From Advenella incenata (lineage in GTDB: Bacteria > Pseudomonadota > Gammaproteobacteria > Burkholderiales > Burkholderiaceae_B): a DNA stretch of 64,000 nucleotides. A program made the position numbers and the translations under genes. Under the pieces are notes generated by a model, which had not been told where the DNA came from, did not search any database, and worked only from the letters and a program-made list of their open reading frames with translations. The stretch's first letter is position 1, and each line of letters opens with the position of its first letter. Below are positions 1 through 64,000 of this stretch, piece by piece. The DNA lies in the NCBI RefSeq assembly GCF_004217095.1, contig NZ_SHKO01000004.1, positions 186,001 to 250,000 on the forward strand, in the 5' to 3' direction.

Positions 1-320
1 GTGCAGTGTCCGGCAAAAGGTATTGGAGTAAATCCAGACTCTTATGGTAGAGGATTTACCCTGACAACACCAGCGTATGTGGTTGCCGGTTGTGCTTTCC
101 GACTCCGAGTGTTGTCATTATCACAATTGTTGACCTGTTCTGGCGATATCAAACGGCAATGTAAAGTGAGACATGGGCACGCCATGCAAGGACCGCAGCA
201 TGATGCGCGATGATGCATGGTGGCGATCCGTGGCCGTCTTCTATAACCTGGCCGACGCTTCAAGCGCGCGGCGCCCTGTACAATATCATGCCAGGTTACG
301 TGCCGATGGCCCGCTGTTCA
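1..320. other. Intergenic or upstream-gene tail, nothing recognised
   Basis: No convincing gene is visible. A reading frame on the + strand is open from the window edge to base 213, but its composition does not resemble a known family and has no clear ribosome site. It could be the tail of a gene that begins outside the window. Confidence 0.3.
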
Positions 321-1766
321 TCAGGCATTGCCCTGAACAGCCAGTCGTGTCCGGCTGCGTGTACGCAGGAAATACCAGATTGATACGGCCATCAATGTGC
401 CCAAGAGCACCATCTCAAGCTGGACGCTGGCATTGAAAGCGTGCTGGTAGTCATGCCCCTGCAGCAGCGACTGAGAAAACACCACGCCCAGCAGCGCTGG
501 TCCAAAGCCCATTGATGCCTGTTGTATCGTCGACAGCATGGCGCTGCCTGAACCGGCCTGGTCTGGCGGAATCTGCGACATACCGATGCGGTAGAAGGCA
601 CCGACAATAAATGCCTGCCCGATACCGATAAACAAAGATGGAATCGTCAGCGACAGCAGGTTGGGGGCGGGCCAGACTTGCTGCAATACCCAAAGCAGGA
701 TGAGCAGACCCGGAATGACCATTGCGCAACCCAGTATAAGCGTCGGGAGCAATCCTATGCGGGCTACCACGCGGGTGCTCAGTAGCGAGCCCACGAAAAA
801 GAAGATGCCCAGCGCAATAAATGAATTGCCCGATTGCAACGGCGTCAGCCCGGCGCCGGCCTGTAGCGTGAGCGCCAGCACGAACATGAAACCGCTCCAG
901 CAGGCGAAAAACAGGATGGCAGTGAAAAAGCCGAAACGAACGGTGGGCAGACGCAGCAGGGAGGGGGGCAGCAAAGGCAGGACACCGCGGCGTTCCTGAC
1001 GGACTTCTGTTTTCCACAGTGCGACGGCCAGCGGTATTGCGCAAGCGAGCGCTGCCAGGCATAGCCAGTTCCAGTGCATTGAAGGTCCGAGCGCGACGGG
1101 AAGCAGAATACTGATAATGAGCAATGCCAGTAAGAGTGTTCCCGGGCCATCGATGCCTGCCGGATTCTCCCTGCGCGTTTCAGGGATGTGGCGTGACGAT
1201 AAAAACAGCACGGCCGCACAAACGGGTAAATTGATCAGAAAAATACTGCGCCATTCCGACCCTGCGATATTGGCATGAACCAGGAGGCCGCCCAACACTT
1301 GCCCGATAATAAATGACAGTCCGCCTATGGAACTGTACAGCCCAATGGCGCGGGAGTGTGAGTGGCCCCTGAGGCAGACGTGGATTGTAGCCAGTATTTG
1401 CGGCACCAGCAGGGCGGCAGCGACGCCTTGCAGTGTACGGGCCAGCAGTAGTAGCGAAATGCTGGGTGCAATACCGCAAAGCAGTGATGAAATACCAAAG
1501 AGCAGTACGCCGATATTGAAAAGGCGCCGGCGTCCGTACATATCGCCCAGCCGGCCTCCCATTGCCAGCATCACGGCGAAAGCTACGCCGTATACCGCGA
1601 CCATCAGCTCAAGCTCATACTCGGTTGCGTGCAGGGAGCGGGCAATCGAGTCCAAGGCCACGTTGATAATGGAAAAGTCTATTTGTGGCAGGAACATGCC
1701 CGCCAGCAGGACGGACAGGCCGGCGTTGTTCAGGCGGCTGGTATCTTGCGGTGCATCCGACATCAT
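321..1766 (-). CDS. MFS drug-efflux transporter, DHA2 (EmrB/QacA-like) family
   Basis: A 481-residue integral membrane protein with about 14 hydrophobic segments, the size and segment number usual for DHA2 proton/drug antiporters. After the second segment it carries motif A (GGRLGDMYGRRRLF, near residues 75-90), and motif C-like glycines and prolines follow in the fifth segment. The family exports hydrophobic drugs or metabolites in exchange for protons in the inner membrane; the substrate cannot be read. It is transcribed away from the MmyB-like regulator gene at 2026, with about 260 bp between, so that regulator probably controls it. The N-terminus begins with two adjacent Met codons, and either could start. 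Confidence 0.88.
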   Translation of the reverse strand: MMSDAPQDTSRLNNAGLSVLLAGMFLPQIDFSIINVALDSIARSLHATEYELELMVAVYGVAFAVMLAMGGRLGDMYGRRRLFNIGVLLFGISSLLCGIAPSISLLLLARTLQGVAAALLVPQILATIHVCLRGHSHSRAIGLYSSIGGLSFIIGQVLGGLLVHANIAGSEWRSIFLINLPVCAAVLFLSSRHIPETRRENPAGIDGPGTLLLALLIISILLPVALGPSMHWNWLCLAALACAIPLAVALWKTEVRQERRGVLPLLPPSLLRLPTVRFGFFTAILFFACWSGFMFVLALTLQAGAGLTPLQSGNSFIALGIFFFVGSLLSTRVVARIGLLPTLILGCAMVIPGLLILLWVLQQVWPAPNLLSLTIPSLFIGIGQAFIVGAFYRIGMSQIPPDQAGSGSAMLSTIQQASMGFGPALLGVVFSQSLLQGHDYQHAFNASVQLEMVLLGTLMAVSIWYFLRTRSRTRLAVQGNA

Positions 1767-2025
1767 AAAAAATCCTGGAAAAATATCATCGATGAAGTAT
1801 TATGAGTATGTTTTTAGAGTGGCACCAGAGCCTGTTTAGCCTGGTATAAATTGTGTAGGTCTGAGCAGCTTGAGCGGCCGTGCAGCTGCAGGGTCTCTGG
1901 TCAAAGCAATGCAATTGTGGTTGCAACAGGAAGTTGATTGACCGGGCGCAGGCGAACAAACGCGCTTGCGTTATCACGTTTGTAAAAACCGTTGCAACAG
2001 TGCTGCCCAAATGGCAGGAGTGAAA

Positions 2026-2940
2026 ATGAAATTGACTGACAGCATGACCGCCGTTATAACGCATGAGGCAGCAGAGAGCTGGAAAACACCTATTGACGAT
2101 AGGGTAGATCGGGCGATGGAGTTGGGCATGTTTCTGCGGGCCCGACGTGAAAGTCTCGATCCGCGCCGCCTGGGGCTACCCAGATACGGGCGTACTCGCA
2201 CGCCGGGGCTGCGCCGCGAAGAAGTGGCGCAACTGGCTGAGATCGGTATCACCTGGTATACCAAACTGGAACAAGGGCGTCCCATACGCGTATCGCCCAA
2301 AGTGCTGCAGGCTGTCGCATCTGCACTACAGTGTACCGATACGGAAACGCGTTATATCTTTACCCTGGCAGGTCTGGCCAGCCCGGCCTCGGCCGTGTCC
2401 GGGAAAATCTGCCGCATGATGCCAAATGCCATACAAACCATTTTGGACCAATTGCATCCTTTGCCGGCCATTGTGCAAAATGCCAGATATGACATTGTTG
2501 CCTTTAACGATGCCTTCTGCCGGATGATTGACCGCGACCTGAATCAGGTTTGCCCCGAAGATCGCAATTGTATTTATCTGACCCTTACCGATCCGCAGAT
2601 CAGGCAGGTCACGCAGGACCTGCCGGAGACGATCACACACATGGCGGCACGGCTGCGAGCGCAGATGGCCGCGCATCTGGGAGATCTCGCCTGGGAACGC
2701 TATTTGCAGCGTTTGCTTGCCTGTTCCTCTGAATTTGCCGAGATCTGGAACCAGAACCGCGTGTGCGCCACGGTGGATCATATCGTGCGCTACAAATATG
2801 CCGGTCTTGGCACGCTGGAAGTATTGCAGACCAATTGGTGGAGCATGCCGATGGCCGGCGAGCGTCTGCTTGTTTACGTGCCTATTGACCAGGCGCACCA
2901 CGCGCTTTTATCCAAAAGGATGCAAACTCATGCTGCCTGA
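2026..2940 (+). CDS. MmyB-like helix-turn-helix transcriptional regulator
   Basis: A 304-residue protein with an XRE-type HTH at roughly residues 30-100 (LGMFLRARRESLDP, TPGLRREEVAQLAEI, then WYTKLEQGR) followed by a PAS-like MmyB ligand-binding region ending in the typical Y-x-x-LG-LEV...W segment. This domain pair is the MmyB family, in which the C-terminal domain of characterised members can bind fatty acids. The ATG at 2026 is chosen because an AGGAG sits at 2016-2020, although the frame is open 20 codons upstream. The gene is divergent from the MFS exporter at 321-1766 and overlaps the next LysR gene by 11 bp, so the two regulators are probably co-translated. Confidence 0.85.
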   Translation: MKLTDSMTAVITHEAAESWKTPIDDRVDRAMELGMFLRARRESLDPRRLGLPRYGRTRTPGLRREEVAQLAEIGITWYTKLEQGRPIRVSPKVLQAVASALQCTDTETRYIFTLAGLASPASAVSGKICRMMPNAIQTILDQLHPLPAIVQNARYDIVAFNDAFCRMIDRDLNQVCPEDRNCIYLTLTDPQIRQVTQDLPETITHMAARLRAQMAAHLGDLAWERYLQRLLACSSEFAEIWNQNRVCATVDHIVRYKYAGLGTLEVLQTNWWSMPMAGERLLVYVPIDQAHHALLSKRMQTHAA

Positions 2941-3850
2941 ACCGGTGAATCTGTCGCGCTTTGACCCACAGACCCTCAGGTTATTTCTGCTGGCGGCACG
3001 TTCGCTGAATCTGACCCGGGCTGCGCAGGATGCGCATATGACGCTGTCGGCGCTCAGCAAGCGGATTTCGGAACTGGAAAAGCAGATCGGCTGCGAGCTG
3101 TTTATCCGCAGGGCAAGGGGGTTGGAGCTGACGCCCGCAGGTCATGCATTGGTCGAACATGCGCAACTGGTTATTGCCGCTGTGACGCGGCTCACTTCAG
3201 ACATGAGTGCATATTCAGCCGGTCTGCGTGGGCAGGTGCGGATCTGGGCCAATACTTCATCTGTGATTCAGTTCCTGCCAGGGGATCTGGCCGCATTTTC
3301 CAGAACGCATCCGGCGATCAGGCTGAGCCTTGACGAAAAGCTAAGTCATGAAATCATTACTGCGCTCACGCAGGAAAGAATTGATATTGGCATTTTTGCT
3401 GACAACATTCCCAGTGGCCAGGTAGAGAAATATTTCTATCGTCATGATCAATTGGTGGTGCTGGTGCCACGCGGACATCCGTTAGGAAAACACAAGCGGA
3501 TTCGCTTTGCGCAGGTGCTGGACAATGACTTTGTCGGCCTGTCCGATGGCAGTTCGTTGCAGGTGCGCATGCAGGATGCCGCTTTGGCTGCCGGCAAAAC
3601 ACTTCGGTTGCGCGTTCAGGTCAGCAGCTTCGACGCAATCTGCCGGATGATTGAAGCAGGGTTGGGGGTCGGTTTGTTGCCGCTGGAAGCGGTTCGACCG
3701 GAAATTATCGGGAAGGGGCTGCACGCGCTGGCGCTGGATGACGACTGGGGTCAACGCACCTTATATGTCGGCGTACGTAGCGCAGTTGGTCTCAAGCCCG
3801 ATGCGCAGCGATTGCTTGACTTTCTGAAGCAGGCCCATCTTGCGGGATGA
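2930..3850 (+). CDS. LysR-family transcriptional regulator
   Basis: A 306-residue LysR regulator: winged HTH at residues 10-70 (FLLAARSLNLTRAAQDAHMTLSALSKRISELE, shown here only as the stretch ending SALSKRISELEKQIG), then a periplasmic-binding-protein-like effector domain. The ATG at 2930 lies inside the end of the upstream MmyB-like gene (11-bp overlap); the frame extends further up but that part has no family resemblance. The pairing of an MmyB-like and a LysR regulator in one overlapping unit is unusual. Targets may be the MFS exporter upstream or the CoA-transferase operon downstream at 4202; the sequence does not decide. Confidence 0.85.
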   Translation: MLPEPVNLSRFDPQTLRLFLLAARSLNLTRAAQDAHMTLSALSKRISELEKQIGCELFIRRARGLELTPAGHALVEHAQLVIAAVTRLTSDMSAYSAGLRGQVRIWANTSSVIQFLPGDLAAFSRTHPAIRLSLDEKLSHEIITALTQERIDIGIFADNIPSGQVEKYFYRHDQLVVLVPRGHPLGKHKRIRFAQVLDNDFVGLSDGSSLQVRMQDAALAAGKTLRLRVQVSSFDAICRMIEAGLGVGLLPLEAVRPEIIGKGLHALALDDDWGQRTLYVGVRSAVGLKPDAQRLLDFLKQAHLAG

Positions 3851-4201
3851 TCGCTGCAGATACGCCTGTCCGCGGCAGTGACGGGGGACGGGTCAGGTCT
3901 GCACGCGCACTGCCATAATGAATATCGGCACATAAATATTGGCATATGAGTATCTGCTTATGGTTAATTGCATATGAGGATACGCCGAATAATGCATTGC
4001 CGAATTACCCATTTGCGCTGCATAAAAGCCCCGTGTGTAGGCATTCCAGCCTTTCATTTGCGGGCAAAATTGCGGCCAATCCGCTACCGATGGCCTCCTA
4101 GCCTTGAAAATCTGGAAAGGGTCATCATCAAATTACCAATTTTCAAAAGGGCAAAATCCGGTCATGATGGCGAAAACCCATATTGAATAAACAGGTAATA
4201 C
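3851..4201 (+). promoter_or_regulatory. Leader region of the CoA-transferase operon
   Basis: This gap holds no gene that I can support. It contains two near-identical copies of GCATATGAGkAT (about 3943-3954 and 3970-3981), spaced 27 bp apart, which could be binding sites for the LysR regulator just upstream. That role is inference. No clear sigma-70 boxes or terminator were seen. Confidence 0.3.
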
Positions 4202-5392
4202 ATGTCGAAACCGCTGGATGGAATCAAAGTACTGGAGCTGGGACAGCTTATTGCCGGACCCTTTGCCACCAAGATGCTGGCCGAGTTCGGCGCAGAAGTC
4301 ATCAAAATTGAACCGCCCGGTACGGGTGACCCGCTAAGAAAATGGCGCTTGCTGCACGAAGGGACGTCTGTCTGGTGGGCGTCGCAGTCGCGCAACAAGA
4401 AATCGGTCACGCTCAATTTACATGAGCCGGAAGGCCAGGATGTCATACGCCGGTTGGTGGTTGATGCAGACGTGATTGTGGAGAACTTTCGCCCCGGCAC
4501 ACTGGAAAAGTGGAATCTGGGTTTTGAGGCACTCAAGCAGATTAATCCACGGCTGATCATGCTGCGCGTATCAGGTTACGGACAGACGGGCCCCTATAAA
4601 GACCTCCCGGGCTTTGGTGTGGTGGGCGAGGCGATGGGCGGCCTGCGCCATTTGAGCGGCGAACCGGATCGACCTCCGGTGCGCGTGGGTATTTCTATTG
4701 GTGATTCGCTCTCTGCCTTGCATGGCGTGATCGGTGTGCTGCTGGCCTTGCGGCATCGTGATCAATTCAATGGCGCCGGCCAGATGGTGGATGTTGCCTT
4801 GTACGAATCCGTGTTCAATATGATGGAAAGCACCATCGCCGAATATTCGGTATTTGGACAGGTGCGTCAGCCGGCGGGCAGCAGCCTGCCGGGAATAACG
4901 CCAAGCAATGCCTATCGTTGCGCCGACGATAAATATGCACTGATTGCCGGTAATGGCGACAGCATATTCAAACGGCTGATGTCCCTGATCGGACGAGATG
5001 ACATTGGGGAGGACCCGGCATTTCAATATAATGACGGGCGTTCAAAGCAGGCCGACTATATAGACGGCGTGATCGGCCAATGGACGGCGCAGCATACGCT
5101 TGAACAGGTGCTTGAGCAACTGCATGCGCACCGTATACCTGGTGGGCGCATTTATGATGCGGCCGATATCGCTAAAGATCCGCATTATCATGCGCGGCAA
5201 ATGCTCATTGAAGGTGAGCTTGAAGATGGCACACCGGTAACCTTGCCTGGAATCCTGCCCAAATTGAGCGAAACCCCGGGCGATGTGCGACGACGAGCGC
5301 CGGTGCTGGGGCAGGACACCGAGCAGATCCTGGATCAGTTGGGCATTGACGCCGCAACCCGTGACGACTGGAAGGCGCGAGGCATTATCTAA
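4202..5392 (+). CDS. Class III CoA-transferase (CaiB/BaiF family)
   Basis: A 396-residue protein of the normal length for the family. It begins with the conserved LDGIKVLELGQLIAGPFA segment, continues with GAEVIKIE and the NKKSVTLNL motif, and has the conserved catalytic Asp in GISIGDSLSA (Asp168 in this numbering). Enzymes of this family move CoA between carboxylic acids in the cytoplasm by way of an aspartyl-CoA thioester. Its successor encodes an HMG-CoA-lyase-type enzyme and two Bug receptors follow, so I infer that it activates a dicarboxylic acid such as 3-hydroxy-3-methylglutarate, citramalate or itaconate, with succinyl-CoA or acetyl-CoA as donor. The substrate is not readable. Confidence 0.88.
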   Translation: MSKPLDGIKVLELGQLIAGPFATKMLAEFGAEVIKIEPPGTGDPLRKWRLLHEGTSVWWASQSRNKKSVTLNLHEPEGQDVIRRLVVDADVIVENFRPGTLEKWNLGFEALKQINPRLIMLRVSGYGQTGPYKDLPGFGVVGEAMGGLRHLSGEPDRPPVRVGISIGDSLSALHGVIGVLLALRHRDQFNGAGQMVDVALYESVFNMMESTIAEYSVFGQVRQPAGSSLPGITPSNAYRCADDKYALIAGNGDSIFKRLMSLIGRDDIGEDPAFQYNDGRSKQADYIDGVIGQWTAQHTLEQVLEQLHAHRIPGGRIYDAADIAKDPHYHARQMLIEGELEDGTPVTLPGILPKLSETPGDVRRRAPVLGQDTEQILDQLGIDAATRDDWKARGII

Positions 5393-5492
5393 GGCGCAAG
5401 GCCATGACTGCGGCCAAATAATTAATTTCGGCCGTCATTCCGGCATAGCCAGGCATGCAATTTATAGACGCGCAGCGCGTCAGGAGCAAGAG

Positions 5493-6431
5493 ATGAAAAA
5501 ACTGTTTATTCAGGAAGTCGCCCCAAGGGACGGGTTTCAGAACGAAGCGCGGTTTATTGAAACGGACGACAAGATTGCTTTTATTGACCAGCTGAGCCAA
5601 TGCGGCTATGCCAAAATAGAAGTGACTTCGTTTACGTCTCCCAAGGCCATTCCGGCCCTCAAGGATGCCGAGGCGGTAATGCACCAGATCCGCCGCAATC
5701 CGGATGTTGTCTATACCGTGCTGGTGCCTAATCTGCGGGGTGCCGAAAGGGCCATGTCCTGCGGTGTGGATGAGGTCAATCTGGTCATGTCGGTGAGCGA
5801 AACGCACAATCTGTCGAATCTGCGCATGAGCCGCGAGCGCTCATTTGAACAGCTCGCGGCCGTGATAGGCGAGGTCAGAAACACCAGTACCGCTATCAAC
5901 GTGTCCTTGTCTACGGTTTTTGGCTGTCCGATGCAGGGGGATGTTGCACAGGACGATGTGCTGGCCTGGGTGGACCGATTCGCACAGTTAGGGGTCGATG
6001 GCGTAACGCTCTGTGATACCACGGGCATGGCCTACCCAACGCAAGCGGGCAACTTGTTTGCCGCTGTCCTGACGCGCTTCCCGAATTTGCAAGTGACCGC
6101 ACATTTTCATAATACGCGCGGCATGGCGCTGGCCAATACCGTGACCGCCTTGCAGGCTGGGGTCGTGCGTTTTGACAGTTCTCTGGGTGGCCTTGGCGGT
6201 TGCCCCTATGCGCCAGGCGCCTCTGGAAATGTCACGACCGAAGATATGGTTCATATGCTCGAGCTGATGGGCTATGACACCGGCGTAAACCTGGAGGGCA
6301 TTCTGGCGATCAGTCGCACGCTTGTGCCGCTGATCGGACATGACGTGAACAGTCAGACGCTTGCCGCGGGTACCCGCATGGCCTTGCATCCGGTACCGGA
6401 GTACGTCAGGCAGTTGCAGCAGACGCAGTGA
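5493..6431 (+). CDS. Hydroxymethylglutaryl-CoA lyase family enzyme
   Basis: A 312-residue TIM-barrel lyase of the HMGL/DRE-TIM family: EVAPRDGFQNE near the N-terminus, EVTSFTSPKAIPAL, and the signature GLGGCPYAPGASGN with its active-site Cys near residue 240. These are the marks of HMG-CoA lyase, which splits 3-hydroxy-3-methylglutaryl-CoA into acetyl-CoA and acetoacetate using a divalent metal. The ATG at 5493 follows AGGAGCAAGAG; the longer open frame overlaps the CoA-transferase gene and is not needed. Being directly after a CoA-transferase suggests a two-step activation and cleavage of a branched dicarboxylate. A related acyl-CoA lyase activity such as citramalyl-CoA cleavage is an alternative. 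Confidence 0.88.
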   Translation: MKKLFIQEVAPRDGFQNEARFIETDDKIAFIDQLSQCGYAKIEVTSFTSPKAIPALKDAEAVMHQIRRNPDVVYTVLVPNLRGAERAMSCGVDEVNLVMSVSETHNLSNLRMSRERSFEQLAAVIGEVRNTSTAINVSLSTVFGCPMQGDVAQDDVLAWVDRFAQLGVDGVTLCDTTGMAYPTQAGNLFAAVLTRFPNLQVTAHFHNTRGMALANTVTALQAGVVRFDSSLGGLGGCPYAPGASGNVTTEDMVHMLELMGYDTGVNLEGILAISRTLVPLIGHDVNSQTLAAGTRMALHPVPEYVRQLQQTQ

Positions 6432-6535
6432 GGCCAGCGCAGGATCAAAATCAATTGCAATGATCGGAACAAAGGTAGTCTGCTCTGATTCCCGAAAAGA
6501 TAGATGAGTATTCATACAAAACAATGGAGACATAC

Positions 6536-7519
6536 ATGAAACGCAAATTATTAACACACACGCTGCTGACACTAGCCGCAAGTACGATTGCTATTACGAA
6601 CGCAATGGCGCAGGAAGCGGCGTACCCACAGCGCCCCATTTCACTGATCGTTTCAGCTGCCCCAGGTGGCACAACCGATCTGGCGGCACGTATGATTGCA
6701 GACCCGCTCAGCAAGGAACTGGGCCAGCCTGTGGTGGTGGAAAACAAACCAGGGGCTTCGGGCGGTATCGCTGCGCAGCAGGTATTGCGCGCCAAGCCAG
6801 ATGGCTACACGTTATTGCTGCAGTATTCGGGCTACCAGGTTATTACGCCAAGTATAGAAAAAGTCAGCTGGGACCCGGTCAAGGACTTTACGCCCATCGC
6901 AAATGTGTTGTCGGCTCCTCAATTGCTGGTTGTCAAAAAAGATCTTCCAGTCAACAGCCTGAAAGAGTTGGTGCAGTACGCCAAAGATAATCCGGGCAAG
7001 CTCAATTACGCCTCTTCCGGCACCGGTGCGCTTCAGCATGTGGCAACCGAACAGCTTAACCAGATGGCCGGCATCAAGACAACCCATGTTCCATACAAAG
7101 GGACCGGGCCTGCGCTGACTGATTTGCTGGCAGGCGTGGTTGATCTGACCATTACCACGCCGCCACCGCTTTTGCCGCATATCAAATCCGGTGCGCTCAA
7201 GGCACTGGTTGTTACAAGCAAAGAGCCATTGCCTTCGCTTCCTGAGGTGCCTACCGCCAGCGCTGCGGGCTACCCGGATTTGCTGGTATCTTCCTGGTTT
7301 GCCATGTACGGTCCGAAGGGCGTGCCCAGTGAAGTGGTGCAACGGCTGAATGCTGCGATTGAAAAAATTATGGCGACACCGGAGTATAAAAAGAAAGCTG
7401 AAGGCCTGGGAGCGACCGCTGAGTACATGGGTCCGGAGCAGTTGGGCAACTATACTGGCGAGGAGTTGGCCCGGTGGAAAAAAGTGATTGATGCTGCTGG
7501 CATCAAGGGTGGAAACTGA
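6536..7519 (+). CDS. Bug-type (TctC-like) periplasmic solute receptor
   Basis: A 327-residue exported binding protein. Residues 1-26 form a Sec signal peptide ending AMA-QE; the mature part starts with YPQRPISLIVSAAPGGTTD and keeps the family motifs QPVVVENKPGASG and HVPYKGTGPALTDLLAG. Bug proteins capture carboxylates or related compounds in the periplasm, some for tripartite TctAB transporters. No tctAB-like genes are in this window, so it is an orphan receptor. It follows the CoA-transferase and lyase genes in the same direction and probably delivers their substrate. GGAGA lies 7-8 bases before the ATG at 6536. Confidence 0.88.
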   Translation: MKRKLLTHTLLTLAASTIAITNAMAQEAAYPQRPISLIVSAAPGGTTDLAARMIADPLSKELGQPVVVENKPGASGGIAAQQVLRAKPDGYTLLLQYSGYQVITPSIEKVSWDPVKDFTPIANVLSAPQLLVVKKDLPVNSLKELVQYAKDNPGKLNYASSGTGALQHVATEQLNQMAGIKTTHVPYKGTGPALTDLLAGVVDLTITTPPPLLPHIKSGALKALVVTSKEPLPSLPEVPTASAAGYPDLLVSSWFAMYGPKGVPSEVVQRLNAAIEKIMATPEYKKKAEGLGATAEYMGPEQLGNYTGEELARWKKVIDAAGIKGGN

Positions 7520-7597
7520 GCAAATGACCGATTAACCTGAGCGCGCCGTGAGTGTATTCGGTAGCAAAGAGCGATTACGTTTGCAATGGAATTTTTT

Positions 7598-7632
7598 AGT
7601 GGCCGGGGCATGCATATGCAGCCCCGGCCACT
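7598..7632 (+). terminator. Strong hairpin between two Bug genes
   Basis: AGTGGCCGGGGC at 7598-7609 pairs perfectly with GCCCCGGCCACT at 7621-7632 around an 11-base loop that contains TGCATATGCA. There is no U-rich tail downstream on the + strand; the T-run lies upstream. It may limit read-through between the two receptor genes or stabilise the upstream mRNA end, as REP-like hairpins do. Confidence 0.45.
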
Positions 7633-7680
7633 ATTGCATATATGATAGCGGCATATTTTTTTACTGATGGGGAGACAGAA

Positions 7681-8631
7681 TTGAAAAAATCCATACTGGC
7701 CGTTATGGCGGCATTGGCCTCGGGTAGCGCGCTGGCTGCGTATCCGGAAAAGCCAATTACCATGATCATTCCGTTTCCGCCGGGACAGGCGACCGATACC
7801 TTTGCTCGTGCACTTGCCGATGAATTGGGTAAAGCGGTGGGGCAGCCTGTTATCACGGAAAACAAAGCGGGTGCCGGCAGCAATATTGGCATGCAGCAGG
7901 CTGTGAGAGCCAAGCCCGACGGCTACACGATTGTGGTAGGCGGCAGCGCCGCGGCCGTGAACCAGACGCTCTATACAAAACCCGGATATAGTCTGCAGGG
8001 TGATCTGCAGGCTGTGTCGGGCGTATTTTCTGTGCCTCTGATTTTTCTGGCCAATCCCCAGTCTGGGATTCATTCGCTGCAGGATGTCGTTGACAAATCC
8101 CGGGCGGAACCCGAGTCGCTGGCCTATGCCAGTGCCGGCATTGGCGGCACCCAGCATTTGTCGGCAGAAATGTTCCAGGCAGGCACTAATATTTCGCTCA
8201 GACATATTCCGTATAAAGGCAGCGGTCCTGCACAAACTGATTTTATCGGCAATCAGGTACCGCTCATGGTCGATTCGGTGACCGCTGCATTGCCTTATAT
8301 CAAGGACAAAAAGGCCGTGCCTTTGGGCGTGACGACGGCCACTCGCTTAAAGGCACTGCCCGATGTGCCGACAGTGGGTGAGATGGTCCCCGGCTTTGAG
8401 GCCATTGGTTGGGCTGCCGTATTTGTACCCAGCCAAACACCCGCAGACGTGGTTGAAAAATTGAACAGTGAAATCGTCAAGGCGCTCAACAGTCCTAAAC
8501 TGTCGGCCTTTATTGCTGATCGCGGCGCGATACCGATGCCACAAACGACGCAACAGGCCAATGACTTTATCAAGGCCGAAGTGGCCAAATGGGGTAAGGC
8601 GGTGAAGGATTCGGGCGCGACGGTCGATTAA
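7681..8631 (+). CDS. Bug-type (TctC-like) periplasmic solute receptor, TTG start
   Basis: A 316-residue receptor whose signal peptide starts [18 protein letters not shown]. The start is TTG at 7681, preceded by GGGGAGACAG at the correct distance; the only upstream ATG in frame would add a hydrophilic stretch before the signal peptide. Mature motifs are [30 protein letters not shown] and [15 protein letters not shown]. It is in tandem with the receptor at 6536 but is not a recent duplicate, because its ligand-loop signature (PPGQATDT against APGGTTDL) differs. It probably serves a second substrate of the same pathway. No membrane components are present nearby. Confidence 0.87.
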
Positions 8632-8714
8632 GGCAAGGCTGGTTAAGCGAAGGCGCGGTTATATGGCAAGGTGCTGTGCAAATCGATTGGCAGTGCTGCC
8701 TGTGCAATAACGCG

Positions 8715-8733
8715 CCGGCTATCAGCCGGTTTT
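8715..8733 (+). terminator. Rho-independent terminator-like hairpin
   Basis: CCGGCT (8715-8720), loop ATC, AGCCGG (8724-8729), then TTTT. It lies about 85 bases after the second Bug gene and overlaps the last codons of the convergent alkB gene, so it probably ends the Bug transcript. Confidence 0.5.
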
Positions 8734-9390
8734 GCGAAAGGTCAGATTAATGCGGTTTGAACCGAGCAACGGGTGCGGATTGTCTTTAAGCGCCATGACG
8801 CCGTGGTAACGCAAACGATCGGGTCCGCCCCAAACCACGATGTCGCCATGAAACAGCGGAATTTTCTCGGGACGATCGCTGCGTTTGAGACCACCGAACT
8901 GAAACATGGCCGGCATACCCAGTGAGACTGACACAATGGGGGCGCAAAAATCTGTCTCATCCTTGTCCTGATGCAGGCTGAGCCGGGCGCCCGGCACGTA
9001 GCGGTTGATCAGACAGGAATCAGGCGCAAAGCCGGCATAACCACAGTGCTCAGCCGCCTGTCGGGCGAGCGCCAGAAATACATCTGGCATAGCAGGCCAA
9101 GGCTGGCCGGTTTCCGGGTCAATCGCCGCATAACGATAGCCTTTGCGATCAGCTGTCCAGCCGGCGGCGCCGCAGCAGGTGAGGGCCACGGACATGGTGT
9201 AACCGCCGGGTGTGACCATATGGCGAAATGGCGATTGCCGGCGAATTTGGCGCAACTGCGTCAACACCCTGTCCACATAATCCAGCGCATATCCACGCAA
9301 TACCCATGCACCGGGTCCCAATTGCAAGTCGGTTGCATCTGTATCGGGTGCGGGCAAGGCATCAGGTGGAAAAAGGGAAATCGTACTCAT
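8722..9390 (-). CDS. alkB: Alpha-ketoglutarate-dependent DNA alkylation repair dioxygenase AlkB
   Basis: A 222-residue Fe(II)/2-oxoglutarate dioxygenase. It has the AlkB signature: GGYTMSVALTCCG, then the iron site H-x-D in SLHQDKDE, the second His in RYHGVM, and the Arg pair in NRINLTFRKTG that binds 2-oxoglutarate. The enzyme removes methyl groups from 1-methyladenine and 3-methylcytosine in DNA and RNA by oxidation. The first reasonable starts are two adjacent ATGs at 9393 and 9390; the longer frame upstream adds non-family residues. It appears monocistronic and convergent with the Bug gene. No Ada box was recognised. Confidence 0.92.
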   Translation of the reverse strand: MSTISLFPPDALPAPDTDATDLQLGPGAWVLRGYALDYVDRVLTQLRQIRRQSPFRHMVTPGGYTMSVALTCCGAAGWTADRKGYRYAAIDPETGQPWPAMPDVFLALARQAAEHCGYAGFAPDSCLINRYVPGARLSLHQDKDETDFCAPIVSVSLGMPAMFQFGGLKRSDRPEKIPLFHGDIVVWGGPDRLRYHGVMALKDNPHPLLGSNRINLTFRKTG

Positions 9391-9393
9391 CAT

Positions 9394-9953
9394 ATTGAAG
9401 TCAAATATCGCGCTGCACGCAGCGCTACGGAGAAGGCTTGTTGGAAATCGGCATTTCGGCATAAAGCAGGAAGAATGCATTGATGCAATTGAACGTTGCC
9501 CCATAGCGCGATGGTGTCGATTCTCCAGGCAATGCCAACTGCTTGCATTACCTGTTCGCTGGGCAGAACGACTTGTTCAAATATAAAAAATGTCCGCGTA
9601 TAAAAATGCCAGCATATAACGTTGTGGTGTAAATTCCGCGGCCTGCAAACAACGAAGCTGGCTGTTGTTGGCGCCGGCAACACAGGGTTGCGGGGTCTGC
9701 CTGCGACATAGCGTTCTGACTGTGGTTTAATGTTTCATCTGCTAAAGCGGGGATAACGCTTTAGCGAGAACAACACAGTAGTGGGTCAACGCTGAGACCG
9801 GCTGCCCGGGTTCTGTATAACGGGTGCGCAAGGCAGTTATGACCATATTTGCCATATTGGCCATATTGGCCATTATGGCCGGTCAGCTAGCTGCCATGCT
9901 GTTATTTTATAATAATACTGTTTAAATATATAGTACTTTATTTTTGGTTACCC
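9394..9953. other. Intergenic region with a 9-bp tandem repeat
   Basis: Between alkB and the MFS gene there is no supported gene. Bases 9842-9880 contain four imperfect copies of a 9-bp unit (ACCATATTT, GCCATATTG, GCCATATTG, GCCATTATG, then GCC), placed about 75 bp before the MFS start. The AT-rich stretch just after it (TTTAAATATATAGTACTTTA, 9922-9941) is a likely core promoter zone for the exporter. Confidence 0.4.
9842..9880. repeat. Four copies of a 9-bp tandem repeat (GCCATATTG)
   Basis: Two identical and two near-identical copies in register. Position in front of an exporter gene suggests a regulator-binding array, which is inference. Confidence 0.55.
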
Positions 9954-11183
9954 ATGTCCGAGCAATCGCCGCACCCATCTTACCTGACAACACCTGTGCT
10001 GTTTTTGATGGCCATCGCTTGCGGCCTGTGTGCCGGTGGCAACTATTTCAACCAGCCGCTGCTGCACTCCATCTCCGTCAGCCTGGGCATTACAGAGACC
10101 CGCGCAGCACTCACTGTCACGGTCGCGCAGGTCAGCTATGCGCTGGGGCTGCTGTTCATTGTGCCGCTGGGCGACAAGTTCGAGCGCCGGCAGCTTGCGG
10201 TGGGGCTGATGGTGCTGGCTGCGATCGGACAATTTATCAGTGGCCTGGCAATCAACAGCAGCATGTTGTTTGTCGGAGTCGGCATGGCAGGGCTGTTTTC
10301 GGTTGCCGCACAGGTCCTGGTGCCGATGGCTGCCATTCTGTCAGCGCCATCGCGTAGCGGCCGGGCAGTGGGTATGGTCATGAGCGGCCTGCTTACAGGT
10401 ATTTTGCTGGCCCGAAGCGTTGCCGGCTTGCTATCAGGTATTGGCGGATGGTCAACCGTTTATCTGGTGTCGGGCGTCATCATGCTTGTCATTGCAGCAG
10501 TCCTCTGGCTCAAGCTGCCGTCCTCCCGGAACCCGCAAACCCACGGCTATCTGTCCATTCTCGCGTCATTGTTGACTTTGCTGCGTGAGCAGCCGCGCCT
10601 GCGCACCCGCGCACTTATGGGCGGGCTGGGTTTCGCATCGGTCAGTGCGCTGTTTTCCACCATGGCACTGCTTTTGGCCGGACCTGCACACGGTTTGAGT
10701 GACGTGGCCATTGGCCTGGTGGGCCTGGCCGGCGTCATGGGGGCCTTGATGGCCTCATTGGGAGGCCGCTTGGCCGATCGCGGCCTGGGCGATACGGTGA
10801 CTGCCGTCAGCGTTGTGTTGCTGCTGCTCAGTTGGGGCCTGCTATGGCTGGGCCACGATAATCTGTGGTGGTTTATTGCGGGCATGCTGGTGATCGACCT
10901 GGCCCTGCAAGGCGTACACATCAATAATCAAACCACCATATTTGCCTTGCTGCCACATGCACGGTCGCGCTTGAATGCGGTGTATATGACCAGTTATTTC
11001 ATTGGTGGTGCCACTGGATCGACACTGGGTACCGTCGCCTGGACTTATGGCGGATGGGCGGGCACCTGCCTGCTCGGCGGCCTATTGGCGATCATGACAG
11101 GTCTGGCCACCTGGGCCGATCGCAAGGTCAAGTCAGCTATCTTGCGTGCTGACCGTACACCGGCAACAGCAACAGAACAATAG
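9954..11183 (+). CDS. MFS transporter (DHA1-like, 12 segments)
   Basis: A 409-residue membrane protein with about 12 hydrophobic segments. The first loop carries a YALGLLFIVPLGDKFERRQL motif (motif A type), and NYFNQPLLHSISVSLGI precedes it, which is typical of the family of putative sugar or drug effluxers found beside LysR genes. It probably exports a small molecule by proton antiport; the substrate is unknown. The following GST gene starts 40 bp downstream and could be co-transcribed, linking the pair to electrophile or xenobiotic defence. The ATG at 9954 lacks a strong ribosome site. Confidence 0.85.
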   Translation: MSEQSPHPSYLTTPVLFLMAIACGLCAGGNYFNQPLLHSISVSLGITETRAALTVTVAQVSYALGLLFIVPLGDKFERRQLAVGLMVLAAIGQFISGLAINSSMLFVGVGMAGLFSVAAQVLVPMAAILSAPSRSGRAVGMVMSGLLTGILLARSVAGLLSGIGGWSTVYLVSGVIMLVIAAVLWLKLPSSRNPQTHGYLSILASLLTLLREQPRLRTRALMGGLGFASVSALFSTMALLLAGPAHGLSDVAIGLVGLAGVMGALMASLGGRLADRGLGDTVTAVSVVLLLLSWGLLWLGHDNLWWFIAGMLVIDLALQGVHINNQTTIFALLPHARSRLNAVYMTSYFIGGATGSTLGTVAWTYGGWAGTCLLGGLLAIMTGLATWADRKVKSAILRADRTPATATEQ

Positions 11184-11223
11184 AAGCCAATTTTTTATTT
11201 ATTTTCGATCAAGGGAGACACAA

Positions 11224-11826
11224 ATGAAAATTTTTTACTCAGCCGCTTCGCCTTTTGTGCGCAAGACGATGATCGTTGCCGACGAACTTGGCGTCGTGGA
11301 CCGAATTGAACGCCTGCCGGCTGCAGCCAGTCCTGTCAAACGCGATCGTAATATTATTCCGTTTAACCCACTGGGCCAGGTGCCAACGTTCATCACAGAC
11401 GATGAGCAGGTACTGTTCGATAGCAAAGTCATTTGTGAATACCTGAATACCACTTTCAAGGGCAAGCTGTTTGGCGACGACAACACCCGCTTCAAGTTGC
11501 TGACAGATCATGCAGTGGCAGATGGCGCCATTGCTGCTTCCTTGTTGGTTCGCTATGAATTACTGGCGCGTCCCGAAGCGTTGCGCTGGGACGAATGGCT
11601 GGAGGGCCAGACCGATAAAATCACGACAGCATTGCAATACTTCGAAGACAAGGCGCAGGAACTTTACGATCGAATCGATATTGTTACTATCACGCTGGCA
11701 TGTGCTTTCGATTATCTGGATTTCCGGTTGCCGGACTACAACTGGCAGAAGCGGTTCCCAGGTCTGAAAGCCTGGTATGACAAATTTTCCGTACGTGAGA
11801 GCATTGCCAAAACCAAGCCTCAGTAA
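11224..11826 (+). CDS. Glutathione S-transferase family protein
   Basis: A 200-residue cytosolic GST. The N-terminal thioredoxin-like domain shows KIFYSAASPFVRKTMIVADELG, the cis-proline segment GQVPTFITDD and the glutathione-contacting DSKVICEYL; residues 85-200 form the helical domain. ATG at 11224 is preceded by AAGGGAGACA. An open frame extends 26 codons upstream into the MFS gene, but that part does not match the family. Such enzymes conjugate or reduce electrophiles with glutathione. The gene is close behind an exporter, so a shared detoxification job is plausible. Confidence 0.9.
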   Translation: MKIFYSAASPFVRKTMIVADELGVVDRIERLPAAASPVKRDRNIIPFNPLGQVPTFITDDEQVLFDSKVICEYLNTTFKGKLFGDDNTRFKLLTDHAVADGAIAASLLVRYELLARPEALRWDEWLEGQTDKITTALQYFEDKAQELYDRIDIVTITLACAFDYLDFRLPDYNWQKRFPGLKAWYDKFSVRESIAKTKPQ

Positions 11827-11873
11827 AAAGGGTACTGATTAGCGGCAGCCGCTTTGTTCATGACTGTTGCCGT

Positions 11874-11912
11874 GAATCGATGTCGCGAATCGATACCGCT
11901 TATCGATGCCGC
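11874..11912. repeat. Three tandem 13-bp repeats with ATCGAT core
   Basis: GAATCGATGTCGC (11874-11886), GAATCGATACCGC (11887-11899) and TTATCGATGCCGC (11900-11912) stand head to tail, 39 bp before the start of the SoxB-like gene. The array looks like an iteron-type operator or activator site for that gene. Confidence 0.6.
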
Positions 11913-11951
11913 AGATGGGTTTACCAAGACCGGTTAAGGATACAGGGGGCG

Positions 11952-13850
11952 ATGCATATTACAGATCGAAGGGCTTTTCTTCAGTTGATGGCGGCAGCGG
12001 GCGCTGGCATGTTCGCTCCCGCAGTGCTGCGCGCCCAGCAAGGGATGGAGCAGTTTTATGATCTGCCGGCGTTTGGCAACATCAGCTTTATGCACATCAC
12101 AGATATGCAGGCTCAATGGAAACCTTTGTATTATCGCGAGCCTGCTGGCCAGGCGGAGATTGATCCGGCAGGCGCAACACCGCCCAACATGACTGGCGAT
12201 GCGTTGCTGCAATACTACAACCTGATGATTGGTTCGGCCCAGGCCTATGCTTTCAGCAGCGCAGACTATGCGGCCTCGGCAGCCGACTACGGCATGCTTG
12301 GAGGGGTGGCGCACCTCGCATCATTGATTGACATCGTCAAGCGCTCGCGCAAGCAGGCGTGGCTGCTGGATGGCGGCAATGGCGCGCTGGAGTCGTCGGC
12401 CCCCTGGGCTACGGATGATGGGGCGACAGCAATTGATCATGCGCTGGGCGTAGACCTGGGTTTGGCGGATCGGGTGTATATTCAGGCAACCGTAGCTTCA
12501 GAGCACACGGGTCTGACGCAGCCATCAGATTCCAATGTACGGCCATCCGCACAGGGGCGAGCTGCGCACTATCCATGCATTGCACACAATGTATTTGATC
12601 CGGTTAACGATAAGCCGCTATGTGCGCCCTATATCCTGCAGAAGCGAAACGGCATCACGGTTGCCATTATTGGGCAGGCCGCCCATAACGAACTGTTTGC
12701 CAGGGATGGCTGCGGCGAAAACACCAAGCCAGACGCCAAGGCCAGCGTAAAAGATCAATTGATTATACGTGTGGACGAACACGATTTACAGCGCATTGTT
12801 GCTGAAGTACGGGACAAAGGTGCGCAAGCCGTGCTCTTGCTTTCCCGGGCCGGCGTAGATGCAGATTTGCAATTGGCAACCCGTGTTACCGGCATTGATG
12901 TGATATTGGGTGGGCGTTCGGGTACCCCATTGCCGGAACCCATTCTTGTTTCCAACAAAAAGGGTAAAACAGCTGTCACCAACGCTGGCGCGCAGGGGCG
13001 GTTTCTGGCCGTACTGGATCTGGATATCGGCAAAGGCGGCTTGGTGGATTTTCGCTATAGCCTGTTGCCTGTGGTGGCCGGCTTTGTACAGGCCGACAGC
13101 CGCATGGCAAAGCGGGTCGACGATGCCTATGCGACGGCCAATACCAGTTTGTCAGAAAAAATAGCCATGACCGACGGGCTGCTTTACCGCCGGGGCACTT
13201 TCAATGGCACCTGGGACGAACTCCTGTTGCAAGCCATGTTACAGCGAAGTGGAGCGCAGATAGCGCTGTATCCGGGATACCGCTGGGGATCGACCCTGTT
13301 GCCTGGCGCTGCAATTACCCGTGAAGATATGATCAACCAACTGGCCTTGGGTGAAACACAAATGTGTTGGGGAACGCTGCGTGGCAGGCATATCCATGCC
13401 GTGTTGGAAGCCGCCGCTCAAGCGCTTTTCGATGCTGACGCGTACAAGCGCTCGGAACAGGATATGGTGCGAACCGGTGGTTTGCATTACCAGATCGATC
13501 CAGACCAGGAGCCGGGCCAGCGTATTACGAACGTAATGGTTGGCAATCAACCGTTGCTGGCCGATGAAAAATATAAAGTAGCCACCTGGGGATTGACCGT
13601 GCCTTTTGAATCTGACCAGGTAGCGCCAACCGAGGCCAGCGGGGCGGATGCCAAACCGAAAATAAGCAAGAGCAGGGAAAGTAAAGATACAGTGCAGGCC
13701 AACGTGACCACCATTGAATCAGAAGAGATGCCGGCCAGAACAACACTGACCATGCTGGAAGTGCTGGAAAATTATTTGACGCAGCACAAGACGATACCGA
13801 AGATGGAAACCTATGAGCCGGAGATCGTCAGGGAGAAGCAGCGGGGTTAG
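11952..13850 (+). CDS. SoxB-like protein lacking the metal ligands (putative pseudoenzyme)
   Basis: A 632-residue relative of thiosulfohydrolase SoxB. Residues 1-28 are a Tat-type signal (DRRAFLQLMAAAGAG, cleavage near LRAQ). Family landmarks are clear: HITDMQAQWKPLYYREP (48-64), DYGMLGGVAHLA, LYRRGTFNGTWDEL, LYPGYRWGSTLLPG and QDMVRTGGLHYQID. SoxB normally hydrolyses SoxY-bound sulfone groups at a two-manganese site. Here only Asp51 of that site remains: the usual His is Gln53, the GGD Asp is Asn143, the GHWE segment is replaced near 177-184, the H-N pair is Arg299-Ala300, the H-x-H is Arg322 and Gly324, and the last His is Gln348. A charged insert of about 50 residues (near 558-605) is extra. 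No other sox gene is nearby. The reading frame is intact, so a binding or regulatory role is more likely than simple decay. Confidence 0.85.
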   Translation: MHITDRRAFLQLMAAAGAGMFAPAVLRAQQGMEQFYDLPAFGNISFMHITDMQAQWKPLYYREPAGQAEIDPAGATPPNMTGDALLQYYNLMIGSAQAYAFSSADYAASAADYGMLGGVAHLASLIDIVKRSRKQAWLLDGGNGALESSAPWATDDGATAIDHALGVDLGLADRVYIQATVASEHTGLTQPSDSNVRPSAQGRAAHYPCIAHNVFDPVNDKPLCAPYILQKRNGITVAIIGQAAHNELFARDGCGENTKPDAKASVKDQLIIRVDEHDLQRIVAEVRDKGAQAVLLLSRAGVDADLQLATRVTGIDVILGGRSGTPLPEPILVSNKKGKTAVTNAGAQGRFLAVLDLDIGKGGLVDFRYSLLPVVAGFVQADSRMAKRVDDAYATANTSLSEKIAMTDGLLYRRGTFNGTWDELLLQAMLQRSGAQIALYPGYRWGSTLLPGAAITREDMINQLALGETQMCWGTLRGRHIHAVLEAAAQALFDADAYKRSEQDMVRTGGLHYQIDPDQEPGQRITNVMVGNQPLLADEKYKVATWGLTVPFESDQVAPTEASGADAKPKISKSRESKDTVQANVTTIESEEMPARTTLTMLEVLENYLTQHKTIPKMETYEPEIVREKQRG

Positions 13851-13887
13851 CGTTCACGTTTGGAGGTGAAAATTTACCGGATACGTT

Positions 13888-14241
13888 TTACTCTTCAATC
13901 TTGTTATGCGATTCCTGCAGTGCCTTGTTCTTTGCCCTGGTGTCCCAAACAACCAGTCCAAAGATAAGGTTGCAAATGAGCCATATCATAATAATCATGG
14001 TCAGGCCCAGGCCTTCGGCGTCTTCGGTGCCACGGGGCAGGGCGCTGGACTGCGACCCGCGATCAAGCACGCCCATACTGACCATAACCCAGCAAATCAT
14101 GGCCAGGTTAAAGACGATAAAAAGCCATTTGATAACTTTGCCTGTCAGGGTTCGTTGCGGTTCTTCCAATTGAAATCCGCAAGAGACGCATTTGGTGGCT
14201 GCGTCTTCAAGTTCAGTGGTGCACTTCGGGCATGTTTTCAT
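13888..14241 (-). CDS. Zinc-ribbon membrane protein of unknown function
   Basis: A 117-residue protein. Residues 1-25 form a zinc ribbon (CPKCTTELEDAATKCVSCG, two CxxC pairs). Two hydrophobic segments follow (KWLFIVFNLAMICWVMV and LTMIIMIWLICNLIFGLVVW) and a short charged tail. The family is widespread but uncharacterised; the ribbon probably faces the cytoplasm. It is convergent with the SoxB-like gene, 37 bp away, and seems monocistronic. Confidence 0.75.
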   Translation of the reverse strand: MKTCPKCTTELEDAATKCVSCGFQLEEPQRTLTGKVIKWLFIVFNLAMICWVMVSMGVLDRGSQSSALPRGTEDAEGLGLTMIIMIWLICNLIFGLVVWDTRAKNKALQESHNKIEE

Positions 14242-14572
14242 CGGACTGCTCCTGTCTCTATTTTTTGCACATGCAACAGTCCAGGCTGCTGCCGCTTTTA
14301 TCTGCAGTCTGGCGCCGGCTTCGGTATATCACAGCTATCTCGGTAATTGACCGTCTGCCAATCTATATCCTGTATACAGCAATATAGCAGTGACCGGCAT
14401 TGCTTGCGAGTAAATTTCTTTGCCGTGCCATCAATGCAATGCCTGATTCGTATGCTCCTGGACCAGGCGCTGTGAAATCGCAACGCGACCGCGAGCCAAA
14501 GCACTGCCTTACAGGTATTACATTTGCAAGTATATGCGCCGGCTCGTGTATCACGAGTTGATTTATTACGTA
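14242..14572. other. Intergenic, nothing recognised
   Basis: No frame with family resemblance, no clear hairpin with a U-tract and no RNA gene were seen in this stretch between two genes transcribed in the same leftward direction. It must contain the promoter of the zinc-ribbon gene. Confidence 0.4.
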
Positions 14573-15577
14573 TTAGATGCGAATCAGTCGCTTACCCAGG
14601 TTCTCGCCCCGATACAGTTGCGCAATGGCGTCGGGCGCCGTGTGCAGACCATCGGTAATGTGTTCACGGTAAGTTAATTTTTTTGCCCTGACCAGCTGTT
14701 CGAGCTGCTCAACGTATGAAGCATAGGTGTCCTTGTGGTCGAACAGGATGAAACCCTGCATTCGGGCCCGACGGGTCAGCAGAATACGGTTTACGCGAGG
14801 GCCCATGGGCGGTGGATCCCAGCTCGGGATTGAGGCTGTTCCGCAGACAATCACACGAGCGCCGATAGCCAGATGCTGCATGACTGCGTCTGAAATGGTG
14901 CCCGCCGTGTTATCAAAATAGACATCCACACCCTCTGGGCAGGCATTTTTGATGGCCTGATCAATATCGTCGGTCTTGTAGTTGATGACATGATCGTAGC
15001 CAAATGCTTCATAACACGCTTTGGCTTTTTCAGGTGAACTGGTCAAGCCTACTGTACGACAGCCCATGCTTTTGGCAAGTTGCCCCACGCAAGAGCCCAC
15101 GCCGCCGGCAGCGGTGGACACCACGACGGTGTCCCCTGGTTTGGGGGAGCCCAGTTTGTCCAGCGCAGTGGCAGCCGTGATGCCGTTCAATCCCAATACA
15201 CCCAGATACAGGGATGGGGGAAGATCACTGGCGGTTATTTTCTGGACAATCGCCTCGGGTTTGACCGTGGCGTACGATTGCCAGCCGAACCAGCCCATCA
15301 AGCGCTCGCCCTTGCTGACTGTTGATACGGAGGATTCGACGACCGTTCCTACGCAAAGCGAACGCATCACGTCACCGACATTCACACTTGCGTAGTTATT
15401 GGCATCGGCCAGCCAGCCACGCATCGCCGGATCAACCGACAACCATTCGTTGCGCACCCGTATTTGTCCGGCATCAAGTTCAGGTACCGGCTGCTTTTCC
15501 AGTCGGAAATTGTCCGCGACAGGAATGCCTGTTGGTTTGGATATCACCCGGATGACTTCGTTTTCAAGCGTATTCAT
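14573..15577 (-). CDS. NADP-dependent MDR-family reductase (CurA / leukotriene B4 dehydrogenase-like)
   Basis: A 334-residue zinc-independent medium-chain reductase. The N-terminal GroES-like part contains VPELDAGQIRVRNEWLSVDPAMRGWL, and the Rossmann domain has VVSTAAGGVGSCVGQLAKSMG near residues 150-172, followed by GLTSSPEKAKA for NADP. Enzymes of this branch reduce double bonds of alpha,beta-unsaturated ketones and aldehydes such as curcumin or alkenals with NADPH. It lies between unrelated genes and probably forms its own transcript, with a divergent intergenic region of 420 bp upstream. The exact substrate cannot be read. Confidence 0.9.
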   Translation of the reverse strand: MNTLENEVIRVISKPTGIPVADNFRLEKQPVPELDAGQIRVRNEWLSVDPAMRGWLADANNYASVNVGDVMRSLCVGTVVESSVSTVSKGERLMGWFGWQSYATVKPEAIVQKITASDLPPSLYLGVLGLNGITAATALDKLGSPKPGDTVVVSTAAGGVGSCVGQLAKSMGCRTVGLTSSPEKAKACYEAFGYDHVINYKTDDIDQAIKNACPEGVDVYFDNTAGTISDAVMQHLAIGARVIVCGTASIPSWDPPPMGPRVNRILLTRRARMQGFILFDHKDTYASYVEQLEQLVRAKKLTYREHITDGLHTAPDAIAQLYRGENLGKRLIRI

Positions 15578-15998
15578 ATATCCCTCTACATTTGTACAAT
15601 TATCTGTCAGATGATAAAAAACTCAGGTTGGCCGTACTCAGTACCAAGTCTTGCCTATTTGCCTCAATGGCTGGCGCCGCAACGCGGCAGTCCGGAAAAA
15701 GGTATTGCCCTTCAGTTCATGGCGCAAGCCCCTTGCCCGGGCAGGGTTCAACGCGGTTAATCATGTATTGCAGATGCTATTGGCCTGTGCTGTTCTGCCA
15801 TATTCTACCTATGGAAGGGATAGGTAGCGCCGTACAAAGGGAGTTGGGCCTGAATTTTTGGGTACCAAATACTATCTTCCACACAAAAGTCTCGGCGTGC
15901 TATTTTTTTAATGCAAGTGTCATGAAGTGGCGGCGGTGATTAAACGTTGCTCCTGGTTCGTTTCTATGGCCGGGCCAGGCATAACGACGATTCAAGCG
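15578..15998. other. Intergenic, nothing recognised
   Basis: Short open frames here match no family. The segment directly upstream of the reductase start contains TGTACAATTATCTGTCAGATGATAAAA, an AT-rich part that probably holds its promoter. No RNA gene or repeat was recognised. Confidence 0.35.
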
Positions 15999-16907
15999 TC
16001 AAGCTCGATAAGCAAGTGCAGCGTCTGCGCGCAAGCTGCTCACAGCCATGTCGACGAATGTTCGAACTTTGGCTGCCGCCTGCCGGTTTTCACGGTGAAT
16101 GACATGGATAGGCAAGGGCGCTGGTTCATAATCGTGCAGTACGATTTCCAGTTTTCCGCAAGCAAGGTAGGGTGCTATCTGATACGACAGCAACCGCGTA
16201 ATCCCGAACCCGGCCAGAACGGCTTCGATCGCTGCATCATTTGTGGTGAGTGTCAGTCGCGGTGTCATGCGAACGGCACTGGTCTTGTCCTGATGAACGA
16301 AGCGCCATTCCGGAACAGGTGAAATACCGCTGGTTGTAATAATGGTATGGGAGTGCAATTGATCGGGCGTACCCGGTACACCATGGGCAGCCAGGTATGC
16401 AGGGGAGGCGCACACCACGGTACGAACCTGGCCGACTCGGATGGCTTTCATGCTCGAATCGGGAAGATGACCAATGCGCAGGCCTGCGTCCAAGCCTTCT
16501 TCGATCAGATTGACTACCCGGTCTACAAACAGCGAGGTCACATTTACAGCTGGGTAGCGGCGCAAATAGCGCACGACAATTGGTGTTACAAACATTCGAC
16601 CAAACAGGGCGGGCGCGGTAATCGCCAGGCGTCCTTGCGGTTCGGCAGTGATGCCCGATACTGCCTCGTCTGCTTCGTCAGCTTCGGCAATCACCCGGCG
16701 CGCGTCTTCAAGATAACGGACACCCGCGTCGGTGGTCCTGACGATACGTGTCGTGCGGGTAAGCAAACGCACGCCCAGATGCGTTTCCAGTTCGGAAATG
16801 GCGCGAGTGACAGCTGGCGCTGACATTCCCAGGCTGCGGGCGGCAGCAGAAAAGCTTTCGGCTTGCGCTACCGACACAAAGATAGACATGGCTCGCAGAC
16901 GATCCAT
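15999..16907 (-). CDS. LysR-family transcriptional regulator
   Basis: A 302-residue LysR protein of the CrgA/DhaR-like branch: MDRLRAMSIFVSVAQAESFS at the N-terminus, the HTH with SAPAVTRAISELETHLGVRLL, and the characteristic RTTRIVRTTDAG after it. The effector domain follows from about residue 90. It is divergent from the PNPOx-like gene at 17045 with 137 bp between, the usual arrangement of a LysR regulator and its target. The likely target is therefore the PNPOx-GST pair, perhaps also the DUF1348 gene. Confidence 0.88.
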   Translation of the reverse strand: MDRLRAMSIFVSVAQAESFSAAARSLGMSAPAVTRAISELETHLGVRLLTRTTRIVRTTDAGVRYLEDARRVIAEADEADEAVSGITAEPQGRLAITAPALFGRMFVTPIVVRYLRRYPAVNVTSLFVDRVVNLIEEGLDAGLRIGHLPDSSMKAIRVGQVRTVVCASPAYLAAHGVPGTPDQLHSHTIITTSGISPVPEWRFVHQDKTSAVRMTPRLTLTTNDAAIEAVLAGFGITRLLSYQIAPYLACGKLEIVLHDYEPAPLPIHVIHRENRQAAAKVRTFVDMAVSSLRADAALAYRA

Positions 16908-17044
16908 ATATTATTCCGCTATATGCAAGAGTGAAATGTATTGTACAACTATTCTTCTATATAAAGAAATACAGCATAGTGACGGTGTACGCAGCACAAC
17001 CTGGTGGCCCCCAAGTCCAGACAAACCAACCGGAGCGAGCATCC

Positions 17045-17614
17045 ATGTCACGCGCATTTTCAACCATCACTTTCACACCCGCTGTCCGTGCAGCGCAGGA
17101 GCGGTACGGTAGTCGCCAAAGAAATAGCCTGTTCGAAGAAGATCCGCAACAGCGCAATGAAATTACTGAGCAGGAGCGGGCGTTTATACCCGACATTGAT
17201 ACCTTCTTTATGTCGAGCGTTGGCGCAAACGGCTGGCCTTACGTGCAGCATAGAGGTGGCCCCAAGGGGTTTTTGAAAATCCTGGATGATCATACTTTGG
17301 GGTTTGCTGACTACGCCGGCAACCGGCAATATATTTCGGCCGGTAATCTGATGCACGACGATCGCGTCATGCTTATTGTCATGGATTTTGCTCGTCGTCG
17401 GCGCTTGAAGATATGGGGCCGCGCGCGAATCATTCACGCTGGTGATGAACCGGAACTGCTGGCCCGCCTGCATATGCCCGCCTATCGCGCCCGGGTTGAG
17501 CGCGGATACATCATTACAGTACAGGCACTGGATTTTAACTGTCCGCAACATATTACGGCGCGCTTCACCGAAGATGAGTTTGCTGCCATGAACACGATAA
17601 AGGAACCTAAATGA
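17045..17614 (+). CDS. Pyridoxamine 5'-phosphate oxidase-like FMN-binding protein
   Basis: A 189-residue split-barrel flavoprotein. It contains FFMSSVGANGWPYVQHRGGPKGFLKILDD and a later GRARIIHAGDEPELLARL segment, typical of the PNPOx-like group often annotated as general stress or flavin-nucleotide-binding proteins. The start at 17045 removes a 38-codon upstream extension that would lie in the promoter region. Its stop overlaps the next gene by ATGA, so it is translationally coupled to a GST. The substrate is unknown; reduction of quinones or other small compounds is possible. LysR at 15999 is probably its regulator. Confidence 0.82.
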   Translation: MSRAFSTITFTPAVRAAQERYGSRQRNSLFEEDPQQRNEITEQERAFIPDIDTFFMSSVGANGWPYVQHRGGPKGFLKILDDHTLGFADYAGNRQYISAGNLMHDDRVMLIVMDFARRRRLKIWGRARIIHAGDEPELLARLHMPAYRARVERGYIITVQALDFNCPQHITARFTEDEFAAMNTIKEPK

Positions 17615-18228
17615 TTACGCTCTATGATCTTGCCGCTTCAGGCAATTGCCACAAAGTACGTCTGCTTTTGTCCCTGCTGGAGGTTCCATATCACAATTGT
17701 CCAGTCAACGTCATAGACGGTGAACATAAGTCGGCGCAGTTTCTGCAAATGAACCTGTTTGGGCAGGTACCGGTGCTGGTTGATGGCGATGTGGTTTTGC
17801 GTGATAGCCAGGCGATTCTGGTTTATCTCGCAAAACAGTACGGAGATCAGGGCTGGCTTGCGGCAGATGACTCCAACGCCATGGGGCAGATCATGGCGTG
17901 GCTGTCCACCGCGGCCAATGAAGTTGCGCGCGGGCCCAATGACCTGCGCTTGCACTACAAGTTTGGCCGGCAACTGGATATTGTTGCGGCCCGGCAGATC
18001 ACCGAAAGGCTTTATGGTATTGTTGAGCAGCAGCTTCAGGCTTCAGGCTGGCTTGTCGGCGACCATATCACCATTGCCGATATTGCTGTATATCCATACA
18101 TCGCATTGTCGCCTGAAGGGCAGGTCAGCCTGGAGCCTTATCCGGCGTTGCGGCAGTGGGTTGGGCGGATACAGGCGTTGCCAGGATATGTGGGTATGCC
18201 CGGAATGTATTGCAGTGCCGAAAAATAA
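17611..18228 (+). CDS. Glutathione S-transferase family protein
   Basis: A 205-residue GST. The N-terminal domain has LYDLAASGNCHKVRLLLSLL, GQVPVLVDGDVVLRDSQAIL (cis-Pro and the glutathione-binding Ser), and the C-terminal helices include GDHITIADIAVYPYIALSPEG with the conserved capping Asp. It starts within the stop codon of the PNPOx-like gene and so belongs to the same operon. Its job is conjugation or glutathione-dependent reduction in the cytoplasm; the substrate is not evident. Confidence 0.9.
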   Translation: MITLYDLAASGNCHKVRLLLSLLEVPYHNCPVNVIDGEHKSAQFLQMNLFGQVPVLVDGDVVLRDSQAILVYLAKQYGDQGWLAADDSNAMGQIMAWLSTAANEVARGPNDLRLHYKFGRQLDIVAARQITERLYGIVEQQLQASGWLVGDHITIADIAVYPYIALSPEGQVSLEPYPALRQWVGRIQALPGYVGMPGMYCSAEK

Positions 18229-18282
18229 CTTTGCCAGACGTAGCCATTGATCTTACTCTACACAAAATAAGGGAAATTGTTT

Positions 18283-18762
18283 ATGGAAATGACACCTGAA
18301 ATACGCCAGCCGGTACCGCCGTTTACATTTGAAGCAGCCGTGCAGAAAGTGCGTCTGGCCGAAGACGGCTGGAATTCACGCGATCCGCAGCGTGTATCTC
18401 TTGCCTATACGGTAGATAGCTCATGGCGGAACCGGGCGGAGTTTGTCAACGGCAGGGACCAGATTGTTTCTTTTCTGACGCGAAAATGGGTCAGGGAGCT
18501 GGAATACCGGCTGATCAAGGAATTATGGGCTTTCGATGACGCGCGCATCGCCGTGCGGTTTGCCTACGAATGGCACGATGACTCGGGGCAGTGGTTTCGA
18601 TCGTATGGCAATGAAAACTGGGAATTTGATGATAACGGATTGATGTTGCAGCGCCATGCTTCCATCAACGATCTGCCCATTGGCCAAAGCGATCGCAAGT
18701 TCCGGTGGCCACTGGGAAGACGCCCCGATGACCACCCGGGCTTAAGCCAACTGGGATTGTAA
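18283..18762 (+). CDS. DUF1348 family NTF2-like protein
   Basis: A 159-residue protein with the NTF2-like fold signature of DUF1348: [20 protein letters not shown] near the N-terminus, [18 protein letters not shown], and [22 protein letters not shown]. The ATG at 18283 follows AAGGGA and is preferred over the in-frame TTG at 18277. The function of the family is unsettled; its cavity could bind a small molecule. It lies 54 bp after the GST and may be in that operon, so it belongs to the LysR-PNPOx-GST unit. It converges with the stress gene uspA-like at 18772 with only 9 bp between. Confidence 0.85.
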
Positions 18763-18771
18763 TTTGTCGTC

Positions 18772-19221
18772 CTAGTCGTGTGGAATGATGGTTACCGGAC
18801 AAATAGCAGAATGGATGACAGCGTAGCTGACGCTGCCGAGCAGTCCTGAGAACAATGGGTTCGTACCGCGCGAGCCCATCACAATCATTTCTACCGGTGA
18901 GTTGCTGTTCTGCCTATCGGTAATTTCCTGAACAATGCAGTTTTTGGCGTCGCCAATCAGCAGTTTGACTTCATGTTGTACCTCAGACTGCTGCAGCGAG
19001 GCTCGCGCCGGTTCAGTCACTTCGTTGAACAACTGCTGCTGATACTGTTCAATATCTTCATGATTGAACAGCGCCTTGGCGTGTACCGTCTGAAAACTTG
19101 GCTGCGCATTGACCACAAGCAGTTTGAGGCCGGCCATTTTGGCCATCGAGATGGCCCAGTCCAGGGCTTTGCTCGCATTTTTCGATCCATCGATTGGGAC
19201 TAAAATAGTTTTGCTCATCAT
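18772..19221 (-). CDS. Universal stress protein (UspA family)
   Basis: A 149-residue single-domain Usp. The start ILVPIDGSKNASKALDWA and the ATP-binding tail VMGSRGTNPLFSGLLGSVSYAV (G-x-x-G, nine residues, G-S) indicate the nucleotide-binding type. Such proteins help survival under starvation, oxygen limitation or other stress. A perfect FNR/ANR-type box lies about 93 bp before the start codon, so induction under low oxygen is likely. The gene stands alone; AGGAGG-type ribosome bases (TGGGAGGTATATG) precede the start. Confidence 0.9.
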   Translation of the reverse strand: MMSKTILVPIDGSKNASKALDWAISMAKMAGLKLLVVNAQPSFQTVHAKALFNHEDIEQYQQQLFNEVTEPARASLQQSEVQHEVKLLIGDAKNCIVQEITDRQNSNSPVEMIVMGSRGTNPLFSGLLGSVSYAVIHSAICPVTIIPHD

Positions 19222-19307
19222 ATACCTCCCACGAACAGAAAAAAGGCGCCCCCGTCAGTGAATGCCGGGGATGTTCTTAAAGTGTATTACAACCACAACT
19301 GCAATTA

Positions 19308-19321
19308 TTGATGTAAATCAA
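19308..19321. promoter_or_regulatory. Perfect FNR/ANR-type binding site
   Basis: TTGATGTAAATCAA matches the FNR/ANR consensus TTGAT-N4-ATCAA at all ten defined positions. Its centre is about 93 bp upstream of the universal stress protein start, a distance that fits activation from about -40 with a leader of some 50 bases. Confidence 0.75.
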
Positions 19322-19622
19322 TTTTTATTCAGAATAATGTAAGAAATAGTTTAATACGTTCGTCACTAGGGCAGCTGATAGCCATGCGCAGGTTGTTGTG
19401 GAAAATTGCATTGGGATATTTTCATGCTAGAGTGATAGACGGTCGAGTTTGAAGCTATTCGTTGTTTATGAGGTTTTCGCCTGGTATATCGCATAAACGG
19501 ATAGCTAGGCGACTCATAGTCATGTTACGTCCATAAACGGACTTGATGGCTAGGCAAAAGATCCAAGAACTGATGGTTCCATGCCAGGCCCCCTAGGGCA
19601 GGAGGCGTGGCCACAGAACGGA
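19322..19622. other. Intergenic region with short repeats
   Basis: No gene is supported. CATAAACGG followed by a GCTAGGC-ending segment occurs twice (19492-19510 and 19532-19555), and GTTTATG, its inverse, occurs at 19465-19471. This may be a binding region or remnant; nothing more can be said. Confidence 0.3.
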
Positions 19623-21239
19623 TCAAAGGCTATAGGCAACCCCATCTCGCCCCGGGTCTGCCGCACCAGATAATGCACCGCTCTGGTCGATATGAATGGC
19701 ATGAACCCAGGCTATGGTGTGTCCAAATGGGTTTCTTGCCACCTGATAGCCCATCGCCTCTACTGCACGGCTCACTGATCGCGGGATACGATTTGATATG
19801 TCCACGATATTGCTGGTTGACGAGAACCGGGCAGCCGAAACCGCGGCGTCAATAGGCATATCAAAGTCGACGACGTTCAGAATGGTTTGCAGAACGCCCA
19901 TCACGATTTGGGTGCCGCCTGGCGCACCCAGTATGATTTCCGGTTTGTCGTTTTTAAAAACAATACTGGGGCAGGAAGAAGTAAAGCGTGATTTTCCCGG
20001 AGCAATACTGCCCGCACGACCTGGACGTGGGTCAAACACCCCCATGCAGCCGTTATATATAAATCCGAGTCCTGGTGTGATAACGCCAGAGGGCATACCC
20101 AGTGAATGCGTGATCGCCACACAATTGCCATCGGCATCGACGACAGATAAATGCGTGGTGTCTTTCGGTGGTGCAATCGCATCGTTAAATCGGGGTACGT
20201 CGACCTTTTGTCCAGCGCGGATCATCTGTGCAATTGCGGCGGCATATGACTTGGATAGCATTTTATCCAGGGGGACGTCGACAAATGCCGGGTCTGCGAT
20301 ATGGCGGTCTTTGTCAACCGTAGCCTGTTTCATTGCCTCGCAGACCAGTTGTATATAGTCGGCGCTGTTATGTTTATAACCGGGTAAATCGAAATGCTCG
20401 ATGATGTTGAGCATTTCGATGAGCATTGCGCCGCCTCCAGGTGGCTGATTGGTTGTGATACGACGATCCCGGTAAGTGCCGACCAGCGGTCGGTTCAAGG
20501 TCGGCTCGTAAGCAGACAGATCTTCCAGTGATAGAATCCCGCCCTGATTGGTCAGGTCAGCGATCATTTGCTGCGCTATGTCGCCGCGATAGAACGTATC
20601 TGCGCCATCGCGCGCGATCAGCTCTAGCGTTGCTGCATAATCCGGGTTGTACAGCGGTGTTCCAATGGTTTTGGGCGAGCCGTCGGTGCGGCAATATAAA
20701 TCACGTCCGGATTGCGTCAACGCCAGCCGCTCACTATTGGCTGCCCGGCCAGCCAGGGGCTCGTCGATCCAGAAGGCATACATGGCCGGACGAACAAAGT
20801 AGCCGCCGCGCGCCCATTCGATCGCCGGCGCAATCACGTCGCGCCAGGGCAGGCGACCATGGCGTTCGTGCATGCGCTTCAGGCCCAGCAATGTGCCCGG
20901 TACACCGATCGATTGCGCTCCCAGATCATTGAGTCGTCCCTTGATTGAAAAACCAAATCCGTCGCGCGCTTCGCCCTGCAGGAGATGTTCCCACATATCG
21001 GCCCGAGCCAGGCCCGGTGCGGGCGCATGAAAATCCATATACTCATGGGTTTGCTTGCCAGGCAGGTAAAGCGCTGCCGTGCCAAACCCGGCAATACCAC
21101 ACATCAAGGGATCAACCACAGTCTGGGAAAAAGCGCAGGCTACTGCGGCATCTACCGCGTTGCCTCCTGCTTGCAGGATTTCAATGCCTGATTCTGCTGC
21201 CTCGGGTTGGGGGCAGACTACCATGCCATGTCTATTCAT
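19623..21239 (-). CDS. Gamma-glutamyltransferase family protein
   Basis: A 538-residue Ntn-hydrolase of the GGT family. The large-subunit part starts with HGMVVCPQPEAAESGIEIL and GGNAVDAAVACAF; the autoprocessing site is in DTTHLSVVDADGNCVAIT near residue 360, where the second Thr should become the new N-terminus and nucleophile. The later NIVDISNRIPR and the GAPGGTQIVMGVLQTI segment, in which the oxyanion residues lie, are also present. There is no evident signal peptide, so the enzyme seems cytoplasmic or exported in an unrecognised way. GGT cleaves gamma-glutamyl bonds of glutathione and similar compounds. A Bug receptor gene lies directly upstream in the same operon (13 bp), suggesting uptake and hydrolysis of a gamma-glutamyl or amide compound. 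Confidence 0.88.
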   Translation of the reverse strand: MNRHGMVVCPQPEAAESGIEILQAGGNAVDAAVACAFSQTVVDPLMCGIAGFGTAALYLPGKQTHEYMDFHAPAPGLARADMWEHLLQGEARDGFGFSIKGRLNDLGAQSIGVPGTLLGLKRMHERHGRLPWRDVIAPAIEWARGGYFVRPAMYAFWIDEPLAGRAANSERLALTQSGRDLYCRTDGSPKTIGTPLYNPDYAATLELIARDGADTFYRGDIAQQMIADLTNQGGILSLEDLSAYEPTLNRPLVGTYRDRRITTNQPPGGGAMLIEMLNIIEHFDLPGYKHNSADYIQLVCEAMKQATVDKDRHIADPAFVDVPLDKMLSKSYAAAIAQMIRAGQKVDVPRFNDAIAPPKDTTHLSVVDADGNCVAITHSLGMPSGVITPGLGFIYNGCMGVFDPRPGRAGSIAPGKSRFTSSCPSIVFKNDKPEIILGAPGGTQIVMGVLQTILNVVDFDMPIDAAVSAARFSSTSNIVDISNRIPRSVSRAVEAMGYQVARNPFGHTIAWVHAIHIDQSGALSGAADPGRDGVAYSL

Positions 21240-21252
21240 TTGTCATTCCTGA

Positions 21253-22233
21253 TTATTTGACGTTCAGATTCAGGTCGCCCACGGCTTGTTGCCATTTGGC
21301 AGTATCGCGAACAGTGAAGTCAATCAAAGCGGACGATGGACCAGGCATTGCCCGGACCTGAACTGCGGCAAATTTCTCCTGGGCTGCCGGGTCATTCAGG
21401 AAAGTCTGTGTTGCCGCGTGCAGTTTCTTTATTACTGCCTCGGGTGTGCCCGCCTTGACAGCCACAGCGCTCCATCCGATGTTTTCAAACCCCTTTAAGC
21501 CTAATTCCCCCGCGGTAGGCACGTCCGGAAGTTCGGGAACACGACTGTCATTGAAAACCAGAAGGGGTTTGAGCTTGCCTTCCTTGATCAAGGGCAGGGC
21601 GCTGCTTAAGACAGGCGCCACAATCTGGGTGTTTCCACCGACGGTGGAAACGATACTGTCTGGTTCGCCACGGTAAGGGATATGCAGCATTTTAAAACCC
21701 GCCTGCTTCATCAGCATTTCCACAACAAGGTGTGTGGAATTGCCATTGCCAGAGGACGCAAAAGTAATTTTTTCAGGGTCTGATTTGGCCGCTTTTTGTA
21801 AATCATCGTAATTGTTGAAACCTGATTGCGGGCTTGCTACCAGGACAAACGGTACTGTGGTGAGCATGCCAACGCCGGCGAAGTCGTTTTCAGGAGAATA
21901 GGACAGGGGTTTATAAACGAATTTATTGAGCACCATTTGGGAGACGCCGGCCAAAAACAGCGTATACCCATTGGCTGGCTGGGACAAGACGGCCTTGGCT
22001 GCGATCACGCCACCCGCACCGGGTTTGTTCTCTACGACAACGGGTACGTTGAGCGTTTTCCCAACGCTTTCTGCCCACATGCGTGCAAGATTGTCTGTAC
22101 CGCCGCCAGCTTGCTGAGAAACAATAATTTTTATCGCACGTTGCGGAAATTCATCTGCGGCATGCGCCTGGCCTAGGCAGGCCAGCAGCAGAGCAGTGGG
22201 GATCAGTTTGTGTAGACTGGAGTAAACTCTCAT
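21253..22233 (-). CDS. Bug-type (TctC-like) periplasmic solute receptor
   Basis: A 326-residue receptor with a Sec signal (LIPTALLLACLGQAHA, cut near residue 25). Mature motifs: RAIKIIVSQQAGGGTDNLAR, VPVVVENKPGAGGVIAA, HIPYRGEPDSIVSTVGG. It is the first gene of an operon with gamma-glutamyltransferase and is divergent from the LysR gene at 22334. The three together look like a substrate-sensing, capture and cleavage unit; the ligand is probably a carboxylated amide, which is inference. No tctAB genes accompany it. Confidence 0.88.
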   Translation of the reverse strand: MRVYSSLHKLIPTALLLACLGQAHAADEFPQRAIKIIVSQQAGGGTDNLARMWAESVGKTLNVPVVVENKPGAGGVIAAKAVLSQPANGYTLFLAGVSQMVLNKFVYKPLSYSPENDFAGVGMLTTVPFVLVASPQSGFNNYDDLQKAAKSDPEKITFASSGNGNSTHLVVEMLMKQAGFKMLHIPYRGEPDSIVSTVGGNTQIVAPVLSSALPLIKEGKLKPLLVFNDSRVPELPDVPTAGELGLKGFENIGWSAVAVKAGTPEAVIKKLHAATQTFLNDPAAQEKFAAVQVRAMPGPSSALIDFTVRDTAKWQQAVGDLNLNVK

Positions 22234-22333
22234 GTTTATGCCTTATCGAATATTTTGTAATTCCGCCTATTGTATATAGTTGAAAGCATAAAAATACCGC
22301 ATATTTCTATGAAATTTTATGGATGGAACATGA

Positions 22334-23302
22334 GTGAATACTCATATATCAAGTGCAAATAGTTTGGCCTGGGCGCGCCGCCTCAAGGTACGACATCTGG
22401 AATATTTTCTTATTCTCAGAAATGCCGGGACATTGTCCGAGGCTGCCCGTGCATTGCATATGACGCAATCGGCAATGTCTCACTGGCTGAACGAACTTGA
22501 GACATTGCTTGGCGTGCGGCTGGTTGTGCGCGGCCGCCGGATCAGGTTTACGCCGGAGGGGGAGGTTTTGCTGCGTCTGGCAACCCGGTTGCTAGGAGAT
22601 ATTGCCAGAACCCAGGATGAACTCGAATTGCTGGCCCAGGGTGCGCCAGCCAGTCTTCATGTGGGAAGCGTAACGGCGGGGCTGGCTCATCTGATTCCCA
22701 ATTCAATCTGTAGCTTTCAGATGCAGGTCCCACAAATTGCGATTCATATGACAGAGGGCGCTTTTTCGTTGTTGCTCGAGCGGCTGGAGGCCAGGGAACT
22801 CGATATTGTTGTCGGTTCCATAGATGCAAGGGCCTATGCGGCCGGTCTGGCCCATGAAGTACTGTTCGAAGACCGGATTGTGGCGATTGTCGGCTTGCAG
22901 CACCCAATACGTCAAAAAGCGAAGCCGCTGTGGTCGGATCTGGTGCCCTATCCCTGGATCATGCCTGAAAAAAATACGCTCATGCGAAACCGCCTGGACA
23001 CCGTATTGCTGGAAAACGGTGGGGCAGGTGTGCGTCCGCGCCTGGAAACCGCGTCCATTATCATTATTGAAACGGTTCTCAGGCAAACTGATTATGTTGC
23101 AGTGTGTTCAGCTTCGTTGGGTGCCCATTTGCATCGCCTGGGGTTGGTGCATGCTTTGCCGTTGACTGCCGGCTTCGGCCCGGTGGGGGCGGTATATCGA
23201 GAACGTGACTCGCACCCCGTGCTCGGCGATTTTCTTGCCGAACTTCGCCGACAAGCAGATCGATTAAGGGCGGATGAAAGCGGCCTTAACCTGGCATTGT
23301 GA
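22334..23302 (+). CDS. LysR-family transcriptional regulator
   Basis: A 322-residue LysR protein: HTH near residues 18-75 (RHLEYFLILRNAGTLSEAA, AMSHWLNELETLLGVRL) and a full effector domain. The frame begins with GTG at 22334; an ATG just upstream is out of frame. It is divergent from the Bug-GGT operon with about 100 bp between and is presumably its regulator. The intergenic segment is AT-rich and contains several T-N11-A spacings, but no single site is obvious. Confidence 0.85.
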   Translation: MNTHISSANSLAWARRLKVRHLEYFLILRNAGTLSEAARALHMTQSAMSHWLNELETLLGVRLVVRGRRIRFTPEGEVLLRLATRLLGDIARTQDELELLAQGAPASLHVGSVTAGLAHLIPNSICSFQMQVPQIAIHMTEGAFSLLLERLEARELDIVVGSIDARAYAAGLAHEVLFEDRIVAIVGLQHPIRQKAKPLWSDLVPYPWIMPEKNTLMRNRLDTVLLENGGAGVRPRLETASIIIIETVLRQTDYVAVCSASLGAHLHRLGLVHALPLTAGFGPVGAVYRERDSHPVLGDFLAELRRQADRLRADESGLNLAL

Positions 23303-23575
23303 TGCTATTGAATCTGCGGCAAGCGCTGGTTGGTTGATCCGCTCAACTACATTGGACTGTGTTGACGGCACGCGCGTTGCCGTCGATCCCCGCGATTGCC
23401 ACTATCAGGCGGGCAGGGCATTGCCAGGGGGGTGCGATAAAATGTTGGGCGCTTCGCATAGCTATGCCATCTGAAATGTCTGGATACACAGCCGGCCATT
23501 GCGCTGTCATGAGGTAGCAATAGACTCTTCTTATGATGATCGCTTTATTTTTTATAACTGAGTAAAGCAAACATC

Positions 23576-24856
23576 ATGTTAAATATTTCCCGGCGCCAGA
23601 TGGTTTTTGGCTCTCTGGCCAGTACGGCGCTTTCGTTGATTCCGAGTGTTTTGCAGGCACACAACAGTGCGAGCCCGATCAGCGCTCCACTTTCTGCGTC
23701 AGATGCTGCATGGAAGGATATACAGGAACTTTATGCCGTCAACCGGGAGATAACCAACCTGGAAAATGGATACTGGGGGGCCATGCCGCAACCGGTACTT
23801 GCCGCTTACCAAGAAAATACCGATTTCATCAATACCAATAACACCATTTATGCGCGTGCCCAGTTCAGTGGCGCCCTGGAAAAAGTGCGCGAGCAGGTGG
23901 CACGGGCTGTCGGCGCGGACGTCTCGGAAATTGCACTGACACGAGGCGCAACCGAAGCTCTGCAAAAATTGATCACTGGCTATAATGCGCTGCAGCCGGG
24001 CGATGTTGTTGCCTATAGCGATCTCGATTACGACTCAATGCAGTATGCAATGAATTGGCTACAGCAACGACGTGGCGCACGGGTAAAGACATTCAACATT
24101 CCAGAACCTGCTACTCGAGAAAATATTCTTGAAACCTACGAGAAAATTTTAAGCACACCGAAGTTAAAGCTGCTTTTACTGACGCATCTTTCTCACCGGA
24201 CGGGACTGGTCATTCCTGTCGCCGAAATCGCTCAGATGGCCCGGGCTCAGGGCGTGGACGTTATTGTAGATGCGGCTCATTCATGGGGGCAAATAGATTT
24301 CAATGTGAAAGATTTAAGCACCGACTTCGTGGGCTTTAATCTTCACAAGTGGATATCGGCGCCAGTAGGCGTAGGCTTTATGTATATTGCAAAAAAACGC
24401 CTGATGGATATCGATCCGGATTATGCCGATGAAGATTATGAGTCAGATGATATCCGCTCGCGCGTACACACCGGCACCACCAATTTTGCCGCCTTGCTCA
24501 CTGTTCCCGTCGCACTGCAATTGCATCAGAAAATATCGGCAAAGGCCAAGCAGCAAAGGCTGACCTATTTACGCGATTACTGGGTTGACGCGTTGCGGAG
24601 CAACAAATCGGTCCATATATTGACGCCCGATGATGCTCGCCTGCATGCTGGCATTACCTCCTTTCGGTTTGGTAATGCACGCGACAAGCTACAGAATGAT
24701 GGCTTGGTAAAGACGTTGCGTGACCAGCACGGTATTCTTACGGTGCGCCGTGGCGGTATTCATAACGGTGACGCTATCCGCGTGTCGCCAGCGCTTTTCA
24801 CTCGTGATAGCGACATGGATAAATTTATTGTTGCCATGAATAAGCTGGGTAAATAA
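23576..24856 (+). CDS. Class V aminotransferase-fold protein with Tat signal
   Basis: A 426-residue PLP protein related to isopenicillin-N epimerase and cysteine desulfurases. Residues 1-30 contain a twin-arginine signal (ISRRQMVFGSLASTAL, then LQAH). The catalytic core shows ENGYWGAMPQPVLAAY, TRGATEALQKLITGY, VDAAHSWGQIDF and the PLP-lysine in FNLHKWISAPVGVGFMY. Most class V aminotransferases are cytoplasmic, so Tat export of an already folded PLP enzyme to the periplasm is the notable feature. It may epimerise or desulfurate an amino-acid derivative. It appears monocistronic, following a LysR gene at a distance of 270 bp. Confidence 0.88.
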   Translation: MLNISRRQMVFGSLASTALSLIPSVLQAHNSASPISAPLSASDAAWKDIQELYAVNREITNLENGYWGAMPQPVLAAYQENTDFINTNNTIYARAQFSGALEKVREQVARAVGADVSEIALTRGATEALQKLITGYNALQPGDVVAYSDLDYDSMQYAMNWLQQRRGARVKTFNIPEPATRENILETYEKILSTPKLKLLLLTHLSHRTGLVIPVAEIAQMARAQGVDVIVDAAHSWGQIDFNVKDLSTDFVGFNLHKWISAPVGVGFMYIAKKRLMDIDPDYADEDYESDDIRSRVHTGTTNFAALLTVPVALQLHQKISAKAKQQRLTYLRDYWVDALRSNKSVHILTPDDARLHAGITSFRFGNARDKLQNDGLVKTLRDQHGILTVRRGGIHNGDAIRVSPALFTRDSDMDKFIVAMNKLGK

Positions 24857-25088
24857 AAAGCTGTTTATATAAAACAACCATCGATTAAACGCATTTGTGC
24901 TCGATTGAATACTCCCTCAGGCCTGGGAATGTAAGGGAGTCATGGTCCTTGACCGAGACGCCGGCGTGCATGTAAAGCGTACCGGCTGCTGGGCGGTTGC
25001 CGTTTTTTTTTATTGCATCTTGCCATGCCATCGGCTATGGTTTGATTTTTATCTTCTGGCCCGTCCAGTTCACTATCTCGGCAAAACC

Positions 25089-25598
25089 ATGTTGAATATA
25101 ACCATTCGTAGCGAGCAACCCGACGACATCGATGCCATTGCATGGGTAACCAAAACTGCATTTGCGCCAGAGCAGTTCGCCAGCCATACGGAACAGTTTA
25201 TTGTCAATGCCTTAAGGCGAACCAACCAGCTGGCGATATCCTTGGTGGCGCTCTATGAAGGCACGATAGTCGGCCATATCGCTATATCACCAGTCAGTAT
25301 CTCCTCGGGCGCGTCGGGCTGGTATGGTCTGGGGCCAGTCAGCGTGCTTCCTCAGTGGCAAGGGCAGGGTGTCGGAACCCAGTTAATCCGTTTGGGGCTT
25401 GACCAACTGCAACGCTCGGGTGCACGCGGCTGTGTGGTGTTAGGAGATCCGCAATTCTATGGCCGTTTTGGTTTCAAGGCCAATTGCTCTTTGCTGTACG
25501 CCCACGCACCAGCCAGGTATTTCCAGGCATTGGCTTTTGCTGGAGAGATACCCTGTGGCCAGGTGTCTTTTCATGAGGCGTTTGAAGCGACGCAGTAG
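25089..25598 (+). CDS. GNAT-family N-acetyltransferase (YhbS-like)
   Basis: A 169-residue acetyltransferase. It has EGTIVGHIAISPV, the acetyl-CoA motif LPQWQGQGVGTQLIRLGL (V/I-x-x-x-x-Q-x-x-G), and the YhbS-like VVLGDPQFYGRFGFK near residue 125. The start at 25089 (LNITIRSEQPDDIDA) is chosen because residues upstream do not match. It would acetylate a small molecule or protein; the target is unknown. It stands alone. Confidence 0.85.
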   Translation: MLNITIRSEQPDDIDAIAWVTKTAFAPEQFASHTEQFIVNALRRTNQLAISLVALYEGTIVGHIAISPVSISSGASGWYGLGPVSVLPQWQGQGVGTQLIRLGLDQLQRSGARGCVVLGDPQFYGRFGFKANCSLLYAHAPARYFQALAFAGEIPCGQVSFHEAFEATQ

Positions 25599-25993
25599 CC
25601 CGTATACGGCCATTAACTGGCAGGGGTGTGTGCTTCGCGGCTGTGCAGTGGGAACATCGCTTCACGGTAACTGGACCATGGGGAAAGTCAGGATTGCATA
25701 CGCTGTTGCGCCTGAGTGTGGACAAGAAGAATGAAGGCGATGGGTTGTTTGGTGTCAGGTTCAGGAAGACGCGGCAAGCGAGGGATGAAGAGCAATTGAG
25801 CGTTTTGAGCAGGCCATTGGATACCAATGAAGGCGCCGGTGTACTAACGCGTGTCAAGTAGGGCAATGGATTTTGGCAAGACGAATGGACAACAGGTTTT
25901 GCTGCTATTGAAAGTGCGTCGTGCCAGGGTGTATCAGCCGCCGCTGCGGGCCTGTATGTCTGCGCTGGGTACCGTATAATGGGCAAGTGATGA
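25599..25993. other. Intergenic, nothing recognised
   Basis: Open frames on both strands are long but have no family resemblance, and none has a clear ribosome site. No RNA, repeat or terminator was recognised. Confidence 0.35.
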
Positions 25994-26293
25994 ATGAATA
26001 CGGGGATTGTCATGGATGTGTGGGCCCAGCTGATTGGGATATTGATGGTGGCCGCTACAGTCGTGGCCTTCTTTTTTGCGCCGTCAGGCAAGGAGAAGGA
26101 ACCACTTTACGTACGCCAGATCGTTGCCTCGGTGTTCGCCTTCAGCGCGGCTGCCGTATGTGCTTCTCTTTTTTACTTTTCCCCGTCCGATACCGAAGGT
26201 ACAGAAATCGCTTTTGCAATACTTAGCGCGGTAGTCATGATTGCGATTCCCTGTTGGTACGCGATCAGAAGTAAAAAAAACAATAAAAAATAG
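25994..26293 (+). CDS. Small membrane protein of unknown function
   Basis: A 99-residue protein with three hydrophobic segments (IGILMVAATVVAFFFAP, IVASVFAFSAAAVCASLFYF, IAFAILSAVVMIAIPCWYAI) and a strongly basic C-terminus (RSKKNNKK), which suggests a cytoplasmic tail. No family was recognised. A nearer start at 26012 is possible. It is followed by the phosphatase gene after 75 bp. Confidence 0.6.
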   Translation: MNTGIVMDVWAQLIGILMVAATVVAFFFAPSGKEKEPLYVRQIVASVFAFSAAAVCASLFYFSPSDTEGTEIAFAILSAVVMIAIPCWYAIRSKKNNKK

Positions 26294-26368
26294 AGCATTG
26301 CCCCTTTTTTGTATGAACAGGCCGGCCTCGGGATGACTCCTGATGGCGAGTGTGGCGGAGCAAAGTAA

Positions 26369-27049
26369 ATGGCATACGTACACAAGTTCGATTTAAACAG
26401 TGCTGGCCGCGATTTCGTTGTCGGCGACATCCACGGCCACTATACAAAGCTGATGCAGGCGTTAAAGGCCATAGCGTTCGATACAGGTAAAGATCGGCTT
26501 TTCTCGGTGGGTGATCTGGTCGATCGCGGCACTGAAAACGAACAGGTGATTAATCTGATTGACACTGGCTGGTTTTTTCCGGTTTGCGGCAATCATGACG
26601 ATTATGCCATCCGCTATCATCGCATTGGCCGGATGGATGAGGACAATTACCGACTCAACGGCGGCGGCTGGTTTATTGAGAAAGACCCTGACGATCGGGA
26701 AATGCTGGTGGCCAGGCTGGAGCTTCTGCCCATGGCCATAGAGGTAGCGACAGCAAACGGGCGGATCGGTATTGTCCATGCCGATGTACCGTGCCGAAAC
26801 TGGAGCGATCTGGAAAGCTATTTTGATTCCAAGGCGCATCGCCAGCGTGCCATGTGGGCGCGTGATCGATTCGAGTGCAAAGACGTGACGCGGGTGGCTG
26901 GCGTCGATCACGTCATCGTGGGTCACAATTGCCATCCTACGGTTATGACACTTGGCAATGTCCATCATATTGATACAGGCGGGTGGCTGCCGGGCGAGTA
27001 CAACGGGTATTTCACCTTGCTGGAAATCAGCAAGCAGGGTCTGCTGTGA
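26369..27049 (+). CDS. PPP-family metallophosphatase (serine/threonine phosphatase, PrpA-like)
   Basis: A 226-residue calcineurin-type phosphoesterase. All PPP motifs are present: GDIHGHYTKLMQAL (metal ligands D and H), GDLVDRGTENEQV, GNHDDYA, and HNCHPTVM with the later His. Such enzymes dephosphorylate proteins or diadenosine polyphosphates; PrpA in E. coli removes phosphate from proteins in an envelope-stress context. Residues 1-10 are short and hydrophilic, so it is cytoplasmic. Confidence 0.9.
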   Translation: MAYVHKFDLNSAGRDFVVGDIHGHYTKLMQALKAIAFDTGKDRLFSVGDLVDRGTENEQVINLIDTGWFFPVCGNHDDYAIRYHRIGRMDEDNYRLNGGGWFIEKDPDDREMLVARLELLPMAIEVATANGRIGIVHADVPCRNWSDLESYFDSKAHRQRAMWARDRFECKDVTRVAGVDHVIVGHNCHPTVMTLGNVHHIDTGGWLPGEYNGYFTLLEISKQGLL

Positions 27050-27370
27050 CCGTGATAGTTAGCCAGCGAGCAGTCTTGGCAATCGTTATGCAAAATGGTA
27101 CGCTTGGCCGGTATTGGGCCCGTGGTTGCGCCAAACGGATCAGGCAACATCAGATGACGAATTAGGAATCCTGAAACGTTTCCTCAAAAACAACTTGCAC
27201 GATATCTGGCAGGGTTTGATACTTTCTTTAAAGAACTGGCGCTTGGGCGCAGACAAGTCTTGCGGCAATACGGCCAGTTTCTCGGTGCTCTCAATGTGCA
27301 AATTGGCTGGCAGATGGCGGACAATTTACATCGGTGTGAACTGGATTGGTTTTCAAGGGAGGAAGGGCAC
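27050..27370 (+). other. Open frame of uncertain status upstream of isochorismatase-like gene
   Basis: From 27058 the frame of the following gene is open without a stop and its content looks codon-like (for example QKQLARYLAGFDTFFKELAL at about 27185-27240), but no family was recognised and there is no early ATG. It may be a decayed gene or a long untranslated leader. Confidence 0.25.
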
Positions 27371-27910
27371 GTGTTAAAAGCTTTACTTATTATTGATATG
27401 CAAAATTTCGTTGTGGACAGGATTGAGCAGGGTGTTCAGTACTATCCAGAAAACTGCATCGAAAACATGAAACGCGTGCTCGACCAATTCAGGCAGGCCG
27501 GAAAGCCAGTTGTGCATGTTCGCCATCAATCGCTCGAAAAAGAGTCGATTTTTCACGAGAGTTCTCTATTGTCTTTGCCGCTGGCTTCGTTCGAAGAATT
27601 AGCAGACGAACCTGTATTCATCAAAAGCACGTCGTCCGCTTTCAGTTCAACTGAACTTTTGTCCTATCTGCAAACAGCGAGGATATCGGAGCTCGTCGTG
27701 ATTGGCGCAGTGGCAGGTTTTTGCGTTAATTCGACCGTTAGAATGGGGGCAGATCTGGGGCTTAAAATCACAGTTGTGAAAGATGCTGTTATTAGCTTCG
27801 AACTTGGCCAGTATGAGCTTGGAGCAGCGCAGATTCACAATGTGACGCTTGCATTACTGGATGCGGACTTTGCTTCAGTCATTGCCTGTTCGCAGTTACT
27901 GGTCAATTGA
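27371..27910 (+). CDS. Isochorismatase-fold cysteine hydrolase
   Basis: A 179-residue hydrolase with the catalytic triad of the family: Asp in ALLIIDMQN, Lys in FIKSTSSAF, and Cys in GAVAGFCVNSTVR. The fold is used by nicotinamidase, biuret hydrolase and isochorismatase-like enzymes; the substrate is not readable. The start is GTG at 27371, preceded by GGGAGGAAGG. It appears to be the last gene before the mobile-element-like block at 28.2 kb. Confidence 0.85.
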   Translation: MLKALLIIDMQNFVVDRIEQGVQYYPENCIENMKRVLDQFRQAGKPVVHVRHQSLEKESIFHESSLLSLPLASFEELADEPVFIKSTSSAFSSTELLSYLQTARISELVVIGAVAGFCVNSTVRMGADLGLKITVVKDAVISFELGQYELGAAQIHNVTLALLDADFASVIACSQLLVN

Positions 27911-28250
27911 TAACCTGCACATTTACAATATGCAGTACAGGGGAAGGAAATCACGTGACCTAGACATACCGCCGAAGACGCTGCCTGTCAGCTTAAAAAA
28001 TATGCAGCAATTTGATCTGGCGTAAATTGGCTGGAGCCAGAACGTGTTGACGGCTCATAGGCATCTACCGCAGCAATGGGATTAAAGCCGTTGATATACT
28101 ACGAGACTTTTCGTCTACCTAATTTAAGCTAGGCGACGAATCTGCTGCCGGTTCTACAGGAGCTCGTAGACACAGACCGCGCCAATTCATTATGGATGGG
28201 AGAAAGAAACTGATTGTGGTTAACCCATAACCGCAAGATTGGGGCGAACC
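27911..28250. other. Intergenic, border of a mobile-element-like segment
   Basis: No gene is supported. The region includes several scattered stops in all frames. The segment after about 28100 may belong to the plasmid/ICE-like module that follows, as the gene content changes here. Confidence 0.3.
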
Positions 28251-28406
28251 ATGAGACTGATGGCGATGTTTGAAAATGCGTTAAACAAGCATTCTGATGC
28301 TGCTATTGCTGCTATTGTTGCGACTGCAAATGCAGGAACCACACGAAAAAAAGCAGAAATAACGACAATAGCAGTAACGAGTAGCCCCGAAAGCCCAGCC
28401 AAATAG
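28251..28406 (+). CDS. Small protein of plasmid/ICE-like module
   Basis: A 51-residue product with an alanine- and isoleucine-rich middle (DAAIAAIVATANAGTT) and a short SSPESPAK end. ATG at 28251 follows GGGGCG. Short proteins with such ATIA-type tracts occur ahead of replication or partition genes in integrated plasmids; this is recollection of a pattern and not a search result. It may be a truncated version of a longer protein whose frame is broken at 28404. Confidence 0.4.
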   Translation: MRLMAMFENALNKHSDAAIAAIVATANAGTTRKKAEITTIAVTSSPESPAK

Positions 28407-28416
28407 GGGCCGCAGG

Positions 28417-28641
28417 GTGTTCGCTTTCCAGAGCAAGGGGACGACATGGGGCGAGCCGAACGAGCTTGCGTGGTTTCTGATTGTGCGAGATAGTCAACGG
28501 GATGACCGTCGTAGCTGCGCTGAATGCCAGCGCTATCATGCGGGCAGATGCCGCCAGCGTATCACTCCTATTGGTGGGGCAGCTGTATTCACGTTGCACC
28601 GATGCAGGGATTTTCAACAAAACGAGGTGAATAATGATTGA
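28417..28641 (+). CDS. Small cysteine-rich (zinc-finger-like) protein of mobile module
   Basis: A 74-residue protein, GTG start, with RRSCAECQRYHAGRCRQR and a later HRCRDFQ: four Cys plus His that could hold one zinc. Its end overlaps the SSB-like gene by 8 bp, which favours both being real and coupled. Small C-x2-C proteins of this kind are common in plasmid and prophage maintenance regions. The exact role is unknown. Confidence 0.5.
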   Translation: MFAFQSKGTTWGEPNELAWFLIVRDSQRDDRRSCAECQRYHAGRCRQRITPIGGAAVFTLHRCRDFQQNEVNND

Positions 28642-28969
28642 TGGGTTAATAGCAGGCAGACTGTACGGCAGCGCCAAACAGGGTACCGGCAAAACGGGTG
28701 ATACCTATACCACCGCCAAAGTGAAGGCGACGGCAGGCAATGGCGAAACCCTGCTGTGCAGTGTCATTGCATTTGACGATAAAGCCCAGACCGCGCTACT
28801 GGCGTTAGATGATGGTGACAGCGTGGCCGTATCGGGGACGCTGACACCGAAGGTATGGACGGACAAGGCAGGTGACACCCGCCCGACGCTGGACGTCGTT
28901 TGCCATATTGTGCTTACACCCTACCAAGTAAAGCGCAAGCGCCAAGCGATGGATGAGGGCGACGAATGA
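28634..28969 (+). CDS. OB-fold single-stranded DNA-binding-like protein (mobile element type)
   Basis: A 111-residue protein that starts MIDGLIAGRLYGSAKQ and continues with DTYTTAKVKATAGNGETL, LLCSVIAFDDKAQTAL, and GDSVAVSGTLTPKVW. The arrangement of a beta-strand, K-x-K-A, V-x-A-F and G-D-x-V-x-V-x-G-x-L is the OB-fold pattern of divergent SSBs carried by plasmids and integrative elements. It would bind single-stranded DNA during replication or transfer. The ATG overlaps the end of the cysteine-rich gene, and its stop overlaps the next start by ATGA. RBS AACGAGGTGA precedes. Confidence 0.65.
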   Translation: MIDGLIAGRLYGSAKQGTGKTGDTYTTAKVKATAGNGETLLCSVIAFDDKAQTALLALDDGDSVAVSGTLTPKVWTDKAGDTRPTLDVVCHIVLTPYQVKRKRQAMDEGDE

Positions 28970-29100
28970 CACCGAACGCTGAGCGCTTGAAGAAATATAA
29001 GAGCAAGATGTCACAGGCCGGCTCTAATTGCTGTCCGTTTATGTTTGCCTATGACTTCATCGCCTCGGCAATCAGTTCGACTGAACGCAGTCGCGCCTGA
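28966..29100 (+). pseudogene. Truncated small protein of mobile module
   Basis: The ATG overlaps the SSB-like stop. The first part (MTPNAERLKKYKSKMSQAG) resembles the N-terminus of short basic proteins that follow such SSB genes. After about base 29022 the frame runs into sequence that is the antisense of the flavin monooxygenase gene end, so the original protein is cut off. The junction near 29020-29045 is therefore the edge of the inserted or deleted segment. Confidence 0.5.
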
Positions 29101-30032
29101 TGGTCGTAGAGGTCGGAGACAATCATCAACTCGTCGGCACGCGTTTCGTCAATGAAGGCTTGCAAACCTGTGCGCACGGTATCTGCGGAACCGACAACCG
29201 AACGCGCCAGCATGCGCATGGCCTGCGCCTTTTCCGCAGGCGACCAGTAAGTTTCGATATCGTCGATGGGCGGCTTGCTGACCCCTTGCCGTGCCCGGAA
29301 CATGTCGACAAACGACATCTGCTGGGTAGTCGCGAGCCGCTTTGCTTCATGGTCCGTATCGGCAGCGATGACGTTGATGCCGACCATTGTATAGGGCCGA
29401 TCGAGTTGCTCGCTAGGCTTGAAGCGGCTGCGATAGATGTCCAGGGCTGGTAGCAGCATGTCAGGTGCAAAATGTGAAGCGAAGGCGTAAGGCAGGCCGA
29501 GTTCGGCCGCCAGCATCGCCCCGAAATTGCTCGAACCCAGTATCCACAGCGGCACGTTGGTTCCGGCCGCCGGCACCGCAATAATGCGCTGATCTGGCGC
29601 GGCAGGCGCAAGAAACGCCTGGAGTTCCTGCACATCCTGAGGAAATTGATCGGAGGCGCTGGCAGAGCGCCGCATCGCTCGCACTGCGATCTGATCGGTG
29701 CCCGGCGCGCGGCCCAACCCCAGATCGATGCGTCCAGGGTAGAGTCGCTCCAGCGTGCCGAACTGCTCGGCGATGATGTAGGGCGCGTGGTTTGGCAGCA
29801 TGATTCCGCCGGCGCCGACCCGAATCGTCCTGGAGCCGCTGGCGATGTGGGCGATGGCTATTGAGGTTGCGGCGCTGGCGATGCCCACCATGTTATGGTG
29901 CTCGGCGACCCAGATGCGCTTGTAGCCCCATTGCTCCGCGTGAGATGCAAGGTCTCGCGCGTTGTCGAGCGCCATTCGGGCGTCGGTTTCCTGTGTGACT
30001 CGGACAAGTTCCAGCAGCGAGAGGGCCGTCAT
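29049..30032 (-). CDS. LLM-class flavin-dependent oxidoreductase (luciferase-like)
   Basis: A 327-residue luciferase-family protein of the MsnO8 group, recognisable by LSLLELVRVTQETDARMALDN, RIWVAEHHNMVGIASAATSI, RTIRVGAGGIMLPNHAPY and LYPGRIDLGLGRAPGTDQ. These enzymes use FMNH2 or F420-like flavins supplied by a partner reductase to oxidise a small substrate. It is the third gene of the tetR-gfo-luciferase operon; its start overlaps the preceding stop by 4 bases. The 3' end abuts the mobile module. Confidence 0.9.
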   Translation of the reverse strand: MTALSLLELVRVTQETDARMALDNARDLASHAEQWGYKRIWVAEHHNMVGIASAATSIAIAHIASGSRTIRVGAGGIMLPNHAPYIIAEQFGTLERLYPGRIDLGLGRAPGTDQIAVRAMRRSASASDQFPQDVQELQAFLAPAAPDQRIIAVPAAGTNVPLWILGSSNFGAMLAAELGLPYAFASHFAPDMLLPALDIYRSRFKPSEQLDRPYTMVGINVIAADTDHEAKRLATTQQMSFVDMFRARQGVSKPPIDDIETYWSPAEKAQAMRMLARSVVGSADTVRTGLQAFIDETRADELMIVSDLYDHQARLRSVELIAEAMKS

Positions 30033-31123
30033 TTTGACTCCTTCCCGGCAGCGGAATGCTCGATCGCATCGATCGTCTCATGCAGCGCGACGGCGTCACT
30101 AAAACTGGGTGCCGAGCGTGTGCCCGAACGGATATCCTGCGCGATCAAGGCATAGACGCGGGCGACATTGCGGACGACCGAATTATCCGGCCAGCCGCTA
30201 TAGGCCGAAGCGGGCGGCGTCAATGGAGCAAGCTCGCTCGTATCACCGTTTGCGCCGCGGATGACCAACTGAACCATCTGTCCGTGGCCACTGGCACCAG
30301 TTACCTGGATGTCGCCTTCCGTCCCGTTGATCTCCCACAGCAGGTTGGTGCCGCGGGACATGCCTCCACGATAATGGATCGAGAATGCGGCCCCGCTCTG
30401 AAGCGCGCCATGTACGAGGATCTGGTCATGCGTGGTTGCGGGAATCATCTGGTCCGTATCGGTGACGTGCACGGTATTGCGGCGGTTGATCATGCGCGCG
30501 GACAGGTGGTTAAAGCCACCCAATACTTCGTGCATACCGGCAAGCATGTGTCCCAATGGGATGCTGAGCAGGGTTGCGCCATTGCTCTTGTCATAAAGAT
30601 AGGCATGGGCTGCGTCGGTTTCGCCGCCCCATGAGCCACCACTGCCCACAAGCGTCGTCGAGAGCACCTCGCCTACATAACCGTCGGCGATGAGTTGGCG
30701 AAGGTGCTCAACCTCTGGGGCAACGCGCATTTGTGTACCGACAGCTGCGACAACGCCCTTCGTTTGTGCGAGATCGGCCAATTCCCGCGCCTCGGCCAGG
30801 CCGTTGCCTAGCGGCCATTCACAATAAACGTGTTTGCCCGCGTTCAACGCCGCTGCCACCAGTTCGCGGTGATGCGGTACCTTGACAGTGACGACGACCA
30901 AGTCGATCTCGGGCGAATTGACCAGCGCTTGCGCATTCTCAAATGCATGCGGCAGGCCGAATGCTTCGGCGGCGTTTTTTGCGCTGGCAAGGCTGGTGTT
31001 TGCGACGCCGACCACCACAAAGTCGTCTGGTAGTGATTTCAGTGCCGGAATATGGGCCTTGGCGGCCCATTGAATGTCCGGATTAAGGCCGATGAATCCA
31101 ACGCGGATTGGCTTGTCAGTCAT
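30029..31123 (-). CDS. Gfo/Idh/MocA-family NAD(P)-dependent oxidoreductase
   Basis: A 364-residue two-domain oxidoreductase: Rossmann domain with IRVGFIGLNPDIQWAAKAH and the E-K-P equivalent VYCEWPLGNGLAEA (here CEWP replaces CEKP, so the usual catalytic Lys is Trp), then a beta-sheet substrate domain. Family members act on sugars, inositols or related polyols. The start at 31123 is the ATG that overlaps the tetR stop by 8 bases; the longer frame of 15 more residues lies inside tetR. The missing Lys suggests reduced or altered catalysis. Confidence 0.85.
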   Translation of the reverse strand: MTDKPIRVGFIGLNPDIQWAAKAHIPALKSLPDDFVVVGVANTSLASAKNAAEAFGLPHAFENAQALVNSPEIDLVVVTVKVPHHRELVAAALNAGKHVYCEWPLGNGLAEARELADLAQTKGVVAAVGTQMRVAPEVEHLRQLIADGYVGEVLSTTLVGSGGSWGGETDAAHAYLYDKSNGATLLSIPLGHMLAGMHEVLGGFNHLSARMINRRNTVHVTDTDQMIPATTHDQILVHGALQSGAAFSIHYRGGMSRGTNLLWEINGTEGDIQVTGASGHGQMVQLVIRGANGDTSELAPLTPPASAYSGWPDNSVVRNVARVYALIAQDIRSGTRSAPSFSDAVALHETIDAIEHSAAGKESK

Positions 31124-31760
31124 GTGGTGCTCCAGTTGTGCTAATGGGGTAGGGCAGATTGGCCGCATCCTGGGCCGCTCCGCTATTGAGATAACCGAAG
31201 GCGAGGATCTCCTCTATTTGCTCCGGGGTTGCGCCATATTTGCCGGCCTTATCATGGACGAAGGCCGAACCCACTGCGCTCAGAAACAGCGCAGGCGCGG
31301 AAACCGACTGCCTGGCTGCGCCTTCGGCCTGGGCGCGTGAGAGAAACTCGGCCGTTATCGAGACGAGTGTGCTACAGGTGACGGCCAAAGGCGATGCCTG
31401 GGCTTCGAAAGCGTCTATGAACGGCTGGGGCAGACCGTTAAAGGCATTAAGATAGTCCTTGAGCGCTATCATCCAGGCGCGAAGCGCAGTCTGCGCGCAC
31501 GGCTGTGCTGAGGCTTCATCGCGACGGCACAGCAGCTCCTCCTGCCGTTCATGCAGCACCTCGCACAACAAGTGTTCGCGCGTCGGAAAATGACGATACA
31601 GCGTGCCGGGCCCAACCTTCGCCTCCCGCGCAATCTCGTCGAGCGAGGTATTCACGCCGTGCGCAGCAAAGTGCCGCGCCGCGATTTTGAGAATACTGTC
31701 GCGGTTTCGCCGCGCATCTGCACGCAGTGAGCCCTTCTCGTCGGGTGCATTCGTGATCAT
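31116..31760 (-). CDS. TetR-family repressor
   Basis: A 214-residue TetR regulator. HTH at residues 17-62: DSILKIAARHFAAHGVNTS, DEIAREAKVGPGTLYRHFPTR. The C-terminal domain holds the inducer pocket. It heads an operon with the Gfo/Idh/MocA and luciferase-like genes, and its promoter overlaps two operators at 31828-31864, so autoregulation is expected. The upstream extension of 14 codons is not needed. Confidence 0.9.
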   Translation of the reverse strand: MITNAPDEKGSLRADARRNRDSILKIAARHFAAHGVNTSLDEIAREAKVGPGTLYRHFPTREHLLCEVLHERQEELLCRRDEASAQPCAQTALRAWMIALKDYLNAFNGLPQPFIDAFEAQASPLAVTCSTLVSITAEFLSRAQAEGAARQSVSAPALFLSAVGSAFVHDKAGKYGATPEQIEEILAFGYLNSGAAQDAANLPYPISTTGAPHD

Positions 31761-31827
31761 AGGTAGGTCCCTTTCGGCACTCCAGCAGGTTAATAGAGAC
31801 ATGCTTCAGGTAGCACGTTTACTATAT

Positions 31828-31871
31828 GGAGATAGTCTCCGTATAATAAACGGAGACTATCTCCGTGTCAA
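31828..31871 (-). promoter_or_regulatory. Sigma-70 promoter with two TetR operators
   Basis: On the minus strand TTGACA (31871-31866) and TATTAT (31848-31843) are separated by exactly 17 bp. Two 13-bp palindromes, GGAGATAGTCTCC (31828-31840) and GGAGACTATCTCC (31852-31864), lie downstream of the -10 and between -35 and -10, with centres 24 bp apart. They also form one larger inverted repeat. This is a textbook layout for a TetR autorepressor. Confidence 0.8.
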
Positions 31872-32174
31872 TTCGATGCGACCACAGGGAGTGAACGGGA
31901 ACGGTGCGATGCTGATGGGGTATGGGCGTTGGAAGGATCTGGATTGGGATACATCCTGAAGGCGTGTACGGGCACATATCGATCAGGGGCGTCATTTTTC
32001 GGTGTAGCAACGTTGTCTGCAGTCAATTGGCAAAAAGCAGAGTGTGTTCACGACCAATAGGGAACAGGCTGAACATCGATTATTGAACTGTGCACGCTCC
32101 AGATGTTTACCTGGTTTTTAGCCAATTTAGCTGACCAGGTGCTCATGCGTATCTTTTTCTATTATTGATCTATT
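31872..32174. other. Intergenic, nothing recognised
   Basis: No gene, RNA or hairpin terminator with a U-tract was recognised between the tetR promoter and the end of the MFS gene. Confidence 0.35.
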
Positions 32175-33365
32175 TTACTGCTGGCGCGCTTTATTTCTAA
32201 GTACAAGAATTAACGCCAGTAGCGACATTGCTGCGCCGACAATAAAAGTATATTCGGCACCGAAACTGTCCCAAGTCAGCCCTGCCACGATACTAGCAAA
32301 CAACATTGCAATTCCGCTGACCAGGTTAAAAAAACCAAAAGCGGTGCCGCGCAGATCTGCGGGTGCGGTGTTTGCAATCATGGTTGCCAGCAGCCCCTGG
32401 GTCATTCCCATATGCAGCCCCCAGATGGCAACCCCGATAAGTACAATTGCCCAATGGTTGCTGGTTGCCAGCACCAGATCGGCAATGATCAGGACCACCA
32501 GCCCCAACGCCAACAGCGTGTGATGGCTCATGCGGTCGGACAATTTGCCTATTGGATAGGCCGACATTGAATATACCAGGTTCATGATCACTAGCACTAA
32601 AGGCACCAGTGCGAGCGCCAGACCGCCTTGCTGGGCCCTGAGCACCAGAAAAGCCTCGCTGAACCGGGCCAGCGTAAACACGGCGCCGATGAACACCACC
32701 CACCAATAGGGTTGATTCAGGCGTTTGATGTTTTCCAGTTTAATCGGATTGGTTCGCTTAGCGCCCACCTTCTGTGCGGGCTCTTGCAGACCGAAATAAA
32801 GTAATGCCACAGAAATAAATGCGGGGATCGCCGCCAGCCAGAATATAGTGCGGAAATCATTGGCCAGCAGGAGCATCAAGCCGATAGCCAGCAGCGGCCC
32901 AAGAAACGCGCCAATTGTATCCAGAGATTGTCGCAAACCGAATGCCGCGCCGCGTATATCGGGCGAGACTAAATCGGCAACCAAGGCGTCGCGCGGGGCT
33001 CCTCGGATTCCTTTACCGATTCTGTCGGCAAAACGCGCTGTAAACACCATGCCCGATGTTCCTGCCATCGCAAAAAAGGGCTTGGACAGGGCGCCCAGTC
33101 CATAGCCGAGCACTGCGAGCCCTTTGCGCTTTCCTAAATAATCACTTAGAGCGCCAGAAAAAATCTTCACGATTAATGCCGTTGCCTCGGCGACGCCTTC
33201 TATGACCCCCACCACAAACATGCTTGCGCCAAGTGTAGAAACCATGAAAACCGGTAGCAGGCTATGGATGATTTCAGACGAAATATCCATAAACATGCTG
33301 ACAAAGCCCAGAACCCAAATACCTTTTGGAATTTTTGCAGAAGACGGTGGAGGCAAGGTATTCAT
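32175..33365 (-). CDS. MFS transporter, 12 segments
   Basis: A 396-residue membrane protein. After a short start it reads GIWVLGFVSMFMDISSEII, then LVKIFSGALSDYLGKRKGLAVLGYG, a motif-A like loop, and FADRIGKGIRGAPRDALVADL, which is characteristic of a family of uncharacterised bacterial MFS carriers. It is transcribed alone leftward. The substrate cannot be read. It has a normal length and no damage. Confidence 0.87.
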   Translation of the reverse strand: MNTLPPPSSAKIPKGIWVLGFVSMFMDISSEIIHSLLPVFMVSTLGASMFVVGVIEGVAEATALIVKIFSGALSDYLGKRKGLAVLGYGLGALSKPFFAMAGTSGMVFTARFADRIGKGIRGAPRDALVADLVSPDIRGAAFGLRQSLDTIGAFLGPLLAIGLMLLLANDFRTIFWLAAIPAFISVALLYFGLQEPAQKVGAKRTNPIKLENIKRLNQPYWWVVFIGAVFTLARFSEAFLVLRAQQGGLALALVPLVLVIMNLVYSMSAYPIGKLSDRMSHHTLLALGLVVLIIADLVLATSNHWAIVLIGVAIWGLHMGMTQGLLATMIANTAPADLRGTAFGFFNLVSGIAMLFASIVAGLTWDSFGAEYTFIVGAAMSLLALILVLRNKARQQ

Positions 33366-33803
33366 GGCTCAATGGCTCACTTTAAAGAAAGCCGTCAATA
33401 CTTACGCCGTATGGATTGTTTTCATCCAGACATTGTTGGCGAAGACGATCAGGCTACGGGTCATTTATGGGGCAGCTGTTTTGTTGGCGTGCACGACGGT
33501 GAAAGGGACGAAATGGCTTGAGCAGGTGTGAGTATAAAGTGAAGATTTGACAAATGGCGAGGCAAGGGTCATTCGGCCTTGAAATACTCCGCAGGAGGGT
33601 ACCAGTGCGATGAAATGGTGTTCAATTGGCATGTAAAATTGCGAACCGGCTCATTCGCAACAACGCCACAAGGGCGGACCATGTCAGAGTGAATGAGCAC
33701 GAATGAGGGGTAGGCTGTCTGGTTTTGCTAACTTCTACGCAGCTGATGCATTTACTGATAGTATGTAACTTCTTTTCGCATATTCACAACAATAGGTGTA
33801 TTT
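33366..33803. other. Intergenic, possible 49-codon ORF
   Basis: A frame at 33372-33521 (+) codes for 49 hydrophilic residues (for example HFKESRQYLRRMDC) with codon-like composition, but it begins 7 bp from the divergent MFS start, leaving no room for its own promoter. I regard it as weak. The remainder holds nothing recognised. Confidence 0.25.
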
Positions 33804-33959
33804 ATGGCTAAGAACGAAAAGACATCGAAATCAGTTGCATCAACGGCAGCACGACTGTTGCAAAATCCTAGAACTCCAGCCCCAGTTAAACGGGTTGCTG
33901 CATCTGCTTTGACTCAGGCGCCAAATCGCAGTAGACCGACAGGCTCCAGGAAGAGATAA
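33804..33959 (+). CDS. Conserved small basic protein
   Basis: A 51-residue protein starting AKNEKTSKSVASTAARLLQN and ending SRPTGSRKR. Similar short proteins with the KTSKSVAS...ALTQ pattern are found widely in proteobacterial accessory regions; their function is unknown. The ATG lies 13 bases after an AATAGGTG that is a weak ribosome site. A hairpin terminator follows at once. Confidence 0.6.
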   Translation: MAKNEKTSKSVASTAARLLQNPRTPAPVKRVAASALTQAPNRSRPTGSRKR

Positions 33960-33964
33960 TTTGT

Positions 33965-33995
33965 CGCCGGGGTATCGTTAAACACCCGGCGTATT
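33965..33995 (+). terminator. Terminator-like hairpin after the small basic protein
   Basis: CGCCGGG at 33965-33971 pairs with CCCGGCG at 33985-33991, followed by TATTATTTCC. The stem is seven GC-rich base pairs around a loop of 13 bases. Confidence 0.5.
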
Positions 33996-34044
33996 ATTTC
34001 CTTTCTGGTTGTTGCACCCTTATGTGAGGCGCGAGGGTAAAGCC

Positions 34045-34206
34045 TCATTGCTGCAAATTAAGCAACCTACAGAGTGAACGCGGTTCGTGGTCCGTTCTAT
34101 ATCCTTCAAATTGCCAGCCAGCTGGAACACCAAAAGTGTCATCCCAAATAACGATGTGTAATCGTTCCATCCAATACTCTGAATAATACGTCCTTCGACC
34201 CCTCAC
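34045..34206 (-). CDS. Hypothetical short protein, possibly a remnant
   Basis: A 53-codon frame with GTG start and coding-like content (HIVIWDDTFGVPAGWQFEGY). No family was recognised. The fragment may be the end of a decayed accessory gene in this AT-richer stretch. Confidence 0.3.
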   Translation of the reverse strand: MRGRRTYYSEYWMERLHIVIWDDTFGVPAGWQFEGYRTDHEPRSLCRLLNLQQ

Positions 34207-34244
34207 TGAAACGGCTCAAAGATGTTGATGTTTATGATTAGCAA

Positions 34245-34469
34245 TTAGTTGCCAAGCATTTGCAAAGTTTGGTTCGGTATGACTACCCAACATCGAATTC
34301 GGCGAATCTGACGGATGAACAATATATTGTTGTTGGTATCTAGATACAATCGCGGAATAGAAAGAAAATTGTCCGATATAACAGATTCAATTAAATCTTC
34401 GCCGGGCGCTCCTAACAGAAAGTATTCTGAATATGGTCGTGTAATGTTGCGTTGGTGAGAACATATCAT
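34245..34469 (-). CDS. Hypothetical short protein, possibly a remnant
   Basis: A 74-residue frame in AT-rich DNA (contains YFLLGAPGEDLIESVISDNF). No family was recognised. It lies upstream of the 34045-34206 frame on the same strand, and both could be pieces of one broken gene. Confidence 0.25.
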   Translation of the reverse strand: MICSHQRNITRPYSEYFLLGAPGEDLIESVISDNFLSIPRLYLDTNNNILFIRQIRRIRCWVVIPNQTLQMLGN

Positions 34470-34494
34470 CGGGTTGATGAAGTAACAAATTCAT

Positions 34495-34824
34495 ATGAAA
34501 AAAATTCTTATATTTGTTATTGATCTTATTATTGCTCTGTATTCCATATTTAGTGCATTAATGATTGTGTCAATGCCGATAAACAAATTTGAGTGGATGC
34601 TTAAGGATCCGCTTTTGGCTGATGAGAAGCTCACATTTTGTACGCTACCTGTAGATGATGGTGGTACACCATTCATTACAGTTTTGTATATACTGCCTTT
34701 ATTATTGCTAGGGCTCATCATCTTCGCAAAAAAGCGTCAAATTCATCCTACCTTATGGATCGCGCTTGGCTTGTCCATCATTTGGTTTCTTCGGTTTGTT
34801 TTGTTGTACCCCTCATGTCCTTGA
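34495..34824 (+). CDS. Small membrane protein of unknown function
   Basis: A 109-residue protein with an N-terminal signal-anchor (KKILIFVIDLIIALYSIFSA), a hydrophilic middle with one Cys, and two more hydrophobic segments (VLYILPLLLLGLIIFAKK, LWIALGLSIIWFLRFVLL). The AT-rich codon use differs from the flanking chromosome and suggests transfer. No family was recognised. The ribosome site is weak (AAGTAACAAATTC). Confidence 0.55.
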   Translation: MKKILIFVIDLIIALYSIFSALMIVSMPINKFEWMLKDPLLADEKLTFCTLPVDDGGTPFITVLYILPLLLLGLIIFAKKRQIHPTLWIALGLSIIWFLRFVLLYPSCP

Positions 34825-34909
34825 GCTAAGACGGCATTAGCAACACCGTATTGGGTCGGATTCAATCAATAATAATCGTCGTACAGTGCATAAACTTGAT
34901 GCGCATCAT

Positions 34910-34937
34910 TTTGCACGATTATAGGAGCTTCTATAAT
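34910..34937 (+). promoter_or_regulatory. Sigma-70 promoter of the Ibs-like gene
   Basis: TTTGCA (34910-34915), 16-bp spacer, and a perfect TATAAT (34932-34937). Transcription would begin near 34944, directly before the first hairpin of the leader. Confidence 0.65.
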
Positions 34938-35007
34938 AAACGCAATGGGCTGACAAGCAGCCCATGCGGACCCGGACGTGCCGGGGGTTACTGATAAGGA
35001 GATTGCG

Positions 35008-35076
35008 ATGACGCGTATCGCATTACTACTTATCCTGATTAGCATGATGCTGTTGCTAGCAGCTCCAGCCTACTAA
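35008..35076 (+). CDS. Ibs-like hydrophobic peptide (candidate type I toxin)
   Basis: A 22-residue peptide with a short basic start (MTRI), a run of Leu/Ile/Met, and the end AAPAY. E. coli Ibs toxins are 18-19 residue hydrophobic peptides ending in SAY or PTY, silenced by the antisense Sib RNA. This peptide has the same plan. It follows AAGGAG by 6-7 bases. An antisense RNA, if present, would be on the minus strand here; I could not identify its promoter with certainty. A membrane-stress small protein is an alternative. Confidence 0.5.
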   Translation: MTRIALLLILISMMLLLAAPAY

Positions 35077-35083
35077 TCGGGAG

Positions 35084-35112
35084 ACCGGCGGAGTAGCAGC
35101 TCCGTCGGTTTC
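35084..35112 (+). terminator. Rho-independent terminator of the Ibs-like gene
   Basis: ACCGGCGGAG (35084-35093), loop TAGCAG, CTCCGTCGGT (35100-35109), then TTTC. The 10-bp stem has a single G-T pair. Confidence 0.65.
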
Positions 35113-35167
35113 AGGCCAAATTTACTAAATTTTCCCAACATTGTCAATTTGAGAAAGGGTGCACAGA

Positions 35168-35389
35168 ATGGCAAATAGCAACACGGAGCACAGCCGTAAA
35201 TTGAGAGCAAAAAATGCGACTGAGACGAACAAACGCCTAGTTGCTGCTGGCTTGATTAAGCTTGTCACGTTTCGACTCAAAACTGATCTGGCAAATGAGT
35301 TTGACGCTATTGCCCAAGAGCGCGGCTTGAGCCGGCCGGCCACTTTAGAGATGCTTTGCGATATGTACCGACAGCACAACCCCAAATAG
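35168..35389 (+). CDS. Ribbon-helix-helix-like small DNA-binding protein
   Basis: A 73-residue protein. A basic N-terminal helix (HSRKLRAKNATETNKRL) is followed by LIKLVTFRLKTDLANEFDAIA and a helix-turn-helix-like ERGLSRPATLEMLCDMY. The TFRLKTDLANEFDAIAQERG pattern resembles the strand and first helix of RHH regulators coded by plasmids and integrative elements. It sits between the Ibs-like gene and the recombinase remnant, so it probably belonged to the same element. Start: ATG at 35168, with GAAAGGG upstream. Confidence 0.6.
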   Translation: MANSNTEHSRKLRAKNATETNKRLVAAGLIKLVTFRLKTDLANEFDAIAQERGLSRPATLEMLCDMYRQHNPK

Positions 35390-35492
35390 TTAACTGTGCG
35401 CCGGCTTGCTTCCGATATCGAATTGAAGTACTTGAAGTTTAAGAATTAAGGGCTGCTATGTAGTTTAATGGGTATATGCCGTATTAAGTTCT

Positions 35493-35669
35493 TCAATCTA
35501 GTTTCGTCGCCAGTTCCTCAGCACCTTCCCTGTAATTGACCATCAGTATGGACAAATTCTTTTTGCCGATCATCTTGGCGAGGGCCAGAAATTTTAGTTT
35601 CTTCGCCAGTCGAGTTATCGCTGTCGTGCGGTTGTCGTGAAAATAAGGGTTGCATCCGATAGCCGTTTT
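35493..35669 (-). pseudogene. C-terminal remnant of a tyrosine recombinase (integrase)
   Basis: A 58-residue stretch in one frame ends with the C-terminal fingerprint of phage-type integrases: FHDNRTTAITRLAKKL (the H-x-x-R catalytic pair), LALAKMIGKKNLSILM and NYREGAEELATKLD with the nucleophile Tyr. The G-H before the second helix is G-K here. A stop codon at 35670-35672 and a frame change cut it from the rest of the protein. It lies about 220 bp from the 3' end of tRNA-Thr, the typical place for an integrase at an attachment site, which supports a past integration. Confidence 0.7.
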
Positions 35670-35888
35670 TTACCAGACGGATAGTAGCCATTTGAGTAGA
35701 GCCGAAACTTTGAGCAATACCGCCTGAGGGTCTTGGCCCAATGCGGTTGGAATGGAGTAATAATCGAGTTTGGTGAATGCCCATCCCCTATTTATGGGGT
35801 TGAGCCGGCGGAAGCTTGTAGATACAGTATTCTAAGTTTTTGTTTTTTTATGGTTTTTTTGATAAAAAACTAAAGAATTTAGATGGAG

Positions 35889-35964
35889 TGGTGCCGATAA
35901 GAGGAGTCGAACCCCCGACCTTCGCATTACGAATGCGCTGCTCTACCAACTGAGCTATATCGGC
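35889..35964 (-). tRNA. tRNA-Thr (anticodon CGU)
   Basis: The minus strand folds as a complete cloverleaf: acceptor GCCGATA with TATCGGC, D-arm GCTCAGTTGGTAGAGC, anticodon loop TTCGTAA, T-arm GGGGGTTCGACTCC, discriminator A and an encoded CCA (35889-35891). It matches the arrangement of E. coli thrW. The 3' end faces the accessory stretch at lower coordinates, making it the likely attachment site of the lost element. Confidence 0.95.
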
Positions 35965-36083
35965 AGTCTTACAGAGTCGAAAATTCTAACATATTTTTTT
36001 ATGTCAGGCTTGCGGCAGAGTATTGCACGAATATCTGCCTGCAAGACTGCATAATAGAAGGCGGCCGTTGGAGCCGTCTGGCC

Positions 36084-36344
36084 TTAACGGCGACGTGGGC
36101 GTGCGGGGCCCGAAGGTGCACGACCGGCAATATGACGGAACGTGATACGACCTTTGCTCAGGTCATAGGGAGACATTTCCAGGGTGACTTTATCGCCAGC
36201 CAGAATACGAATATGATGCTTGCGCATTTTGCCGCCGGTGTACGCAATAATGGGATGCCCATTGTCCAGCGTGACCCGAAAGCGGGAATCAGGCAATACT
36301 TCTGTAACAGATCCACTCATTTCAAGTAGTTCTTCTTTTGCCAT
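36084..36344 (-). CDS. infA: Translation initiation factor IF-1 (stand-alone copy)
   Basis: An 86-residue OB-fold protein. It reads [40 protein letters not shown] and [20 protein letters not shown], the complete IF-1 sequence pattern, with a longer basic tail ([12 protein letters not shown]) than the 72-residue E. coli protein. IF-1 binds the 30S A-site during initiation. It is separate from any ribosomal-protein operon, and betaproteobacteria often have such a second copy. A ribosome site (AGGAGAA) precedes the start. Confidence 0.93.
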
Positions 36345-36871
36345 ATGTTGTTCTCCTGTAAAGATTAATAATCAACGGCAGGATGCGGTGGAAAGCGGTG
36401 CAACCCGAGGGGCGCGAACACACAAACCACGGCAGGTTGCCGGAAAATGCAAATGCGGATGCCAGGCGCTTTCGCAGAAAGCTGATTCTGCATTACTGAC
36501 TCGAACATGAGCAGTGTTGCAGTCTGAAAAATGATGTTTCCGTACAGAAAACGATGCTTCTGACGTCATCAAGTGAGAAAAATCAACCGTGTGATCTGGG
36601 TATGCTTCACAAGGTCATACCGACGGCAATCGTTATGTTGGTGTGAATGCCTTGAAAGGCGGGCAGTCACGGCGTGTTGGTTTATATTCTTATATGTGGG
36701 AATTCACGTTGTTAATTATACACTCAATTGTGATTTTCCCTGAAAATTGTGGTATTTTTGGAACAGAATGGCACAAATTTCCTTCTGTTAAGGGCAAATG
36801 CGTCACGTATGGCATGACAAAGTACGGCAAATGCCGTACTGATTTCTTGTCAAGTCGTAAATGTTCAATGG
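36345..36871. other. Intergenic, palindrome near the Hsp70 end
   Basis: Nothing with family resemblance is coded. AGTACGGCA (36821-36829) and TGCCGTACT (36832-36840) form a 20-bp palindrome with a 2-base centre, just beyond the end of the Hsp70-like gene; it could act as its terminator, as the minus strand continues with TTTG. The segment also holds the promoter of infA (near 36345-36450). Confidence 0.4.
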
Positions 36872-38125
36872 TTATTTGAATTTTCTTTTGCCGTCTAATG
36901 CCAGACCTAACGCGACGGCACCGAATAAATCACCTTCGTAGATCCTTGATGATGGCAATAAAGCAGATATGCAACGCTTTACTGAAGGAACGCTTGAGGT
37001 GCCGCCCGTGAAAAGTACAGCATCTACCCGATCAGATGATATGCCGGCAGATGAGAGTAATGACGTGATGGTTTGAGATAATTTTTGATTGAGTTCTTGT
37101 GTTGCAGCTTCGAAGTCGCTGCGGGAAATCGGAATATCAAGACCGACAGCGGTATCTGCTAACGGCACCATGACATGGTGGTCTTCGGTCAGGTTGATTT
37201 TAGCTGTTTCAACCCGCAGAGCCACCAAGTGGCCTTCTCTTTTTTTTACCAGAGTCAACAGATTGCCAATTTTATTTTTGTCCAATGAGCCGCTGTAGAC
37301 TTGTTCAAGATGTGCCATCGATTTTCGCGTATAGGCCAACGGGATTCTATGCCATGTCGAAAGATTGATGAACTGGGTACTCGGTATCGTTTTTTGACCT
37401 ACCATCATTGAGCCCAGGCCCAGTTCCGGCATGACTTTGTTCATGCTCAGGCCCTTGTCGTAGTCGGTTCCGCCGATATGGACACCCGCGTTTGCGAGGA
37501 TGTCGTCTTTGCGATCATCTTTTTGTATATTATCCGGGCCTAAGCGGATCAGCGAAAAATCCGACGTTCCTGCGCCAATATCAGCCACCAGTACCAGTGA
37601 CTCGGCATCAATTCTTGTTTCAAGTTCAAACGCTGCTGCAAGCGGTTCGTACTGAAATTCAATATTGTCAAAACCAGCTGCCTGCGCCACCATATTCAAT
37701 ACGTTAGCCGCTTTCTTATCCGCTGCCTCGTCACCGTCAACAAAATACACGGGTCGACCAAACACCGCATTTTTGAATTCTTTATGGCTCGACGCTTCCG
37801 CTCTATGTTTGACCTCTCTTATATATTGCGTCAGGATATCCTTGAAACTGAATGCGCTACCCGATAATTCGGTACTGGATTCCATCAGGGATGTACCCAG
37901 AATGCTTTTCAGGGATTTCATCAGACGGCCTTCATAGCCATCCAGATAATCGGATATGGCGGCGCGGCCGAAGCTGGATCCGGTTTTTTCCGTGTGAAAG
38001 AAAATTGCTGAGGGCAAGGTAGTGTTATCACCTTCCAGTCTGGCTAACTTTGGATCGTTTTCAGCCATCCAGGCAAGAGCTGAGTTGGACGTGCCAAAAT
38101 CTATACCACAATAACTTAAATTCAT
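36872..38125 (-). CDS. Hsp70-family ATPase (YegD-like)
   Basis: A 417-residue protein that consists of an actin/Hsp70 nucleotide-binding domain. The phosphate-1 motif is YCGIDFGTSNSALAW, the phosphate-2 motif is VADIGAGTSDFSLI (near 200), and the adenosine motif is LFTGGTSSVPSVKRCI (near 375). The C-terminal substrate-binding domain of DnaK is missing, as in YegD. Such proteins may act as chaperone-like ATPases of unknown client. It stands alone. Confidence 0.88.
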   Translation of the reverse strand: MNLSYCGIDFGTSNSALAWMAENDPKLARLEGDNTTLPSAIFFHTEKTGSSFGRAAISDYLDGYEGRLMKSLKSILGTSLMESSTELSGSAFSFKDILTQYIREVKHRAEASSHKEFKNAVFGRPVYFVDGDEAADKKAANVLNMVAQAAGFDNIEFQYEPLAAAFELETRIDAESLVLVADIGAGTSDFSLIRLGPDNIQKDDRKDDILANAGVHIGGTDYDKGLSMNKVMPELGLGSMMVGQKTIPSTQFINLSTWHRIPLAYTRKSMAHLEQVYSGSLDKNKIGNLLTLVKKREGHLVALRVETAKINLTEDHHVMVPLADTAVGLDIPISRSDFEAATQELNQKLSQTITSLLSSAGISSDRVDAVLFTGGTSSVPSVKRCISALLPSSRIYEGDLFGAVALGLALDGKRKFK

Positions 38126-38335
38126 CTCAATACAGTATTTTTAACGGGTTTGCAGACAGGGAGAAAAACGCAATGACGTTTGCGGAGCGATTATTGGTTC
38201 TTGGGTGGGGTATCCACACCAATTGTTATTATCGCACGAGCATTTTTTCACCGGGGCATTACAGTCTCATAACAAAGCGATCAATCAATCTCAATCAGGT
38301 TTGCAATTTCAAGCGCCAATGACATTCGGAAAAGG
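38126..38335. promoter_or_regulatory. Upstream region of the Hsp70-like gene
   Basis: No gene is visible. It contains the promoter of the Hsp70-like gene; no clear sigma-32 boxes were recognised. Confidence 0.3.
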
Positions 38336-38500
38336 TTAGCGTATAAAACTGCCGTTTAGTTTTATTACAGATGTCTTTTGCGCGATAGCAATGAATTGAT
38401 CAAGCAGTTCAGGCCTGAGCCTTGGTGAACGGCGTGCGATCAGGGTAAGTGGTGGCAACGGAGGATCGGAAACCATTGAAAGAGCTTGCAAATATTACAA
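38336..38500 (-). pseudogene. C-terminal remnant of a LysR-type regulator
   Basis: In one frame the minus strand reads VSDPPLPPLTLIARRSPRL and then RPELLDQFIAIAQ, followed by a stop (TAA at 38336-38338). This resembles the last strand and helix of LysR effector domains. Upstream the frame breaks quickly at stops, so only a fragment of about 50 residues survives. The remaining bases to 38650 may be further decayed parts. Confidence 0.4.
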
Positions 38501-38650
38501 AACTGAACATGCGATCCTTGCTGGTTAGCTGATTTAAAAACTACATCGAAATCGCATCAAAACCTATCCACGTCATATCGAAGTGCAAGTCGCAGATTTA
38601 GTGGAGGTAATCCGATAGCGACACTGTAGCGCACACTGTCCGTTACCAAG

Positions 38651-39580
38651 TCATCCCGGTGTGTCGTGGCGACGCTGGTAAACCTGCAAGTGACAATAAG
38701 CCACTCTGAGCAACGGCGTATGCAAACCATGTCGCTCGGCCCGAACCAGCATATCTCCTACAATGGCCTGCGCCTCTATACGCGGGGCATCCTGGCTGAT
38801 GTCTCGCATCATTGAGGCGGCCCAGGTTGATTGTCTGTCAAGAAGACGGGCTTCCACGCGCTGCACATCGTCGGTAGAAAACTGGATGCCTTCTCCATTG
38901 GCGACTGCGCGGCATTCTGCCATAGTCTGAGCCATCAACTTTGGCCCGTCATCTGTGGCAAGGATCTCGCCCACTGTCCCGCGCATCAGGCAGGTCATTA
39001 CGGCACCAGACGCGAGCATGACCCACTTGTTCCAGAGCACTTCGTCCACGTTGGCAGAAAGACTGCGCGTGCCTGGAGATTGCCTGATGAGTGCATGAAA
39101 CTCCTGTGCAATACGTGTTGAGCTATCCGAACGTGCCCCGGTGATGACCACGTCAGCGGCGCCAAAATGACGAATGCTGCCGTCCGGTTCCAGCATGACT
39201 GCAATGTACGCCACGCCGCCCAGGACTCTGGCGCGGCCAAACATCTGGTCTAACCGATCGTAAACGGCAAGCCCATTAAGAAATGGAAGGAGGGTAGTGG
39301 AATCGCTCATTGCGGGAGCAATGTCCTGCAGCGTGGCTTCAAGGTCATAGGACTTGCAACTGAGCACGATCAGGTCGTAGTTTGGCTCCAGCTCCTCGGT
39401 TGAGATCGTGGCGACAGGGCCACTGAAATTGCCCAACTCGCTGTAGACATGCAGCCCGTTAGCGGCAAGGTGTGCGGCACGGCGGGGTCGTACTAAAAAG
39501 GTAACATCAGCGCCAGCCTGTAGCAATCTTGCACCATAATATCCGCCGATTGCACCGGCCCCAACGATAAGAATTCTCAT
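38651..39580 (-). CDS. 2-dehydropantoate 2-reductase (ketopantoate reductase) family
   Basis: A 309-residue enzyme. The Rossmann motif RILIVGAGAIGGYYGARLLQ is at the N-terminus, followed by VTFLVRPRRAAHL for NADPH phosphate. The catalytic Lys is in NKWVMLASGAVMTCL (near 185), and the Ser/Glu pair follows near 255-265. PanE reduces ketopantoate to pantoate for coenzyme A synthesis; several paralogues in this group reduce other keto acids. It stands alone beside an MATE exporter, so a paralogue is likely. Confidence 0.87.
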   Translation of the reverse strand: MRILIVGAGAIGGYYGARLLQAGADVTFLVRPRRAAHLAANGLHVYSELGNFSGPVATISTEELEPNYDLIVLSCKSYDLEATLQDIAPAMSDSTTLLPFLNGLAVYDRLDQMFGRARVLGGVAYIAVMLEPDGSIRHFGAADVVITGARSDSSTRIAQEFHALIRQSPGTRSLSANVDEVLWNKWVMLASGAVMTCLMRGTVGEILATDDGPKLMAQTMAECRAVANGEGIQFSTDDVQRVEARLLDRQSTWAASMMRDISQDAPRIEAQAIVGDMLVRAERHGLHTPLLRVAYCHLQVYQRRHDTPG

Positions 39581-39645
39581 GCTTCCCTCACTATAGTGAT
39601 AAGCGGTTTACGATGAATTGTTTCGTAGCGTATGAGCTATTTCGC

Positions 39646-41034
39646 TCAGTTGCCCTCAAACCAGCGACCGGAGTTCACGGCCCACAAAATGCAAAGCCCA
39701 TACAGCATCATCGCTAATGCTCCCATTGCGAAGAAGGCGGTCAATGACCCGCTTGCGGCAAGTACGGCCCAGCCCAGCCCTGCGAATAAAAACAGGCGCA
39801 ATGCGCCGGCCAGAAGCGGCCACTTTAAGCGGCCCGCGCCCTGGGAGGCGAAATAGAGCGAAAAGCCCATGGCGAAGAAGCCATAGAACGGACCGACGAT
39901 GCGTAGATAATACGAACCGGTTTCAAGTAGGCGCTCATCTGCACCGAACAGTCCGAGCCAGGCATGTGGCCAAAGTGCTGCGGCAAGCCCGATAGAAGAG
40001 CCGGCTGCGAATGCAATCGCCCCGCCAACCAGTGCTATATTACGAGCGCGTCCGGGCTGGCCGGCGCCGATGTTGGCTCCGACCAATGCCACCATGGGCG
40101 CTCCCAATCCGAAGGCGATCGGAATGAGGACGTACTCCAGGCGGATGGCCGTGGCATAGCCGGCCAGCGCTTGCGTTCCCCCATGGGCTCCCACAATGGC
40201 GGTGGTCGCGGCAATCAGGCCATTGGTGAATATTGGATTCAGGCAAGCCAGCCCCCCAACTGTCAGGATGTTGCGCATCGGAGCCCAATGCAGCGGCCCG
40301 CGGATCAGCCGTGCCGGGTTGCGGCCACTGAGGCAATACCAGCCGAGTACGAGAGCGCCGCAAGTATGGTAGATGGCCAAAGCCAGGGCGCCGCCGGCGA
40401 CGCCAAGTGCAGGAATCGGACCAAATCCGAAGATCAGCGCCGCGCATAGCGGGATCAACAGTATCGCGCCGCCACAGATAACGGTTCCGGGCAGCAACAT
40501 GTTGCCTGTACCCCGGATCACGCTGGCCAAGGCGCTCATGATCCAAAGCGGGATTAGGCTGGCAAAAACGATATGCCCATAGGTCATCGCGGCATCCAGC
40601 GAAGCACCCTCTGCCCCAAGGACACTGAACAGGGGTGAGCTGAACGCCACAAGTAATACGGTGAATACAAGCCCGATTGCCGCCGTCAAGACCACCGCGT
40701 GGCGTGCCAGCGAATTTGCCAGTGCAAAATCTCCGGCGCCTAACGCTCGCGCGACAGCCGCCGATATGCCACCGCCCATCGCGCCTTGTGACATGTTCTG
40801 CATCAGCATGAGCACAGGAATGACTACGCCCACGCCAGCCAGGACATCGGTGCCCAGCTTGGACAGAAACCACATTTCAATCAGGCTGGTCGACGCCAGC
40901 GAGAGCATCATCAGCACGTTTGGCCAGCTCATTCGCAGCAGGGTAGGCAAGATGGGGGCCGTGAGCATCCGAGTCAAGCGTGGATTGACAATGTGCGGCG
41001 CCTGGACTCGTATCGATGGCGATAATGTATTCAT
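39646..41034 (-). CDS. MATE-family efflux transporter
   Basis: A 462-residue protein with 12 hydrophobic segments arranged as two halves. After a short N-terminus, TLLRMSWPNVLMMLSLASTSLIEM and the glycine-rich QNMSQGAMGGGISAAVARALG loop identify MATE. The start ATG at 41034 follows directly on a MarR operator region; the 23 codons further upstream are not conserved. MATE pumps expel cationic drugs or dyes using Na+ or H+. It is divergent from a marR gene at 41208, its probable repressor. Confidence 0.9.
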   Translation of the reverse strand: MNTLSPSIRVQAPHIVNPRLTRMLTAPILPTLLRMSWPNVLMMLSLASTSLIEMWFLSKLGTDVLAGVGVVIPVLMLMQNMSQGAMGGGISAAVARALGAGDFALANSLARHAVVLTAAIGLVFTVLLVAFSSPLFSVLGAEGASLDAAMTYGHIVFASLIPLWIMSALASVIRGTGNMLLPGTVICGGAILLIPLCAALIFGFGPIPALGVAGGALALAIYHTCGALVLGWYCLSGRNPARLIRGPLHWAPMRNILTVGGLACLNPIFTNGLIAATTAIVGAHGGTQALAGYATAIRLEYVLIPIAFGLGAPMVALVGANIGAGQPGRARNIALVGGAIAFAAGSSIGLAAALWPHAWLGLFGADERLLETGSYYLRIVGPFYGFFAMGFSLYFASQGAGRLKWPLLAGALRLFLFAGLGWAVLAASGSLTAFFAMGALAMMLYGLCILWAVNSGRWFEGN

Positions 41035-41079
41035 GTGGTGCTCGAAGGCCGATGCATCGCGGAAGCTCCAAAAGTATGG

Positions 41080-41118
41080 GCATATGCAAGTATTTTCGAT
41101 CAATATAGTTGCATATGC
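41080..41118. promoter_or_regulatory. MarR-type inverted repeat between MATE and marR genes
   Basis: GCATATGCAA (41080-41089) and TTGCATATGC (41109-41118) are exact inverse copies, spaced 19 bp, in the divergent intergenic region. Each half is itself a GCATATGC palindrome. A MarR repressor binding both promoters is the natural reading. Confidence 0.7.
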
Positions 41119-41207
41119 TAATATATGTCAAGAAAATTTGCTGTGCAGATCCAACACAAAAGACCGCTGTTCAAGTAGACAGCACAGCCCCACAGGAGCT
41201 GATCGAT

Positions 41208-41702
41208 ATGTCGTCATCTACCCGCGTGAAAGACCCACTTGTATGCAATGGTGCGGTTTTACGTAAGGCAACCCGTCGTGTCACGCAGCTTTATGACTCG
41301 GTGCTCGCGCCATGTAAACTGAGCGTATCCCAACGCTCAGCGCTTGTGCATATAGAACGTGCAGGCAATCCGACAATGACCGAGCTTGCCCACGCCATGG
41401 TGCTCGATCGTTCAGCCCTGGCTCACAATATTAAGCCGCTGGAGCGGGACGGCTACGTGGTGCAAAAGCGCGACGCATCGGATGGTCGCAGCCGACGCAT
41501 AGAATTGACTGACGCAGGACGAACGAAACTGGCCGAGTCGAACCTGCTCTGGCGTGAAGCTCAAAACAGTTTCGAAGCCGCCTACGGGGCTGATCGCGCC
41601 GCAGCCTTGCGCAACTCGCTTGCCGAGATATTTTCCGACGAATTCGCGGACGCCTTTCATCAAGCGACGATGCAAAAGCCTGGGGATTCGAAGTCCGGAT
41701 AA
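41208..41702 (+). CDS. MarR-family transcriptional regulator
   Basis: A 164-residue MarR regulator. The winged HTH is at residues 60-115: RAGNPTMTELAHAMVLDRSA, NIKPLERDGYVVQKRDASDGR, with the wing DGRSRRIELTDAG. The ATG at 41208 follows CAGGAG. It is divergent from the MATE exporter with the inverted repeat 41080-41118 between, so it likely represses the pump and itself until a phenolic or drug ligand binds. Confidence 0.9.
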   Translation: MSSSTRVKDPLVCNGAVLRKATRRVTQLYDSVLAPCKLSVSQRSALVHIERAGNPTMTELAHAMVLDRSALAHNIKPLERDGYVVQKRDASDGRSRRIELTDAGRTKLAESNLLWREAQNSFEAAYGADRAAALRNSLAEIFSDEFADAFHQATMQKPGDSKSG

Positions 41703-41711
41703 TGGCGCTAT

Positions 41712-42719
41712 TCAGGCAACAACCCTGGGCGCAACACCCTTGGCCCATGGGATCACTATCCTGGTGGAGGCGGGGACGACGGGGCTGCTCACGCTATCGA
41801 GCCGATCAAGTTGCTGGGCGGACAGTGTGAGCGACAGGGCGCCCAGGTTGTCAGCCAGTTGCGCTGGTGACCGCGGCCCAACGATCGGTACAGCGCCGTG
41901 GGTGCCGGCCCAGGCAATGGCGACCTGGCCCGGGGTCACGCCTAGTTCCTTGGCGATGTAAATGACCGTGTCCAGCACCTGCGTGCGCTGCGCGGAATTT
42001 TCCGGCTGGAATACCTTGCCGCCGAAGCCCTCCGCACGGCCTGCCTCGCCCTTGCGGTACTTCCCGGTCAGCATGCCGCCTCCTAGCGGCGACCAGGTGA
42101 CAATCCCGAGTCCCAGTGCGTGTGATGCAGGAAAAAGCTCGGCCTCTGGCTCGCGGTGGACCAGGCTGTGCTCGAACTGCGCAGCAGCGATAGGCACTGC
42201 GCCGGTGAGTTCGGCCAGCGTTGCCGCGCGAGCTAGTCGCCAGGCCGGGAAATTTGATACCCCGGCGTAGAGAATCTTGCCCGCGCGTGCCAGGTCTTCA
42301 AAACCTCGGATGATTTCTTCGGTGGGCGTGACACCATCGGGCCAATGTACCCAGTAGATATCGATGTGGTCGGTTTTGAGCCGTTTCAAGCTTGCCTCCA
42401 GCGAGGCGATCATGGCCTTGCGGCTGTTGCCCATCGCCAATCGGTTGGGATTGGATGTGGCGCCACGGGTGAATTTGGTTGCGAGCACGAAATTCTCGCG
42501 CCTGCCCGCCAGCAAGCTGCCAAGCAACTGCTCGGATTGCCCGAACTGATAAACGTCGGCCGAGTCGATGAAGTTTCCGCCAGCCTCAGCGTAGGCGTTG
42601 AAGATTGCCGTACTGACATCTGAATCGGCGCCGTAGCCCCAGCCAGTGCCGAAGTTGCCTGTGCCAAGGGCGACTTGAGATACCTGGAGCCCGGTCTTGC
42701 CAAATGTGGTGTATTTCAT
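41712..42719 (-). CDS. Aldo/keto reductase
   Basis: A 335-residue TIM-barrel oxidoreductase. The catalytic tetrad is visible: Asp and Tyr in FIDSADVYQFGQSE, Lys in VLATKF, His in DIYWVHWPD. The NADPH site is near VPIVGPRSPAQLADN. The family reduces aldehydes and ketones with NADPH. The gene overlaps in the leftward direction with MaoC and PaaI-like genes (24 bp spacing) and probably forms one transcript with them. Confidence 0.92.
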   Translation of the reverse strand: MKYTTFGKTGLQVSQVALGTGNFGTGWGYGADSDVSTAIFNAYAEAGGNFIDSADVYQFGQSEQLLGSLLAGRRENFVLATKFTRGATSNPNRLAMGNSRKAMIASLEASLKRLKTDHIDIYWVHWPDGVTPTEEIIRGFEDLARAGKILYAGVSNFPAWRLARAATLAELTGAVPIAAAQFEHSLVHREPEAELFPASHALGLGIVTWSPLGGGMLTGKYRKGEAGRAEGFGGKVFQPENSAQRTQVLDTVIYIAKELGVTPGQVAIAWAGTHGAVPIVGPRSPAQLADNLGALSLTLSAQQLDRLDSVSSPVVPASTRIVIPWAKGVAPRVVA

Positions 42720-42742
42720 GAAAATCTTCCCTTGTTAAGCGC

Positions 42743-43216
42743 TTAAGGACGGTTTTGTTTGTCTTCTGGCTCCCGGCGACGCGGGACCAGGATGTTGCCT
42801 ACGGAAATCTGCACAGGCTCGTGATTCTGGTTGAGTGTGATGATGCGCAGCTTGACCAGCCCCTGATATGGCCGGGATTTCGATGGGCGTACTTCCAGAA
42901 CTTCGCTCTCCACCCGTAGTTCGTCGCCTGCTCGCAAGGGACGCGGCCAGCGCAGCTCATCGAAGCCAGCACCGACGATGCCACCTGCCGGTTTGAACTC
43001 GCTTTCCACCAGCAGCCGCATCGTCGCTGCTGCGGTGTGCCAGCCGCTGGCAGCCAGGCCATGGAAGATGGAAGCATCGGCAGCGGCCTGGTCTAAGTGA
43101 AACGGCTGGGGATCGAATTCGGCAGCAAACGTCTTGATGCGAGCTTCATCTATGCGTATGCGCATGGTGCCGTTGAAGCGCTGGCCCGGCACGATGTCGT
43201 CGAGATAGAGGGGCAT
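42743..43216 (-). CDS. MaoC-family (R)-hydratase-like protein
   Basis: A 157-residue hotdog protein. It starts PLYLDDIVPGQRFNGTMRIR; the hydratase element is FDPQPFHLDQAAADASIFHGLAASGWH, with the Asp-Pro-His (D-x-x-x-F-H) catalytic pattern. Such enzymes hydrate enoyl-CoA to (R)-3-hydroxyacyl-CoA. The ATG at 43216 is selected because the 31 codons before it are basic and not conserved. It is second in the order PaaI, MaoC, AKR. Confidence 0.87.
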   Translation of the reverse strand: MPLYLDDIVPGQRFNGTMRIRIDEARIKTFAAEFDPQPFHLDQAAADASIFHGLAASGWHTAAATMRLLVESEFKPAGGIVGAGFDELRWPRPLRAGDELRVESEVLEVRPSKSRPYQGLVKLRIITLNQNHEPVQISVGNILVPRRREPEDKQNRP

Positions 43217-43400
43217 GGTCTGTTTCCTTTTAGAGCGTTTCGAGCGCGAGACCCTGGCTAAGCCGGTAGGGGCAGTGACATGCGTGTCAGTAGTCATGCT
43301 TCTTTCCACGGATCGGTTTTTCGTTGAACATCACATAGGTAATACAGGTTTGGCTGGATCCGAAGCTGCTGGCGTGTCCAGCGGAGGCGGGATTTTCCAC

Positions 43401-43934
43401 TTAACCTGGCGCAGATTGCTCGAAGATCAGGCATGTCGTGGTCGCATGCGCGTACAGCTTGCCGTCCGGGCCGACGAGGCGGCCTTCGGCCGTCGCTACT
43501 TGTCGTCCCGCGTGGATGATTTTGCCTTCGGCGCGTATCAGCGGAACCCCATCAGTCAGGGCGCGGACCATGTTCACCTTGAGCTCCAAAGTGGTGTAGC
43601 CTTTGCCAGCGGGCAGCATCGAGTGCACAGCGCAGCCAACCGCCGAATCAAGCAGCGCGGCGAACCAGCCCCCATGTACGGTGCCTAGTGGGTTGTAGTG
43701 CCGGCGCTGCGGCCTGCCTTGAAAGACCGCGACACCCGGCTCCATGTGAATCGGGAAGAAATCGAGCGTGGCGCCCATTGGCGCTGGCGGCAAGTCACCG
43801 GCGAAGATCGCCTCGAACAGCTGCATGCCCGAGAGCCCTGCGGCCTGTACTTTAGGTCCAGCGGGGGCACTCCACCGCGCTCGCACACGCTCTTCGTCCG
43901 CTTCCCAACGCGCCACCACCTGATCAACATTCAT
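43401..43934 (-). CDS. PaaI-type thioesterase
   Basis: A 177-residue hotdog-fold thioesterase. The signature NPLGTVHGGWFAALLDSAVGCAV holds the catalytic HGG and Asp region, and YTTLELKVNMVRALTDGVPL follows. PaaI-type enzymes hydrolyse aryl- or acyl-CoA thioesters. It is the first gene of the leftward PaaI-MaoC-AKR group and is divergent from a second marR gene at 43995. Confidence 0.9.
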   Translation of the reverse strand: MNVDQVVARWEADEERVRARWSAPAGPKVQAAGLSGMQLFEAIFAGDLPPAPMGATLDFFPIHMEPGVAVFQGRPQRRHYNPLGTVHGGWFAALLDSAVGCAVHSMLPAGKGYTTLELKVNMVRALTDGVPLIRAEGKIIHAGRQVATAEGRLVGPDGKLYAHATTTCLIFEQSAPG

Positions 43935-43954
43935 CAGCCACTCCAGTATTAAAA

Positions 43955-43985
43955 AATCGTTGCATATACAATAGTTGTAGGTACA
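43955..43985. promoter_or_regulatory. Operator-like inverted repeat for the second MarR
   Basis: In the 60-bp gap between the thioesterase and marR genes the sequence TACAATAGTTGTA (about 43968-43980) is a palindrome with a 3-base centre, next to a further TACAA. Such a site would let the MarR protein control both divergent promoters. Confidence 0.5.
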
Positions 43986-43994
43986 ATACATGAT

Positions 43995-44435
43995 ATGAAG
44001 AACTCAATCAAGCCGCAGGGGTGTACCAACCTGAAACTTCGCCAGCTTACGCGCATGGTGACGCGTCATTACGACGGCTATATCGCCGAGACGGGACTTA
44101 AGAACACGCAATACGCATTGCTTTCGTACGTCGTCCGACTGGGGCCGCTTCAACCGGTTGATCTGGCCAGGCATATGCGGATGGATGCATCGACCTTGAC
44201 GCGCAATATGCAGCCACTGGCTACGCAGGGCTTGTTGGCGATCTTCGCAGGCAAGGATGCACGTAGTCGCCTGGTCGAAGCGACCGAGGCGGGGCGTATG
44301 AAACAGGCCGAAGGACAGCGCGCATGGAAAGCGGCACAAACTGCACTCAACGAGCGGTTGGGTGTGGAGCGTGTCGCCGCGTTGCATGATTTGCTTGATA
44401 CTTGTATTGAATACCTTGATAGCAGTTCGGAGTGA
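43995..44435 (+). CDS. MarR-family transcriptional regulator
   Basis: A 146-residue MarR protein with HTH at residues 50-105 (LQPVDLARHMRMDASTLTRN, LATQGLLAIFAGKDARSRLV) and the helices for dimerisation. It is divergent from the PaaI-MaoC-AKR group and is followed by an OYE-family reductase 40 bp downstream, which it may also control. This arrangement is seen with NemR/SlyA-type regulators of electrophile responses. Confidence 0.9.
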   Translation: MKNSIKPQGCTNLKLRQLTRMVTRHYDGYIAETGLKNTQYALLSYVVRLGPLQPVDLARHMRMDASTLTRNMQPLATQGLLAIFAGKDARSRLVEATEAGRMKQAEGQRAWKAAQTALNERLGVERVAALHDLLDTCIEYLDSSSE

Positions 44436-44475
44436 CATCCAGCAGAGTAATTGCTATCTATTTGTAGAGTTTTTA

Positions 44476-45600
44476 ATGGACGACAGCATGACGCAGACAT
44501 TGTTTTTTCCTTTACGCCTCGGATCCCTGGATTTGAAGCATCGCGTGGTAATGGCTCCGTTGACCCGTATGCGGGCGGCTCAGCCCGGGAATATTCCCCA
44601 TGCGCTCAACGTAGAGTACTATCGCCAGCGCGCCTCGCATGGTGGGCTGATTATTTCGGAAGGTTCACAGATCTCGCGCACCGGGCAGGGAATGCCGGCA
44701 ACACCTGGCATTCACAGCGAGGAGCAGATCGCAGGCTGGAAAGCGGTAACGGAAGCAGTGCATTCGCAAGGCGGGTTGATCTTTCTGCAACTGTGGCATG
44801 TCGGGCGTATCTCCCATTCGTCGCTACTGGGTGGTCAATTGCCGGTGGCCCCATCCGCCATCGCCGCACCAGGCAATGCATTTACTGCTTCCTTTGAACG
44901 TGCTCCATTCGAAACGCCGCGAGCACTGGAGACAGCGGAAATTGCTTCGGTGATTGAGGAGTATGCCCAGGCGGCACGGCACGCGCAGCAAGCCGGTTTC
45001 GATGGCGTGGAAATCCACGCGGCCAACGGCTACCTATTGGAGCAGTTTCTGCAGGGCCGGAGCAACCAGCGAACCGATGCCTATGGTGGCTCGATTGAGA
45101 ATCGCTGCCGCATCGTGCTGGAGATTGCCGCGGCGGTCTCAACCGTTTTCGGGGCTGATCGTGTCGGCATCCGGTTATCGCCATTCGGGGTGGCTAACGG
45201 TAGTGGCGAGGATGATCCATTGCCTCTCTATACGTACCTGATCGAGCAATTGGCGGCACTTGATCTGGCGTATCTGCATCTGATCGAGCCCCGGGCCAGC
45301 GGTGCGGGCCAGGCTGAAGTAGATCATCAGAATGTGCCTTTTACATCGGAACTGTTCCGCCCGCATTGGCCGAACGTCCTGATCGCGGCGGGAAACTACA
45401 GACCTGACACCGCGGCTGCCGCCATCGAAGCGGGTGGGGCGGACGCCATTGCGTTCGGACGGCTGTTTATCGCCAACCCGGACTTGCCTGAGCGTGCGCG
45501 CCAGGGCGCTGACCTCAACGCCTACACCCGAGCCACCTTCTACGGCGGTGGGGCCGAAGGTTATGTGGATTACCCAGCGCTTAAGACGTCGAACCAGTGA
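44476..45600 (+). CDS. Old yellow enzyme-family NADH:flavin oxidoreductase (NemA-like)
   Basis: A 374-residue FMN TIM-barrel enzyme. It has FFPLRLGSLDLKHRVVMAPLTR, LIISEGSQIS, FLQLWHVGRISH, the active-site HAANGYLLEQFLQ (H-x-x-N), and TDAYGGSIENRCR. OYE reductases reduce activated C=C bonds, nitro groups and nitrate esters with NADPH. ATG at 44476 is used; 44488 is equally possible. It overlaps the following MFS gene by 4 bases, so substrate modification and export are coupled. Confidence 0.92.
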   Translation: MDDSMTQTLFFPLRLGSLDLKHRVVMAPLTRMRAAQPGNIPHALNVEYYRQRASHGGLIISEGSQISRTGQGMPATPGIHSEEQIAGWKAVTEAVHSQGGLIFLQLWHVGRISHSSLLGGQLPVAPSAIAAPGNAFTASFERAPFETPRALETAEIASVIEEYAQAARHAQQAGFDGVEIHAANGYLLEQFLQGRSNQRTDAYGGSIENRCRIVLEIAAAVSTVFGADRVGIRLSPFGVANGSGEDDPLPLYTYLIEQLAALDLAYLHLIEPRASGAGQAEVDHQNVPFTSELFRPHWPNVLIAAGNYRPDTAAAAIEAGGADAIAFGRLFIANPDLPERARQGADLNAYTRATFYGGGAEGYVDYPALKTSNQ

Positions 45601-46811
45601 GCAATACCGACATAACACCAGTATCATCGCAGGCACCCCGTCCGCCAGCCGAGCGTAGGCTCACGGCCAGCGTACTATTTCTGCTGGCCGCGTTGGCTGC
45701 CCTGGGGGCGTTGGCTACCAACATTATCCTTCCGGCATTTCCCGCGTTGGGTAAGGACCTTGGCGTTTCGGTCAGGGAGCTAAGCGCGACGCTGACCAGT
45801 TTCTTTCTGGCCTTCGCGCTGGGCCAGTTGTTCGTCGGCCCGCTGTCCGATCGCTTTGGGCGCCAGCGTCTGGTGCTCTTCGGGCTGGTTATCTTTATCA
45901 TCGGCTGTCTGATCTGCGCGGTGGCCGGCACACTGTCGCAGTTGATCGGTGGCCGGATCATTCAAGCCCTGGGCGTTTGCGCTACGTCGGTATTGTCTCG
46001 GGCTATCGCGCGTGACTTGTTTGATGGACAAGAGCTTGCGCGTGCGCTGTCGCTGACCATGATCGCCATGGCCGCGGCACCGGGCTTTTCACCACTCTTG
46101 GGTGGAGCGTTCAATAGTTGGCTGGGCTGGCGGGCAACGTTCGGGTTTGTGGGTATGTTGGCCGTTTTGCTTGCTTTTTACTACAACGCAAAGTTGGGAG
46201 AAACACATAGGGCTGACAAGCGCTCGATCCTCTCAGTCTCAGCAATATTGAGAATCTACTGGCAACTCCTGGTCGACCGACGATTCATTACACCATCGCT
46301 TTCCGTGAGTCTGGTCATTGGCGCGTTGTATGCATTCTTTGCGATGGCGCCGGCAATTTTGATGACCGGATTCCATTTTTCGCCGTTTGAGTTGGGGCTG
46401 TTCTTTGCCTCAACCGTTTTTGTCGTGTTTGGCGCCGGTGTATTGGCACCTCGATTGGCCAAAAGAAGGGGGCCCGTGCAAATAGCGCGGGCGGGAATCA
46501 TTATTGCGCTGGCGGGTAGCGTCGCCTTATTAGTTGGTAAAGAAGATATTTTCTTTTTCTCTGCAGCCTTGATTGTATTTCTGCTGGGAATGGGGCTTAT
46601 CAATCCACTCGGGACTGCCATTGCGTTACAGCCCTTCGCACGGCATGCAGGGGCCGCTTCGGCGCTATTGGGGTTCCTGCAGATGGGGTGTGCCGCTCTG
46701 TCCATCAGTATTGCTGCGGCTCTCCCTTTTCCTGTTTATACATCGCTTGGCATGATCCTGGCTGGCAACCTTACGCTGTCCTTCCTGGTTTTTCTTGCTC
46801 TGCGCAAATAG
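45597..46811 (+). CDS. Bcr/CflA-type MFS drug transporter
   Basis: A 404-residue 12-segment protein. It carries LFVGPLSDRFGRQRLVLFGL (motif A) and the ATSVLSRAIARDLFDGQE loop of the Bcr/CflA family. The start is GTG at 45597, in the stop of the OYE gene. It probably exports a drug or a product of the reductase. Segments, length and frame are normal. Confidence 0.88.
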   Translation: MSNTDITPVSSQAPRPPAERRLTASVLFLLAALAALGALATNIILPAFPALGKDLGVSVRELSATLTSFFLAFALGQLFVGPLSDRFGRQRLVLFGLVIFIIGCLICAVAGTLSQLIGGRIIQALGVCATSVLSRAIARDLFDGQELARALSLTMIAMAAAPGFSPLLGGAFNSWLGWRATFGFVGMLAVLLAFYYNAKLGETHRADKRSILSVSAILRIYWQLLVDRRFITPSLSVSLVIGALYAFFAMAPAILMTGFHFSPFELGLFFASTVFVVFGAGVLAPRLAKRRGPVQIARAGIIIALAGSVALLVGKEDIFFFSAALIVFLLGMGLINPLGTAIALQPFARHAGAASALLGFLQMGCAALSISIAAALPFPVYTSLGMILAGNLTLSFLVFLALRK

Positions 46812-46827
46812 CTTTCAACACGATTAT

Positions 46828-47613
46828 TCACTCCGCGGTTTTATAGCGTTCAGCAGCCTCAGCTTGCTTGATATCTGAAAGCAGTGCTTGTCGTGCCGCA
46901 TTGAGGGTATCCCAGCGTGCGGCATTGTGCAGCGGTGGGATTGTCACCAGTTCACGGCGATCAAATCCCACCAGCGCAGCGTCGACTAACTCATTTACTT
47001 CCATCATCTTGGACGAACTACTTATATCGATTCCCGCACGGTCCCACAGTTCTGTATAGGTTCCGGCAGGAAGCACCGCCTGGATATAAATGCCTTTAGA
47101 TGACAGCTCCAGGTCCATTCCCTGAGATAAGAACAATACGAAAGCCTTGGTTGCACCGTAGACAGACATATTAAATTCTGGCGCCAAGCCGACGACTGAG
47201 CTGATATTGACAATCGAGCCTTTACCCGCCTGCACGAATCGTGGCGTTACTGCGCTGGCCAGTCTTGTCAATGCGGTGGTGTTCAGGGCAATAAGTTTAT
47301 CGATTGAGTCCGGTGTCTGTTCGATAAAACTGCCGGACTGCGCGATACCAGCGTTGTTGATAAGCGTGTCGATGCGAGCATCGTCTCGAAGACGTGTGGC
47401 GACAGTGGCCAGATCACTCGATAGCGTCAGATCGGCCGGCAAGACGTCTACGTTAATGTTGTAATCCTGTCGCAAACGCGCTGCCAGGTTGTCAAGCCGG
47501 GCTTTATCGCGGGCGACCAGCACAAGGTCGTGGCCACGACGAGCGAAGCGATCAGCGTAGACAGCGCCAATACCAGAGGAGGCGCCAGTAATGAGAACGG
47601 AAGATATGGTCAT
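46828..47613 (-). CDS. Short-chain dehydrogenase/reductase
   Basis: A 261-residue SDR. TGASSGIGAVYADRFARRGH is the cofactor loop, VLVARDKARL indicates NADP preference, NNAGIAQSG, the catalytic Ser in VNISSVVGLA and Y-x-x-x-K in YGATKAFVL are all present. The reaction is the reduction or oxidation of an alcohol/ketone of unknown identity. It is divergent from the tetR gene at 47944, its probable repressor. Confidence 0.9.
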   Translation of the reverse strand: MTISSVLITGASSGIGAVYADRFARRGHDLVLVARDKARLDNLAARLRQDYNINVDVLPADLTLSSDLATVATRLRDDARIDTLINNAGIAQSGSFIEQTPDSIDKLIALNTTALTRLASAVTPRFVQAGKGSIVNISSVVGLAPEFNMSVYGATKAFVLFLSQGMDLELSSKGIYIQAVLPAGTYTELWDRAGIDISSSSKMMEVNELVDAALVGFDRRELVTIPPLHNAARWDTLNAARQALLSDIKQAEAAERYKTAE

Positions 47614-47943
47614 ATATATTTACTCATCTTTATTAGTTGAATAGAAGCGACGATGCGCCGGTACTTAGTTAGCTTGTTGCCCGCTTTATGTCGCGCAGGC
47701 TTATTGCGGCTGTGGGTTACTGCTTGATATTGCGTTGTCTGGTGAGACGGCAGAAATGCGAACCGTTAGCGGGCCGAGGTTAAGGGTTGAAATAGAGCGT
47801 CGTTGGTCATGTCTTGTGTTTCCCGTTTGAATAAGAGTGAATGCCTACAATGATGATGATTATCATCTAAAATGTCAAGAACTTTGATTATGATCATAAT
47901 CAAAGTATAATAAGTCAGGAATTTGCAAGGAGAAGCAATAGTT
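47614..47943. promoter_or_regulatory. Divergent control region between SDR and tetR
   Basis: About 330 bp without a gene. It contains a 13-bp palindrome GATGATTATCATC (47855-47867) and a 24-bp perfect palindrome (47882-47905), both entries below. An AAGGAG ribosome site (47927-47932) serves the tetR gene. Confidence 0.6.
47855..47911 (+). promoter_or_regulatory. TetR operator pair with promoter
   Basis: A palindrome GATGATTATCATC (47855-47867), then a perfect 24-bp palindrome at 47882-47905 (half-site CTTTGATTATGA). TTGATT (47884-47889) and TATAAT (47906-47911), 16 bp apart, form a sigma-70 promoter around the palindrome, so the repressor would block polymerase directly. Confidence 0.7.
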
Positions 47944-48510
47944 ATGAAAGTGACCAAAGCACAGGTACAAGCCAACCGTGAGCGCATCGTAGAGACGGCC
48001 TCGGTGTTATTTCGCGAACGCGGCTACGACGGCGTGGGGATCGCTGAATTAATGGCGACAGCCGGGTTTACGCATGGTGGCTTTTATAAGCACTTTGGTT
48101 CTAAGGCCGATTTGATGGCAGAAGCGGCGGCATGTAGCTTTGCGCAGTCAGCAGCGCAAACGGGTGACACTGATATTACTGAGTTTGTGCAGCAATACCT
48201 GTCCCGGCAGCACCGCGATGCGCCTGGCAATGGCTGCACGATGGCAGCATTATGCGCAGACGCCGGGCGTCAGTCAGCCTCACTAAAAGAAACATTTGCA
48301 GCTGGGATTGAAACTCAGCTGGCAATGTTGGCGCAAGAAGACGATGCTACTGATGAAAAACGAGCACAGAGAATTAATGCGATTGCTCATGCGGTGGGCG
48401 CCCTTGTCTTGTCTCGCGCTTGTCCAGATGATTCTGGTCTTGCGGATGAAATATTACAAGTGTGTCGCACACAGATTCTGGCCCAATGTAATCAAGAGAA
48501 TAAAAGTTGA
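47944..48510 (+). CDS. TetR-family repressor
   Basis: A 188-residue regulator with HTH at residues 10-55 (RERIVETASVLFRERGYDGV, IAELMATAGFTHGGFYKHFGS) and a C-terminal ligand domain typical of the AcrR/YcnC type that has CSFAQSAAQ and a DAGRQSASLK helix. It is followed after 40 bp by a quinone-reductase-like gene and divergent from an SDR gene; both are likely targets. Start: ATG 47944 with AAGGAG. Confidence 0.92.
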   Translation: MKVTKAQVQANRERIVETASVLFRERGYDGVGIAELMATAGFTHGGFYKHFGSKADLMAEAAACSFAQSAAQTGDTDITEFVQQYLSRQHRDAPGNGCTMAALCADAGRQSASLKETFAAGIETQLAMLAQEDDATDEKRAQRINAIAHAVGALVLSRACPDDSGLADEILQVCRTQILAQCNQENKS

Positions 48511-48550
48511 GTGCACGGTTTTGCTCATTACCAGCAGCCACGGAGGCCAT

Positions 48551-49552
48551 ATGAAGGCATTTATCATTGATCGTTACGGCAAGAATGAAGTCGGCCACAT
48601 TGCGGACGTGCCCGAGCCTGATCTGCGGGACGATGACGTTCTCATTCAGATTCATGCCGCCAGTATTAACGTGCTGGACGCCAAGATCCGCTCCGGCGAG
48701 TTCAAACTGATCCTGCCTTACCGCTTGCCGCTGATCCTTGGCAATGACATGGCTGGTACGGTTGTGCGTGTCGGGCCTGATGTGCGCCAATTCAAACCGG
48801 GCGATGAAGTGTATGCCCGTCCAGATCAGGATCGGATTGGTACTTTTGCCGAGTTCATCTGCATCAAGGAAGAATCGCTGGCACTCAAGCCCCGTAATCT
48901 GAACATGGACGAGGCCGCTTCGATTCCGCTGGTCGGGCTCACCGCCTGGCAGGTGCTGGTTGAAGTGGCGCAGCTAATGGCAGGCCAGAAGGTATTCATT
49001 CATGCAGGCTCGGGTGGCGTTGGTACTATCGCTATCCAGTTGGCCAAGCACCTTGGGGCCTTTGTAGCCACAACCACCAGCACAGGCAACGTCGCCTGGG
49101 TAAAGGCGTTGGGGGCAGATCTGGTCATCGACTACAAGAACCAGCAATTCGAGACTATCTTGCGCGACTTCGATGTGGTTTTGCACAGCTTGGGCAAAGA
49201 GGCGCTTGAAAAGTCGCTGCACATTCTCAAGCCGGGAGGTCACCTTATCTCCATTTCTGGTCCGCCCACCCCGGATTTCGCGGATCAGCAGCGACTCTCC
49301 TGGCCATTGAAGCAGATTCTGCGTGTACTAAGCTATGGGATAAGAAGGAAGGCAAAGACGCGCGGTATCCGCTACACCTTCGTCTTTATGAAGGCCAGTG
49401 GCTCACAACTACGTGAACTCAGCACGCTGATCGAAGCGGGCGCAATCAAACCGGTTGTTGACCGGGTATTTCCATTGGACTCGACTGCGGACGCGCTGGC
49501 CTATGTGGAAACAGGGCGGGCCAAGGGTAAGGTGATTATCAAGGTCGAGTGA
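48551..49552 (+). CDS. NADP-dependent quinone oxidoreductase-like MDR protein
   Basis: A 333-residue zinc-free alcohol-dehydrogenase-like enzyme. The N-terminal domain begins KAFIIDRYGKNEVGHIADVPEP; the Rossmann part has VFIHAGSGGVGTIAIQLAKH and VATTTSTGNVAWVKALGAD. Members reduce quinones or enones in two-electron steps. ATG at 48551 is selected, since the open frame upstream lies in the tetR gene. It forms a unit with the tetR gene and probably protects from electrophiles. Confidence 0.9.
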   Translation: MKAFIIDRYGKNEVGHIADVPEPDLRDDDVLIQIHAASINVLDAKIRSGEFKLILPYRLPLILGNDMAGTVVRVGPDVRQFKPGDEVYARPDQDRIGTFAEFICIKEESLALKPRNLNMDEAASIPLVGLTAWQVLVEVAQLMAGQKVFIHAGSGGVGTIAIQLAKHLGAFVATTTSTGNVAWVKALGADLVIDYKNQQFETILRDFDVVLHSLGKEALEKSLHILKPGGHLISISGPPTPDFADQQRLSWPLKQILRVLSYGIRRKAKTRGIRYTFVFMKASGSQLRELSTLIEAGAIKPVVDRVFPLDSTADALAYVETGRAKGKVIIKVE

Positions 49553-49832
49553 GCAAGTATCGCTGGATGAAGGCGGGGCAGTGCAGGAAGGTATACACTC
49601 GAATTTTTGGATGTAGCTGAAACCAAACTGATAAAATTACAAGTGTGTTACGAGGCGGCTGGGATCTTCCATAGTTTGGACTGCCCTGATACCGCGGGCG
49701 CTTATCTGCAGCGGACATTGTTTGGAAACAATAATCGTCGATCAGCGCAAGCCGTTGCTGAATGCAGGAATCAGCCGTTCGGATTCTCGGCGTCGCTTGG
49801 TTTTTCCCATGAATACTTTTCGCCCTTGAGCT
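49553..49832. other. Intergenic, nothing recognised
   Basis: A stretch of 280 bp without a supported gene. It contains the leader of the cupin gene; its start codon has only a weak ribosome site (TTGAGCT). Confidence 0.35.
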
Positions 49833-50510
49833 ATGTTGATACATTCAAATTTTTTACAGCGTGCTGCCGTGTTGCCGCAGCAATACCAGTGGGTTGCCTC
49901 GCCGCAGCCCGGTGTAGAGCGCGTGATGCTGGATCGGGTCGGTGAAGAGAAAGCCAGGGCGACCAGCATCGTACGCTATGCGGCTGCGTCCCGTTTTCCA
50001 GGGCATCAACATCCTGGAGGCGAAGAAATTCTGGTGCTGTCAGGAACGTTTTCTGATGAAAACGGCGATTACCCGGCGGGCTGGTACTTGCGTAATCCGC
50101 CCAATTCCGCCCATCAACCGTTTACCCTTGAGGGCGCCACTATATTCGTAAAGCTACGGCAAATGCCAGAAGGTGAGCGCCGCAGCGTGCGAATCAACAC
50201 GCGCGAACCTTCTGCCTGGATCAGGCGCGCAGAAGGAGAGTCCTGCGTTTTGTTCACTGACGAGCGTGAGCAGGTGTCGCTCGTGAAGCTTGCGGCCGGC
50301 GCCCGGCTCTTGGGTCAGTTTATCGAAGGGGCAGAATTGCAGGTGCTCGAAGGAAGACTGAACGAGGCGGCACACGAATATGAGCAGGGCAGCTGGCTGC
50401 GTCTGCCGCCTGGAGATCATCCGCAATTGGTTGCCGGTTCCCAGGGCGTGACACTGTATCTGAAAACCGGGCATCTCGGTAAATATCTGACCGGGGTGGT
50501 GTCGCCGTAA
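49833..50510 (+). CDS. Cupin-fold protein (ChrR-like)
   Basis: A 225-residue protein with two cupin modules. The first has FPGHQHPGGEEILVLSGTFS and PAGWYLRNPPNSAHQPFTLEG, in which the His and Glu residues form the metal site seen in the cupin half of ChrR anti-sigma factors. The second module at 150-215 is weaker (GWLRLPPGDHPQ). The N-terminal sigma-binding helices of true ChrR are absent, so it is a metal- or redox-sensing cupin without a partner sigma gene nearby. Function is unknown. Confidence 0.75.
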   Translation: MLIHSNFLQRAAVLPQQYQWVASPQPGVERVMLDRVGEEKARATSIVRYAAASRFPGHQHPGGEEILVLSGTFSDENGDYPAGWYLRNPPNSAHQPFTLEGATIFVKLRQMPEGERRSVRINTREPSAWIRRAEGESCVLFTDEREQVSLVKLAAGARLLGQFIEGAELQVLEGRLNEAAHEYEQGSWLRLPPGDHPQLVAGSQGVTLYLKTGHLGKYLTGVVSP

Positions 50511-50719
50511 AGGCCGCCCGGATGGCTGCCACCTAAGTCGAAGGTTTCTTTATATACCTCAGGCTTTAGCACATAAAGCGTGTTTATTACGGTTTGTCGC
50601 AAGCGGTGTGAAGCAAAATCACCTTTCAAAAGATGCCGATAACTTAATCATATACCCATGCCATAAACGCAAGAAAATTGCGTTTGTCGTGCCGCCGCTG
50701 CAAATGATCCAAATGTGTT

Positions 50720-51298
50720 TTACCGTCCAAGCGAGTAGAACTCGGCGTTGGGACTCATACTGGTTACATTCGCCAGCCGATTTGACATGCCGAAAAATGC
50801 TGAAATTCCAGCAATATCCCAAATGTCATCGTCGCTAAAACCATGCCGTTTCAGAGTTTCGAAGTCGGATTCTCCGACCTCGTGTGCATTTTGTGAGACC
50901 AGTATCGCGAAATCCAGCATGGTCTTCTGGCGCTCAGTGATGTTAGCTTTGCGATAGTTCGTCGCAATTTGATCGGCAATAAGCGGATCTTTGGCCCGGA
51001 TGCGCAGGATAGCGCCGTGAGCGATGACGCAATATTGGCATTGGTTAAGGCTGCTTGTTGCCACAACGATCATTTCACGCTCTGCTTTGGTCAGATTGCC
51101 GGGCTTTTCCATAAGCGCATCGTGATAAGCGAAGAAAGCTCGGAACTCGTCGGGCCGGTGGGCAAGCGCCAGGAAAACATTCGGAATGAATCCCGATTTT
51201 TCCTGAACCTCCAGAATCCGTGTCCGAATATCCTCAGGCATTTCTTTGAGCTCAGGCACTGGAAAACGACTAACGGCAGGGTGGTTGGCTTGCGTCAT
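50720..51298 (-). CDS. Peroxidase-related (AhpD/carboxymuconolactone decarboxylase-like) enzyme
   Basis: A 192-residue alpha-helical protein. It carries SSLNQCQYCVIAHGAILRIR with the redox-active C-x-x-C and downstream His of the AhpD type. Such proteins reduce peroxides through a disulfide relay or act as decarboxylases. It stands alone, and convergent with the cupin gene; a role in oxidative defence fits the neighbourhood. Confidence 0.87.
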   Translation of the reverse strand: MTQANHPAVSRFPVPELKEMPEDIRTRILEVQEKSGFIPNVFLALAHRPDEFRAFFAYHDALMEKPGNLTKAEREMIVVATSSLNQCQYCVIAHGAILRIRAKDPLIADQIATNYRKANITERQKTMLDFAILVSQNAHEVGESDFETLKRHGFSDDDIWDIAGISAFFGMSNRLANVTSMSPNAEFYSLGR

Positions 51299-51482
51299 TT
51301 TTTCTCCTATTGGTAAAAACGAATTCGTTCAATTCCAAGTCTGCACTTCGGGTATTGGCCATTGTTTGCGATGCCATGCTGTGACATGCGAAAATTTTTA
51401 TCTATCGCGATTGGGCGGCGAGCGATCTGCTGGGTATTTATAGTATCGCAAATGTCCGTTTATTGTTCCACGGCATCTCTGA
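51299..51482. promoter_or_regulatory. Upstream region of the AhpD-like gene
   Basis: No gene is visible in this short stretch between the AhpD-like gene start and the Bug remnant. It holds the promoter of the AhpD-like gene. AGGAGAAA (minus strand) lies just before the start codon. Confidence 0.35.
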
Positions 51483-51659
51483 AACCCTCGATTAAAGGGG
51501 TTCAATGCGCGCCTTTTTCGGGAGAGCAGAGAGGCAGTGACTGCCTCCGGAATGAAAATTGCGCCGGGATCGCCGGAAGGTTTGCTCAAGTTCGTACAGG
51601 CCGATGGCGATAAATGGGCAAATCTTGTCAAGCAAAGGGGCTTGAAAATAGGGCAGTGA
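51483..51659 (+). pseudogene. C-terminal remnant of a Bug-type receptor
   Basis: The frame reads RESREAVTASGMKIAPGSPE and KFVQADGDKWANLVKQRGLK and then a stop at 51657-51659. This is the usual C-terminal helix of Bug receptors (GM-x-I-A-P-GSPE-x-x-x-K-F-x-x-x-D-x-x-KW). Upstream of 51483 the frame is closed by TGA (51480-51482), so about 80% of the gene is gone. Confidence 0.65.
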
Positions 51660-51751
51660 TCATACTGTGTATGGCTTTCATATTGCTACTGTTTTTGTGC
51701 CCACATCCCGTAAACTAAAAAAATCGGAAATGCGGCGGGAGACCCAAAAAA

Positions 51752-51785
51752 ACATTTAACCCCACGTGACAGCGGGGTTAAATGT
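51752..51785 (-). terminator. Rho-independent terminator, minus strand
   Basis: ACATTTAACCCC (51752-51763) and GGGGTTAAATGT (51774-51785) form a perfect 12-bp stem with a 10-base loop. The minus strand then reads TTTTTTT. It ends leftward transcription, now of the Bug gene at 51903 and formerly of the gene whose end is at 51817. Confidence 0.8.
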
Positions 51786-51816
51786 CGTTCGCAATTGGCG
51801 CGTTGTCACGCCAATT

Positions 51817-51897
51817 TCAGTCCAATCCCGCAATACAGAGATACTTGAGCTCCAGGTATTCGTCTAATCCATAGCGTGAACCCTTGCGTTGCCTGAA
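51817..51897 (-). pseudogene. C-terminal remnant of a succinate-semialdehyde-type dehydrogenase
   Basis: The minus strand encodes [20 protein letters not shown], then LD and a stop (51817-51819). This is the typical end of GabD-type aldehyde dehydrogenases ([22 protein letters not shown]). Only the last 25 residues remain, directly in front of the terminator and 6 bp behind the stop of the Bug gene at 51903. The rest was replaced by that gene in a rearrangement. Confidence 0.65.
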
Positions 51898-51902
51898 AAA
51901 AC

Positions 51903-52889
51903 TCAGGTTCCCTTTATTCCGGCTGCTTTAATTACCTGGCTCCATTTTCGCGTTTCGGCATCAATAAATTCACCAAACTGGGCAGCGTTACTTTGACTGG
52001 ATTCCAGTCCCAGTGTTGACAGTTTCTGTTGTATGTCCGGATCAGACAGCGCCCGATTGATCTGGTCATCCAGTCTTTTCACAATATCCGCGGGCACGGC
52101 AGTTGGGGCCATGAATCCATACCAGCCGGATGCAACGACATCCGATAACCCCTGCTCACTTAGCGGGGTCGCTGCGGGATAAATTGCACTGGGCGTAGTA
52201 GAGGCAACGCCTAGCACACGCAAACTGCCGCGACGAATGTGTGGCAGTGCGGCCGTGATTGCAGTCAGCGTCGCGTCAATTCGTCCCCCGGCTAGTAAAT
52301 CGGTATAGGCAGCAACATCGCCGCGATATTGAACGGTCAGTCCCTTCACTTTTGCATTGCGAAAGAGTAGTTCGCTGGCAAGGTGAGGTAATGAGCCATA
52401 ACCTGGGGAACCAAAAGTCAGGCCCTTGGATTGTGCTTTTCCGTAGCTGATCAGATCCTTGACAGAGCCTATCGATGTTTTTGCATTAACCACCAGGAAA
52501 AGTGGTGCCACTGCGGTCATGGCGATAGGTTGCAGATCTTTGCGCGGATCATATTGCAGCGGGCCGTACAGTGCTTCCAGCGTTGCGTAAGGCGCCGCAG
52601 CATACAAAATGGTGTATCCATCATTTGGTGCATGTGCGACGAAGCTATTGCCAACCCGCGTACCTGCTCCGGTTTTGTTTTCGACAATAAAAGCCTGTCC
52701 CAGATGCCGGGCAAGATAATCGCCAATCATTCGTGCGGACAGATCATTGGGGCCACCCACGCCATAGGGTGAGACAATTTTAACCGGACGTGACGGCCAG
52801 TCTTCCCGGGAAAATGCCCGTGGAGCGAGGCCGCTGCATATGCCCGCAACTGCCGTTCCCAACAACATGCGTCGATTTATTCCCATCAT
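51903..52889 (-). CDS. Bug-type (TctC-like) periplasmic solute receptor
   Basis: A 328-residue receptor. Its signal has the twin-arginine look (INRRMLLGTAVAGICSG) and ends near APRAFS. The mature part has RPVKIVSPYGVGGPNDLSAR, QAFIVENKTGAGTRVGNSF, and a shorter ligand loop with G-G-P-N-D in place of the more common GG-T/S-x-D. It is divergent from the LysR gene at 53035, which probably controls it together with the synthetase operon. Its 3' end cuts into an old aldehyde dehydrogenase gene. Confidence 0.87.
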   Translation of the reverse strand: MMGINRRMLLGTAVAGICSGLAPRAFSREDWPSRPVKIVSPYGVGGPNDLSARMIGDYLARHLGQAFIVENKTGAGTRVGNSFVAHAPNDGYTILYAAAPYATLEALYGPLQYDPRKDLQPIAMTAVAPLFLVVNAKTSIGSVKDLISYGKAQSKGLTFGSPGYGSLPHLASELLFRNAKVKGLTVQYRGDVAAYTDLLAGGRIDATLTAITAALPHIRRGSLRVLGVASTTPSAIYPAATPLSEQGLSDVVASGWYGFMAPTAVPADIVKRLDDQINRALSDPDIQQKLSTLGLESSQSNAAQFGEFIDAETRKWSQVIKAAGIKGT

Positions 52890-53034
52890 TGTCTCCTGGA
52901 TATTTGAATCGTTGTACCGCTGGCGGGCGGCCTGGCAAGCAGGGAAGGCGCAGACCTGCTGATATAATAGGTCGCCCGCTCTATACGGACAAGCTTGATT
53001 TTCTTTTCAATTTAAAGGCCAGGGTTATAAATCC

Positions 53035-53955
53035 ATGTATGATTCCGAACCGAAGCGACGCGCCTCTACGCCGGAAATCACGCTCCGTCAGTTGCGTGCG
53101 TTCCTTGCGGTTCTTGAATCCGGCAGTTTCTCCGAAGCCGCCAGTACAATGCATTTGTCGCAGGCGGCACTCAGCGGCCTGGTCAAGGAGCTGGAAAGCA
53201 GATTGGGTGTACGTCTGTTGGATCGCGATACGCGCAATGTCAGCGCATCGCCCGTAGGCGTCGCATTTGAACCCCTGGTGCGTCGATTGCTTGGTAATTT
53301 GGAAGAGGCGCTGGAGAGTGTTACTAACCTCAAGGAGTTGCGCAGGGGAGTGGTGCGCGTTGCAGCGCCCGAACCCTTATCCTGTACGTTGCTTCCTGAG
53401 CTCATCGCTCGCTATGAAAAGCACAATCCTGGTATTGACGTTCGATTTGAAGATGTGCCCATCGAACAGGTTTTGTCTCGTTTGCATAGCGGCAGCGCTG
53501 ACATCGGATTTGGGCCGGAAGGCGTGCCTGTTGACGAGGCCATACAAGCCCATATGATCAGGGCCGATCCGCTATGGGTAGCCTTACGGCGGGATGATCC
53601 GCTAGCGGCAAACAAATCAGTATGCTGGAAGGAACTGAGCAACAGGCCACTCATCAACTATATGCCTAACCTCACAGTCAACGTATTGAGCAACGTACCA
53701 CAGCGATACCATCCTCCCAGAATTATTTCCGTGCATCGCGTCAATACTGCGCTTTCCATGCTGCGGGTCCGCCATGGTTACGTGATCTGTCCATCGATGG
53801 CCCGAGATCTGGCAGAGGGATTTGGGTTGACGATTCGTCCGCTATCGCAGCCTACTGTCACGTGGCATATCGCAGTCTTCGCCAGGCACCGGTCATCATT
53901 GTCTCCGGCGGTGGAGAGCTTTCTTGATTTCACCTTGAATTCGCCATTGGCGTGA
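53035..53955 (+). CDS. LysR-family transcriptional regulator
   Basis: A 306-residue LysR protein with HTH at residues 15-75 (TLRQLRAFLAVLESGSFSEA, QAALSGLVKELESRLGVRLL) and a full effector domain. It is divergent from the Bug gene at 51903, and the acyl-CoA synthetase fusion follows 230 bp downstream in the same direction; it is the probable regulator of both. Confidence 0.9.
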   Translation: MYDSEPKRRASTPEITLRQLRAFLAVLESGSFSEAASTMHLSQAALSGLVKELESRLGVRLLDRDTRNVSASPVGVAFEPLVRRLLGNLEEALESVTNLKELRRGVVRVAAPEPLSCTLLPELIARYEKHNPGIDVRFEDVPIEQVLSRLHSGSADIGFGPEGVPVDEAIQAHMIRADPLWVALRRDDPLAANKSVCWKELSNRPLINYMPNLTVNVLSNVPQRYHPPRIISVHRVNTALSMLRVRHGYVICPSMARDLAEGFGLTIRPLSQPTVTWHIAVFARHRSSLSPAVESFLDFTLNSPLA

Positions 53956-54184
53956 TTGATATTACCTCTTGGGCAAGATGAACACACAATGTCTGGCTCT
54001 AGCCAGTTTTGCAGATCAAAAACTGTATATCAATTAATAATCCATTGTTATTAAACTATCATAAATTACAGTTTGTCTTATAAAAAACGGATCGCTATCA
54101 TGGCTCTGTCGTCTCTATGGGTTCAAGAAACTGAACCTGCCTTGCATTCTGCAGAGACATACCACGCGAATTCGCAGACAAACT

Positions 54185-57100
54185 ATGATCCAAGCCAATC
54201 TCGACTCTTTCTTATCGCCAGCGTCCATTGCCGTCGTTGGTGCATCCTCCAACCCGGACAAGATCGGTGCGGTGCCGGTACGCTATCTTGTCGAACACGG
54301 TTACGACGGTGCGCTATACGCCATCAATCCCAACGGGGGACAGATTTACGGACGTCCTGCCTTTGTTTCGCTGCTTGCGGTTAAACAGCCAATAGATCTG
54401 GCCATTTTTGCCATTCCGGCAAGTAGCGCCGAGGCGGCGCTGGACGACGCAATTGCCAGCGGTGTTAAAAATATTGTCATGTTTTCAGCGGGGTTCGCAG
54501 AAACGGGACAATCAGGAAGTCTGGCGCAGGACCGCTTTTCGAGCAGAGCCCGGGCGGCCGGCATTCGGCTACTTGGTCCAAATTGTCTGGGGTTCATCAA
54601 TATTGCCCGGTCTGTGTATGCCACTTTCTCCCCTGTATTGAGTGTCGGGTTGGCCAAACCAGGGCCCATTGGAATCGTCAGCCAGAGCGGGGCCTTCGGT
54701 GCCTATGCATATGCCATGGCACAGCGGCGTGGTGTTGGCCTGTCGAAGTGGATAACGACGGGAAATGAGTCGGATATTGATATTGCGGATTGCATAGCCT
54801 GGATGGCGCGTGATCCGGATACTAAAATCATCATGGCCTATCTTGAAGGTTGCCGCAATGGAGTCAAGTTACGACAGGCACTGGAGCTGGCACGCGCTGC
54901 AGGAAAGCCGGTGGTACTTGTTAAGGTGGGACGTACCAGACTGGGAGCACAGGCAGCAGCATCGCACACTGCAGCCTTGGCAGGCGACGATGCTGTCTAT
55001 GACGCCATGTTCCGTCAATGTGGCGTCTGGCGAGCTCGCTCGATCGAGGAATTTTTTGATATTGGCCAAGGCCTCGCCGTGGCTGGAACCCCAGTCAACG
55101 GGCGCCTGGGTTTGCTTACGGTATCTGGCGGCGTGGGCGCGTTGATGGCAGATGACGCTGCTGATGCTTCAATTGATGTAGCGCCGTTACCACCTGCTGT
55201 GCAAGCGTTGATCCGCAATAAGGTACCTCTGGCTGTTACCGACAATCCTGTTGATCTGACAGGTCAGGTAACCACTGAACCGGAAGTGATCGAGCTGGCT
55301 GCCCGAGCCATGTTGGGAGAAGCAGATTATGGCAGCCTTCTTATATTCCTTGCCGCCTATGGTAGCACCCCGATCATGCAGCAACTTCAGCGCAAGCTGG
55401 CCCAGGATTTGCGACGTGATTTCCCAGACCGAGTCATTATCTTCAGTGCGCTCATTGGTGCTGAGCAACTGCAGATGCTCGAAGCGCTAGGTTGTCTGTG
55501 TTTCTCGGATCCGGCAAGAGCCATTCGCGTTCTGGCAGCCATGAACTTTTTTGCAGCCCATCATGAACGGCCTTTAACACCGGACCAACCGAAGGGTGAG
55601 ACCGTTCGCCTGCATCGCGAAGTCTACAATGAAGCCGAAGCGATGGATTTATTGGCCGGTTTTGGTTTTTCTACCGTCCCGTTGCGTCAAGCCCGATCTC
55701 GCGATGATGCAACTGTCTGCGCTCGTCATTTGGGTTTTCCCGTGGTCATGAAGGTATTGTCCTCCGACATTATTCACAAGAGCGATGCAGGCGGCGTTGT
55801 CTTGAATATACGGGATGGAGACGAAGCTGGTGCCGCTTATGACAGTATCGTGGCAGCAGTGGGCTGTGCAGAACCAACTGCTCAGTTAGACGGCGTGCTT
55901 ATTGCACCGATGGTCCGCGGGGGCATCGAATGTATTCTCGGCGTGCGTCAAGACCCCTCGCTGGGGGCCGTTGTCATGTTGGGTTCGGGTGGCATCAATG
56001 TTGAACTGATGGGCGATATTGCACTCCGGCTTGCGCCTGTCAATCGTGAGCAGGCTCAGGAGATGATCAGCGAATTGAAAATAGCTCCTCTGTTAGCCGG
56101 TGCACGAGGTTTATCAAGCGCGGATGTCAACGCCCTTACTGATGCCATCGTGCGTATCTCGCAATTCGCACTCGCGGCTGGCAACAGCCTCGTTTCATTG
56201 GAAATAAATCCAATTATGGTGATGCCTGAAGGCCAGGGTGCAATCGCACTGGATGCCGTTTTATTGACCCGCTCGCCAATGTCCGCGACATCACCAGACG
56301 CTTGTTCTGCCGTCATGACCACGTTGCCGCTGTTTGAGATGGCACGTATGCGGGCTGCAACAACCCCGCGGCGTCATTCCGTGCAGGGTTTTGCTGGGGA
56401 TGCGCCGGACTCGAGCATGCGCTGGGTGAATCAATTTACGCATACACGTCGCTTGCGAAGCCCTGACGATAAGGAAGTTGTCACACCCAATAACGACACA
56501 TTGTTTTCGAATGCCTGGCTTGATTTGTCCGCAGGTCCATTGATAATCGACGTGCCGGCATTCGGATCTCGTTATTGGGTGTTGGGGTTCCTTGATGCCT
56601 GGACCAATCCGTGGGCCTATGCGGGGCGGCGAACGACTGGAGGAAAGGCGCAACGGCTCTTTGTCCACGGACCTGGGTGGGACGGGGAAATCCCTGCGGG
56701 GATGCATGTCATTAGTGCGCCCAGTGAAGATGTATGGATCATTGGACGTATCCTGGTGGATGCAGATTCTACAGATCTTGCGAAGGTGCATGCTCTGCAA
56801 GATCGCTTTGCTATCTGCAGGCCTGACGGCGCGCCGGCGCTGTCCACCGTTGATTGCCTTATCCATAATCGGGATACGGGCACACCGGACGCGAGCGAAT
56901 ACTTGCGCGTGCTGGATATGATGCTCCGCCGTAATCCTCCTGCGGCGCCGGTGCCGGGATGGCCGCCGGCCACATGCGACATTCATACAGCACTGGACGA
57001 GGTTTACACCAATCTGCGCGAAGTGGCCAATTCATCAGCGCTGGGTGGAGGATGGACGACTGCTATCAGTATACGTACCGGGTTCGACGACGACATTGTG

Positions 57101-57529
57101 ACGCGCGCAAGAGTAGCACGCAATTGGATCGGCACGCTTGGAATCGACGAGGCGATGTATATCATGGCTGAAGTCGATGCAAGAGATGAGGCGCTGACAG
57201 GACAACGACGCTATGTCTTGCGCTTTGCACCTGGCGAAGGTCCGAAGGTCGATGCATTCTGGTCAATTACGTTATATCGACGCAGCGACTGCCTGCTTGT
57301 TGCCAATCCGATTAATCGATATTCCATAGGTGATCGGACTCAAGGTTTGCGCCGTGATGCAGACGGCGGCTTGAGCATCGCTATTCAGGCAGATAACCCT
57401 GGGTTAGGAAAAAACTGGTTGCCGGCTCCGTCTGGAGAAAATTTCTACCTGACCTTGCGGCTATATCAGCCGCAACGACCACATCTTGAAGGTACGTTTT
57501 CTTATCCGGCAATTGAGCGAGTAGATTGA
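54185..57529 (+). CDS. Fusion: ADP-forming acyl-CoA synthetase with DUF1254 and DUF1214
   Basis: One open frame of 1114 residues. Residues 5-140 form the CoA-binding domain (SIAVVGASSNPDKIGAVPVR), 150-290 the succinyl-CoA-ligase-like part with GPIGIVSQSGAFGAYAYAMA and the phospho-His segment AAASHTAALAGDDAVYDA (His261), 300-465 the second ligase domain, 470-695 an ATP-grasp (FPVVMKVLSSDIIHKSDAGG, ending LEINPIMVMPEG). This is the whole of an ADP-forming acetate/acyl-CoA ligase (about 700 residues). From residue 711 comes DUF1254 (PLFEMARMRAATTPRRHS, VTPNNDTLFSNAWLDLSAGP) and then DUF1214 (near 980-1105, LLVANPINRYSIGDRTQG). Those domains normally make a separate exported protein. A Met in CSAVMTTLPLFEM may mark the old start. 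No signal peptide is present. Confidence 0.9.
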   Translation: MIQANLDSFLSPASIAVVGASSNPDKIGAVPVRYLVEHGYDGALYAINPNGGQIYGRPAFVSLLAVKQPIDLAIFAIPASSAEAALDDAIASGVKNIVMFSAGFAETGQSGSLAQDRFSSRARAAGIRLLGPNCLGFINIARSVYATFSPVLSVGLAKPGPIGIVSQSGAFGAYAYAMAQRRGVGLSKWITTGNESDIDIADCIAWMARDPDTKIIMAYLEGCRNGVKLRQALELARAAGKPVVLVKVGRTRLGAQAAASHTAALAGDDAVYDAMFRQCGVWRARSIEEFFDIGQGLAVAGTPVNGRLGLLTVSGGVGALMADDAADASIDVAPLPPAVQALIRNKVPLAVTDNPVDLTGQVTTEPEVIELAARAMLGEADYGSLLIFLAAYGSTPIMQQLQRKLAQDLRRDFPDRVIIFSALIGAEQLQMLEALGCLCFSDPARAIRVLAAMNFFAAHHERPLTPDQPKGETVRLHREVYNEAEAMDLLAGFGFSTVPLRQARSRDDATVCARHLGFPVVMKVLSSDIIHKSDAGGVVLNIRDGDEAGAAYDSIVAAVGCAEPTAQLDGVLIAPMVRGGIECILGVRQDPSLGAVVMLGSGGINVELMGDIALRLAPVNREQAQEMISELKIAPLLAGARGLSSADVNALTDAIVRISQFALAAGNSLVSLEINPIMVMPEGQGAIALDAVLLTRSPMSATSPDACSAVMTTLPLFEMARMRAATTPRRHSVQGFAGDAPDSSMRWVNQFTHTRRLRSPDDKEVVTPNNDTLFSNAWLDLSAGPLIIDVPAFGSRYWVLGFLDAWTNPWAYAGRRTTGGKAQRLFVHGPGWDGEIPAGMHVISAPSEDVWIIGRILVDADSTDLAKVHALQDRFAICRPDGAPALSTVDCLIHNRDTGTPDASEYLRVLDMMLRRNPPAAPVPGWPPATCDIHTALDEVYTNLREVANSSALGGGWTTAISIRTGFDDDIVTRARVARNWIGTLGIDEAMYIMAEVDARDEALTGQRRYVLRFAPGEGPKVDAFWSITLYRRSDCLLVANPINRYSIGDRTQGLRRDADGGLSIAIQADNPGLGKNWLPAPSGENFYLTLRLYQPQRPHLEGTFSYPAIERVD

Positions 57530-57626
57530 ATACAAATAAGTCTATGACAAAAGAAATATTGTTAAAAATCAGGTAAGAAAATTATTACTATTCGCATGGC
57601 GAAACCATGCGGAGGAGAAATAGATA

Positions 57627-58559
57627 ATGGACGCTAAGAAATTGAAGGATCGCGTTGCAATTGTGACGGGCGCCGGTACCGGTCTGGGACGTGCGCACGC
57701 ACTGGAATTGGCGCGCCATGGTGCGCTGGTGGTGGTCAATGACATCAGCGGTCTGGCTCAGGCCGTAGTAGATGACATATGCGAAGCAGGGGGCAAGGGT
57801 ATTGCCAACTGCGGTGATGTGACTTCCTACCAGGATATGCAGGCGATGGCTGAACAGACACGCGACCACTTTGGGCGAGTGGATATACTGGTGAATAATG
57901 CAGGCATTTTACGCGACCGAACGTTTGCCAAAATGACTTTGGACGATTTTCGTCTGGTGATGGAAGTGCATGTAATGGGTGCAGTAAATGCCATCAAAGC
58001 CGTCTGGACGCAAATGCAATTGCAGCAATATGGTCGGATCATACTGACGACTTCCTCTTCCGGGCTGTACGGTAATTTTGGCCAGTCAAACTATGGCGCT
58101 GCCAAGATGGCACTGGTTGGCCTGATGCAAACATTGTCTCTGGAAGGTGCGAAGCATAACATCCGAGTCAATTGCCTGGCGCCTGCAGCAATAACGGCCA
58201 TGACAGCAGGCTTGCTGCCTGATGAGGCTGTCAAGGTGTTGACGGCGGAGCGAGTCAGCCCGGGCCTGATCGCCTTGCTAGGAGAGCAAGCACCGACGCG
58301 AATGATTATGTTGGCAGGCGGAGGCAGCTTTGAATCGGCCCATATAACCATGACCAGGGGAGTGCATGTCAGTTGGAAAAACGACCCGGCAAAGCAAGTG
58401 TGTGAGCAACTGGACCGAATTTTGGATCAGACCGAGCAGTTTGTCCCAGCGTCAGGATGGGATCAGTCGAAACACGAATTGGGCAAAGCGTTCCATGCTG
58501 TTGGAGCATTCGCGGAAGATGGCCCCGACGGAGATCGCGGCGTAGGCCAACCAAGCTAG
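57627..58559 (+). CDS. Short-chain dehydrogenase (17-beta-HSD4 / FabG-like)
   Basis: A 310-residue SDR: LKDRVAIVTGAGTGLGRAHA, ALVVVNDISG, NNAGILRDRTFAKM, catalytic Ser in TTSSSGLYGNFGQ and Y-x-x-x-K in YGAAKMALVGL. The tail of 60 residues resembles that of peroxisomal-type hydroxyacyl-CoA dehydrogenases, suggesting a 3-hydroxyacyl-CoA or beta-hydroxy acid substrate. It is 97 bp behind the synthetase fusion and probably co-transcribed, so the pair may activate and oxidise one acid. RBS GGAGGAGAAA. Confidence 0.92.
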   Translation: MDAKKLKDRVAIVTGAGTGLGRAHALELARHGALVVVNDISGLAQAVVDDICEAGGKGIANCGDVTSYQDMQAMAEQTRDHFGRVDILVNNAGILRDRTFAKMTLDDFRLVMEVHVMGAVNAIKAVWTQMQLQQYGRIILTTSSSGLYGNFGQSNYGAAKMALVGLMQTLSLEGAKHNIRVNCLAPAAITAMTAGLLPDEAVKVLTAERVSPGLIALLGEQAPTRMIMLAGGGSFESAHITMTRGVHVSWKNDPAKQVCEQLDRILDQTEQFVPASGWDQSKHELGKAFHAVGAFAEDGPDGDRGVGQPS

Positions 58560-58690
58560 CTTTGCAAAAGCAGGTGCCCCTTGTGCAGACGAACGATCTA
58601 TGCCACGACGCCTCTGACGCAATGAGATGACGCCTCAAACCTGGCGTCGCCTCCAGTGCGACTCATCAGAGCCTGACAACGTGCTTAGCG

Positions 58691-59701
58691 CTACTCCACC
58701 TTGATGTTTGATTCGCTGATCACACTCGACCATTTTTGTGTTTGATCCTGCATAAACTTGCCAAATTCTGCCGGTGAAGAGGGCGTAGTCTGGATAGCCT
58801 GTTTGTCAAAAAATGCAGCCATTTCGGGTGTATTCAGAACGGTTTTGATTTCTGTGTTCAGACGCGAAATGATGTCTTCGGGTGTGCCGGCCGGCGCCAG
58901 CATGCCGATCCAGGACTTGGCTTCGAAAGACGGATAATACTGAGTGATGGACGGCACGTCCGGCAATTGAGGTATCGGCTGTTTGGTTGTGACCGCAAGC
59001 GCTTTGAGCTTGCCTGCGCGGATATGTGAAAGGACAGAGCTTGTACTGACAAACATGACCTGAACGCGCGCCGCCAGTAAATCGGCAATGGCGGGCGCGC
59101 CACCTTTGTACGGAATATGCGTAAGATTGATGCCAGTAGTCGACTTGAATAATTCAGCCGCAAGCTGGTTTGAACTGCCTGCGCCCGTTGATGCATAGTT
59201 CAGGGCGGTGGGATCGCGTTTTGCCATTGCAACGAGCTCCGGAACGTTATTGGCTGGTACGGAAGCCGGTACGGCAAGAACCAAGGCCGAGGTGCCGAGC
59301 AACGATATCGGCGTCAGGTCCTTGTCGGAGTCGAATGGCAACTTGTACAGAAGCGGGTTGATGGCGTGTGTGTCGAAAGCCATCAGCAATGTGTATCCGT
59401 CCGGTGCTGAACGGGCAACCTGCGCGGCACCAATCGAACCACCGGCACCCGCTTTGTTGACGACCACTAACGGTTGCTTTAATGCGCCACTTAACTGGCG
59501 AGCCATGCTTCTGGTGACGACGTCGACAATGCCGCCCGGGGGAAACGGTACGACAAGCTCTATCGGCTTTTGTGGGTAAGCTGCAGATGCTGGGGTGGCA
59601 ATACAGGCCAGCATGACGAAGGCTAGTGCATTTCCGAAAATGCGTGCCGGGGCACGACCAATCTTTTCTTTTGCGATTTGCTTGTATTTATAGAAAGGCA
59701 T
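58691..59701 (-). CDS. Bug-type (TctC-like) periplasmic solute receptor
   Basis: A 336-residue receptor with a long signal region (GNALAFVMLACIATPASA ends near residue 40). Motifs: KPIELVVPFPPGGIVDVVTR, QPLVVVNKAGAGGSIGAAQV, HIPYKGGAPAIADLLA. It is the last gene of the leftward tetR-cyclase-Bug unit. It lies convergent with the SDR gene, and presumably feeds the cyclase family hydrolase. No tctAB genes accompany it. Confidence 0.87.
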   Translation of the reverse strand: MPFYKYKQIAKEKIGRAPARIFGNALAFVMLACIATPASAAYPQKPIELVVPFPPGGIVDVVTRSMARQLSGALKQPLVVVNKAGAGGSIGAAQVARSAPDGYTLLMAFDTHAINPLLYKLPFDSDKDLTPISLLGTSALVLAVPASVPANNVPELVAMAKRDPTALNYASTGAGSSNQLAAELFKSTTGINLTHIPYKGGAPAIADLLAARVQVMFVSTSSVLSHIRAGKLKALAVTTKQPIPQLPDVPSITQYYPSFEAKSWIGMLAPAGTPEDIISRLNTEIKTVLNTPEMAAFFDKQAIQTTPSSPAEFGKFMQDQTQKWSSVISESNIKVE

Positions 59702-59749
59702 AATGTAAACCATTGTCTCGGTGGTTGTGAAGGGATGGGTAAGGCGTTG

Positions 59750-60535
59750 CTAATCCAGGATCGCCACTGTCCGACACCAGCCCGCTGAGGCATCTTTGAT
59801 CTTTATGGGAAAACAACTGATCGTAAATCCATGGGACGGCAACTGATCCAGGTTTGTGAGCTTTTCCATCTGGAAATAGCCGATTTCACGACCTGCTTTG
59901 TGGCCTTCCCAGAGGATGGCTGGATCTTTGCTTTTGTTAAATCGCTCAATGACATACTTGAATGCGGGATCCCAGCTGTACGAGTCGGTACCGACAATCC
60001 GCACGCCTTGCTCCAGCATCCATAGTGTGGCGTCGCGTCCGAAACCACAGGCACTTTCCCAATAATCCGCTTGCCCTTGTCTGGCTCCAGCACGCGTGTT
60101 GGCGACCACGATATCCAGGGGTTTGAGTTCGTACCCGATGCGCTCAAGCTCCTCTTGTATGTCTTGTGGCGTGACCACGTAGCCAGCTTCAAAGTGACGA
60201 AAATCCAGCTTGACGCCAGGCCTCAGGCACCAGTCGAGAGGCACCTGATCGATGCCGGGTGCGGGCTCGCCGCCCTCGGTTAATGCGTGATTGGTGGTAG
60301 GGTGGTAGTGCCAGGGAGCATCCATATGGGTGCCGGCGTGGGTTGATAATGAAATTTTTTCCACGGCCCAGGCTTTCCGGTCGGGCATGTCAGCGGGAGT
60401 CACCCCTGGCAGAAGTTTGCTGAACAATTCCCACGAATCGTCGTGATTGACATAGTCAATTTTTGGTTGGTGGTGGGCAGGAGAGGTGGGCTTGTCTTCA
60501 AGAGTGACTGATAGGTCGATAATTTTTCGGGTCAT
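59750..60535 (-). CDS. Cyclase-family hydrolase (kynurenine formamidase-like)
   Basis: A 261-residue protein of the metal-dependent cyclase family. It starts KIIDLSVTLEDKPTSP and has the metal-binding motif SLSTHAGTHMDAPWHYHP (H-x-G-T-H-x-D-x-P-x-H). Family members hydrolyse N-formylkynurenine or ring amides and lactones, or form cyclic products. The ATG at 60535 is selected; the remaining upstream codons overlap the tetR gene. It lies between tetR and a Bug receptor and probably converts the captured compound. Confidence 0.9.
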   Translation of the reverse strand: MTRKIIDLSVTLEDKPTSPAHHQPKIDYVNHDDSWELFSKLLPGVTPADMPDRKAWAVEKISLSTHAGTHMDAPWHYHPTTNHALTEGGEPAPGIDQVPLDWCLRPGVKLDFRHFEAGYVVTPQDIQEELERIGYELKPLDIVVANTRAGARQGQADYWESACGFGRDATLWMLEQGVRIVGTDSYSWDPAFKYVIERFNKSKDPAILWEGHKAGREIGYFQMEKLTNLDQLPSHGFTISCFPIKIKDASAGWCRTVAILD

Positions 60536-60546
60536 GCGTGTCCTTT

Positions 60547-61194
60547 TTATTTGCGAACAGTCTTGGAGACGTTGGGCGCCGAAAATCCGGCGACCACGAA
60601 TGCAACCAGCTGTTTGATGATTACTGTAGGATCGTCCGTGTCGCAAAGCCCGGCCGATAGTCTGTTAAGGCGATGATAGTTTTTATCACCATCGCTGATG
60701 ATGTACATCATTGCGCCAATGGTGAAGGAATAGCGCCAGAATGCTTCTTCACGGTTCAACCCAGGCGTGACTTTCATAAAAGACTCGACGAACAGCAGGG
60801 CCATGGCGTCGTATTGTTCAAAGATCGCGACGTTGGTTGTTGCCTGCGGCAGGGCCCTGGCTTGCATCAGCAGCCTGACCAGAAGCCGGCTATCGCCAGT
60901 GGTCTGCAGGCTATGCATGATGGGCGGAGCGACCAGCGCATCCACAATTCGTTCCAGCGTCAGCATCCCGTCTCCTGACAGTTTTTCAAGGGCCTGCATA
61001 CGCAAGGCGTTGATCGGCTGGGCGACCGATTCAAGTACGGCGCGTATCAGGTCATCTTTATTGCCGAAATGGTAATGGATTGCTGCGACATTGACGTCTG
61101 CGAGCGTCGTAATATCTTTTAATGAAATTGCGTCAAAACCCCGGGTCGCGAAAAGAGTGAGGGCGCTGGCGGTGATTTTTTCTTTAGTCGACAT
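60547..61194 (-). CDS. TetR-family repressor
   Basis: A 215-residue regulator: HTH at residues 5-52 (KITASALTLFATRGFDAIS, TTLADVNVAAIHYHFGNKD), then a long C-terminal domain of the CerR/PsrA-like size. The ATG at 61194 is favoured because the alternative 27 bases upstream lies inside the 46-bp palindrome 61203-61248. The gene heads the tetR-cyclase-Bug unit and probably represses it and itself through that palindrome. Confidence 0.9.
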   Translation of the reverse strand: MSTKEKITASALTLFATRGFDAISLKDITTLADVNVAAIHYHFGNKDDLIRAVLESVAQPINALRMQALEKLSGDGMLTLERIVDALVAPPIMHSLQTTGDSRLLVRLLMQARALPQATTNVAIFEQYDAMALLFVESFMKVTPGLNREEAFWRYSFTIGAMMYIISDGDKNYHRLNRLSAGLCDTDDPTVIIKQLVAFVVAGFSAPNVSKTVRK

Positions 61195-61202
61195 GCATCT
61201 CA

Positions 61203-61248
61203 GTTTAAATATAAATTTCAAATAATTATTTGAAATTTATATTTAAAC
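61203..61248. promoter_or_regulatory. 46-bp perfect palindrome, TetR operator region
   Basis: Bases 61203-61225 are the exact reverse complement of 61226-61248 with no spacer and no mismatch; the half-site is AT-rich (GTTTAAATATAAATTTCAAA and ATA). On the minus strand TTGACA (61262-61257) is placed so that the -10 falls in the first arm. The site is directly in front of the tetR start codon, so it is almost certainly the autoregulatory operator. Confidence 0.8.
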
Positions 61249-61348
61249 CATGCCAGTGTCAAGATGTTTACAAAAAATCTGACTTACACATTTGAAATGA
61301 AGGCTATGCACACTTAACCTAAGGGCTGGCTCAATCGAGGACGCGATT

Positions 61349-62335
61349 TCATTCCAACGATACGCCGCTACGTTTGACCACCTCTCCCCAGTTATCATAT
61401 TCCGAGCGGATGTAGGCTGCCGCCTCTTGCGGGCTACTGCTGGTGCGCACGATAGCGCCGATCTGCGAAAGCTTGGCACTTACGTCCGGTGTGCGCATTG
61501 CCGTCGACAATGCATCAAATGTCGCTGTGATTCGTGGGCCGGGCGTTCCGTGCGGATAAATGAGCATTAGCCAGGTTGCGGCGAGGAAATCTGCAAACCC
61601 TTGTTCTGCAGTAGTCGGGACATCTGGCATGCCGCTCAGGCGCTTGGGCGTGGCTGTCGCCAGTGCGCGCAACTGACCGCTTTTGACGAAGGGTTGCACG
61701 CCGGCAGCGGTTTCCAGTGCAAGAGAGACTTGGCCGGCGACAACATCGGTTAAGCCTGGCGCGCTTCCCTTATAGGGGACATGCAATAGGTCTATGCCTA
61801 CTTGTCGCTTGAACTCCTCCATTGCCAGGTGAGAAACGGTTCCGTTACCGGAGGACGCATGCGTAAGTTTGCCTGGATGGTTTTTCGCGAAACTGATCAG
61901 CTCCTGTATGTTAGTAAACGGCTGAGATGGGTGGCAAACCAGTACGAAAGGAAGATCGCAGACCAGTCCAACAGCTTCAAAGTCGTTAATCGAGTCGTAG
62001 CGGACGGATTTATACAAATGCGGGTTAGTGGCAACCGCAGACATGTGAGTAAGCATCATGATTGTGCCGTCGCCAGGGGACTTTGCAGTCAGTCCCATTG
62101 CAATACTGCCCCCTTGTCCCGGTCTGTTGTCAACAATGTAGTTGTCGCCCGTGATGGTTTGCAATTTTTCGGCAAGCAACCTGGCCACGATGTCCGTTGC
62201 CTGCCCAGGGGGAAAGCCAACGATGATCCGTACTACTTCCGCAGCCTTTGAGGATTCCGCGTGGACCAAAGCGCAAAGTCCGGCACTAACTGAGGCGATA
62301 AGCATTTTTCGCCGTGAATGCGTGAGTTGTGTCAT
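61349..62335 (-). CDS. Bug-type (TctC-like) periplasmic solute receptor
   Basis: A 328-residue receptor. The N-terminus has a twin-arginine-like signal (SRRKMLIASVSAGLCALVHA). Motifs: [54 protein letters not shown]. The ligand loop PPGQATDI is like that of the receptor at 7681, which suggests a related ligand. It is downstream of the CoxG, hydratase and hydrolase genes in one leftward operon and likely supplies their substrate. Confidence 0.88.
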   Translation of the reverse strand: MTQLTHSRRKMLIASVSAGLCALVHAESSKAAEVVRIIVGFPPGQATDIVARLLAEKLQTITGDNYIVDNRPGQGGSIAMGLTAKSPGDGTIMMLTHMSAVATNPHLYKSVRYDSINDFEAVGLVCDLPFVLVCHPSQPFTNIQELISFAKNHPGKLTHASSGNGTVSHLAMEEFKRQVGIDLLHVPYKGSAPGLTDVVAGQVSLALETAAGVQPFVKSGQLRALATATPKRLSGMPDVPTTAEQGFADFLAATWLMLIYPHGTPGPRITATFDALSTAMRTPDVSAKLSQIGAIVRTSSSPQEAAAYIRSEYDNWGEVVKRSGVSLE

Positions 62336-62406
62336 TTTGTTGTCTCCTATTGTTTTGAATATTTATACTGGCAAAGGTCCGATGGCCATAGCCAGGTAAA
62401 CGCTCC

Positions 62407-63063
62407 TTAGCGCATCAGCAGCGTTCCGACCACAGTCAGGGCGGATCCTAAGGCAGTGGCCACCAGCAGCCACCAGCCAGGTACCATTACTCTGGGACGC
62501 TCTTCATGAGTCGAGGCAGATGAACCATGGCTGCTGGTAACCGTGCTTTGAACACGCGTTTTGGATTTGGCGGGTGATGTGGTGGGTACAACCAGCGATG
62601 CCTCTGCCTCTTGACTGTCAGTTGGTGTCGTAAGTTGCTTTTTGAAGGCCTTGAAAAAGTCGTCAGCCATCTTGCGGGCCACGCTGTCAATAAGCCGTGA
62701 TCCAACTTGGGCGAGTTTGCCACCCACCTGCGCGCTTGCCATGTAGCTCAGTTGAGTTCCATCTGATGTTTCGGTCAATTCGACCGACGAAGAACCCTTG
62801 CCAAATCCAACGGGACCCCCTTGGCCTTCGAAGACCATTGTGCAACTCGAGGGAGGCGTGGCATCGGTCATTCGCAGCGTGCCATTGAAGCGAGCACGCA
62901 AAGGACCGATGGCGGCGGCCATGATGACCGTGTATTGCTCGGCATTTATTTTTTCGACGGATTCGCATCCCGGCAGGCATCGTTTGAGAACATCGGGATT
63001 GTTGAGCGCATCCCACACTGTTTGGCGGGACGCGGCGAGCGCCTGGCTTCCGGTGATTTCCAT
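62407..63063 (-). CDS. CoxG-like SRPBCC protein with C-terminal membrane anchor
   Basis: A 218-residue protein. Residues 1-145 form the SRPBCC fold of CoxG (ITGSQALAASRQTVWDALNN, VLKRCLPGCESV, GPLRARFNGTLRMTD, GVGGKLAQVGSRLID-type end). Then comes a Ser/Thr-rich linker and a single hydrophobic segment at the C-terminus (VPGWWLLVATALGSALTVVG) that anchors it in the membrane. CoxG recruits CO dehydrogenase-type molybdenum hydroxylases to the membrane in carboxydotrophs; here no coxLMS genes are in the window. The start is ATG 63063, 5 bp after the hydratase stop. Confidence 0.85.
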   Translation of the reverse strand: MEITGSQALAASRQTVWDALNNPDVLKRCLPGCESVEKINAEQYTVIMAAAIGPLRARFNGTLRMTDATPPSSCTMVFEGQGGPVGFGKGSSSVELTETSDGTQLSYMASAQVGGKLAQVGSRLIDSVARKMADDFFKAFKKQLTTPTDSQEAEASLVVPTTSPAKSKTRVQSTVTSSHGSSASTHEERPRVMVPGWWLLVATALGSALTVVGTLLMR

Positions 63064-63068
63064 GGGAG

Positions 63069-63800
63069 TCAATGCCCCTTTTTCATCGAAGCGGCCGTGT
63101 TTACCATGGAATGTAGCGTTCTTGCGTAATCAATGGCGGCCTGTTCATCCATACGAGGCGCCACGCGTAGGTATTCCTTTAGCCCAAGAATGGCGGGCCG
63201 TGGCCGTGCCAGCAGCAGGTCAATGAAGCGTTGCACTTCGCTGTCGAGCCGATTGTCTGAAACAACCTGACTTATCAGACCATAGGCAAGCGCCCGCTGT
63301 GCATCAATGAAGTCGGCGGAGTAAGCCATCCACAGTATCGCGTTGCGGTTTAACCGGTCATAGACCGCTGACATAACCATGGTGGGCATGACATTGTGAC
63401 TGATCTCGGGGATATTGAAGGTCGCGGCATCGCTGGCGAAGCTGACATCGCATAATGACGCAATGGCGGTGCCAAATCCCATGCATCTGCCTTTAATCAC
63501 ACCAATGATCGGTACCTTGGCACCTCGCATGGCTTGATAGCTGCCGAAGATGCCGTCGTATTCATCCCGGCGCGTGTAAGCCTCCGAGGCTGCGGGGGTC
63601 GGGCCAGCGTCCCTGATGCGCCCTGTGCAAAAGTCAGGGCCGGCGCTCGTCAGTAGTACTGCATCAGACGTCTCGTGCGCCTTGAGCAGGACGTCGGAAA
63701 GTGCCGCCGCCATGCTGTCAGATACGCCGTTGTCCTCGGTACGATTCAGGGTGATGTGGAGTAAGCGGCCTTTTTGTTCAAACTTCAGGTGTTGATGCAT
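63069..63800 (-). CDS. Enoyl-CoA hydratase/isomerase family protein
   Basis: A 243-residue crotonase-fold protein. It has FEQKGRLLHITLNRTEDNGV, LLTSAGPDFCTGRIRD and the oxyanion-hole segment KVPIIGVIKGRCMGFGTAIA; the usual catalytic Glu of hydratases (AEFALPE) is replaced by FNIPEISHNVMPTM, giving Glu in IPE only. Probable role: hydration or isomerisation of an acyl-CoA. It precedes CoxG by 5 bp and lies behind an alpha/beta hydrolase gene, so the operon may degrade a cyclic or aromatic acid. Confidence 0.85.
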   Translation of the reverse strand: MHQHLKFEQKGRLLHITLNRTEDNGVSDSMAAALSDVLLKAHETSDAVLLTSAGPDFCTGRIRDAGPTPAASEAYTRRDEYDGIFGSYQAMRGAKVPIIGVIKGRCMGFGTAIASLCDVSFASDAATFNIPEISHNVMPTMVMSAVYDRLNRNAILWMAYSADFIDAQRALAYGLISQVVSDNRLDSEVQRFIDLLLARPRPAILGLKEYLRVAPRMDEQAAIDYARTLHSMVNTAASMKKGH

Positions 63801-63831
63801 GTAGGATATCTCCATCTATTCAGAAAAAGTG

Positions 63832-64000
63832 TCATAGTGCGTAGCGTACGAAGTGGTGCATGAGTGCTGCGTTGAAGGCTACAGGTTGATCAACATTGGG
63901 AAGGTGGCCCGCGTCCGGAATAACTTCAAGTGTTGAGTCGGAAATTCGCGTCTGAAGATCACGCATGGTTTCAGGAAGCACGCCATCATTGGCCCCGACA
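63832..64000 (-). CDS. Alpha/beta hydrolase (3-oxoadipate enol-lactonase-like), partial
   Basis: Only the last 55 codons are in the window; the gene continues beyond base 64000. The fragment reads GANDGVLPETMRDLQTRISD and then VIPDAGHLPNVDQPVAFNAAL, the C-terminal fingerprint of the enol-lactonase/ester hydrolase group, in which the catalytic His is in AGHLPN and the acid is the Asp in GANDG. It heads the hydrolase, hydratase, CoxG and Bug operon. The exact substrate is unknown. Confidence 0.85.
   Translation of the reverse strand, partial: VGANDGVLPETMRDLQTRISDSTLEVIPDAGHLPNVDQPVAFNAALMHHFVRYAL

Follow-up and report, generated by a model that had tools for sequence, protein, structure and literature searches.

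The window (the whole stretch of 64,000 nucleotides of Advenella incenata DNA that was analysed) contains an uninterrupted frame of 1114 codons, whose product joins an ADP-forming acyl-CoA synthetase to the domains DUF1254 and DUF1214. On the sequences compared, this fusion is genuine and old. The association of this clade of DUF1254/1214 proteins (the DUF clade) with enzymes forming CoA thioesters appears as a more telling clue than the fusion itself. We lean slightly towards the reading that the protein is a bifunctional catabolic enzyme, in which the synthetase half would make a CoA thioester and the DUF half would perform a linked step, likeliest on this thioester.

The fused gene and its conservation

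A first-pass annotation had described the first half as a complete NDP-forming acyl-CoA ligase and the second half as DUF1254 followed by DUF1214. Both descriptions are confirmed by Pfam. The CoA-binding, succinyl-CoA-ligase-like and ATP-grasp domains are present in one chain, which is the domain composition of the ACD superfamily, and the residues H261 and H531 are intact. The two DUF domains are both complete and both above the cut-off. The family CoA_binding is also recovered above the cut-off (residues 13-103), and Ligase_CoA_2 (residues 310-387) is slightly under it (19.8 vs 23.7 bits). In the search with the fused protein, no NCBIfam equivalog cut-off was reached. The protein has no signal peptide and its synthetase half needs ATP and CoA, so that it is presumably cytoplasmic.

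Table 1. Positions, in the window, of the fused gene, its domains and key codons, and the neighbouring genes.
Feature	Position	Strand	Basis
TctC (Bug) solute-binding protein, divergent	51903..52889	-	Pfam
LysR-type regulator, directly upstream	53035..53955	+	Pfam
Fused gene, 1114 aa: ADP-forming acyl-CoA synthetase and DUF1254-DUF1214	54185..57529	+	Pfam; kept in relatives
CoA-binding domain, residues 14-138, PF13380 (CoA_binding_2)	54224..54598	+	Pfam, above cut-off
Succ_CoA_lig flavodoxin domain, residues 159-295, PF13607; contains the swinging phosphohistidine loop	54659..55069	+	Pfam, alignment with 8wzu
H261 codon; counterpart of 8wzu H256, swinging-loop phosphohistidine	54965..54967	+	Alignment with 8wzu
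ATP-grasp_5 domain, residues 477-692, PF13549	55613..56260	+	Pfam, above cut-off
H531 codon; counterpart of 8wzu H535, first phosphate acceptor	55775..55777	+	Alignment with 8wzu
Linker, residues 693-711, last residue Met711	56261..56317	+	Alignment of fusions
DUF1254, residues 748-877, PF06863, E 2.6e-47	56426..56815	+	Pfam, above cut-off
DUF1214, residues 989-1097, PF06742, E 3.7e-33	57149..57475	+	Pfam, above cut-off
Short-chain dehydrogenase (SDR), downstream	57627..58559	+	Pfam / NCBIfam

Besides the window, 36 relatives from named genomes were compared, and 18 of them carry the full-length fusion. One further relative of this set is interrupted by a contig end, and another one (L061) displays a frame break located inside the DUF half, not at the junction. 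In the family search, which overlaps partly with the named-genome set, the DUF clade is present in 24 of 268 genomes. Twenty of these encode the clade member in a frame of 1118-1211 amino acids, one contains a frame cut at 574 amino acids, and three possess a DUF frame of 447 amino acids with a separate synthetase gene ending 13 bases upstream. The trees show that the split (two-gene) forms nest within the fused clade, which indicates later fissions. The dN/dS values are of 0.12-0.14 for the synthetase half and 0.05-0.09 for the DUF half; both are well below 1 and point to purifying selection on the two halves, the linker being under looser constraint than either of them. The earlier suggestion that the fusion was no recent accident is upheld by 18 other named assemblies, in which the frame likewise stays open across the junction. 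Across the assemblies compared, neither a stop or frameshift at the junction nor separate genes in all relatives were found.

The length of the linker is comprised between 16 and 66 residues across 16 aligned fusions. Met711 had been proposed as the former start of the second gene. The alignment column indicates that it is probably not the old start: the position is occupied by I in six fusions, M in five, V in three and L in two, and for the stand-alone relatives 26 of 27 gene calls, with guessed start codons, place the start 10-23 residues ahead of this column. The lone exception is one of two alternative calls for the locus L049.

Relatives of the two halves

The 4-hydroxybutyrate--CoA ligase of solved structure 8wzu is collinear with residues 9-690 of the fusion, and both phosphohistidines are common to the two proteins. 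Excerpts of PMC11494057 assign to H256 of 8wzu the role of swinging-loop phosphohistidine and to H535 that of first phosphate acceptor. The corresponding H261 and H531 are invariant in the 16 aligned fusions (16 of 19 complete fusions, window included). The feruloyl-CoA synthetase FCS1, as described in excerpts of PMC6388921, contains the same three Pfam domains as the synthetase half. Compared with 8wzu and FCS1, the fusion has approximately 400 additional residues, which correspond to DUF1254-DUF1214.

The nearest non-fused synthetases from 300 genomes of the order are six, with 44-50% identity. DUF1254/1214 is absent near five of them (G012, G084, G781, G816 and G046) in the fetched stretches. 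Of the stretches around the non-fused synthetases, two were truncated by contig ends, leaving 9.6 and 12.3 kb, and the G084 synthetase lies at a contig end. The sixth one, G485, is located within a DUF operon. A synthetase clade exclusive to DUF1254/1214 is ruled out by these five, which also indicate that the synthetase does not require the DUF half.

A synthetase-like region followed by an extra C-terminal domain is also found in the PatZ-type protein acetyltransferases (9it0, 9isq). The extra domain of PatZ is an acetyltransferase, which we take to be of the GNAT type, whereas that of the fusion is DUF1254/1214 and the synthetase histidines are kept. No acetyltransferase (GNAT) domain was matched by Pfam after the synthetase part, the remaining chain being DUF1254/1214. 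The top Foldseek match of the full-length fusion model (pTM 0.60) is the ATP-dependent DMSP lyase DddX (7cm9), with 27% identity over the structurally aligned residues; the fusion resembles it by fold and distant sequence similarity only. According to excerpts of PMC8163506, DddX is an ACD enzyme that forms a CoA thioester and then performs a second reaction upon it. Both steps take place on the ACD scaffold of DddX, which has no DUF1254/1214, whereas the fusion carries an extra module.

The predicted model of the DUF half (mean pLDDT 72, with values <50 at 46-60, 238-277 and 326-334) shares its two-domain fold with VPA0106 (3u07; Z 25.6, rmsd 4.3 over 335 residues) and VPA0735 (2p3y, Z 21.2, rmsd 6.5 over 333 residues; 3vb9, Z 21.2, rmsd 6.7 over 337 residues). 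A Burkholderia cenocepacia protein follows (6ans; Z 12.5, rmsd 4.7 over 275 residues), and the listed matches under it (Z <=7.0) were treated as common beta-sandwich arrangements. Contrary to the fusion, VPA0106, VPA0735 and 6ans are separate proteins without a synthetase, and to our knowledge no activity is known for any of them. The structure 2p3y was released in 2007, and DUF1214 proteins occur in 104 of 398 phylum-wide genomes. Twenty-five polar residues are conserved within the DUF clade and not in distant DUF1254/1214 members. D771, R1045 and W1026 are widely conserved residues of the DUF half.

In the excerpts of openly licensed PMC text, this fusion is nowhere described and no DUF1254/1214 protein has a tested activity; the domains figure there in gene tables, as mentions of a domain, or in models. 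CC_2518 from Caulobacter is annotated as "phosphatidylserine decarboxylase (DUF1254)" in PMC3751524 (annotation only), PMC6299218 counts DUF1254 among putative HNH-type nucleases (naming only), and a fungal PF06742 protein is modelled as a hydrolase in PMC4634964, all as given in excerpts.

Genomic context of the DUF clade

In 52 of 55 loci, the members of the DUF clade and their nearest outgroups are fused to a CoA-thioester-forming enzyme or located beside one; four arrangements occur. This partner is either an ADP-forming synthetase or a non-homologous CaiB/BaiF CoA-transferase, and the latter immediately precedes the DUF gene in all 16 loci of the CaiB type. Cupriavidus metallidurans CH34 is an example of a strain where synthetase and DUF are separate genes. 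These 16 loci contain, within three genes, no SDR or thiolase of the type found at the fusion loci, so the pathway there may differ. No synthetase or CaiB-type gene was detected in the fetched stretch of the stand-alone sister genes L049 and L051. As a distant control, 24 hand-chosen DUF1254/1214 matches (stretches of 10.8-16.5 kb) were searched by BLAST for synthetase-like and CaiB-like genes only, AMP-forming CoA ligases being outside the search: no synthetase was found in the 24 loci, and a CaiB-type gene in one.

Signal peptides are frequent in the distant members. The DUF half had been described as usually exported, which is not supported for this clade: its stand-alone members have no signal peptide, as judged by eye and with a crude hydropathy score, and the signal peptide of the exported proteins is lacking in the fusion, where the module is internal. 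The accompanying idea, a cytoplasmic DUF half in the same substrate stream as the synthetase, gains from the adjacency of the clade to a separate synthetase or to an unrelated CoA-transferase; that the two halves share a substrate is what we infer.

The neighbouring genes of relatives were called by a codon model (approximate) and named by BLAST comparison with reference proteins; the tallies leave out the window, L029, L030 and L043 (fused gene missed by the approximate gene calling), whose fusion was established by other comparisons. Among 24 fused or split loci, TctC, which belongs to a family of carboxylate-binding proteins, is close to the gene in 23, a LysR of the same type in 21, an SDR in 15 (the SDR label is absent in the nine others) and a thiolase in seven. 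Crotonase, MaoC and acyl-CoA dehydrogenase are outside the 25 commonest Pfam families of the 126 neighbour proteins, with at most one member each, and this near-absence would leave a step for the DUF half.

Proposed role and alternatives

In the proposed bifunctional enzyme, an imported carboxylate would be converted into its CoA thioester by the synthetase half (ATP + CoA -> ADP + Pi). The same compound would then undergo a linked step in the DUF half, likeliest as the thioester, by a hydration, lyase or hydrolytic reaction. SDR and thiolase, where present, would complete a beta-oxidation-like cleavage. The fusion would link two steps performed by adjacent genes in relatives. A bolder proposal, which we make tentatively, is that the cytoplasmic DUF clade might represent a novel type of enzyme acting on acyl-CoA, such as an enoyl-CoA hydratase or an acyl-CoA lyase distinct from both crotonase and MaoC. 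Its members would work beside unrelated thioester-making enzymes, to one of which, the ADP-forming synthetase, they are welded in one lineage, so that activation and conversion would take place in a single enzyme. The ancestral chemistry of the DUF domains need not involve CoA, since distant members often carry signal peptides and have none of these CoA enzymes in their vicinity.

The DUF half could instead act ahead of CoA activation and free the acid, e.g. by hydrolysis or a lyase reaction on an imported conjugate, which we consider rather unlikely. The products of several distant DUF1254/1214 genes seem to be exported, and no such CoA enzymes are encoded close to these genes, suggesting that the own chemistry of the fold uses non-CoA compounds. 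A carboxylesterase-family gene is found within three genes in six of the 16 CaiB-type loci and in three of the 24 fused or split loci, and the fungal DUF1214 protein cited above was modelled, in the excerpts of PMC4634964, as a glycosyl hydrolase. However, the CoA enzyme comes first in both the synthetase-DUF and the CaiB-DUF gene orders, a weak guide, and the 25 clade-specific polar residues would fit an altered substrate.

An improbable alternative is a non-enzymatic DUF half, which would serve the synthetase for binding, oligomerisation or regulation. It would be consistent with the fact that excerpts of the literature give no established catalytic residues for the family and that the proteins clearly matched by fold are either structural-genomics targets or putative and uncharacterised. 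The DUF half nevertheless shows a lower dN/dS than the synthetase half, other genomes have the DUF half as a gene of its own and no synthetase with it, and a synthetase-specific module leaves the pairing with an unrelated CoA-transferase unexplained. Finally, an artefactual joining of two neighbouring genes, through an overlooked stop codon, a frameshift or an assembly error, would be compatible with the 13-base spacing in three of the 24 family genomes and with the frame break of L061, though this lies within the DUF half, but its probability is negligible, as it is ruled out by the frame conserved across relatives (18 of 36 named-genome loci and 20 of 24 family genomes, in overlapping sets) and opposed by the nesting of the split forms.

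The fusion to a CoA ligase and the pairing with a CoA-transferase narrow the search for the function of these DUF proteins to CoA-linked carboxylate catabolism. In the fused protein, both activities would be assayable in one chain, and a long-standing question on the large DUF1254/1214 family becomes directly testable.

Domain organisation of the fused protein

The fused gene is an open frame of 1114 codons, and each half is clearly a member of a known family, an ADP-forming acyl-CoA synthetase followed by DUF1254-DUF1214. The synthetase half matches the NCBIfam models of acetate-, 4-hydroxybutyrate- and 3-hydroxypropionate--CoA ligases and of the succinate--CoA ligase alpha subunit, all below the cut-off; the DUF half has no NCBIfam match. 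Residues 9-690 align with the 4-hydroxybutyrate--CoA ligase 8wzu. His261 and His531, invariant in 16/16 aligned fusions, occupy the positions of His256 and His535 of 8wzu, described in the available part of PMC11494057 as the swinging-loop and ATP-grasp phosphohistidines, respectively. In the organism's own genome, the synthetase half has nine matches spanning about 685 residues or more (fused gene included), whereas a single gene matches the DUF half at E 0.001. One synthetase paralogue, L008, has three internal stops in the match (two TGA, one TAG) and is perhaps a decayed copy.

Features of the fused gene, its protein and its surroundings (window coordinates unless indicated)
Feature	Position	Strand	Remark
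Fused gene	54185..57529	+	
CoA_binding_2	residues 14-138	+	Pfam, well above cut-off
Succ_CoA_lig	residues 159-295	+	Pfam, well above cut-off
ATP-grasp_5	residues 477-692	+	Pfam, well above cut-off
DUF1254	residues 748-877	+	Pfam, well above cut-off
DUF1214	residues 989-1097	+	Pfam, well above cut-off
TctC gene	51903-52889		one of three within 10 kb; same place as TctC in relatives of the fusion
TctC gene	58691-59713		
TctC gene	61349-62335		
Putative cyclase-family gene	59750-60646		
Crotonase-family gene	63069-63815	opposite to fused gene	4.5 kb past the dehydrogenase
Synthetase paralogue L008	G000:C1:1804126-1806267		own genome, contig C1

The DUF half was modelled with AlphaFold2 from 31 sequences (mean pLDDT 72). 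In VIA-align, its best matches are VPA0106 (Z 25.6, rmsd 4.3, 335 aligned), VPA0735 (Z 21.2, rmsd 6.5, 333 aligned) and 6ans (Z 12.5, rmsd 4.7, 275 aligned). Every other match listed has Z ≤7.0, and the DUF half is thus a whole member of the fold of these proteins. Conservation was compared between the clade of DUF1254/1214 proteins akin to the fused half and a distant set. Thirty-four residues are conserved in both sets (≥93% of the 46 clade rows, ≥85% of the 28 distant proteins), including Asp771, Asp780, Arg796, Asp804, Arg855, Trp957, Arg974, Trp1026, Ser1027, Arg1045, Asn1077, Trp1078, Arg1092 and Tyr1094. Another 25 polar residues reach at least 97% in the clade versus at most 20% in the distant set (e.g. 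Arg729, His731, Arg746, Trp747, Arg979 and Asn980), some of them being common to the operon copies. This pattern is consistent with a common core whose substrate has changed. No signal peptide was found at the start of stand-alone clade members; several distant proteins seem to carry one.

When the window is compared with its two closest relatives, the synthetase has a dN/dS of 0.12-0.14 and the DUF half one of 0.05-0.09; the linker, from few sites, gives 0.23-0.67. Linker length in the 16 aligned fusions is 16-66 residues, with 14 fusions falling within 16-25, and the long linkers are rich in Ala, Pro, Ser and Thr. Met711, at the junction, had been proposed in the first-pass annotation as a possible former start; its column contains Ile (6), Met (5), Val (3) and Leu (2), and the stand-alone gene calls start 10-23 residues ahead of it in 26/27 cases. 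For the single exception, the stand-alone gene L049, there is a second possible start farther upstream.

Occurrence and history of the fusion

The DUF half was used as query against 84,980 species, each represented by one genome, and the 36 loci recovered were classified from their stop-to-stop frames and from BLAST searches with the two halves. The fusion recognised in the first pass recurs complete in 18 loci (L029-L032, L034-L047); 14 have a stand-alone DUF gene (L049, L051-L060, L062-L064) and one (L048) has the halves as two adjoining genes. In the others, the fusion is cut by the contig end (L033), the locus begins at a contig end, leaving its arrangement undecidable (L050), or the fused frame is broken within the DUF half at about 8170-8726 (L061, Variovorax sp. 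WDL1). The latter break reflects either an error in the draft assembly or decay of the gene.

A family-level search, whose genomes partly overlap this set, detected the clade in 24/268 genomes at E 1e-90, with frames of 1118-1211 aa in 20, 574 aa in one and 447 aa in three; the evidence is frame length, the synthetase part being confirmed by sequence in the examined loci (L012-L014, L094-L096). In the three genomes with a 447-aa frame, a complete synthetase gene stops 13 bases upstream. DUF1214 is present in 104/398 phylum-wide genomes, where the window's frame is the sole one above 850 aa among the matches listed. Among named relatives, the closest belong to Advenella (DUF half 97% and 95%), and the fused gene is accessory in the genus, since 3/10 congeneric genomes have it.

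A quick-search DUF tree of 65 rows places fused and split rows and L050 in one clade (SH-aLRT 96), within which the four split rows are one branch (100); the forks nesting them among the fused rows have 82-91. The rows with a CaiB/BaiF CoA-transferase gene before the DUF gene (CaiB-linked) form a separate clade (99). The synthetase tree (36 rows after omission of 11 near-duplicates, careful search) also unites fused and split rows (100/100), with split rows nested inside (support 96/97 for a group of two split and 10 fused rows). Next to this clade, with moderate support (88/80), stand synthetases of DUF-bearing operons; the remaining DUF-operon synthetases and those without a DUF gene fall further out, mixed. 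The simplest account would be separate genes, then one fusion, then a later fission. Two alphaproteobacterial loci, L037 and L039 (L039 being from a metagenome assembly), fall within the fused clade, which suggests transfer.

Gene neighbourhoods

We compared 55 loci of the clade and its nearest outgroups; as several are near-duplicates, they do not represent 55 independent events.

Arrangements at the 55 loci
Arrangement	Number	Loci
Fused	24	window, L029-L047, L061, L094-L096 (includes cut L033 and broken L061)
Split	4	L048, L088, L089, L090 (L048 and L090 share identical DUF sequences)
CaiB-linked	16	L052-L060, L062-L064, L097, L101, L122, L123
Synthetase (41-52% identity), TctC and tandem DUF1254/1214 pair	8	L091, L092, L093, L098, L099, L120, L121, L124
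No partner or remote	3	L049, L051: none; L050: synthetase on opposite strand, about 4 kb off

A CoA-thioester-forming enzyme is joined to or beside the DUF in 52/55 loci, and on the DUF tree 6 changes suffice for the five context labels. Pfam confirms the CaiB/BaiF, thiolase, carboxylesterase, IclR, synthetase and TctC reference proteins used for labelling. As a control, 24 distant DUF1254/1214 loci (20 newly fetched, plus L100 and L125-L127) contained a synthetase in 0/24 and a CaiB-type gene in 1/24 (L141). CaiB-linked loci have the order CaiB/BaiF CoA-transferase, DUF, TctC in 16/16, with LysR ahead in 14/16 and a carboxylesterase behind in 6/16. In the stretch covered, the sister stand-alone genes L049 and L051 are accompanied by neither a synthetase nor a CaiB-type gene; in L051 a DctM-type permease and an NMT1-like binding protein follow the DUF gene. 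The tandem pairs are divergent copies with separate ADP-forming synthetase and TctC genes (e.g. L099, on the Cupriavidus metallidurans CH34 megaplasmid). In the DUF tree the two copies are placed apart from each other, a hint of either a heteromer or two consecutive steps.

Gene calls were usable at 24 of the fused or split loci, where the labels within three genes are TctC at 23, LysR at 21, a short-chain dehydrogenase at 15, a thiolase at 7 and a carboxylesterase at 3. At 22/28 fused or split loci, 126 neighbours were assigned to Pfam families, most often to TctC (24), LysR (20), short-chain dehydrogenase (15) and thiolase (5). The 25 commonest of the 104 families include neither crotonase nor MaoC nor acyl-CoA dehydrogenase, and each of these therefore has at most one member.

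Proposed function

The available text of PMC11494057 describes ADP-forming synthetases as passing phosphate from ATP to one histidine, to the swinging histidine and to the acid, before attack by CoA; that of PMC8163506 describes the related DddX as performing a lyase step on a thioester of its own making. Here, two intact, strongly conserved modules lie on one polypeptide in a cassette with a TctC-family gene, and the CoA-activating partner beside the same DUF clade switches between unrelated enzyme families. We give slightly better than even chances to a fused enzyme that would activate an imported acid, its DUF half performing a linked step. Confidence is slightly lowered because 9/24 fused or split loci have no short-chain dehydrogenase label and the nesting forks of the DUF tree are less strongly supported.

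As substrate of the DUF half we favour the thioester, since the clade consistently has a thioester-making partner, whatever its kind, and since a dehydrogenase and a thiolase lie beside many fusions, mostly with no adjoining hydratase. Its main rival is action of the DUF half before CoA activation, because distant DUF1254/1214 proteins manage with no such CoA enzymes in their vicinity, CaiB-linked loci show no such dehydrogenase or thiolase, the two sister DUF genes have no partner and close synthetases exist without a DUF half.

In the parts of openly licensed PMC papers that were covered, no description of the synthetase-DUF1254/1214 combination was found. PatZ (9it0, 9isq) is, like the fusion, an ACD-like protein, but its extra domain, which we take to be GNAT, differs from DUF1254/1214. 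The fusion is of real value as a handle on the uncharacterised DUF1254/1214 family.
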